A stretch of DNA of 32,846 nucleotides from Candidatus Firestoneibacteriota bacterium (GTDB lineage: Bacteria; Oederibacteriota; D2-FULL-39-29; CAIOVX01): assembly GCA_903915125.1 (NCBI GenBank), contig CAIWRR010000116.1, forward strand, positions 1 to 32,846, in the 5' to 3' direction. Made by a program: the position numbers and the translations under genes. The notes beneath the pieces were generated by a model. That model was not told the DNA's origin. It made no database searches and saw nothing but the letters and a program-made list of their open reading frames with translations. Positions 1 to 32,846 of this stretch are shown piece by piece (position 1 is the stretch's first letter; the number at the start of each line of letters is the position of its first letter).

Positions 1-31
1 GCGTCTTGTTCTGTAAGGAATGATATCTTTC

Positions 32-52
32 ATGCCAGACTCCGTCTGGCAT
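32..52. repeat. Perfect 9-bp inverted repeat (REP-like hairpin)
   Basis: ATGCCAGAC, a 3-base loop TCC, then GTCTGGCAT form a perfect 9-bp stem. Neither strand has a run of T after the stem, so this does not look like an ordinary Rho-independent terminator. It lies beyond the 3' end of the Spy-like gene, outside the 9-bp-unit repeat. Short GC-rich palindromes of this shape are often REP elements or transposon-end relics, but only one copy is in the window. Confidence 0.6.
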
Positions 53-58
53 AGCAGA

Positions 59-168
59 ATAACGTTTGTAACGAAATCACGACCAGCGATGCGCCTAGAC
101 TGCTCTTTGACCTGTTAGTGATTTTGCCTTACGTTATAAACGTTACAAACTTTACAAACGTTATAAAC
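59..168. repeat. Palindromic 9-bp-unit repeat, copy 1 (after the spy-like gene)
   Basis: The right arm at 132-168 is four tandem 9-mers (CGTTATAAA, CGTTACAAA, a diverged CTTTACAAA, CGTTATAAA) plus a final C. A shorter left arm at 59-73 carries about two units in the opposite orientation (ATAACGTTTGTAACG). Between them lie about 58 bases of unrelated sequence. The right arm ends 8 bases from the stop codon of the minus-strand Spy-like gene at 177. Copies 2 and 3 have the same unit, orientation and stop-codon placement. Confidence 0.8.
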
Positions 169-176
169 TTCTTGCT

Positions 177-722
177 TTACTGTTTCCCTTCCGGCCTATT
201 TCTATCCCTTACCTCCTTCGCCATCTCAGTCAGATACTTATTAAACTGCCTTTCAAAAGAGATAAGTTTGATCCTCTGTCTTGCTGTAAGGCCTTCCTGC
301 AGTTTCCGCCGGTATTCATTGGTTTTTTGGTGCATCTCAGTCTCAATGTTATCCAATTCATCCAGTTTCTGCTTTAACACATTTTCGTCAGAGTCCTTTA
401 CACCGCTCATTTTATTCAGCTCTTCGGAGATTTTGTTCCTCTTTAGAGCGTAACTCTTCAAAATATCTTCCTGCTCGTAATAGGCCGTGAAGAATTTTCC
501 GGCCTGTTCCGGCGTGAGCTCCAAAACCCTCTTAAGTTTCGCGATTTTCAAATCCTCAATATTCTCTTTGAAATTTCCTGGCCCGGACACCGCATCAGGC
601 CTTGCAGGCCTCTGAATCTGCGGATGAACCGGACGCGCGCCTTTTTCAGGCGTGGTCACATCCTGTTGCGCAAATGCAAAACCCGCGATAAAGGTCAGCA
701 TAATCGCTATTTTTGTTTTCAT
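177..722 (-). CDS. Secreted Spy/CpxP-like periplasmic protein (LTxxQ family)
   Basis: This is a small exported helical protein of 181 residues. The N-terminus (MKTKIAIMLTFIAGFAFAQQ) is a signal peptide with likely cleavage after AFA. Two LTxxQ-type motifs are visible: LTPEQ in the middle and LTARQ near the C-terminus. Paired LTxxQ motifs are the hallmark of Spy/CpxP periplasmic chaperones and stress sensors. The region between them is highly charged and probably helical. I chose the ATG at 722 because GGAGG lies a few bases upstream; a start 30 bases further out lacks this and would precede the signal peptide. It follows gspD by 68 bases and is probably the last gene of the T2SS operon. Chaperoning of secretin or exported substrates is inference. 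Confidence 0.72.
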   Translation of the reverse strand: MKTKIAIMLTFIAGFAFAQQDVTTPEKGARPVHPQIQRPARPDAVSGPGNFKENIEDLKIAKLKRVLELTPEQAGKFFTAYYEQEDILKSYALKRNKISEELNKMSGVKDSDENVLKQKLDELDNIETEMHQKTNEYRRKLQEGLTARQRIKLISFERQFNKYLTEMAKEVRDRNRPEGKQ

Positions 723-790
723 TTTACCTCCGCTTCTTTGCGAATTAGACACCGCCGGCTCCGCTATGGTTTAATTGCGCCGTTGAAGCC

Positions 791-2692
791 CTACTTGCCG
801 AGCTTCTCCATTCTCCGCTCCATTGACCTTATGGTTTCCCCTGAATCTTTCGCGTTATCAATTATATGAGGAGTAAGGAATATCAGCAATTCCGACTTCT
901 CTTTTGTTGTCTGGCTGGAGTTAAAGAGGAAACCAATAAGAGGAATATCCCCCAAAATAGGAACCTTGTTTTCGGTGACAAGCGACTGGTCGGTCATTAT
1001 GCCGCCAAGCACCATTGTCTCTCCGTCTTTAACGCGGACCGATGTAACCGCATCGCGGTTATCCAGAACGGGAGCACCAAAATAGGTGGTTGAGGTTATC
1101 TTGCTGACATTCTGATGGACAGTCATGGTAACAAAGCTGTCTTGGTTAATATGCGGCGTAACCTCAAGCGTGGTGCCTACTGTGTTGTAGTTATAAGTAT
1201 AAATCACCTGGCCGCCGCTGGTGGTTTGGCTTCCCGTTACATTGGGCACCTGCTGGCCGACGGTCACAGTGGCCTTCTGGTTGTCAAGAGTAAGAATTTT
1301 TGGGGCAGATTTTACGTCAACTTTTGTTTCCTGCATCAGGCTGTGAATTATAGCGCTCGTATTTCCCTGAAGCAGTGAGTACTGGAAGTCAGGGGTTTTT
1401 CCGGAGAGAGCCAAAGAGTTTGAAAAGGTGCCGTTGTAATCAACCCCGCCAAGTTTTGGAATACCGGGGAGACTCCATTCCACCCCAAGCGCGAGATCCT
1501 TTGTAAGAGTAACATCTACCACCAGGACTTCCACAAGAACCTGAGACTGTTTCTTGTCGAGTTGTTCAAGGGTTGTCCGTATTAAAGAAAGAGTCTGCGG
1601 CGTCGCTACCGCGATCAGAGTGTTGCTGGTAGCCTCTGCCACAATAGTCACCGTCTCTCCCGGCTGCTGGGTGCCGCCCAAACCATACTGCGGCCCGCGG
1701 AACTGCTGGTTTGCCTGGTTGGTAATCGTGGTAGCATTGTTGAAGACCTGGTTCAGAACATTCGCGAGGTTCTTCGAGTCGCCGAATTTCAGCGGGTAAA
1801 TATTTACCGAGAGGGCTCTGGTGGAGGCTTTCTCCAGGCTGTCAATAATTGTCAGCAGCGTCTTAATATTTGAAAGGCTGTTGATTACTATCAAGGAATT
1901 TGAAGAGTCGTTTGACAGAATCATTCCCCAGAGCGGTATCAGCGAAGAAAGGTCTATCCTTATCTTCGAAGCAGTCAAATTCTTCAGCGGTATTATCTGG
2001 AGCACTACATCGTCTCCCTCGGTCGCCAAAGCCGGATCCGCGTTAACAACGATGCGGAGATTGGCCTGCCGTAAACCCGCCACCGGGACTATTTTCATTA
2101 CGCTTCCCGTAAGAATAGCGGAGTAGCCTTTGCTAAGAAGCACAACATCGAGTATTTTGAAAGCCTCTTCCAGAGAAACTTGCCCCTTGGAATAGACAGT
2201 AACATTGCCCGCAACAGGCCCGATGTGTTTGAACGGTTCCTGTTTGGCCTGCTGTTGCTGCTGTTGCTGTTGAACAGCGTAATAAGGCTGGTTCAATTGC
2301 GGTGTGCCTTGCTGGGATTGCGGATCTGTAATGACGCTTGTCGGAACATCTCCGCCGAGATTCACCATCGTCAAACCGCTCGCGTTCGAAAGGAACTCAA
2401 TGAGTTTTGCTATATCCTCTTCCTTGAAACTGAACTGGACTTTTTTTGTCCAGTCAACCCCCGGCACATCTGAGAATTTTTTGTAGGGGATCGCGGGCAT
2501 TCCTGCGTCTGTAGCTGCCGTTGAAGCTCCAAGTATCAAAGGCGCCTTTGAGACGGAGACAGTGACCTTGTCATTTTGCTCGGGAGCAAGGGCGTCCGGC
2601 TCCTGCACAAGCCGGATAACATCCCTATTCGCGGCGCAGGATGAAAAGAAAGCTGCCGCAATTAGCACGATTAACATCATTCTGTTTGTCAT
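791..2692 (-). CDS. gspD: Type II secretion outer-membrane secretin GspD
   Basis: This protein forms the outer-membrane channel of the T2SS. The 633-residue product begins with a lipoprotein-like signal (FFSSC, Cys19), so it may be lipidated and need no pilotin. An N0-like fold starts near residue 85 but is interrupted at about 112-158 by a Gln/Pro-rich insert with eight consecutive Gln (141-148). Two NIII-type domains follow (about 211-290 and 293-381), then the secretin core (about 383-620) with the family signature around VPILGDIPLIGFLF. Typical GspD has three NIII-type repeats, so one appears to be missing. AGGAG lies 6 bases before the ATG. Placing gspD last, after gspM, is unusual but the gene is contiguous with the operon. 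Confidence 0.93.
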   Translation of the reverse strand: MTNRMMLIVLIAAAFFSSCAANRDVIRLVQEPDALAPEQNDKVTVSVSKAPLILGASTAATDAGMPAIPYKKFSDVPGVDWTKKVQFSFKEEDIAKLIEFLSNASGLTMVNLGGDVPTSVITDPQSQQGTPQLNQPYYAVQQQQQQQQAKQEPFKHIGPVAGNVTVYSKGQVSLEEAFKILDVVLLSKGYSAILTGSVMKIVPVAGLRQANLRIVVNADPALATEGDDVVLQIIPLKNLTASKIRIDLSSLIPLWGMILSNDSSNSLIVINSLSNIKTLLTIIDSLEKASTRALSVNIYPLKFGDSKNLANVLNQVFNNATTITNQANQQFRGPQYGLGGTQQPGETVTIVAEATSNTLIAVATPQTLSLIRTTLEQLDKKQSQVLVEVLVVDVTLTKDLALGVEWSLPGIPKLGGVDYNGTFSNSLALSGKTPDFQYSLLQGNTSAIIHSLMQETKVDVKSAPKILTLDNQKATVTVGQQVPNVTGSQTTSGGQVIYTYNYNTVGTTLEVTPHINQDSFVTMTVHQNVSKITSTTYFGAPVLDNRDAVTSVRVKDGETMVLGGIMTDQSLVTENKVPILGDIPLIGFLFNSSQTTKEKSELLIFLTPHIIDNAKDSGETIRSMERRMEKLGK

Positions 2693-2761
2693 GATTTCTC
2701 CTGTCCATTTATTTGTTATTTCAGTATGCTAAAGCCGCCGGAACCTTGATGCCGGAGAGGC

Positions 2762-3784
2762 TCATTCATCCGTGTTTGCCCTGTTCCTTCTTGAACGCCT
2801 TAAAGGCTGCGCCGTAGGATAGCCTGGAACCGGCGACAGCGAAGGCGCAGGCGCGCTTTCTTGCGCCCCTGCGGAAACAGGAGGAGCTGCAGTACTCCCG
2901 CTCTTGTTGCCGGCCATCGCATTCATCAGCCAGGCAGGCAGTTTCTCTTTTTCAAAAGCATCTCCAAGCTTCCAGGTGAATTTTTCCGCGCCCACAGTTA
3001 TTTCGACGTTATCTTCTTTGACTGCCGAGCTGCCGCCCGCTTTCTTAAGATCAACCGTTGCCCGCCTGTTCAGCGAATCGGTTACTATGATAAGATCGCT
3101 ATCCCCGTCGCTCATTTGGGCCGTAAGGGTCCACTTGAGGACAGGATCCGGTTCGGTTTCTTCCGCAGGCGGAGATGGCGGTCTCATCTCTGCCTTTATT
3201 TCCGCGAAAATATCCCGCCAGCTTGCCATGAATCTGTCCTGATCGGCATAGACTGCTTTGGCTCCGGCGCCCGCAGCAAGAAACGAGACTGTAGCGGTGC
3301 CTTCCAGTTGTCTCATGCCGGAATAGGAACCGCCGGCAAGGGAACTTATCCTCCAGCTGCTTACCGCGAGCCGAGGGGTTGTATTCTCGCACATAAACAG
3401 GAACCTCTCAAAGGTGCTAAAATTGCAGACAAATCTCATCTGGAAAGCCGAGATGCCGTTAACAGCGCCTGAGGCAGTGTCCTGGAAACTCTTAACCCTT
3501 ATATTGCTTTTCCCGGTAAGTTTCTCCAGGTAATTAAGGAGATAGATAACGGGTTTTTCCTTCTGTTTTCCGGGCTTGCCGTCTGTTGAGGCGGACAGCT
3601 GTTTCTTGAGCAGTTCGGATTTTAAAGAGAGTTGTTCTATTTCGGCAGAGTAAAACCTGTATGAAGCTAAAGACGGCTCAAGGAACTTGACATATATAAC
3701 CGCCGGGATGCCTACGGCAATTATCACAGGTATGGCTATCCTTTCAAAGAAACCACTTTTCCCGAAAAGACTCTTTTTTTCCAT
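2762..3784 (-). CDS. gspM: GspM/PilO-like T2SS inner-membrane protein with C-terminal extension
   Basis: This is assigned mainly by position and architecture. A short cytoplasmic N-terminus is followed by one membrane segment (about 14-34), a coiled-coil stretch (about 45-63) and a PilO/GspM-like alpha/beta region (about 76-170). GspM proteins are usually about 160 residues; this one is 340. The extra half has a Pro-rich linker (about 200-214), a beta-rich stretch (about 217-286, including a VEITVGAEKF strand) and a Pro/Ala/Ser-rich tail. Its ATG overlaps the gspL stop by one base (TAATG), so the two are translationally coupled, as GspL and GspM are partners. The extension could stand in for the missing GspC, but that is a guess. 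Confidence 0.7.
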   Translation of the reverse strand: MEKKSLFGKSGFFERIAIPVIIAVGIPAVIYVKFLEPSLASYRFYSAEIEQLSLKSELLKKQLSASTDGKPGKQKEKPVIYLLNYLEKLTGKSNIRVKSFQDTASGAVNGISAFQMRFVCNFSTFERFLFMCENTTPRLAVSSWRISSLAGGSYSGMRQLEGTATVSFLAAGAGAKAVYADQDRFMASWRDIFAEIKAEMRPPSPPAEETEPDPVLKWTLTAQMSDGDSDLIIVTDSLNRRATVDLKKAGGSSAVKEDNVEITVGAEKFTWKLGDAFEKEKLPAWLMNAMAGNKSGSTAAPPVSAGAQESAPAPSLSPVPGYPTAQPLRRSRRNRANTDE

Positions 3785-5046
3785 TACTTTTCGCCCCTTT
3801 GGCGTATTTTCATCTGGAACTGCACCGCGAGTTTTGCTCCGGTACCGGCGTCGTTCGCGAAAGCGAGCTCCGCGGAATATCCTGGCAGTTTATTGAGATT
3901 TTCGAGAAAAACTGTAACTCCTTGTCTTGTGGCAGAGGAACCCCTGGCCGTCAAATCCCCCTTGTTGTCAGATGATAGTTCGTTCAATATTACTTCCGAA
4001 GGCACGGTCTTGCTTATATCCACGAGCACGCGGCTCCAGACCCTTCCGGAAAGGCCTCCCTGAATAGAAAGCGCGGACTTGAGTTCAGCCGCCTGCTTTT
4101 CCGCCGATTTTGCCATAAAAAACAAAACAAGAGTCAGCACTAAAAAAAGCGCGCTGACCGCGAAGCCGGCTTTCCGGAGGATAGCCAGCATATCTTTGGA
4201 GCGGCCTTCCTGGGCGAGGTTGCTGTTAAGGTTTAGCTTCAGGGCGCCGTGCCCGGTCAAAGCCGACGCAATTCCCGCGCAAAGCGCGAAGTTTACGGGA
4301 TCGGCACCGGCAGACTTCAAGCCCGCGGCAAGTTCAGGAGGAAGGGCCAATAGCGCTGTTTTCATTCCTGACTTTTCGAGTTTTTCGTTTAATTCCGCGG
4401 AATTTGACAATACTTTATCAGGAATAATGCCGGTCATCGCAAGGGCTTCAGCTGCAGCCTTAACCGCCGCAGAAACGTCAGGCTCTTCCAAAAGAGACGC
4501 GCCCCTGGAAAATATTAGCACCCCGTTCTTTGAAACGAGCAGTTCAAAACGGTCCTTTGAAATATATACCGCCATGCAGGTACCGTTCGCCGCGGCTCCG
4601 CTGAGCCTTAAGAGCTCATAAAGCCCTATGGTCGAAGGAACGATAGATAAGCCCTGCTTTTCAAATACCTGCAGCGGTTTAAGTAAAGACTTTAACTGGT
4701 CTGAAGCTGCCGCGGAAAACAGAACAAACGCCTTCCCCCGTGCCGAGGACATGACAGCGGAGTCCCAGAGCGACTTTTCCTTTTCAAAAGGCAGGCCTTC
4801 TTCCGCTTCCTTAAGCACTTCTGCTTGAAGCGCAGCACCCTCAGCTTCAATTTCAAGGGTTCTGACTACGCAGTTTTCCCTCGGGAGAATGACCGTGACC
4901 GCTCCGCGCGGAAGCGCCTTATTCAGCCCGGAAGGATATTCCGCGGCCTGAAGGACTTGAAAACCGCTCTTATCTTTACTGCGGACCGAGAGCAGTCTCG
5001 CGGACCCGTTTACCAACTCTACTATATTGAAGGTCTTCTCAAACAT
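3784..5046 (-). CDS. gspL: GspL/PilM-PilN-like T2SS inner-membrane assembly protein
   Basis: This is the inner-membrane platform protein that links the GspE ATPase to the periplasm. The first ~285 residues resemble the PilM/GspL actin-like (ASKHA) fold, with short strands such as CMAVYISKDRFELLVSKNG. A single membrane helix follows (about 293-312, ending VLFFMA), then a PilN-like periplasmic region ending in short strands. I chose the ATG at 5046 because AGGACGG lies 4 bases upstream. A longer frame to 5085 would add 13 residues overlapping gspK and has no ribosome-binding site. The stop overlaps the gspM start. Confidence 0.8.
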   Translation of the reverse strand: MFEKTFNIVELVNGSARLLSVRSKDKSGFQVLQAAEYPSGLNKALPRGAVTVILPRENCVVRTLEIEAEGAALQAEVLKEAEEGLPFEKEKSLWDSAVMSSARGKAFVLFSAAASDQLKSLLKPLQVFEKQGLSIVPSTIGLYELLRLSGAAANGTCMAVYISKDRFELLVSKNGVLIFSRGASLLEEPDVSAAVKAAAEALAMTGIIPDKVLSNSAELNEKLEKSGMKTALLALPPELAAGLKSAGADPVNFALCAGIASALTGHGALKLNLNSNLAQEGRSKDMLAILRKAGFAVSALFLVLTLVLFFMAKSAEKQAAELKSALSIQGGLSGRVWSRVLVDISKTVPSEVILNELSSDNKGDLTARGSSATRQGVTVFLENLNKLPGYSAELAFANDAGTGAKLAVQFQMKIRQRGEK

Positions 5047-5072
5047 TTTCCGTCCTTTGATTTCTCCCGTTT

Positions 5073-5915
5073 TTATTCTTCCCACCAGTCAAGAATATAG
5101 ATTATTTCATGTTTGTCCAGCCAATTTTCTACTACTGTGTTTATTGTTACTTTAATTGTATCATTCAATGTTGCGGTAGACCTTACGCGAAATACCGGGG
5201 CCGAGAAAGTGAAATAGTTTACATTTGGCAAAGCCATCCTTGGCGCTCTGCTTGAAATAAAGGCCCACACACTCCTGTCCCGAAAGGGGCGCTTCTGTAT
5301 AAGCTGAGGCGTCAGCGTCGCCGGCCCGTTAAACTCCTCTATCTGGGTCTTCAATACCATTGAAGAGGCGGTATTAACATTCAAAGAAGCCGACCCCGGA
5401 GTGCCTATCGAGTAGACCGTAAAATAGGGAATAATCTTAAAACAATCATCCACATCAAGTTCCGGAACAAGCCCCAGTTCTTCGACATGAAGAAGAAGCC
5501 CGTGTTCCCGCCTCCACTTCATAACTCCGCGCGCCTTGGTTGCCGCGTCTTTTAGTCCAAGCTCCTCAAACATTCTGCGCATAAGAAATTCCGAAGCGGT
5601 ATTTATATTTGCCTTGCTTTTCTCGTCCTCGATGGTTGCGGTGTAGACGCCCTCCCCGAATTTAACCTCTTTCTTTCCGCTGTTTAGCGAATTTATTCCG
5701 GCGAGGTTGGAATATCTGTTCTGAGCGCGGTTAGTCTCAAAAACCATTGTGTTGGCGCCTGCCCTGGCAACATAGAACGCTTTTACCCTGAGCTCATAAT
5801 TCTTAACCGCCCTCTGCTGGAGCTTAACGTAGACTGTCAACCCGGCGGACACAACCATAAGTATGGCAGAGATCCAGAGAGCAGCCATGGCTATGTAGCC
5901 TCTTTCTCTCTTCAG
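5073..5915 (-). CDS. gspK: Minor pseudopilin GspK (T2SS tip), probable CTG start
   Basis: GspK sits in the pseudopilus tip complex with GspI and GspJ. The sequence KRERG^YIAMAALW is a type III prepilin signal with the hydrophobic helix that follows. It lacks the Glu at mature position 5 carried by the other pseudopilins here, which is typical of GspK. The length (about 280 residues), the helical insert region and the closing strands fit the family. No ATG, GTG or TTG lies close to the signal. I placed the start at CTG 5915, four bases after GAAGGGGG. The open frame continues upstream to a TTG at 6005, but those residues are translated from an intergenic repeat. The start is uncertain; the identity is firm. 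Confidence 0.85.
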   Translation of the reverse strand: MKRERGYIAMAALWISAILMVVSAGLTVYVKLQQRAVKNYELRVKAFYVARAGANTMVFETNRAQNRYSNLAGINSLNSGKKEVKFGEGVYTATIEDEKSKANINTASEFLMRRMFEELGLKDAATKARGVMKWRREHGLLLHVEELGLVPELDVDDCFKIIPYFTVYSIGTPGSASLNVNTASSMVLKTQIEEFNGPATLTPQLIQKRPFRDRSVWAFISSRAPRMALPNVNYFTFSAPVFRVRSTATLNDTIKVTINTVVENWLDKHEIIYILDWWEE

Positions 5916-5928
5916 AAAGCCCCCTTCA

Positions 5929-6173
5929 GGAAAATTCGAAGCACTAAATTCGAAATTCGAAACACACTGCGTCGTACAATCAGCTGCGCTTTGAATAAGC
6001 ACCAAATCTCAAATCACAAGCACCAAATAATCATCAAAAAACAAAACAGCAACAAGAAAAAACAACTACCCCAAAACTTTCTTTTTCTATTCTTATGTGT
6101 TTATTTGTGATTTGATGCTTGGGATTTGGTGCTTCATCCCGTTTCGAATTTCCTGCTTCAGATTTCGAATTTG
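5929..6173. repeat. Compound palindrome of 7-bp units between gspJ and gspK
   Basis: An inner pair of 34-base arms (5997-6030 and 6101-6134) is built from degenerate A-rich heptamers (AAGCACC, AAATCTC, AAATCAC). The arms match in inverted orientation at 25 of 34 positions. Outside them an outer pair (5929-5965 and 6141-6173) carries repeated ATTCGAA / TTCGAAT blocks, also inverted. The centre (about 6031-6100) is A-rich low-complexity sequence. The element starts 3 bases after the gspJ stop codon and ends just before the gspK ribosome-binding site. It fills this 260-base gap, in which I see no gene. Confidence 0.8.
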
Positions 6174-6175
6174 CC

Positions 6176-6874
6176 CTATCTTTCATATCCCACCAGATTA
6201 ACACACGATTCCAAGACCGCGTAAACAGGCTTGACGCCATAGCTTTTTGCCGTAACCTTAAAATTGACAATCTGAGGGAGCAAGTTATGATAATTATTGC
6301 CTCTTGCTTGCTTAAGCGAATCAGTGTCCCAGCTGTCAACCCAAGACTGTTTTTTGCCGTCGTAATAGGAAAAAACTACAGCGGTAATATTGTCAAGGAC
6401 TTCCTTCTCCTCGTTTTTCCAGGGCGCGGTCGCGAAATCCCATACCGAACTTCTTTGAAAACAGGCTTCAACCCCTTCCGCGGAAGAAGCGGGACCATAC
6501 GTAACCTTGGCCCTGTATGACCGTCTGGGGAAATACTCCGGCCAGTAAAGAGAGACCGGCCTGGAATAGGTCATTACTTCCACGGAAGCCGCCGTGCCTT
6601 TAAATGCGAAATAATCTCTTTTGATAAGCGCCGATGCAAAACCGGAGTTTTTGCCAAAAAATACCGGTTCCGAGGCGCCCGTGGATCTTAAATCCCTGGT
6701 TAAATTTTTTATCATGTTGCGGGCTGAAAGATAGGCCTCGCATTCTTTGCGGTAATTGTCGTATGCGCCCAATCCCGCGGAAAAAGTAGTGTACACTCCG
6801 GACATTATAATGACTATGATCGCGAGCCCCACCATAAGTTCTATCAGCGTATACCCGCGCTCTCTCAGTTCCAA
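6176..6874 (-). CDS. gspJ: Minor pseudopilin GspJ
   Basis: GspJ is a minor pseudopilin of the T2SS tip complex. The N-terminus reads RERG^YTLIELMVGLAIIV: a prepilin peptidase site, Glu at mature position 5 and a long hydrophobic helix. The rest is beta-rich, and the length of 232 residues is normal for GspJ. The start is a TTG at 6874, overlapping the last ten bases of gspI; the codons before the processing site leave little room for another choice. It is followed by the heptamer palindrome rather than directly by gspK. Confidence 0.86.
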   Translation of the reverse strand: MELRERGYTLIELMVGLAIIVIIMSGVYTTFSAGLGAYDNYRKECEAYLSARNMIKNLTRDLRSTGASEPVFFGKNSGFASALIKRDYFAFKGTAASVEVMTYSRPVSLYWPEYFPRRSYRAKVTYGPASSAEGVEACFQRSSVWDFATAPWKNEEKEVLDNITAVVFSYYDGKKQSWVDSWDTDSLKQARGNNYHNLLPQIVNFKVTAKSYGVKPVYAVLESCVNLVGYER

Positions 6875-7257
6875 TTCTGCACCGCCGGCATCCTCGTAAT
6901 GAAAAGGCTTTCGAGGTTCATTGAACGGTCAGCCCTGCGGGACGTATAGGCAACGCTCAGTTTTATGTTTATAAGCGAATAGAAATTTGTCCTTTGAACA
7001 ACGGCTGATTGCTGCGACCAGGAATAGCCCGGCCAGTCTGCCCCGAAATCTCCCGACTCAGAAGCCTTGAATGCGTCGCGCCCGCCGAGCTGTTCCATCT
7101 CCTTTTGCGCCAGCGTTACCGCTATGCTTTGCTTTTTTATCTCTTCGACAGCCGCAAGCCCTGCCGCGACAGACTGGAGAGCCGCAACTATCACTATGCT
7201 CAAAATAGCAACGCCGACAAGCGCTTCCAGAAGTATGTAGCCCCTGTTACTTTTCAT
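6865..7257 (-). CDS. gspI: Minor pseudopilin GspI
   Basis: GspI nucleates the pseudopilus tip. The sequence MKSNRG^YILLEALVGVAIL is a classic type III prepilin signal with Glu5, and the following ALAQKEMEQL-like segment (here VTLAQKEMEQLGG) is typical of GspI. The length of 130 residues matches the family. The ATG at 7257 lies inside the last codons of gspH (11-base overlap), and the stop lies inside the start of gspJ, so H, I and J are translationally coupled. Prepilin peptidase must be encoded elsewhere. Confidence 0.9.
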   Translation of the reverse strand: MKSNRGYILLEALVGVAILSIVIVAALQSVAAGLAAVEEIKKQSIAVTLAQKEMEQLGGRDAFKASESGDFGADWPGYSWSQQSAVVQRTNFYSLINIKLSVAYTSRRADRSMNLESLFITRMPAVQNWN

Positions 7258-7771
7258 AGTTCAGCAATTTTACCGTCCCGGTGGTTGCCGCGAAAACCAG
7301 CGTATAAATTTCACCTATTGCTCCGGAGAGCACCACGGAACCGCTCTCCGAACTTCCGTCAGGGTAAAAGGTTATGTAATCCGGCGCTCCCGACGCGGCC
7401 GCTCCCGAAATAGACCGAGGCGTGTTTAAGCTCTTTATGGCTACTTCGCTGATTAGAACTATCTGTTTTACCTCGGCCGGAACCTCGTACTGCAGAGTAG
7501 CCGGGTTCATTCCGGATAGCGTTACGGTGTTCGCTCCGGGGTCAAAGGTTACGCGGTAATTGACCCCTTTTGCCTCTGCAAGATTCCTCGCCAGATCTGA
7601 CATTCCGGCGGACTTCGCGGCCTCCAGATAGGCCTTTTTCGAAGCATAGAAATTCCCGAACCAGATTGAGAGCACAGCCGTCATCGATATGATTATCGAT
7701 ACGACGATAAGCATTTCAACTAGCGTGAATCCGCGGTTATTTATTCTCTGACCAGTTCGTAATATCCGCAT
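7247..7771 (-). CDS. gspH: Minor pseudopilin GspH
   Basis: GspH joins the major pseudopilin shaft to the tip. The N-terminus has a 13-residue basic leader, then NNRG^FTLVEMLIVVSIII with Glu5. The 174-residue length and the beta-rich C-terminal half fit GspH. The ATG at 7771 overlaps the end of gspG by 35 bases, an unusually long overlap. An AGGG lies about 6 bases upstream and no other standard start codon sits closer to the signal, so I kept it. Confidence 0.85.
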   Translation of the reverse strand: MRILRTGQRINNRGFTLVEMLIVVSIIISMTAVLSIWFGNFYASKKAYLEAAKSAGMSDLARNLAEAKGVNYRVTFDPGANTVTLSGMNPATLQYEVPAEVKQIVLISEVAIKSLNTPRSISGAAASGAPDYITFYPDGSSESGSVVLSGAIGEIYTLVFAATTGTVKLLNYEK

Positions 7772-8174
7772 CAGGACCCTGCCCGCCTTCCTTGCCGTCT
7801 CTGCCGTATGAGCAGAGATCGTATCCGTTTGGATTATTCAAACCGGGACACATGTAGATGTATGTACCGCTCCAGGGATCGTTTCCGACCCGTTTCTTTA
7901 TATATGGGCCTTTCCAGCTGGTTGGAACCGGCTGGCTGGTAGGCGCGTTATAGAGCGCGTCCAAACCTTGCTCGGTCGTCGGATAAAAACCGTTATCCGC
8001 CTCGTAGGCGTCGAGAGCCAGCTCCATCGTCGCAATATCTGATTTCGCCGCCGCTATTCTCGCATCCTCAGTTCTGCCGAAAAACCTCGGTGCGAGCGTT
8101 GAGGCGAGGATGACGATAATTACGACGACTGTAAGGATTTCGATTAGGGTAAATCCTCTTTCCTTTTTGAACAT
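7737..8174 (-). CDS. gspG: Major pseudopilin GspG
   Basis: GspG is the main subunit of the T2SS pseudopilus. MFKKERG^FTLIEILTVVVII gives the prepilin signal with Glu5. The body carries the family features YPTTEQGLDAL, a WKGPYI segment, NDPWSG and the C-terminal SYGRDGKEGG calcium-binding loop. Its 145 residues match the family. Two Cys (109 and 121) flank the NPNGYDL loop and could form a disulfide. GGAGG lies 5 bases before the ATG. A palindromic repeat separates it from gspF, so its message may be processed or stabilised separately, as would suit a high-abundance subunit. Confidence 0.94.
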   Translation of the reverse strand: MFKKERGFTLIEILTVVVIIVILASTLAPRFFGRTEDARIAAAKSDIATMELALDAYEADNGFYPTTEQGLDALYNAPTSQPVPTSWKGPYIKKRVGNDPWSGTYIYMCPGLNNPNGYDLCSYGRDGKEGGQGPDADITNWSENK

Positions 8175-8191
8175 AAGGCCTCCAAAATTAA

Positions 8192-8283
8192 GTTTATAAC
8201 GTTTGTAACGTTCTTAACGTTTATAACGAATAGCACAAATGCTTTACGTTACAAACCTTACAAACGTTATGAACGTTATAAAC
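8192..8283. repeat. Palindromic 9-bp-unit repeat, copy 2 (gspF-gspG gap)
   Basis: This is the cleanest copy. A 37-base left arm (8192-8228, units like GTTTATAAC) and a 37-base right arm (8247-8283, units like CGTTATAAA) flank an 18-base centre. The left arm's reverse complement matches the right arm at 31 of 37 positions, so the transcript could fold into a long imperfect hairpin. It starts 2 bases after the gspF stop codon and ends about 8 bases before the gspG ribosome-binding site. The bases GCTTTACGTTA at the inner edge of the right arm recur in copy 3. Confidence 0.9.
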
Positions 8284-8285
8284 CG

Positions 8286-9395
8286 CTATTTAACAATCGA
8301 ACTCAATCCCAATATCGGAAGCAAAACCGCGATTACCACGAATCCTACGCCTACTGCCATCACCAGTATCATGATTGGCTCAAGAAGGATTACGATTCTT
8401 CGCGTGGTCATTTCCATCTCTTTCTCGTAGTATGCGGCAACCCTGCTCATAACATCCTCAAGTTTGCCTGTTTCTTCCCCTACCTGAATCATTTGAATTA
8501 TGGTTTTGGGAAAGAACGGGACATCTTTCAACGCGAGCGATAGACTGGCACCCCTCTCAACGCTTTTTGCGGCTCCCTTTATATGTTTGGAAAGGACCGC
8601 GTTGCCGATAGTTTCGCCTGTTATTGAGAGCGCCTGCAGCATCGGTACTCCGCTTCCGGCCATTATGCTCAAAGAAAAGGAAAACCTCGTCAATAGGGCC
8701 TTTCGCATTGCCGTGCCAAAAAGCGGAAGGTAGAGCACTGCCGTATCAATTACCTCCCTGCCTTTTTCCGTGCGCGAGTAACGCGAATAAAATATTGCTC
8801 CGGCCGCAACTGCCGCGAGAATAACCCACCAGTAGCCGGTAAAGAATGAGCTGATGCCCATCAGTATCACTGTCGGGAGAGGAAGCGCCTGCTTGAATTC
8901 CGCGAAGAGCGTAACAAAAGTAGGGAGTATAACGGCCAGAATGAAAACCAGCACGGAAATCCCGACAAAGAGCATTATCATCGGGTAGATCATCATAGTT
9001 GAAATCTTTGACTGGAAATCCTCTTCCCATTCAAGCTGGTCGGCATACTTGGCCAGCGTTTTCTCGAACATGCCGGTGACCTCTCCGACTTTGATAAGCC
9101 CTACCATAAGAGGAGGAAAGGTTTCCGGATATTCGGATAAACATTCCGAGAAAGGAGTCCCGCCCTTTATCTTGTCTTTTATCTTTCCAACTATGCCTTT
9201 AAGCCTGGACTCTTCCATGCTATCCCAGAGTGTATTCATCGCCTGGTATAGCGGAACCCCTGCTCCGGACATAGTTGCCAGCTGGCGCGTGAAGGCGCTC
9301 AGCTGCCCCACGCTCACCTTAGGAACATATAGGGAATTAAGCCGTTTGACGGCTTTTTTTATTGAATCCAGCGCGCTGTCAGCCAACGTCTTCAT
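8286..9395 (-). CDS. gspF: T2SS inner-membrane platform protein GspF
   Basis: GspF is the polytopic inner-membrane platform protein. Two T2SSF repeats are visible, each opening with an aromatic/TRQLATM or TRFSFSL motif (FTRQLATMSGAGVPL and LLTRFSFSLSIMAGSG). Membrane helices lie before and after the second repeat, the last ending VGFVVIAVLLPIL. It is 369 residues, shorter than the usual ~400. The N-terminal segment that normally opens with a YKAxDxxG-type motif is absent. The ATG at 9395 overlaps gspE and sits directly against AGGAGG. A TTG at 9386 would have better spacing, so the start could be three codons later. Confidence 0.9.
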   Translation of the reverse strand: MKTLADSALDSIKKAVKRLNSLYVPKVSVGQLSAFTRQLATMSGAGVPLYQAMNTLWDSMEESRLKGIVGKIKDKIKGGTPFSECLSEYPETFPPLMVGLIKVGEVTGMFEKTLAKYADQLEWEEDFQSKISTMMIYPMIMLFVGISVLVFILAVILPTFVTLFAEFKQALPLPTVILMGISSFFTGYWWVILAAVAAGAIFYSRYSRTEKGREVIDTAVLYLPLFGTAMRKALLTRFSFSLSIMAGSGVPMLQALSITGETIGNAVLSKHIKGAAKSVERGASLSLALKDVPFFPKTIIQMIQVGEETGKLEDVMSRVAAYYEKEMEMTTRRIVILLEPIMILVMAVGVGFVVIAVLLPILGLSSIVK

Positions 9396-10893
9396 CCTCC
9401 TGCGTGACCTTTATAACTTCATCAATGGTAGTAATACCCTTTCTCACGCGTTCAAAACCGTCATCGCGCAGGGATCTCATGCCGAATTCTCTCGCCTTAT
9501 TCTTGATATCCCCTGTCATTGAGTGTTCCATTACCATTTTCTTAAGCTGCTCATTCATCGTAAGCAGCTCGTAAATACCGCTCCTGCCGTAATAGCCGGT
9601 GTTAAGGCACTTCTCACAGCCTGTGCCTTTCATAAACTTATCGCCGGGCCTTCTTTCAAATCTGAAATCCGCCAGGTGATCGTTGCCGGGATCGTAAGGT
9701 TTACCGCAGCTGTCGCAGACAACGCGGACCAGCCGCTGCGCCATTATCCCTATGACTGAAGAAGCGACAAGATAGGGTTCTATTCCCATGTCAATAAGCC
9801 TGGTTATTGAACCTGCAGCGTCATTAGTGTGGAGTGTGGCAAAAACCAGATGGCCGGTTAGCGACGCCCTGATGGCTATCTCGGCAGTCTCAAGATCCCT
9901 GATCTCTCCTATCATTATGATATCCGGATCGTGCCGCAGTATGTGGCGGAGTCCCTTCGCAAAAGTCAGGCCGATTTTCGCATTTACTTGTATCTGATTT
10001 ATGCCTGAGAGATGATACTCAACCGGCTCCTCAACCGTAATTATCTTCACGCTTGCGGAGTTAATCCTTGAAAGAGCCGTATAGAGGGTGGTGGTCTTGC
10101 CGCTGCCTGTCGGGCCGGTCACAAGAAAAATCCCGTGCGGCCTTGCTATAATGTTCTCAAAAGCTTTGTGTGTGTCGGGAAGCATGCCGAGCTGCTCCAT
10201 GCCGAACAAGATACCGGCCTTGTCAAGTATTCTCATAACAACTCCCTCCCCGTATAGGGTCGGGATAACCGAAACACGGCAGTCAATCTGCTTGCCGCCG
10301 GATTTAAGCTCTATCCTTCCGTCCTGCGGCAGCCTGCGTTCGGCGATATTCATCTCTGCCATAATCTTGATTCTGGAGACTATCGCCCCGCGGAAATACT
10401 TTAATTCCGCGGGCATCGGGACATCCCTGAGCACGCCGTCTACGCGGAATCTGACTTGAAGCTCCCGTTCGAAGGGTTCCAGGTGAATATCGGTAGCCCT
10501 TTCTTTCAGGGCCTCCAGGAAGAGTTGGTTTACAAACTGGATAACGGACGCATCCTGAGCCATCGCGGTCTCGTCTATCTGCTCGGCTTCCGGGCCTGAT
10601 CTGTCAAGAGACGCGCCACTTTCAGCTATCATTTTTGCGACGGTATCGGCGCCGACTCCGTAATGTTTCTTTATGGCCAGCGTTATCTCTTCTTCCGGGG
10701 TTTCAACAGGCGTGACAGGCTTGCCAAATATAAGCCTAATTTCATCAAGCACCTGCAAATTGCGGCGGTCGGTTACGGCAACGACTATTGAGCCGTTCTC
10801 TTCTTTGACGGGAATTGCCTTGAATTTATTGGCGAACTTCAGGGGAAGCTTGGCGATAAGCCTTGTGTCAATCTCGATATTAGAGAGCTTCAC
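9379..10893 (-). CDS. gspE: T2SS assembly ATPase GspE
   Basis: GspE is the cytoplasmic hexameric ATPase that drives pseudopilus assembly. The N-terminal domain (about 1-75) contains a KFKAIPV segment. The Walker A motif GPTGSGKT is at 260-267, followed by the HDPDIIMIGEIRD Asp/Walker B region and the TLHTNDA His box. A Cys4 zinc module (CDSC and CEKC, about 395-440) is typical of GspE. The length of 504 is normal. The start is a GTG at 10893 with only a weak ribosome-binding site; an in-frame stop lies just upstream, so no longer start is possible. A 9-codon open frame with a better ribosome-binding site overlaps it. It is the first gene of the T2SS operon. Confidence 0.95.
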   Translation of the reverse strand: MKLSNIEIDTRLIAKLPLKFANKFKAIPVKEENGSIVVAVTDRRNLQVLDEIRLIFGKPVTPVETPEEEITLAIKKHYGVGADTVAKMIAESGASLDRSGPEAEQIDETAMAQDASVIQFVNQLFLEALKERATDIHLEPFERELQVRFRVDGVLRDVPMPAELKYFRGAIVSRIKIMAEMNIAERRLPQDGRIELKSGGKQIDCRVSVIPTLYGEGVVMRILDKAGILFGMEQLGMLPDTHKAFENIIARPHGIFLVTGPTGSGKTTTLYTALSRINSASVKIITVEEPVEYHLSGINQIQVNAKIGLTFAKGLRHILRHDPDIIMIGEIRDLETAEIAIRASLTGHLVFATLHTNDAAGSITRLIDMGIEPYLVASSVIGIMAQRLVRVVCDSCGKPYDPGNDHLADFRFERRPGDKFMKGTGCEKCLNTGYYGRSGIYELLTMNEQLKKMVMEHSMTGDIKNKAREFGMRSLRDDGFERVRKGITTIDEVIKVTQEDEDVG

Positions 10894-10952
10894 GCTTTTT
10901 ACACCGCATTATTGGCGCTCCTTTTGACACAATACATACTTACTTTGTAACA

Positions 10953-10958
10953 ATTATA
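10953..10958 (-). promoter_or_regulatory. Candidate -10 box (TATAAT) upstream of the T2SS operon
   Basis: A perfect TATAAT on the minus strand lies about 60 bases before the gspE start, in the only sizeable gap ahead of the operon. The hexamer 17 bases further upstream (AAACTT) is a poor -35 box. The promoter is therefore either activator-dependent or lies elsewhere in 10894-11043. The rest of this gap holds repeat copy 3. Confidence 0.35.
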
Positions 10959-11043
10959 CTCTTTTCAACGGCTTTAAGTTTCGAAATACCTTACAGAACC
11001 TAAACATTAAACAATTGGAGGGGAACTTCCTTCAAGCTATGCG

Positions 11044-11160
11044 GTTTATAACGTTACTAACGTTTGTAACGTTAATAACGAAAACAAAAGACACCACTAC
11101 CCCACAACATCTGAATACCAAACACTGCTTTACGTTATAAACGTTAAGAACGTTATAAAC
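11044..11160. repeat. Palindromic 9-bp-unit repeat, copy 3 (after the BNR lipoprotein)
   Basis: A 37-base left arm (11044-11080, four units) and a 28-base right arm (11133-11160, three units: CGTTATAAA, CGTTAAGAA, CGTTATAAA) flank a 52-base centre. The centre is unlike those of copies 1 and 2. The right arm ends 4 bases from the stop codon of the BNR-repeat gene. The inner-edge sequence GCTTTACGTTA matches copy 2. Confidence 0.87.
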
Positions 11161-11164
11161 CTTA

Positions 11165-13378
11165 TTATTTAAGTGTTTTCTTCCACACCCCTCCTCCAAA
11201 TGTCGCCACATACATATTCCCGCCTTCGTAATCAAAAAGTATCCGCTGAGAGGACGCAAACGGGAAGTCAGTTTCGGACCATGCGGCTCCGCCGTCAAAA
11301 CTTTCCAGCATTCCTCTTCCTTCGGTAGTCAGCAGGATGTGTTTTGTATTCCGCGGGTCTATGCAGGGCTTGAACGGATAAATCACTTTCGGAGAAATAT
11401 CTTTGGTCAAATTCTTCCAGGTCTTCCCGCCGTCAACAGTTTTGAAGACTCCGCCATAGACAACTTTTTTTAAACTTCCCATTGCGGCAAGATAAATAGT
11501 GCCAGGTTCATTCGGATCTATCTCAAACTCTACCGGCCAGAGAAGCGGGGTACCATCGCACTCGCTGGCAACCAATTCCCAATTTTCGCCGCGGTCCTTT
11601 GACCTAAAGAGACCGCCGGGCACGGGATAATCATTTGTGCCTTTAATCCTGCGGGCGGTTATGAGACAATAAAGCGTTCCGTTCCTGTCCTTCGCGATAG
11701 TATAGACATCCGTATTGTCTGCGGCTTTTTTATGGTCTGAGTTATTCTTTACTGCCAGGCCGTTAGATTTTTTCACCCAAGTCTTTCCGCGGTCAAGGGA
11801 TTTATAAACACCGTCAGAATACATCACGGCATACAGGGCATTATCCGCGCGGTCAAAGAGCAGTTTTGTGCAGGCAACCTTCGGCAGGCCGTCAGAGATA
11901 ACCGTCCACGTTTTGGCGTAATCCGAGCTCCTCAGCACTCCTCCGGGATATTTTGTCCCTTCGCAGTTTGACCAGTGCGGGATGTCGTGCTCGTTTGAAG
12001 CAGCACCGTAAACAACGCCCGGGGCGTCAGGATCAAATGCCAGATCATAGACCGTGTTCAACCAGGCGCTCCCTGAAATTGCGATTGCCCAGCTATTACC
12101 GGAATCCTCGCTCCTCGCAAAACCGATATCCGTGTAACATATGTAGTGAATGTTACGGTTATTAGGATCAATATAATAATTCCAGCTGGAAGACTCTTCC
12201 AACCCCTGCGTCTGCCAAACTGCTCCCTTTACCGGGGCTCCTTCCCGCATAAGCTTGGAGTAGGAATAATTCCAGCTCTTTCCTCCGTCAAGCGTAATCA
12301 TCAGCTCGCCCATTCCGCAGCCGGCCATTATGTCAGGATTTGAAGGGCAGATATTGGCCCCCTGTGTCAGCGGACCGGAGTAGCCCTTCCCGTACTCATA
12401 GGTAATCCAACCGAGCTTTACATTTTTGTAGTTGTCCGGCTTGAAAACATTCTTCCAGGTATTACCCGCGTCAGTCGACTTATAAATATCAAAAAGTTCT
12501 CTGTTGGTCACATAAAGTGTGTCAGGGGCGGACTCCGCCACATAAACCGCGAAGGGATTCGGCGCGGCCCTTATCCCTGGGGCAGTCATCTCCCAGCTTT
12601 CTCCGCGGTCAGACGAACGCCAGAGTTCTGTTCCTGCAAGGCAATAGAGCATGCATTTCCCGTCAGCGCTGCCTCCGGCAAAACTTTTCATTCCCGGCTT
12701 GCTAAACTTTGAAATCCAGGTTTTCCCGCCGTCAGTTGACTTAAAGATACCGCTCTTTGTAGCGGCAAAGAAGGACTTTTTGTCATTGCCGGAACTCAAG
12801 TCTGCAAGGAAATTCAGCGAGCTTCCGGTAACGCCTTCACAGGCGTTCCAGGATTTTCCCCCGTCAAGGCTTAAAAAAGCGCCTTTGTCCGTGCCGAAAA
12901 ACATAGTATCAGGAGTTTCTCTGTCTAAGTAAATTCTGGTCACGCTGTCGGTTGTCGGCATTTTATCTGATAAAAGCTTCCAGGAAATTCCGCCGTCCCT
13001 GCTGACCCTGATACCGTACGGGTCGCTGAAACTTTTTCCGGCGCAATAGATGGTTCCCTCCTCTTTAGGATGAAAAACAGGCGTGCACGGGAGTATCGCG
13101 TATAACTGTTTCCAATCAACCGTCTTCCAGGACTTGCCGGAATCATTGCTTATGTAGAACCCGCCCATATCCCCGCCCAGCGCCATTCTTGAAGGATTAA
13201 CCGGCGAGAGAGCCGTTGTCTGCATGCCTGCGGCCTGCCCTATGCCTGTCTCTTTCCAGCCGCAACACTGCTGCCCGGCTTGTGAAGTTTGTGGCAGGCA
13301 ACAGTTTTTATTTGCGGCGCAGCCCGAAAGAATAAATACCAGAAACAAAGAAAGGAACAATGAGCGTTTACCCAACAC
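11165..13378 (-). CDS. Large lipoprotein with 13 Asp-box (BNR) repeats
   Basis: The 737-residue product has a clear lipobox (FILSGC) followed by a Cys-rich linker (CCLPQ...QCCG), so it is probably anchored in the outer membrane. Thirteen Asp-box motifs of the S/TxDxGxxW type run through the protein, from SNDSGKSW, SRDGGISW and SLDGGKSW to TVDGGKTW and SFDGGAAW. This indicates one or two multi-bladed beta-propellers, as in sialidases, GH74 glucanases and VPS10/sortilin domains. I cannot assign catalytic residues. The start is GTG with GGAGG 5 bases upstream. It lies between its own promoter and the T2SS operon, so it may be a T2SS-exported surface protein; that is inference. Confidence 0.85.
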   Translation of the reverse strand: MLGKRSLFLSLFLVFILSGCAANKNCCLPQTSQAGQQCCGWKETGIGQAAGMQTTALSPVNPSRMALGGDMGGFYISNDSGKSWKTVDWKQLYAILPCTPVFHPKEEGTIYCAGKSFSDPYGIRVSRDGGISWKLLSDKMPTTDSVTRIYLDRETPDTMFFGTDKGAFLSLDGGKSWNACEGVTGSSLNFLADLSSGNDKKSFFAATKSGIFKSTDGGKTWISKFSKPGMKSFAGGSADGKCMLYCLAGTELWRSSDRGESWEMTAPGIRAAPNPFAVYVAESAPDTLYVTNRELFDIYKSTDAGNTWKNVFKPDNYKNVKLGWITYEYGKGYSGPLTQGANICPSNPDIMAGCGMGELMITLDGGKSWNYSYSKLMREGAPVKGAVWQTQGLEESSSWNYYIDPNNRNIHYICYTDIGFARSEDSGNSWAIAISGSAWLNTVYDLAFDPDAPGVVYGAASNEHDIPHWSNCEGTKYPGGVLRSSDYAKTWTVISDGLPKVACTKLLFDRADNALYAVMYSDGVYKSLDRGKTWVKKSNGLAVKNNSDHKKAADNTDVYTIAKDRNGTLYCLITARRIKGTNDYPVPGGLFRSKDRGENWELVASECDGTPLLWPVEFEIDPNEPGTIYLAAMGSLKKVVYGGVFKTVDGGKTWKNLTKDISPKVIYPFKPCIDPRNTKHILLTTEGRGMLESFDGGAAWSETDFPFASSQRILFDYEGGNMYVATFGGGVWKKTLK

Positions 13379-13413
13379 AGTACCTCCGGATACGGGAAGT
13401 TCAGCAACTGCTT

Positions 13414-13442
13414 ATTATACAACTAAGAAAAGACCCTTTAAA
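13414..13442 (-). promoter_or_regulatory. Promoter for the BNR lipoprotein gene
   Basis: On the minus strand a TTTAAA -35-like box (13437-13442), a 17-base spacer and a perfect TATAAT (13414-13419) lie 35-64 bases before the GTG start. The -35 box partly overlaps the U-tract of the upstream htrA terminator, so terminator and promoter are packed back to back. Confidence 0.5.
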
Positions 13443-13471
13443 AGATAAAAGGGGCGGATTGCTCCGCCCCT
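13440..13471 (-). terminator. Rho-independent terminator of the lepB-sigma-htrA operon
   Basis: On the minus strand GGGGCGGA, loop GCAA, then TCCGCCCC form a perfect 8-bp GC-rich stem, followed by TTTTATCTTTT. It begins 18 bases after the htrA stop codon. Confidence 0.9.
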
Positions 13472-13488
13472 TCAAGAGCTCTTGCTTC

Positions 13489-14997
13489 TTATTCCTTGGA
13501 TAGAACCACATACCTGCTCGAGCCTTCACGTTCGACCAAAATCAAGACACCTGCTTTCAGGTCCGCCTCAGCGACCGCCTTTTCAAACTCATCTGCAGTT
13601 TTCACGGCCGTTCTGTCTACTTCTCTGATAATATCGCCTTCGCCTATCTCGGCGTTCTCAGCTATGCTGTTATCTTCCACGCCGGTGACTATTACACCGC
13701 CACCGCTCTTTAGCCCATACTGCTTTTCTATCTTCTCTGTTAAGGTCCTGACGGTGACACCTATGCTTGAGGACTTCTTGCCAGCATCTTCCTTCTTTCC
13801 GCTTCCTTTTACTTCAGCGGTTTTTTCACCCCAGGGAGCAAGCACTAACTTAATCTCTTGCTCTTTGCCGCCGCGGTTAACGGTCAGAACTATCTTATCC
13901 CCGACTTCAAGCGAGGCAACAGCTCCCGCCAGCTGTTTGCCGCTCCCGATATCAGTACCATCCAGCTTAATTACCACATCCCCGGAAAGCAAGCCCGCGG
14001 CCTTTCCCGGACCTTTTTCGTCAACCTCAGGAATAAGCACGCCGTTCTTTATGCCAAGTTTCTTTGCCAGCCTGCCGTCAATATCCTGGAGCCTTATTCC
14101 TACCCAGGGAGTCTCTGTTACGTTTTTTTTGCCTTTGACAAGGTCGTCCAGTATCTTCTTGACATCTTTAATCGGAATGGCAAATCCGAGGCCCATATTG
14201 CCGACATTGCCGGTGCTGAAATCCCCTGCAATTGCCATATTAACGCCAATGACTTCGCCTTCAATATTCAGGAGCGGACCTCCGGAGTTCCCGGGGTTAA
14301 TGGCCGCATCAGTTTGTATGATATTAGGCATTCTTTTTATGGCTCCGTTAAGCTCAGGGTTATCAAAGAGCCTTCCCTTGGCGCTGACTATTCCCATCGT
14401 AACCGTATTTGAATAGCCGAACGGGTTGCCTATGGCAATGACTATATCTCCGACTAAGGTCTGATCAGAGTCGCCAAGCGCGGCAGCCGGGAACTTCTTT
14501 TCGGATTTTATCTTGACCACCGCGACATCGTGACGCTTATCATACCCCTTAACTTCGGCGTCATAAACAGTTTCGTCATACATCGTCACCTTTACGCTGT
14601 CCGCGTCTTCAACGACATGATAGTTGGTTATTACATATCCGTCGGAAGTGACAACAAATCCCGAGCCCATACCCGAGGATTTATACTGGGGGATTTTCTG
14701 TTTTTTCTTGGGAGTATTTTCATAATTATTATCGTTATCTTCCTTAAAGAATTTCCTCAAGTCATTCGGAAAATCATAATCAAAACCGAATCTGCCGCCG
14801 GGCGCCTTCTCGGAGGATTTCTTCTCCACCACTATCAGCACCACCGACGGGTTAACCTGTTTTGCTACTTCCCGCAGATTGCTCTGCAGCGATTTCAACT
14901 CGCCGGAGGCTTCGACCTTCGCCGAAACCGGCAAGGATAGCGCGAAGACCAGGCATAAAGCCGTCAGGGAACACGCCATTCTCCTAAAGTTGTTCAT
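13489..14997 (-). CDS. htrA: Periplasmic serine protease HtrA/DegP
   Basis: This is an envelope quality-control protease and chaperone. A signal peptide (ending LPVSA) is followed by a trypsin-like domain with the catalytic triad in NYHVV (His127), KRHDVAVVK (Asp157) and NPGNSGGPL (Ser238), numbered from the ATG at 14997. Two PDZ domains follow, at roughly 290-375 and 415-495. A charged linker rich in Asp, Asn and Lys precedes the protease domain, the place of the DegP LA loop. The length of 502 is normal. A GTG six bases earlier overlaps the anti-sigma stop, but the ATG has better spacing to GGGAGG. It ends an operon with signal peptidase and an ECF sigma/anti-sigma pair, so it is a likely stress-regulon member. 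Confidence 0.94.
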   Translation of the reverse strand: MNNFRRMACSLTALCLVFALSLPVSAKVEASGELKSLQSNLREVAKQVNPSVVLIVVEKKSSEKAPGGRFGFDYDFPNDLRKFFKEDNDNNYENTPKKKQKIPQYKSSGMGSGFVVTSDGYVITNYHVVEDADSVKVTMYDETVYDAEVKGYDKRHDVAVVKIKSEKKFPAAALGDSDQTLVGDIVIAIGNPFGYSNTVTMGIVSAKGRLFDNPELNGAIKRMPNIIQTDAAINPGNSGGPLLNIEGEVIGVNMAIAGDFSTGNVGNMGLGFAIPIKDVKKILDDLVKGKKNVTETPWVGIRLQDIDGRLAKKLGIKNGVLIPEVDEKGPGKAAGLLSGDVVIKLDGTDIGSGKQLAGAVASLEVGDKIVLTVNRGGKEQEIKLVLAPWGEKTAEVKGSGKKEDAGKKSSSIGVTVRTLTEKIEKQYGLKSGGGVIVTGVEDNSIAENAEIGEGDIIREVDRTAVKTADEFEKAVAEADLKAGVLILVEREGSSRYVVLSKE

Positions 14998-14999
14998 AA

Positions 15000-15710
15000 T
15001 CACCTGCCTCCCGAAACAGCACCCGTCGCGGGATTACTCCCCGGCTGCGTTTCTTCTATGAGTTCAAATTCTACTCTAGTGTTTCTTAGCCCGGTTCCGC
15101 GCACAGAACCTGCTTTCATCCCGTAAGGAGAAGCGCTCTTTACTGCCCCGACGCTTCTTAAATCATTCATGAACATATCCAGTCGCCCCGGATCCAGCTC
15201 AACTACATATCTTTTTGGAGTAACGCGCGCTGCTCCGGCCTGTCCTGTGCCGGCGTTTTCAGCAACCACCGAAGAATCATACTTCTTCTTCATTTCCTCA
15301 ATTTTCTGCCCCGCCTTCGCCAGCGCTCCCGCCGGGATAACAACCTTTGTTACGGCGGGTTTTTCGCTGCCGACCGTACCTGCGCGGAATATATAGCCTC
15401 CCGCAATAAGGCCTATCAGCACTCCGGAAACCAACGCGGCGCCGTTGCGTAACGTGAGAAACTGACCAAGCCGAATAACCATAGGCAGGGACGCAAGGTC
15501 AAGTTTTTCGTCAAGGCCCCGGTAAAATTCTTCCGGAACCTCCTCGTCCGCCAGGTTTGCGAGCGCCGCTGAATTTTCCTCCATCTGCTTTAGCGCCAAG
15601 GAGCACTTAGAACACTTCAAAAGGTGCAGACGCACGCTCTCTGCCGCTCCGGGGGAGAGTTCTTTATCCATGTAATCGCTCAAAAGTTTTGCGGTCTCGT
15701 TACAGCTCAT
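15000..15710 (-). CDS. Membrane-anchored anti-sigma factor with zinc-finger (ZAS) domain, copy 1
   Basis: The N-terminal domain has the ZAS signature HxxxCxxC (His29, Cys33, Cys36) plus Cys3, as in zf-HC2 anti-sigma factors. One membrane helix lies at about 90-109. The periplasmic part of about 125 residues has a Lys/Glu-rich helix and then a small alpha/beta stretch (RYVVELDPGRLDMF and RVEFELIEE). It presumably holds the preceding ECF sigma factor at the membrane and releases it on envelope stress. Its ATG overlaps the sigma stop by 11 bases. It resembles RseA in role, not clearly in sequence. The signal it senses is unknown. Confidence 0.85.
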   Translation of the reverse strand: MSCNETAKLLSDYMDKELSPGAAESVRLHLLKCSKCSLALKQMEENSAALANLADEEVPEEFYRGLDEKLDLASLPMVIRLGQFLTLRNGAALVSGVLIGLIAGGYIFRAGTVGSEKPAVTKVVIPAGALAKAGQKIEEMKKKYDSSVVAENAGTGQAGAARVTPKRYVVELDPGRLDMFMNDLRSVGAVKSASPYGMKAGSVRGTGLRNTRVEFELIEETQPGSNPATGAVSGGR

Positions 15711-16320
15711 ATTCTTTCACCCCCGGTTGTTTACCGGCAAGCATCTGCCGGAGTTCCTGACGGCCGCGTGAGATTCTAGATTTCACCGTGCCTACGGAAA
15801 CTCCGGACATTCTCGCTATCTCTTCGTATTTGTAGCCTTCAATGTCGCGGAGCACTATCACGGTTCTGAAGGGGTCATCGAGCCGCATAAGAGCGTTCCT
15901 GACCTGTCTGTCGCGCTCGTGTGCTTCCACCAGCTCCTCCGGACCGGAGGTCAACTTGCGTTTGTCCTGCGAGACATCATCCAAAATCTCGCCGGCATTC
16001 GAGAGGCAATCGCTCTTTCTTGAGCGCAGGCGGTTCAGGCTGGTATTCACCGTTATTTTTCTGAGCCAGTATTTAAACGGAACCTCTCCGCGATACTGCC
16101 GTATTTTGGTAAAGGACTTTACAAAAGCGTCCTGCGCTGCTTCGAGCGCGTCCTCGCGGTTTCCCAGAATACGGAACGCGGCGGAGAACGCCAGACCGCT
16201 GTGGAGCTTCACAAGAGCGTGAAACGCCTCGCGGTCCTTTGAACGCTTAACCTTTTGGACAAGCCCCTTTTCGTAATTTGCCGAGGCTTCCTCGAGTATG
16301 TCCTGCTTTCTTTCTTCCAT
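15700..16320 (-). CDS. ECF RNA polymerase sigma factor (RpoE-like), copy 1
   Basis: This is a group 4 sigma factor. Region 2 is visible around AFSAAFRILGNREDALEAAQ and FKYWLRKITVN. Region 4 shows LDDPFRTVIVLRDIEGYKY and the helix-turn-helix EEIARMSGVSVGTVKSRISR. I chose the ATG at 16320, which overlaps the lepB stop (TGATG); the frame can extend one codon to a TTG. The length is 206 residues. The partner anti-sigma factor overlaps its 3' end. Membership of a lepB-sigma-anti-sigma-htrA operon parallels the E. coli rpoE/rse/lep arrangement and suggests control of envelope protein export and repair. Confidence 0.92.
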   Translation of the reverse strand: MEERKQDILEEASANYEKGLVQKVKRSKDREAFHALVKLHSGLAFSAAFRILGNREDALEAAQDAFVKSFTKIRQYRGEVPFKYWLRKITVNTSLNRLRSRKSDCLSNAGEILDDVSQDKRKLTSGPEELVEAHERDRQVRNALMRLDDPFRTVIVLRDIEGYKYEEIARMSGVSVGTVKSRISRGRQELRQMLAGKQPGVKEYEL

Positions 16321-17249
16321 CAAAATATCTTAAACCTCGGGAGGGGCCAGAGCCGAATCAATGGAGTTCCTACTATATCCTTTGAAGAGACAAAACCCCA
16401 GAACCTTGAGTCATCGCTCTCATCCCTGTTGTCGCCCATCATAAAGTAGGCGTTATATTTGAGCGAAACCGGGCCGTAATCCTTCGGAAGCAGAGGCTGT
16501 GGAAAACCGTATTCCGTTTCCCTCAGTTTCTTCAGGCCCTCGGGGATCAGGTTGCCGTATACCCGCTGAACAAACCACTTTTGCTCTCCTGTTTTTCCGG
16601 CTGCCACACTTACGCCGTTCAGGAATACTTCACCGCCCTTTATTTCAAAAGTATCGCCTTTTTTCGGAACCGTCACGGGGCCGAAATTGTCTCTATTGCC
16701 GTAGTAAGGATAACTCGGCGAGCTTTCCCTCAGGATATTCTTCCCGTCAAAATACTGAACATACTCTTCTTCCTGCTTTACACCATTCAAGTACAGGACT
16801 TTGTCCCTCAGTTCGACAGTATCCCCCGGCAGCCCGATACACCTTTTTACAAAATCCCTCTTTGCCTTTGTGACTTGTATTTCTCCGGTTGACCGGTCAT
16901 TCACAATAAAATGGTTCTGCCCATTTTCATCCTTTTGACTAACAGGGTTCAGTTCGTGGTGAAAGAAGATAATTATATCGCCGTGTTTGAGCTCCCTTAC
17001 CGGCAATAATTTTGTGTCCGTGAAAGGAAGACGCGTTCCCAGCACGAATTTATTCGCAAAGAGGTAATCTCCGACCAGAAGCGTTGACTCCATAGACCCG
17101 GAAGGTATGCTGTAAGCAGAGACCACAAAATACCTGATCAGTAGAGCTACTACCACCGCCCATACAATGTCTTTTGTGTGCTGTTTAAGCACCCCTTTGA
17201 CCGTGTCCGGCGTCTTTGCCTTAGCATTAGTTTTTAATTCTTCAGACAT
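16320..17249 (-). CDS. lepB: Signal peptidase I (LepB)
   Basis: This enzyme removes signal peptides from exported proteins at the inner membrane. One N-terminal membrane helix (about 28-45) leads into IPSGSM, with the catalytic Ser52. The general-base Lys135 is in FVKRCIGLPGD. The conserved GDNRDESDDSRFWGF box is near the C-terminus. The length of 309 is normal for the Gram-negative form, with an insert between the catalytic boxes. AAGGAAGG lies just before the ATG. It starts the operon that continues into the ECF sigma factor. Confidence 0.95.
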   Translation of the reverse strand: MSEELKTNAKAKTPDTVKGVLKQHTKDIVWAVVVALLIRYFVVSAYSIPSGSMESTLLVGDYLFANKFVLGTRLPFTDTKLLPVRELKHGDIIIFFHHELNPVSQKDENGQNHFIVNDRSTGEIQVTKAKRDFVKRCIGLPGDTVELRDKVLYLNGVKQEEEYVQYFDGKNILRESSPSYPYYGNRDNFGPVTVPKKGDTFEIKGGEVFLNGVSVAAGKTGEQKWFVQRVYGNLIPEGLKKLRETEYGFPQPLLPKDYGPVSLKYNAYFMMGDNRDESDDSRFWGFVSSKDIVGTPLIRLWPLPRFKIF

Positions 17250-17269
17250 TTGACCTTCCTTTCCGTATT

Positions 17270-17295
17270 GACACGGATAACCGCGAGTTTGTTCC
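17270..17295 (-). promoter_or_regulatory. Possible ECF-type promoter upstream of lepB
   Basis: On the minus strand GGAAC (17291-17295) and GTC (17270-17272) are separated by 18 bases. This resembles ECF sigma promoters with a GGAAC -35 motif. Transcription from here would give a very short leader before lepB. If real, the ECF sigma factor encoded downstream would autoregulate. The motif is short and could arise by chance. Confidence 0.22.
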
Positions 17296-17370
17296 TTAAG
17301 TCCCTATCAAACCAGAAACAGCCTTAATATTCAAGCATTCATTGGGAAACAGCGATTGGGGAAACCGCTT

Positions 17371-17778
17371 TCAGCGGGCCGGAGCTAACATATTGAATGG
17401 AAAACACGGAATATTCCGAAGCACCATAAAGGCCAGGCCCGCTGCCAGGAGGACCAGAAAAACCCGGGGGTTAAATCTTACCTCAGGGAGAATATTCCTG
17501 CCTGAATAACCGTTAATTAACACAGCCGCGGAGGCGTAGAAAAACATGATTATACAGGGCAGCACAAACAGGTTCATCGAAAGCGACTCTACCGGCTTTC
17601 CTCGCGAAATAAGCCAAAGAGCCCTGGTGCCTCCACAGCTGAAGCAGAAGAAACCGGTACAAGCATGGAGCAAACAAAGCGGGAGTGAATCAAAATATAG
17701 GCGGGGCATAATCCCCGGGAAAAGAAGCGCTGCCGCCGGCGCCGCAAAAAAAATCCACCCAAGCGCGCGTTTGTTCAT
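17371..17778 (-). CDS. DUF2752-family membrane protein
   Basis: This small integral membrane protein has about four hydrophobic segments. It contains the DUF2752 signature, here CTGFFCFSCGGTRALW. The function of the family is unknown. The ATG at 17778 lies three bases after the anti-sigma stop, so it is co-transcribed with the second sigma/anti-sigma pair. A small hairpin (CCGCT, loop, AGCGG) overlaps its stop codon and is followed by only three T, so termination there is doubtful. The next gene, lepB, starts 121 bases later. Confidence 0.8.
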   Translation of the reverse strand: MNKRALGWIFFAAPAAALLFPGIMPRLYFDSLPLCLLHACTGFFCFSCGGTRALWLISRGKPVESLSMNLFVLPCIIMFFYASAAVLINGYSGRNILPEVRFNPRVFLVLLAAGLAFMVLRNIPCFPFNMLAPAR

Positions 17779-17781
17779 TTC

Positions 17782-18312
17782 TTAGTCCATCATCTCGGCA
17801 GTCATCTCGGCTAACAACCGGTCCTTCTCTTCAGCTGACAGAACTTCAGACACGTTGGAAGCGTCGGATGTCAGCTGATATTCTTCTATGGCCGCCGCAA
17901 ACCACTCGGGATTTGAACTCATTTTTCCTATAATAGTTTCGAGACTGGCAGCGCTTGCCTTCCTGACCCTGACGGCGCGGCTGATTCTGCCGACTGCAAG
18001 AGGAGCAAGAACTATCAAAAGAAGCAAGAGAACGGAAACCGATGCCGTAAGCGGCTTCACCAGGAAATTATACCAGGGAGACCGCATTAGCATTTTTTCG
18101 CGAAGTTTCGGCAGATAACCGTCCCAGAACTCCTTACCAGGATCTGCTGCCTTGAGAGTTGCCGCGGCATTTATCATTTCGCGGTAGGATTTTAATTCAG
18201 CCGCGCACTTTGCGCAGGCAACCAGATGAGCCTCAAATTTTACCGCGGTTTTTTCTTCTAGAAAGCCTTCAGCGTACTGCGCCGTGTATTTGCCTGCCAT
18301 TTCACAGTTCAT
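17782..18312 (-). CDS. Membrane-anchored anti-sigma factor with zinc-finger domain, copy 2
   Basis: The predicted zinc ligands are Cys3, His29, Cys33 and Cys36, the same positions as in the anti-sigma factor at 15000-15710. A membrane helix runs from about 87 to 108 (SVSVLLLLLIVLAPLAVG), followed by a short helical C-terminal part of about 68 residues. The ATG overlaps the sigma stop by 11 bases, again as in the other pair. It most likely inhibits the ECF sigma factor encoded immediately upstream. The C-terminal part is shorter than in copy 1 and shows no similarity I can see, so the two probably sense different signals. Confidence 0.83.
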   Translation of the reverse strand: MNCEMAGKYTAQYAEGFLEEKTAVKFEAHLVACAKCAAELKSYREMINAAATLKAADPGKEFWDGYLPKLREKMLMRSPWYNFLVKPLTASVSVLLLLLIVLAPLAVGRISRAVRVRKASAASLETIIGKMSSNPEWFAAAIEEYQLTSDASNVSEVLSAEEKDRLLAEMTAEMMD

Positions 18313-18874
18313 ATTTTGTCCTCACACCCTTCTTTATCTTCTGCGCCGCGTTAAAGAAATTTGATTTTACGCCGCCGGTGGTGAGGCCGGTGGCACGCGC
18401 GATCTCTTCAAATTTCATTTCATCATATATTCTCATTACAAAGACAGCTCGCTGCTGACGCGGGAGCGTGTACAGCATTTCTTTCACGGCCTTCTTCAGC
18501 TGGTCATTCTCTACGGATTCCTCATTCTGCCCCGCAGAGGTATCTCTAAGCTCCGCGGCCGAATCCAACGACTCCGTAAACCGTGACTTCTTTTTCCTGG
18601 TCATGCAGACATTATAAGTAATACGGTAGAGCCAGGTAAAAAAGTACTTGCGTTCCCTCAACTTTCTAAGCGCCTTATAGGCCTTTATAAAAGCTTCCTG
18701 TGAGGCCTCCTCCGCATCGTGATGGTTTCCAAGAATCCGAAGGGCCAGGAAATATACTTTTTCTTTGTGCTTCAATACCAATCTGTTAAATGCATCTTCT
18801 TTGCCTTGCAGGAAAAGCTCAATTAATTCAGCGTCTTCCAGGCTGCTATTTTCTTTCGCCTCTTTATTAGACAT
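18302..18874 (-). CDS. ECF RNA polymerase sigma factor, copy 2
   Basis: This 190-residue group 4 sigma factor has region 2 around FLALRILGNHHDAEEASQ and YFFTWLYRITYNVCMTRK. Region 4 carries LPRQQRAVFVMRIYDEMKF and the helix-turn-helix EEIARATGLTTGGVKSNF. The start ATG has GGAGA a few bases upstream and is blocked from extension by an in-frame stop. It is the first gene of a unit with its anti-sigma factor and DUF2752, behind a good housekeeping-type promoter. Confidence 0.92.
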   Translation of the reverse strand: MSNKEAKENSSLEDAELIELFLQGKEDAFNRLVLKHKEKVYFLALRILGNHHDAEEASQEAFIKAYKALRKLRERKYFFTWLYRITYNVCMTRKKKSRFTESLDSAAELRDTSAGQNEESVENDQLKKAVKEMLYTLPRQQRAVFVMRIYDEMKFEEIARATGLTTGGVKSNFFNAAQKIKKGVRTKYEL

Positions 18875-18911
18875 CTTTCTCCGGCAAATGGTTCAAATAC
18901 AATCACCTCCA

Positions 18912-18940
18912 ATTATAGCCATAGAACATGGAAATAACAA
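18912..18940 (-). promoter_or_regulatory. Sigma-70-type promoter for the second ECF sigma operon
   Basis: On the minus strand TTGTTA (18935-18940), a 17-base spacer and a perfect TATAAT (18912-18917) lie about 40-65 bases upstream of the sigma ATG. The spacing and the -10 box are ideal; the -35 box matches four of six. Confidence 0.6.
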
Positions 18941-18958
18941 GGAATGATGGGCCTGACT

Positions 18959-19825
18959 TCAGTTAAGCCTTGCCAAAAGAGATACATAGGCTGCATTCCC
19001 AAGCATATCATTGAGTTTCATACCGTAGGATAACGAGAAAATGGAAATATTCAATTCAAGCCCGAAGGAAATGCAGTTTAGCAATCCATATTGAGCCGCG
19101 GTGTCGTATCTGTATCCAAGCATCAGCGCAAGAAACTCTTGCGGTTTCACTGAAATGCCTGAGGAGTAGACCGGTGAACCGGAATTCCGGACTTCGACAT
19201 CGACATCCGCCTTTAAGCCGGAGAAAGATAACCCTATCCCGGCCCGCACGAGTTCAGGCAGATCCCGGTAAGTGCCTGCATTTACAAGACAGGCGCCGAA
19301 AGATAAATTGTCTGAGATTGACATAAACCCTGAAATATCATAAAGGACGTGTAAAGCAGAGCTTCCGTCAAGATTTTCATAAGGAAATTTCATGTTAAGC
19401 CCGACAGCGGCCGTCTTGGAAACACCCTTCGCAATTGAGAGTATCGGAACCGCCTGAAAAGGCGAGAAGGTCCCTCCGGAAACCCCAAAACTGTCCCGCC
19501 TTTCCTGCGTGCCGGTCCAAAGATAGATTGCGGAGAAGCCGACCGCAGTGGAATCACCCGTCTGCCAGATTGCCGAGAGAGTTTCATACCGTGAACCCGC
19601 GAAATACTCAGTATGGGAAAAGTTAAGGAATGTACCTTGGAGCGAACACAATCCTGAAGGCGAGAAAAATACTGTATCCGTCTCTTTGGGCAGGCCTGTT
19701 AATGCTCCTCCCATTGCCGCGTATCTCGCGCCCGGGAAAACTCCGAGAAAGGCCAGTTCAGTCGTTTCTGCAAAACAGGGTGCGAACCGAAGAAGAAACA
19801 GAAGAAACACTATTGCGCGCCTCAT
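18959..19825 (-). CDS. PorV/PorQ-like outer-membrane beta-barrel protein
   Basis: The protein has 288 residues from the ATG at 19825. It has a signal peptide (hydrophobic stretch ending FAPCFA), then LGVFPGARYAAMGGALTGL and a FFSPSGL segment. An early run of Gly/Ala-rich ARxxAMGGA followed by NPAGL-like residues is typical of the PorV/PorQ (UPF0164) family related to FadL. The rest is alternating amphipathic strands, consistent with a beta-barrel. I chose this start because GGAGGG lies 8 bases upstream; 25 extra codons run into the ligA terminator. The role is unknown. In other phyla such proteins serve as outer-membrane shuttles or transporters. Confidence 0.75.
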   Translation of the reverse strand: MRRAIVFLLFLLRFAPCFAETTELAFLGVFPGARYAAMGGALTGLPKETDTVFFSPSGLCSLQGTFLNFSHTEYFAGSRYETLSAIWQTGDSTAVGFSAIYLWTGTQERRDSFGVSGGTFSPFQAVPILSIAKGVSKTAAVGLNMKFPYENLDGSSALHVLYDISGFMSISDNLSFGACLVNAGTYRDLPELVRAGIGLSFSGLKADVDVEVRNSGSPVYSSGISVKPQEFLALMLGYRYDTAAQYGLLNCISFGLELNISIFSLSYGMKLNDMLGNAAYVSLLARLN

Positions 19826-19839
19826 ATATGAAACCCTCC

Positions 19840-19869
19840 AAAATAAACTCGGGTGCCATAAGGCACCCG
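19840..19869 (-). terminator. Rho-independent terminator after ligA
   Basis: On the minus strand CGGGTGCC, loop TTAT, then GGCACCCG form an 8-bp stem followed by AGTTTATTTT. The T-rich tract runs straight into the GGAGGG ribosome-binding site of the PorV/PorQ-like gene, with no room for a separate promoter. Confidence 0.85.
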
Positions 19870-19899
19870 TTATATTTCCGCTATGACTTTGACCGTGCA

Positions 19900-21891
19900 C
19901 TACAAAAGCAGTTTCCTAAAATCCTCCTCTTCGAGCACCTTCACGCCTAATTTCTTTGCCTTTGCCAGCTTAGATCCTGGCTCATTTCCCGCGACAACAT
20001 AATTGGTTTTCGCGGAGACGCTTCCGGAGGCCGTGCCTCCGAGCTTCTTTACTTCGCGCTCGGCTTCATCACGGGTGAAGGAGGCGAGCTCTCCGGTAAA
20101 AACAAAAGTCATATCCTTAAATTTGCTTCCCGTTGCAAGTTCCTCTTTCTTCCTTTTTGTGTTAACCCCAGCCTTCTTTAACTTCTCAAGAACCTTGAGG
20201 TTATGGCTCTCCTGAAAGAAATTATTTATGCTCACGGCGACTTTTGGCCCTATTCCCCGAATCTTCTGCAATTCATCAACCGCGGCAGAGGACAGCGAAT
20301 CCAGATCGGAGTACTTTCCGGCAAGAAGCTCAGCCGTGTTTTCCCCGACATCGCTTATCCCGAGGGCAAAGATCAGGCGTGAAAGCGTGTTTTGCTTGCT
20401 CTTTTCAAGTCCTTCCACAAGGTTCAAGGCCGACTTCTCGCCCATTCTTTCAAGTTCCGACAATTCTTCAAGCTTTAAATAATAGAGATCGGCATAATCC
20501 TTAACCATTCCCGTATTTATGAGTTTTTCAACTATCGCCGGGCCGAAGTTCTCAATGTCCATGGCATTGCGCCTTGTAAAGTGGATAACGCGCCCCTCAA
20601 CCTGGGCCTTGCAGGAAACATTCTGGCATTTTACCGCGACATCTTCCCCGAGGCGCGAAACCTTTGATCCGCAGACCGGACAATGCGAGGGCATCTTAAA
20701 CAGTTTCTCTTTGCCTGTCCGTTTGGATTCAACAACGCCGACAACCTTCGGAATTACCTCTCCGCCCTTTTCTAATATCACAGAATCTCCGATCCTGATG
20801 TCCTTGCGCCTTATCTCATCCTCGTTGTGCAGCGTGCACCTGCTGATGGTAGAACCGGAAAGATGCACAGGGTCAAGCACGGCTACAGGAGTTAAAATGC
20901 CGGTACGGCCGACCTGAACAAGAATGTCCAATAGTTTTGTAACTGCCTGCCGGGCCTTGAATTTGAAGGCGATAGCGTACCGCGGGCTTTTGTTCGTCGT
21001 TCCGAGAACCTGCTGCTCTTCGTAGGAGTTTACCTTTACGACCATCCCGTCTATCTCAAACGGCAGGGAATCGCGCTTTGATTCCCAGGAGTTCACATAC
21101 TCTATGACCTTCCGTATATCTTCGCATTTTTGCGCAGGGGAAACAGCGGGAAGTCCGGCCTTTCTTAATCCATGAAGCATATCTTCATGCGTCTTCCAGC
21201 CGGAGTCTGCGGCGCTGCCGAGAGTATGAAGGAAAATGTTCAGGTTTCTTTTCGCTACAAGTTTAGGGTCAAGAAGCTTAAGCGACCCGGCAGCAGCGTT
21301 CCTGGGATTGGCAAAAAGATCTTCGCCATCGCTTTCACGGACCTTGTTCAGACGCGTTAGTTCTTCTTTGGTAAGATAAACCTCTCCGCGCACTTCAAGC
21401 TCAAACTTGACGGGAATCTTAAGAGGTACAGCCTTGATGGTCCTGATATTACCCGAGACATCATCCCCGCGCGTTCCGTCACCCCTTGTCGAGGCTTGAA
21501 CGAACTTTCCGTCTTTATAAAAGAGGTTCACCGCGAGCCCGTCAATCTTCGGCTCCACTATATATTCGGGGTCTTCCTTCAAACTTTTCTTTACCCTCTC
21601 GTCAAACGCCTTAAGTTCATCCTCGCTGTATGTATTGTCAAGAGAGAGCATCGGGACTTTGTGGGTAACCTGCTTAAAACCTTTCAGCGGCTCGCCGCCG
21701 ACGCGCTGTGTGGGAGAATCAGGAGAGACAAGTTCCGGGAATTCAAACTCAAGAGCTTCTAAATGCTTCATCAGCATGTCAAATTCTGTATCGGGTATCT
21801 CGGGCTTCGTTTCCACATAGTATTTACGCTCGTGGTAACGGATCTCTTCGCGTAACGCCTCTATTTCCGTCTTTGCCTGTGAAAGTTTCAT
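19900..21891 (-). CDS. ligA: NAD-dependent DNA ligase LigA
   Basis: This enzyme seals nicks in replication and repair using NAD+. The order is: an N-terminal Ia domain (YYVETKPEIPDTEFD), the nucleotidyltransferase domain with the adenylated Lys in VEPKIDGLAV (Lys115), an OB fold, a Cys4 zinc finger (CPVC and CQNVSC), helix-hairpin-helix repeats (ISDVGENTAELL and IRGIGPKVAVSI), and a C-terminal BRCT domain (from about 588). The length of 663 is normal. The ATG is preceded by a weak AGG. It appears monocistronic: 165 bases lie between it and the gene upstream, and a terminator follows. Confidence 0.96.
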   Translation of the reverse strand: MKLSQAKTEIEALREEIRYHERKYYVETKPEIPDTEFDMLMKHLEALEFEFPELVSPDSPTQRVGGEPLKGFKQVTHKVPMLSLDNTYSEDELKAFDERVKKSLKEDPEYIVEPKIDGLAVNLFYKDGKFVQASTRGDGTRGDDVSGNIRTIKAVPLKIPVKFELEVRGEVYLTKEELTRLNKVRESDGEDLFANPRNAAAGSLKLLDPKLVAKRNLNIFLHTLGSAADSGWKTHEDMLHGLRKAGLPAVSPAQKCEDIRKVIEYVNSWESKRDSLPFEIDGMVVKVNSYEEQQVLGTTNKSPRYAIAFKFKARQAVTKLLDILVQVGRTGILTPVAVLDPVHLSGSTISRCTLHNEDEIRRKDIRIGDSVILEKGGEVIPKVVGVVESKRTGKEKLFKMPSHCPVCGSKVSRLGEDVAVKCQNVSCKAQVEGRVIHFTRRNAMDIENFGPAIVEKLINTGMVKDYADLYYLKLEELSELERMGEKSALNLVEGLEKSKQNTLSRLIFALGISDVGENTAELLAGKYSDLDSLSSAAVDELQKIRGIGPKVAVSINNFFQESHNLKVLEKLKKAGVNTKRKKEELATGSKFKDMTFVFTGELASFTRDEAEREVKKLGGTASGSVSAKTNYVVAGNEPGSKLAKAKKLGVKVLEEEDFRKLLL

Positions 21892-22056
21892 ATGCCTAAT
21901 ATTACAGAATAGCCCAATAAATCTCTACTGGAAAATGATTAAAATAATTGCAAAACAGTTTGCGCGGATTTGACAGATGCAGATGTGAATTTTGTCTATT
22001 TACCCGGCAGCAATGAATCTTACGAGCACATACTCCACCGTTATTAGTTATCGCTC

Positions 22057-23628
22057 TTATCCGTACACCTTGTAGTCTATCTCCGGGAAGATATTGTCCT
22101 TATATTCTATCTCCGACAGATAATTTTGGTCTATTTTGCCGCTGTTTAAGCTGTCGTAGAGCCGCGTGAACCTGACGATATGCTCCTTCGTGCGGCGCAC
22201 GGCGTAATTGACATTTGTGCCGGTTTTCATTATAAAGGCCCAGTCCGAAGACTGCGCGAGCAGAAGTTCCCTCGCCGCCTGGTTGAGCGCGCGCCTTTCA
22301 AGATCACCGGGAGACTTGAACTTTTCCGCCAGCCCGCACATCCTGTCTGCCGCTTTGTGAAGATGCCTGTAAACCCAGTCGTTGCCGCCTTCCAGCCAGA
22401 CTTCGTGATACCCCTTGTAACCCCAGCTGGATTCGCAGGGAGCAGATACCTGGTTTACGGGATACTCCGCGAGATATTCCGACGGGGTAATCATCTTAAT
22501 GATATCCTGGTCATAATGCATCTTTCTGAAAAGAAAGTTCAGGAAATCAGGCCCCTCATACCACCAGTGCCCGTAAAGCTCCGCATCATAGGGTGAAATT
22601 ATTATAGGTTTTCTGTCCATGCCTGAAGCAAGCCATTCAATCTGCTTTCCGCGGTTAAACAGGAAGTTGCCTGCGTGCTCGGCGCTTCTGTCGAGCGCCA
22701 CCTGCGGATCGTAAGGTTCTTTGTGAACGGTCTCGCCGGTAATTTTGTAATATTTAACGCCCGTAAAAGTCCTGGTCCCGTTGGAATTTATGTAAGGTTT
22801 GATGTACTCGTACTCAAGGTCAAAACCGACGTCACGGTAGAAATCGCGGTAGTTGGTGTCTCCCGGATAGCCTTCTTTCGCGCTCCAGACCTGCTTGCTG
22901 GATTCAACATCCCTGCCGAAAGCAGCCACTCCTGACGGGCAAAAAACCGGCGCGAAGATGCCGTATTTTGGGCGGGGCACGCCGTACATAATACCGTGCG
23001 TGTCTACGAAGAAGAATTTGATGCCGTGATCCTTAAGCGTGTAATCAACTCCCGGGAAATACGCGCATTCGGCCAGCCAGATTCCTTTCGGCTTTCTTCC
23101 CAGGTGCTTTTCGTGAGTGTCCACGGCCACCTTAATCTGCGCGTTAATTGCCTTCTGGTTTATCATCAGCGGCAGATACCCGTGCGTGGCGCAGCAGGTG
23201 ATTATCTCGAGTTTTCCGGCGTCCTGAACCTTTCTGAACGCGTTGACAAGGTTCTTGCCGTAACTCAGGAAATAATCACGCGCCTCAACGAACTTCCAGT
23301 TATACATATCGGCGGATTTTTTAAACTCCTGCTGATACTCAGTCCTCTTCTTCTCTTTTGACGTAAGATCTATCAGTTTTTCTATATAGTTCAGGGCCCG
23401 GTCCTGAAGCAGCGGATCCGCGAGCATGGAAAGAAGCGGCGGCGTAAGCGACATCGTAACGCGGAAATCAACTCCGTCTCTTATCAATCTCTCATAGACC
23501 AGCAGAAGAGGGATATAGGTCTCAAAAATGGCCTCGTAAAGCCAGTCTTCTTCAAGGAAATCCGCGTGTTCCGGATGCCTGACATATGGGAGGTGGGCGT
23601 GGAGGACTACGGCAAGGTAACCTTTCAT
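22057..23628 (-). CDS. GH57 1,4-alpha-glucan branching enzyme (DUF1957 type)
   Basis: This enzyme introduces alpha-1,6 branches into glycogen-like glucan. The GH57 opening motif HAHLPYVRHPE is at 10-20. The nucleophile Glu187 is in WLAECAYFPG, and the acid/base Asp348 is in SPYDAELYGHWW. These spacings fit characterised GH57 branching enzymes. The C-terminal helical region (WGYKGYHEVWLEG onward) is also typical, and the length of 523 is normal. GAGGG lies 6 bases before the ATG, and the previous stop is immediately adjacent, so it is tightly coupled to the DUF4912 gene. Confidence 0.92.
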   Translation of the reverse strand: MKGYLAVVLHAHLPYVRHPEHADFLEEDWLYEAIFETYIPLLLVYERLIRDGVDFRVTMSLTPPLLSMLADPLLQDRALNYIEKLIDLTSKEKKRTEYQQEFKKSADMYNWKFVEARDYFLSYGKNLVNAFRKVQDAGKLEIITCCATHGYLPLMINQKAINAQIKVAVDTHEKHLGRKPKGIWLAECAYFPGVDYTLKDHGIKFFFVDTHGIMYGVPRPKYGIFAPVFCPSGVAAFGRDVESSKQVWSAKEGYPGDTNYRDFYRDVGFDLEYEYIKPYINSNGTRTFTGVKYYKITGETVHKEPYDPQVALDRSAEHAGNFLFNRGKQIEWLASGMDRKPIIISPYDAELYGHWWYEGPDFLNFLFRKMHYDQDIIKMITPSEYLAEYPVNQVSAPCESSWGYKGYHEVWLEGGNDWVYRHLHKAADRMCGLAEKFKSPGDLERRALNQAARELLLAQSSDWAFIMKTGTNVNYAVRRTKEHIVRFTRLYDSLNSGKIDQNYLSEIEYKDNIFPEIDYKVYG

Positions 23629-24786
23629 TTATTTGCCCTCCTTAGTATATTTCGAAACATCAATTGTGAAAGCTTTCGTGAATTTCCCGTCAGCGGACCT
23701 GCCCTCTATGGTAACGAGATGTACTCCGTCATTTAAGTTGAACCTTGTGCTGAAAGTACCGTCACCGGCGAGTTTGACGGATTTATTGTTCATGGTAACC
23801 GAAGCATCCGGCTCGGTCGCCCCGTAAATAATTATCTCGGTTCCGACACGAAGCCAAAAGAGCGGGTTTTTCTCTTTGCCGCTTCCGGGGCTTGACCAGC
23901 TCGAGAGCCAACCTGATGAGCCGCCGTGAATACTTTCGGAACCGCCCAGGGCTTTTAGAGTCCCTGCAGTTCCTTTTGAAGCGGCGGCCGGGCCTTCTTT
24001 CCCGGGTTCCGCTCCGGTTTCTTTTCCGGCTTCCTGTAAATGCCATTCCTTGGGATAAGCCCTTTTCATCAATTCTTCCGAGATAGCCCACTCTCCATCC
24101 ATTACCGAAGCAACATAATCCGCGGGAGTTTTAATAGTATTGGACCTGGTATATGGAACAAACCTGCCGTCCGGCAGAAGGACTCCTATCTCCGCCAGCC
24201 AGCGCCTGTTTGGGTCTCCCGCGTGCAGGTACCAGGACGAGGCTCCTTCAGAGATCCTTACATCAAAATATCTATTGGCGTTTCTGCCGTCAAAAATAAC
24301 ATTTGTAACATCATAGACACGCAGTATCACGGTCCCGGAATAGAAACTCTCGCCAAGCCCTTTCTTCATAGAGGCGACAGATTCTCTGGTTACTTCCCAG
24401 TAAGTGAAGAGCCAGTGGGAATCTCTGGCCATAAGGACAATACAGGTTTCGTTATAAAAAGACGGAAAAAGCGTGTTATAGTCTTCATCAGGTATGAAAA
24501 CAGAGAAAGGTTTTTCGGTTAATATCTTGGAAGGCAAATCCTGCTTTTCTTCCTGTTTATGCTTTGACTCTTCCGGCTTCGCCGCCTCAGCGGCAACAAC
24601 CGCTTCCGGGGCTTTCTTAATAGCCGGTTTCACGGGAGGCAACGGTTTATTCTTTGAAAGTTTCGCCCTTGCTTTCGCAAGCAGCCCGGCGGCCGGCTTC
24701 TTAACCTTCTTCCCTGAAGAAAGCTTTATTGTTCCGTCGCCCGCAGCACCGGGCGGACTTTTTGGATTTTTGCTGAATGGCCCCAT
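23629..24786 (-). CDS. DUF4912-domain protein with C-terminal Ig-like domain
   Basis: The 385-residue protein begins with a Lys/Pro/Ala-rich disordered segment (about 1-90). The DUF4912 domain follows (about 105-245), with RDSHWLFTYWEVT, LRVYDVTN and WYLHAGDPNRRWLAEIG. A Gly/Ser-rich linker leads to a C-terminal beta-sandwich (about 305-380, VTIEGRSADGK) like the Ig-like modules of polysaccharide-active proteins. No signal peptide is visible. DUF4912 genes are known neighbours of GH57 genes, and here the stop abuts the branching-enzyme start. A glucan-binding or scaffolding role is inference. Confidence 0.85.
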   Translation of the reverse strand: MGPFSKNPKSPPGAAGDGTIKLSSGKKVKKPAAGLLAKARAKLSKNKPLPPVKPAIKKAPEAVVAAEAAKPEESKHKQEEKQDLPSKILTEKPFSVFIPDEDYNTLFPSFYNETCIVLMARDSHWLFTYWEVTRESVASMKKGLGESFYSGTVILRVYDVTNVIFDGRNANRYFDVRISEGASSWYLHAGDPNRRWLAEIGVLLPDGRFVPYTRSNTIKTPADYVASVMDGEWAISEELMKRAYPKEWHLQEAGKETGAEPGKEGPAAASKGTAGTLKALGGSESIHGGSSGWLSSWSSPGSGKEKNPLFWLRVGTEIIIYGATEPDASVTMNNKSVKLAGDGTFSTRFNLNDGVHLVTIEGRSADGKFTKAFTIDVSKYTKEGK

Positions 24787-24795
24787 AATTTCTCC

Positions 24796-26025
24796 TTAAA
24801 ACAGTTCAAGTTGAGAGTATTTCGCTAGCTCGCCCTCATCAAAAAGTATTACTTTTCCGGGGACTCCGTCATAACCGGGAAAGATCCTGACATCGGATTT
24901 TCTGGACTTCAGTATTCCTTCCGCGACGGGTACCGGAGCGAGCCTTCTAACTTCTTCTTCAGGCAGGTCCAGGAGCAGAGCAAACTCGCTCCCGGACTTT
25001 TCAACAAGCTTCACGTACGCATCCCTAACCATCTGAGACTCTGTGCCGGCGTTCAGGCAAAAAGCCAGTATTTCATCCAACGGCATAACATTCTTAAACG
25101 GAAGATATTTCCCGTTTGCCTCGCTCACAGTCCTGTCCGAAAGGTCTTCCACCCTTTGGAGAACGCCCCTTCTTACGGCCTTCCCGCAGGAAGTGCAGAC
25201 ATGCCCGAGATTCGTGCTTTCCAGCGGTGTGAAGAATGTGCCGCATTCCTTGTGCCCGCTCAGGTAGTTCCTTCCTTCTTCAGGATAGAATTCTATAGTG
25301 TAGAGCAGTCCGTCCCTTCGTTTATATTGAAGCGCGTTCTTAATCTCATAATAGTGCAGAGCGGCGTTAAAAACGCACGCCTCTCTTCCTATGGTTCCCG
25401 GCATGTGGGCGTTTGAACCGGATATCATAGTGATGCGGTCGAGGCATGACAGCCTGGCGCACATCTTCGGGTCCGCCGAAAGCCCGGTTTCCGCGGCAAA
25501 GACATATTTCGCGTACTGACCAAAACATTCTTCAAACGTGCCATAGCCGCCTGTCCCCAGCACAGAAAACCCCGGGGCGAAGATATGCGAGGGAACAACG
25601 AAACAGTCCATGGAAATATCGCATACAATCCGGACCAGCTCGGAGGCTTCCAGTTTCAGGAGGGGGCGGCCGCCTGAGTTAAGATCCCCGTACTTTGAAA
25701 GAACTTTATTAATCCTCTCAATATGCTCAAAACCCGGAGAAAATATCTGGAGCTGTATCTTCCTGCTCCCGTTCATCCCGATGTAAACACAATTAACTTC
25801 GCCGGAAAGAATGAAGTGAGTGTCGTTAAATTTAAAAAGTCCGTTGCCCTGTGGTTTTAGCTTTCTGCGAAGCTCCGAAAGCCAGAGAGGCTGTGTAATA
25901 TCCCCCGCCGACAGGAGTTCAAGCCCTTTGAATTTTGCCCAACGCGAGAGCGTCTCAAGGTTCATATCGCGGGATGCTCCAAGGCTGTATTTGCTGTGTA
26001 TGTGGAAGTCAGCTCTAAAGTTCAT
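24796..26025 (-). CDS. Endonuclease Q (PHP-domain DNA repair nuclease)
   Basis: EndoQ nicks DNA 5' to deaminated bases (uracil, hypoxanthine, xanthine) and some abasic sites. The PHP domain opens with DFHIHSKYS (His8, His10), then GDIT (Asp42), SGEVN (Glu75), SHIF (His137) and AAET (Glu179). A zinc-binding module follows, with His258, Cys261, Cys277 and Cys280. The last PHP motif reads SNAH (Asn205, His207), where DxH is usual. The 410-residue length is normal. I chose the ATG at 26025 because it gives the canonical MNFRADFHIH start with GGGG upstream; an ATG 45 bases earlier has no ribosome-binding site. It heads the operon with DUF4912 and GH57. The alternative name 'DNA helicase UvrD-like' seen in old annotations is misleading. 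Confidence 0.88.
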   Translation of the reverse strand: MNFRADFHIHSKYSLGASRDMNLETLSRWAKFKGLELLSAGDITQPLWLSELRRKLKPQGNGLFKFNDTHFILSGEVNCVYIGMNGSRKIQLQIFSPGFEHIERINKVLSKYGDLNSGGRPLLKLEASELVRIVCDISMDCFVVPSHIFAPGFSVLGTGGYGTFEECFGQYAKYVFAAETGLSADPKMCARLSCLDRITMISGSNAHMPGTIGREACVFNAALHYYEIKNALQYKRRDGLLYTIEFYPEEGRNYLSGHKECGTFFTPLESTNLGHVCTSCGKAVRRGVLQRVEDLSDRTVSEANGKYLPFKNVMPLDEILAFCLNAGTESQMVRDAYVKLVEKSGSEFALLLDLPEEEVRRLAPVPVAEGILKSRKSDVRIFPGYDGVPGKVILFDEGELAKYSQLELF

Positions 26026-26058
26026 TTGGAGTCCCCGGATGAGCGATTCACCCGATTG

Positions 26059-26064
26059 ATTATA
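26059..26064 (-). promoter_or_regulatory. Candidate -10 box upstream of endonuclease Q
   Basis: A perfect TATAAT on the minus strand lies 34 bases before the chosen ATG, in the 113-base gap after the DUF1015 gene. The hexamer at the right distance upstream (TTTTCC) is a poor -35 match. Confidence 0.35.
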
Positions 26065-26138
26065 TAACATTTTAATTGAAAGGAAAAATGATTTTTAAGG
26101 GTTAAACTGAAGGACTAAGAATAGAGTGTTCCTTAGGG

Positions 26139-27353
26139 CTAGAACTTATTTATTACAACCCCGGCAGGCAGTTTGGGAAAGAAATATGTGGATTTGTGCG
26201 GCATCCTTTCGAGTTTCACCGCTGTCTTTCTAATGTCCGAGGGTGAAATTGCAGGAACGAGAAAGACGGAGTCAAAAACACCCGTATCCGCGGCCAAAAG
26301 AGCCTGTTTCTGCTCCCTAATATAGGAAATTGTCTTAACGGGAGGCAGCGCTTTCAGAATTATATGGTGCAGCACGCTGGTGGATAATCTTTTCCAGGCC
26401 GAGGATCTTTTGAGAGGTATCGAGAGCGCAACACTCGCGCTTTTTGGAACAAGCGCAAAGAACTTACGCCCGGAGTAAAATACTATGTTTTTAGCGGATG
26501 CCTCACTATTGCATGGAATTACTGTGAATTTCCCCTTAAGCCTTTCTTTCAGCGTTTTTACTGAGAGAGGGCGGGAGAACTTCACTGCCCTGTGCGTAGG
26601 ATAAACAATCAGCCCTCTGTCCTGCATTGAAACCAGAACAAAAAGAGTGAAATTCCAGGGAGCTTTAGGGCTCCTGCCGTGCTTTTTTTCGTTCTCTTTC
26701 TTGTAGGCCAACGCTGTCTCGTATCTGTGATGCCCGTCGGCGATAAAGATCCTGCGCCTCTTCATGAATGCGGCTATCCGGCTGACAGCCGCCCTATCGG
26801 TTATCTTCCAAAGCCTTCCTTTCACGGCTTGGCCGCCGTCGCGCAGAGCAAAACTCAAATCAGGTTTCCCCTTCTTATACCCAGACCAGTCATATTTACC
26901 GTCGTAAACGCCAAATATAGGACTGGTGTGAGCCCTGCAAGCCCTTAACAAATTTAGCCGGTCCTGCTTGTGTTTTGGAAAGGTCTCTTCATGAGGGAGT
27001 ACCTCTTTTTTAGCAAATTCTTCCGCCTTTACCAGACAATAAAATCCTGTTCGCTTCAGCTCCCGCCCGTTCATTCTAAAAGACTGCTCCAAAAGATAAA
27101 AAGACTGCATGTCATCCCGGGCCAGCGCGCCCTTAGCTATCCATTCCGAAACCTCTTTCCCTGCGGCACAATATCTTCGTTCGTCTTCTCCTTTTCTGAA
27201 ATCCACCCGCACTATATTGTACGGAGAAGACTTGTAATAATCCTCTCTCATTTCATCCGAAATGACATCATAAGGAAGCGTCAACTGCATGCTGAGGTTT
27301 CCTGCTTTTACCGTATTATATGTCATCCCCCTGAAGGGGATTACGTCCGGCAC
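26139..27353 (-). CDS. DUF1015-family protein
   Basis: This is a cytoplasmic protein of 404 residues. The family opening VIPFRGMTYN is followed by PYDVISDE. The central signature IADGHHRYETAL is strongly conserved in DUF1015, and HxxHxHR-like clusters there suggest a metal or nucleotide site. Biochemical function is not established, though members often sit near amino-acid metabolism genes. I placed the start at the GTG at 27353, which has AGGAG 5 bases upstream and gives the canonical N-terminus. A TTG 33 bases earlier lies inside the trxA terminator hairpin and is unlikely. The gene is transcribed either through that terminator or from an unseen promoter. Confidence 0.88.
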   Translation of the reverse strand: MPDVIPFRGMTYNTVKAGNLSMQLTLPYDVISDEMREDYYKSSPYNIVRVDFRKGEDERRYCAAGKEVSEWIAKGALARDDMQSFYLLEQSFRMNGRELKRTGFYCLVKAEEFAKKEVLPHEETFPKHKQDRLNLLRACRAHTSPIFGVYDGKYDWSGYKKGKPDLSFALRDGGQAVKGRLWKITDRAAVSRIAAFMKRRRIFIADGHHRYETALAYKKENEKKHGRSPKAPWNFTLFVLVSMQDRGLIVYPTHRAVKFSRPLSVKTLKERLKGKFTVIPCNSEASAKNIVFYSGRKFFALVPKSASVALSIPLKRSSAWKRLSTSVLHHIILKALPPVKTISYIREQKQALLAADTGVFDSVFLVPAISPSDIRKTAVKLERMPHKSTYFFPKLPAGVVINKF

Positions 27354-27363
27354 TCTTTCTCCT

Positions 27364-27391
27364 AAAGAAACTCCCTTGAGTCTCAAGGGAG
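27364..27391 (-). terminator. Rho-independent terminator between trxA and the DUF1015 gene
   Basis: On the minus strand CTCCCTTGA, loop GAC, then TCAAGGGAG form a perfect 9-bp stem followed by TTTCTTT. The AGGAG ribosome-binding site of the DUF1015 gene begins directly after the T-tract. It lies 28 bases after the trxA stop. Confidence 0.85.
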
Positions 27392-27418
27392 CGGTATTTC
27401 TTCACTGATGCAGCCGGC

Positions 27419-27739
27419 CTATACTGCCGCTGCATCAATCCTTTTCTTTAAAGAATCCTTGGGCTGAACGCCGACCAACTGTTCCACCACCTGCCCGCCC
27501 TTGAAAATCATCACAGTCGGAATACTCCTGATACCGTACTTAGCCGCTATCCCGGGATTATCATCGACATTGACTTTTCCAACCTTCACCTTGCCCTCGT
27601 ATTCCTTCGCGAGCTCTTCAATAGTGGGCCCGAGCATTCTGCAGGGCCCGCACCACTCTGCCCAGAAATCCACCAGCACAGGAACTGCTGATTTCAGCAC
27701 ATCTGCTTCAAAATTCGAATCCGTAAAAGTTAACGCCAT
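27419..27739 (-). CDS. trxA: Thioredoxin
   Basis: This is a cytoplasmic disulfide reductase of 106 residues. The active site is [11 protein letters not shown] (Cys30, Cys33), with the buried Asp in LVDF and the cis-Pro in [10 protein letters not shown]. The fold covers the whole protein, and there is no signal peptide. I chose the ATG at 27739, with GGAGGG 7 bases upstream, over a frame 45 bases longer that lacks a ribosome-binding site. A terminator follows. Confidence 0.96.
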
Positions 27740-27811
27740 TTTTATACCCTCCAAGTAATTAAGTATTCTATTGTATCCTGCCAAGCGGGCCGGCAGTATG
27801 ACACTTATCAG

Positions 27812-28561
27812 TTATCTCTGTTTCACGGCTTTTGCCTTCTCAAGCGCGTCTTTCGCCAGCTGGCACGCCTTGTCCGATCCTTCCCTTGCCTTTTGAAAGT
27901 TGGCGTTTTCCATGTCTATCTTTGCTCCGGCAAGCGTGTCTTCCGCGCTCTTTAAAATGTCGGCGACAGTAGACTCCGCCCCGGCGTCTTTTGCGTCAAT
28001 AACGGCGGTCTTCGCTTTTGCCATCGAATCATTGGCTTTTTCAACATCATCTATGGCTTTTCTGGTTTCACTGTAGGCGTGTGCGGCTAACGACTTTGCC
28101 GCTGCATATTTTTTTAAACGCACATTATTGTTCGCGTCCCAAAGATTATCTTTTATTTCTTTTATCTTCTTGCCGTAGGTCTTGTCCAGCCCGACCTCGG
28201 TCGCGAAGACCAGGCTTTTTTCCGTATCAGCTGTCAATTTCTCCACTTCACCGGGAAGTTCCTTCACGTCAGTTGCCAGTTCCGAAGCTATAAAAGCCAG
28301 TTCCTGCGCCCTGGCGTAATCATCCTTGCCGAGAGATTCTTTCGCCGCGGCAAGTTTCGCCAGCCCGTCAGAATAGGTCTCCTGCATATCGTTCTTTGTA
28401 GGAGCAACCTCGGCGGATTTAAGATCACTTTGCGCTTTCTCCACAGCAGCCGACGCGGAAAGATAAGCTGCCTTATCGGAAGGCTTTATGTACTTCGAAC
28501 AGCCTGCGGTCAGGAACAGGACAAGCCCGGTCGCCGCCATTATTCTTACGGCCTTTTGCAT
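27812..28561 (-). CDS. Coiled-coil lipoprotein (DUF4398-like)
   Basis: The N-terminus has a lipobox (FLTAGC, Cys21), so the protein is probably anchored in the outer or inner membrane. The rest is almost entirely helical, rich in Ala, Lys, Glu and Asp, with repeated AxxALxxA-like patterns such as AAVEKAQSDLKSAE, GLAKLAAAKESL and ILKSAEDTLAGAK. This pattern resembles DUF4398 envelope proteins. GGAGG lies 5 bases before the ATG. It follows the SPFH gene by 28 bases and is probably co-transcribed with it. Function is unknown; a periplasmic spacer or cell-wall-proximal role is speculation. Confidence 0.78.
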   Translation of the reverse strand: MQKAVRIMAATGLVLFLTAGCSKYIKPSDKAAYLSASAAVEKAQSDLKSAEVAPTKNDMQETYSDGLAKLAAAKESLGKDDYARAQELAFIASELATDVKELPGEVEKLTADTEKSLVFATEVGLDKTYGKKIKEIKDNLWDANNNVRLKKYAAAKSLAAHAYSETRKAIDDVEKANDSMAKAKTAVIDAKDAGAESTVADILKSAEDTLAGAKIDMENANFQKAREGSDKACQLAKDALEKAKAVKQR

Positions 28562-28589
28562 TATGCCTCCGTCTCAACTGCTCAAGACG

Positions 28590-29465
28590 TTATTCTATTG
28601 TTTTCTTCAAACCGTGCTCAAGATTGCCTATCAGAGGCCTGAGCATTGTCGTAAATTCCATGGGAAAAATATATTTAGTGGAAGGCGAGTTGCCAAGCGC
28701 CTTAAGCGTCTCAAGGTACTGCAAACTCATCGTCTTCTCGTCAATGCTCTTTGCGGCTCCGAAAATATTCGCAAGCGCCTGCGCGTAGCCTTCGGCCTCG
28801 AGCATCTGAGCCTGTTTCTTGCCTTCCGCTTTTAGAATGGCAGACTGCTTTTCGCCTTCCGCGATGGTTATTGCGGCCTGCTTGGTTCCGTCAGACTCCG
28901 TAACTACGGCTCTTCTGTGCCTTTCTGCCGCCATCTGCTTGGTCATCGCTGCCTGGACTTCCACCGGAGGCTGGATCTCTCTTATTTCCACGGATGTTAC
29001 CTTCACGCCCCATCTTCCGGTAACTTCGTCAAGCTTTGTCCTTAGTATATCGTTTATCTGTTCTCTCTTCGCGAGCACATCGTCAAGCGCGATATCGCCA
29101 ACAACAGCGCGAAGAGTTGTGGTAGCGATACCCTGCGCCGCTCCGGCGAAGTTCCTAACCTGGATGACAGAAGCGGAAGGATCTATTACTTTCCAGTAAA
29201 TGAGGAAATCCACGGATATGGGAGCGTTATCTTTGGTAATGCAGGTCTGCTCCGGAATTTCAAGATAGGACTCGCGAAGATCAACTTCCACCACTTTATC
29301 AATTATCGGTACGACTATTACTATCCCCGGCCCCTTCTCTCCCTGGGTCCGTCCAAGGCGGAAGAGCACCAGCCTCTTATACTCCGGCACTATCCTTATA
29401 ATATTTACTAGCATGATGAAAGCGATTACTACAAGTACAAGTACCAATAGAATTCCCGGCGTCAT
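28590..29465 (-). CDS. SPFH/Band-7 (slipin, stomatin-like) membrane protein
   Basis: This protein has an N-terminal membrane helix (about 5-25), then the Band-7 domain (VPEYKRLVLFRLGRTQ, GPGIVIVVPIIDKV, IPEQTCITKDN). A long helical region rich in Glu, Ala and Lys follows (KQAAITIAEGEKQSAI). It is 291 residues, the normal slipin length. GGAGGGG precedes the ATG. It lies 12 bases after nfeD. The NfeD-slipin pairing is a widespread bacterial and archaeal module in which the NfeD protease is thought to act on, or with, the stomatin assembly at membrane microdomains. Confidence 0.92.
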   Translation of the reverse strand: MTPGILLVLVLVVIAFIMLVNIIRIVPEYKRLVLFRLGRTQGEKGPGIVIVVPIIDKVVEVDLRESYLEIPEQTCITKDNAPISVDFLIYWKVIDPSASVIQVRNFAGAAQGIATTTLRAVVGDIALDDVLAKREQINDILRTKLDEVTGRWGVKVTSVEIREIQPPVEVQAAMTKQMAAERHRRAVVTESDGTKQAAITIAEGEKQSAILKAEGKKQAQMLEAEGYAQALANIFGAAKSIDEKTMSLQYLETLKALGNSPSTKYIFPMEFTTMLRPLIGNLEHGLKKTIE

Positions 29466-29477
29466 AACCCCTCCTGC

Positions 29478-30764
29478 TTACTGTTCTTTAGCGGACTCTC
29501 CGGTTCGTTCCACTATAAGTTTTATGCCTTCGACCCTGACCACCCTGATTTTTTCGCCCTTCCCGACGGGTTTACCGTCAGACGCTTCGGCTGTCCAGTC
29601 TTCCTTATTCACAAAAACGATTCCAATCGGGTCAATCGCAAGTTTTACCTCGCCCGAAGCCCCGACAAGGCTTTTTATTCCTATAACTACCCGGTTCTTT
29701 AGCGCTTTTATGCCTATGGTGATGATTATAGCAAAAAAAGCTGTGCTAATCATCACCATTGTAATTACAACAGTCATGGATATTTTGAAATAGGGCATCA
29801 TCGGTGAAAAAAGCATAAGAGATCCCAGAAAAAGCGACACAACTCCTCCCGCGGCCAGAGCTCCGTGCGCCGTAGCCTTTATTTCAAGCACAAAGAGGGC
29901 AACAGCCAGGACCAGCAGGATTATTCCGGCAGCGCTGACCGAAAGAGTCAGGAATGAAATGGAAGCCAGGACGACGCAAATGCTTCCCGCTGCGCCGGCC
30001 AGAATTGTCCCGGGCGAGAAGAGCTCGTAAATCAAGCCGTAAATACCGATCAAAAACAGGATGTACGCTATTGTCGGATTCTGCAAAGAGTTTGATAATT
30101 CCTCTCCGGTATTCATTTTTAGCCTGACAACCGAAGCGTTCTTTGTGTTGATAGAAACTTCAGTTCCGCTTAACAGTTTGAATTTTTTGCAGTCAAGTTT
30201 TACAAGCAGAGAAGCGGTGTCATCCGCTACCGCATCGGATATCCCCAATTTAAGAGCCTCCGTCTCGGTGACAGACACGCTCTTCCTGACAGCCTCCTCA
30301 GCCCAGGCAGCATTCTTTCCGCGTTTTCCCGCCAGAGATCTTATATAGGCCGCCGCGTCGTTGGTAATTTTTTCAGATGCCAGCTTGCCGTCCATATATA
30401 CCGGATGGGCCGCGCCCATGTTTGTACCGGCTGCCATTGCCACATAATCAGCGGCCATGGCGATGAAGAGGCCTGCCGAAGCCGACCTCGCACCCTTGGG
30501 AGCTACATGGACAACAACCGGAATTTTTGAAGCCAGTATCTTCTGCACGATATCGCGCATTGAATCGTTCATGCCGCCCGGCGTGTCCAGTTCAAGCACC
30601 ACGCACTCCGCTTTCATCTTCTCGGCGTCAGAAATGCATCTTGTTAGGTAGGCAGCGGAGGACTGATTTATCGCCCCCCTAAACTCAACTACTGCAACGC
30701 TGCCACCGAATACCCGGGATGCCGCGGCCAGCAGGAACATAAGGACTGCAGTTCTAATTCTCAT
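29478..30764 (-). CDS. nfeD: NfeD membrane-bound serine protease (long form)
   Basis: A signal peptide or first helix leads into a ClpP-class protease domain (VVLELDTPGGMNDSMRDI). The candidate nucleophile Ser96 is in GARSASAG and the candidate general base Lys132 is in EKITNDAAAY. Four to five membrane helices follow (about 235-350), then a C-terminal NfeD OB-fold domain (VVIGIKSLVGASGEVK and GKGEKIRVVRVEG). This domain order is that of NfeD1b. The length is 428. The start overlaps the coaX stop by 4 bases (ATGA). The partner SPFH gene is next. Confidence 0.92.
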   Translation of the reverse strand: MRIRTAVLMFLLAAASRVFGGSVAVVEFRGAINQSSAAYLTRCISDAEKMKAECVVLELDTPGGMNDSMRDIVQKILASKIPVVVHVAPKGARSASAGLFIAMAADYVAMAAGTNMGAAHPVYMDGKLASEKITNDAAAYIRSLAGKRGKNAAWAEEAVRKSVSVTETEALKLGISDAVADDTASLLVKLDCKKFKLLSGTEVSINTKNASVVRLKMNTGEELSNSLQNPTIAYILFLIGIYGLIYELFSPGTILAGAAGSICVVLASISFLTLSVSAAGIILLVLAVALFVLEIKATAHGALAAGGVVSLFLGSLMLFSPMMPYFKISMTVVITMVMISTAFFAIIITIGIKALKNRVVIGIKSLVGASGEVKLAIDPIGIVFVNKEDWTAEASDGKPVGKGEKIRVVRVEGIKLIVERTGESAKEQ

Positions 30765-31483
30765 GCTGTTATCCTTTTGACGGCGGCAAGATACGCCCCG
30801 TAAATTGCCAGTGAGGGATCAAGGACATCAGCGGAAAGTATTGAGTCAGCAAGCAGTGGCGCAAAACCTCCCGTAAGAACGGTTTTTGCTCTGAACTTTT
30901 TCTTGGCGCGCCGCAAGACGCCTTCTGCTAAGGAGCTTAAACCCCAGTAGGCTCCGTTCCGGATAGCCGCTTCAGTGTCAAGCGCTTCAAACCCGGAGGG
31001 TTTTCCGTATCTGACCTTTGGCAGCATAGCTGTCTTTTTTTCAAGGTATTCAGTGAAGAGCGGGGCCCCCGGCATTATCAACCCGCCGGCGAATTCGCCT
31101 TTCCGGTTGATTATATTCAGGGTAGTAGCGGTTCCCAGGTCCAGGACCGCCACAGGCCGGCCGTACTTTTCACCGGCGGCAAAAGCAGCAAGCAGGCGGT
31201 CTATTCCGAGGCCATCCTGTTTTTTGTAAAGGCTTTTAATTGGAACATCTCTGTTTTTTAACTCAAGGGACGCCGGGAGAGTTTTTCTAAGCGCCGTAGA
31301 AAGCGCCGGGACCACCGAGAAAAAAACGACAGGATTCTTGCGCGACTTTGCGAACAATCCGGCAAGCAGTACTCCATTTTTGGTGGCAGGGAATATCTTA
31401 AGCGCTTTCTGCGCTTGAGCCTCTGCCAGCCAAACTTTAACAGCCGTGTTGCCTATGTTAACAATAATGAGTTTAATTGACAT
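30761..31483 (-). CDS. coaX: Type III pantothenate kinase (CoaX)
   Basis: This enzyme phosphorylates pantothenate, the first step of coenzyme A synthesis. Family motifs are GLGIDRLLAA (91-100), LDLGTATTLN (Asp115) and AGGLIMPGA (132-140). The first motif, usually DxGNT, reads VNIGNT with Asn9 in place of Asp. The length of 240 is normal. The ATG overlaps the birA stop by 11 bases and has GGGG directly upstream. BirA and CoaX genes are often adjacent. Because of the Asn9 change, activity should not be taken for granted. Confidence 0.9.
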   Translation of the reverse strand: MSIKLIIVNIGNTAVKVWLAEAQAQKALKIFPATKNGVLLAGLFAKSRKNPVVFFSVVPALSTALRKTLPASLELKNRDVPIKSLYKKQDGLGIDRLLAAFAAGEKYGRPVAVLDLGTATTLNIINRKGEFAGGLIMPGAPLFTEYLEKKTAMLPKVRYGKPSGFEALDTEAAIRNGAYWGLSSLAEGVLRRAKKKFRAKTVLTGGFAPLLADSILSADVLDPSLAIYGAYLAAVKRITA

Positions 31484-32450
31484 CCCCGGTTACCGCCTTC
31501 TTAACTGTGCCGTCCGCAAGCCTTACAAGGAGAGCGCAATCTCCGTCAATATCTTCGGCGATTCCCTCAACAAACCCGCTTCCGGAGTGTATTTTAACCT
31601 TCCTTCCGAGTGTCGCGCATTTCCGTTTCCATTTCCTTATTATCGGCTCCGGTCCTTCCTGTTTGAAAAGCTCGTAATACTCCTCCAGGCTCTTTAGCGT
31701 TTCCGCCAGCAGCTTCACCCTTTGCACGTCTCTCTTCAATTCTATTTTCAGCGAGGTGGCCCTCCCGCGGACAGAATCCGGAAGGTCGTTCTTTGAAAGA
31801 TTAACATTAATACCTATTCCGATTATGAGGTAGTTTACAATATCCATCTCCGCCTTCATCTCGGTCAATATTCCGCAGAGCTTTTTTCCGTGAAACATTA
31901 CGTCGTTTGGCCATTTGAGCTCCGCGTCCTCTCCGGTGACCTTCTTTATAGCGTCATGCACGGACAGTCCTGCGATGAAAGTGAGTTTGGGAGAATGGTA
32001 AGGGCTTATTTTCGGCCGGAGTATCACCGAGAACCAAAGACCTGACCTCTCCGGCGAAAACCAGGTCCTTCCAAGCCGTCCTTTGCCCGCGGTCTGTTTT
32101 TCCGCGGTAACCACCGTGCCTTCAGGAACTTCTTTTTCGGTAAGCCTGGCCGCCATATCATTTGTGGAACCAATCTCATTAAAACAGTAGAGTTCCCTGC
32201 CGACATATTTTGTGCCCAGGGCGTTCTCTATCTCCGCCGGAAGAAGCAGGTCAGGCACCGACTGCAGGCGGTAACCGAGGTTAGTGTGACTCTCGAACTC
32301 GTAGCCCTGATCCATCAGCGAATGAATATGCTTCCAGATAGCGGTCCTGCTGACCTTAAACTTTTTACTGAGAGCTTCGCCGGAGAGGTACTTTTCCCCG
32401 GAAGTTCTTAGCAGCGAGAGTATTTCTTCTTCCGCCCCGCCTTTTCTCAC
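31473..32450 (-). CDS. birA: Bifunctional biotin-protein ligase and biotin operon repressor BirA
   Basis: This enzyme attaches biotin to carboxylase carrier proteins. An N-terminal winged helix (LSGEALSKKFKVSRTAIWKHI, about 17-37, with GYRL wing) makes it a likely DNA-binding repressor. The ligase domain has STNDMA, TAGKGRLGRTW and WPNDVMFHGKKLCGILTE, then the C-terminal SH3-like domain. The 325-residue length is typical of the bifunctional form. The start is a GTG overlapping the previous stop (GTGA), with GGGGAG about 8 bases upstream. No biotin operator is obvious in this window. Confidence 0.94.
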   Translation of the reverse strand: MRKGGAEEEILSLLRTSGEKYLSGEALSKKFKVSRTAIWKHIHSLMDQGYEFESHTNLGYRLQSVPDLLLPAEIENALGTKYVGRELYCFNEIGSTNDMAARLTEKEVPEGTVVTAEKQTAGKGRLGRTWFSPERSGLWFSVILRPKISPYHSPKLTFIAGLSVHDAIKKVTGEDAELKWPNDVMFHGKKLCGILTEMKAEMDIVNYLIIGIGINVNLSKNDLPDSVRGRATSLKIELKRDVQRVKLLAETLKSLEEYYELFKQEGPEPIIRKWKRKCATLGRKVKIHSGSGFVEGIAEDIDGDCALLVRLADGTVKKAVTGDVN

Positions 32451-32707
32451 GCCTTGATCTCCCCGAATTGCTCTTCGTATTTCCTGATGTTGTCCGCGAG
32501 CGCGGCGGCAAAATTCTTCATATGGGAAGGCGAGGTTATTATCCTGGCGCTGACCTTGTTTTTGCTCTGTTGCGGCAGGACAAAGGCGAAATCTATCATG
32601 AACTCCGCGGGAGTATGAGCGATTGCCGCAAAATTGGCGTACATGCCCCTGGCTGTTGCTTCATCTATGTCCAGGTTTATAGGTGAATTTCCGTTGCCTC
32701 CTGCCAT
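32447..32707 (-). CDS. DUF3467-family small protein
   Basis: This protein of 86 residues matches the DUF3467 pattern: INLDIDEATARGMYANFAAI, then EFMIDFAFVLP, ARIITSPSHMKNF and a helical end. Function of the family is unknown. AGGAGG precedes the ATG. Its stop overlaps the birA GTG, so the two are translationally coupled. It is the first gene of the long operon that runs down to trxA. Confidence 0.88.
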   Translation of the reverse strand: MAGGNGNSPINLDIDEATARGMYANFAAIAHTPAEFMIDFAFVLPQQSKNKVSARIITSPSHMKNFAAALADNIRKYEEQFGEIKA

Positions 32708-32805
32708 AATGCCTCCTGAATAGTTTTTGGGCCTTAAACTTAGACAGCCCTTTGTCTGTTAATTTTCCAGATTTCCCTAACCTGTTCCCCGCCGGACACA
32801 TAGAC

Positions 32806-32833
32806 ATTATCATATAAATTGACGGTAGTGCAA
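32806..32833 (-). promoter_or_regulatory. Candidate promoter for the DUF3467-birA-coaX-nfeD operon
   Basis: On the minus strand TTGCAC (32828-32833), a 16-base spacer and GATAAT (32806-32811) lie about 100 bases before the DUF3467 start. Alternative readings (TTGTTG with TATGAT) overlap it. The leader between it and the gene shows no clear hairpin. Confidence 0.4.
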
Positions 32834-32846
32834 CAATGGCTTGGCA

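Follow-up and report, generated by a model that had tools for sequence, protein, structure and literature searches.

A lake bacterium belonging to a genus of Candidatus Firestonebacteria carries, between its genes, polar tandem arrays of a 9-bp unit, GTTANRAAC. The arrays are numerous, follow a strict unit rule with a preference for four units, share an inner cap, avoid gaps between divergent genes, persist in orthologous gaps and often face each other in pairs whose arms do not co-vary. They are present in all four genomes of the genus (4/4). We tentatively favor the reading, at somewhat less than an even chance, that these gene-end arrays are rows of phased recognition sites for a putative sequence-specific factor.

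Within the window, that is, the whole stretch of 32,846 nucleotides analyzed here, ACGTTNNNAACG matched 19 times against 0.13 expected, a number reached by 0 of 100 shuffles. An earlier note had described three copies of a palindrome, at 59-168, 8192-8283 and 11044-11160, each beginning 2-8 bases from the stop codon of a minus-strand gene. All three were recovered at these positions, with the outer ends of the right arms 8, 2 and 4 nt from stops at 177, 8286 and 11165, respectively. The repeating word given for them, CGTTAYAAA, was correct in its 9-bp length but too narrow, since GTTANRAAC, with ANR as middle triplet, fits the units; likewise, inverted arms around a centre were confirmed at 8192 and 11044, but in copy 59-168 the left arm is disrupted. 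As for the adjoining genes, gspF and the BNR gene were borne out by T2SSF (8286-9395) and BNR protein (11165-13378) assignments, and the label "spy-like" for gene 177-752 was unsupported because this gene has no Pfam match. Rfam models gave nothing at gathering threshold in the window.

The gap between gspF and gspG (T2SSG, 7737-8174) holds two complete arrays. The post-stop array of gspF (8248..8283, minus strand) has four units, GTTACAAAC CTTACAAAC GTTATGAAC GTTATAAAC as read on the plus strand, and the pre-start array of gspG (8192..8227, plus strand) has four units, GTTTATAAC GTTTGTAAC GTTCTTAAC GTTTATAAC, with its outer end 17 nt upstream of the start codon at 8174. Both arms are the same in 4/4 genomes of the genus, one base excepted; the unit-by-unit substitution table, which is biased in that its search pattern required the core, was used only for this arm identity. 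The centre (8228..8247) differs in genome G003, which has instead a longer, unrelated centre with a two-hairpin element. At the BNR-repeat gene, a post-stop array of three units (11134..11160, minus strand) faces an inverted partner of four units (11044..11079, plus strand; GTTTATAAC GTTACTAAC GTTTGTAAC GTTAATAAC) across a centre (11080..11133) that is common to G002 and different in G003 and G001. In the remaining copy, the post-stop array of gene 177-752 (133..168, minus strand) has four units, and a leftover unit of its inverted partner (64..72, plus strand) lies to the right of the ~75-bp two-hairpin element. The right-hand part of this element (1..59, plus strand) is inserted in the array and cut by the contig start; it interrupts the left arm, and the remainder of the array is seen beyond it in the G003 orthologue.

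The two-hairpin element, GCCGCAC..GTGCGTCTTG...ATGCCAGAC..GTCTGGCATAGCAGAA, was located inside arrays at window 1-59, at about 18984-19060 of locus L193 and at L172/L049, with 11 matches in genome G000. Among its right ends in the ~0.8 Mb sampled, 17/18 enter TAA/TAG plus a unit, and TAA often stands on both sides, so that it looks like a small mobile element targeting arrays. Loci L077, L161, L137 and L171 share a third, longer module (GATGCCGGAGAAAACCTCACCCTT...AAGAGAAACTCCGGCCTTCAGGCCGCAGAGTTTC) lying between arrays, and higher-order tandem arrays, in which array plus spacer recurs with a period of 53 or about 70 bp, occur at L166 (5973-6214) and L199 (27-270).

The three-unit pattern matched 178 + 169 times in the bacterium's own genome and its reversed control 0 times, identifying a dispersed family. 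Array statistics were taken from sampled stretches, ~0.8 Mb in total, of two genomes (G000 and G003), the G000 stretches having been chosen partly for array content; these contained 154 arrays, against 0 for the reversed-sequence control. Read along the gene, we named the orientation GTTANRAAC R and the other strand, GTTYNTAAC, L. Position 1 of the unit is sometimes C or T. In middle units left unconstrained (n = 81), TT, A7 and C9 were present in 100% and A8 in 80/81, and position 5 (N) was variable. Unit number had its maximum at four (76/132 arrays). Most of 101 arrays had a cap at the inner end that reads GTAAA in the direction of the gene (G.97, T.85, A.90, A.88, A.74), and the outer end was abrupt, without conserved flank. 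Many arrays elsewhere are single, without an inverted partner, which points to the array, instead of the two-armed palindrome, as the basic element.

Placement counts, based on gene calls by a custom script, revealed a clear polarity. Arrays occupied 18/27 convergent, 56/275 tandem and 1/33 divergent gaps (divergent vs convergent, p = 8e-8), and their outer end faces coding sequence. The first array after a stop lay at a median distance of 5 nt (≤14 nt in 45/54), and among 401 stops followed by a gap, an L unit was close by at 77, an R unit at 3 and the reversed control at 1, upholding the suspected preference for gene 3' ends. A fixed 3' placement, as proposed in the earlier note, describes these post-stop arrays but is an incomplete rule, as inverted copies also precede start codons: the last R array lay at a median of 27 nt from the next start (9-40 nt in 21/29 gaps), ending directly upstream of the ribosome-binding region of that gene. 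Single arrays were distributed non-uniformly within gaps (KS p = 1.3e-6). In tandem gaps, R was accompanied by L in 23/29 cases (p = 3e-15), and lone arrays were 22 L vs 6 R (p = 0.004).

Repeats of other lengths were also seen between genes. Period-7 (CAGCAAT) and period-8 (GGAGGGTT) arrays occur in small numbers in G000 and G003 and, close to stops, may follow a strand rule like that of the 9-bp arrays; by eye and in small counts, the period-8 arrays appeared G-rich on the sense strand near stops and mostly C-rich far from them. Inverted copies of a AAATTCGAA-type sequence at window 5932-5955 and 6142-6165 apparently belong to another short repeat family, and period-7 runs like it come after stops in G003 and G005.

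We compared orthologous gaps of G000 and G003, two genomes that differ at 49% of 4-fold sites. Where G000 had an array, one was also present in G003 at 9/12 gaps, and one further gap retained a single unit. Orthologous arrays differed in whole 9-bp units (4 vs 3, 4 vs 1), a few sites had switched to the CC/CT unit class from CG, and in several orthologues singles remained single. Identity by alignment was 86% in the core, 84% at NR and 77% in other intergenic columns of the same gaps; because array columns are just moderately more conserved than their flanks, this is modest evidence of selection on the array itself. Among ~22 orthologous loci read by eye, at high divergence, we found no clean insertion/empty-site pair and no target duplication, so that the earlier note's non-autonomous element, inserting at gene ends, is still a candidate.

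Beyond the genus, exact three-unit matches numbered 0 in 5 sister-family genomes and 36 other genomes of the phylum. Two of the sister-family genomes (G004 and G005) carry isolated 9-bp arrays, built from variant units, after stop codons; exact-pattern searches therefore understate the spread, and restriction to one genus in its order is true only of the AACGTT core. GTTANRAAC arrays with the same triplet rule recur in scattered genomes from three or more other lineages: an Ignavibacteriales genome with 28 matches (none in the 163 further genomes of that order), a Patescibacteria genome, G060, with 42 (a single match in 40 further genomes of that order), and a Prevotellaceae genome with 28. 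Several arrays of the Ignavibacteriales genome begin 1-11 nt after a stop. In G060, mostly three-unit arms surround a conserved ~35-bp centre (GAGTT..AGT..AACTC; L245-L256), a more MITE-like form, and placement is looser, with some arrays in divergent gaps. Thus, the placement rule is strict in Firestonebacteria and weaker in other lineages. In viral contigs, runs of four AACGTT units have the look of coding or low-complexity repeats.

As a row of recognition sites, a polar tandem array of about four GTT(ANR)AAC units, capped at its inner end and with its outer end against coding sequence, would be the maintained unit in place of the palindrome. Its usual site is directly after a stop and, less often, directly before the ribosome-binding region of the next gene, and the putative factor would read it where transcribed genes end, either on DNA or on the nascent RNA. 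The L-centre-R palindrome would then be two arrays facing across one gap, around an exchangeable centre that may be taken by terminators or small mobile elements. Outward symmetry on both sides of genes makes action on DNA the simpler fit, and the scarcity of arrays in divergent gaps agrees with action on transcribed DNA or on RNA. On the other side, the switch of unit class is explained equally well by repeat turnover and by a binding site, other repeat lengths perhaps sharing the placement argue against one dedicated protein, and we identified no candidate array-binding protein, which counts against this reading.

Its main rival, which we regard as a serious if doubtful possibility, is a dispersed repeat, selfish or neutral, that is merely tolerated between genes. 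It would be MITE-like, with terminal inverted repeats built from arrays; singles would be damaged copies, and recognition by a mobilizing enzyme would keep the core fixed. A dispersed family with a common cap, sporadic across lineages, is consistent with this account, as are the co-occurrence of L and R in tandem gaps and the many G060 copies that resemble L-centre-R elements of constant length around a conserved centre. However, the orthologous loci inspected show neither clean empty site nor target duplication, singles stay single in several orthologues, and the excess of L over R singles is unexpected under random arm loss; insertion alone also leaves unexplained a median of 5 nt from the stop in gaps of up to 350 bp. 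Like MITEs, the elements are short and non-coding with inverted arms around a centre; unlike them, many copies are a single arm. With REP/REPIN sequences they share many extragenic copies, a 3' preference and inverted pairs, but they consist of tandem 9-mers, not a 20-40 bp palindrome. A RAYT/Y1 link was rejected: the genus has 8 Y1 matches, around which arrays showed no enrichment (within 1.5 kb at 2/8 loci, and not flanking), and no Y1 transposase was found in the array-bearing G060.

An arm-arm RNA hairpin in the 3' UTR or intercistronic spacer, stabilizing or processing mRNA, appears improbable to us. The pairs bracket the intercistronic gap, and the copies at 8192, 11044 and 59 gave folding z scores of -9.8, -5.4 and -2.3, respectively, against shuffles, yet any inverted array pair would give such stable single-strand folds. 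In 45 distinct L..R pairs, facing middle bases were complementary in 24% of cases vs 35.5% when shuffled, with 4/3000 shuffles as low, and in 28 tandem gaps the array has no partner to pair with. The co-variation between arms expected in the earlier note is thus absent, and its suggestion of a 3' mRNA stabilizer, taken as a hairpin, is contradicted by complementarity below chance. We infer selection against long perfect palindromes.

A functionless, immobile minisatellite made by replication slippage would account for differences of whole 9-bp units between orthologues, but cap and unit are common to unrelated loci, unit number peaks at four with no decay, and placement and polarity follow rules; slippage as sole cause is very unlikely and largely refuted, and it probably drives unit number. 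That the arrays are an accessory part of intrinsic terminators is equally hard to credit: several arrays come directly after a terminator T-tract, but terminators occurred in tandem gaps at 7/41 with an array at the stop vs 37/213 without (p = 1.0), and in convergent gaps at 15/21 vs 15/33 (p = 0.09). Nor is the element itself an intrinsic terminator, as it is without a GC-rich hairpin and T-tract, and we agree with the earlier view that it is no terminator, CRISPR or recognized REP family. Restriction avoidance of AACGTT was rejected on its coding count (50 vs 56 expected). Integron attC sites have core sites RYYYAAC ... GTTRRRY in a gene-cassette context; here, outer units are GTTATAA, not GTTRRRY, and the loci include the conserved gap of a type II secretion operon.

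A literature search for the array sequences returned no match within the library searched. Among described systems, the nearest are heptamer arrays at gene ends in Xanthomonas and Nostoc, GGGAATC / GGGGAYT (Rehm et al. 2015, PMC4692102), which prefer four units, lie sense close after stops and antisense close before starts, are rare between divergent ORFs, and frequently form inverted pairs in Xanthomonas. Between two species, 83% were in the same gene context with unit number changing, and the G-rich units were proposed to form G-quadruplexes (PMC4692102); transcription of the repeats counts as a further trait of this kind. GTTANRAAC arrays resemble them in the four-unit preference, in sense placement after stops and antisense placement before starts, in their scarcity in divergent gaps, in their inverted pairs and in being retained between species with changing unit number. 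Unlike the G-rich 7-mer, the AT-rich 9-bp unit has a degenerate middle and no G-tract and cannot form a G-quadruplex; we therefore filed the family as a variant of gene-end arrays, which shares their layout and lacks the G-quadruplex feature. The TAACTGA direct repeats of Beggiatoaceae, Cyanobacteria and Bacteroidetes (MacGregor 2015, PMC4679880) are similar as short tandem units (there heptamers, 2-6 copies) that are intergenic, sporadic in distant lineages and subject to whole-unit indels, but they are 7-bp, lie within nucleotides of start codons in the main genome and have no post-stop rule.

An AT-rich 9-mer from an unrelated phylum thus matches the Xanthomonas and Nostoc arrays in four-unit preference, polarity and placement, which suggests that the gene-end layout does not require G-quadruplexes. 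Many bacteria might, more speculatively and on our present estimate rather improbably, keep or build outward-polar gene-end arrays of about four unrelated units (G-rich 7-mers, 8-mers, AT-rich 9-mers) through one unrecognized mechanism, in which case the G-quadruplex account of the four-unit preference would be wrong or incomplete. The arrays make what happens at bacterial gene ends a testable question.
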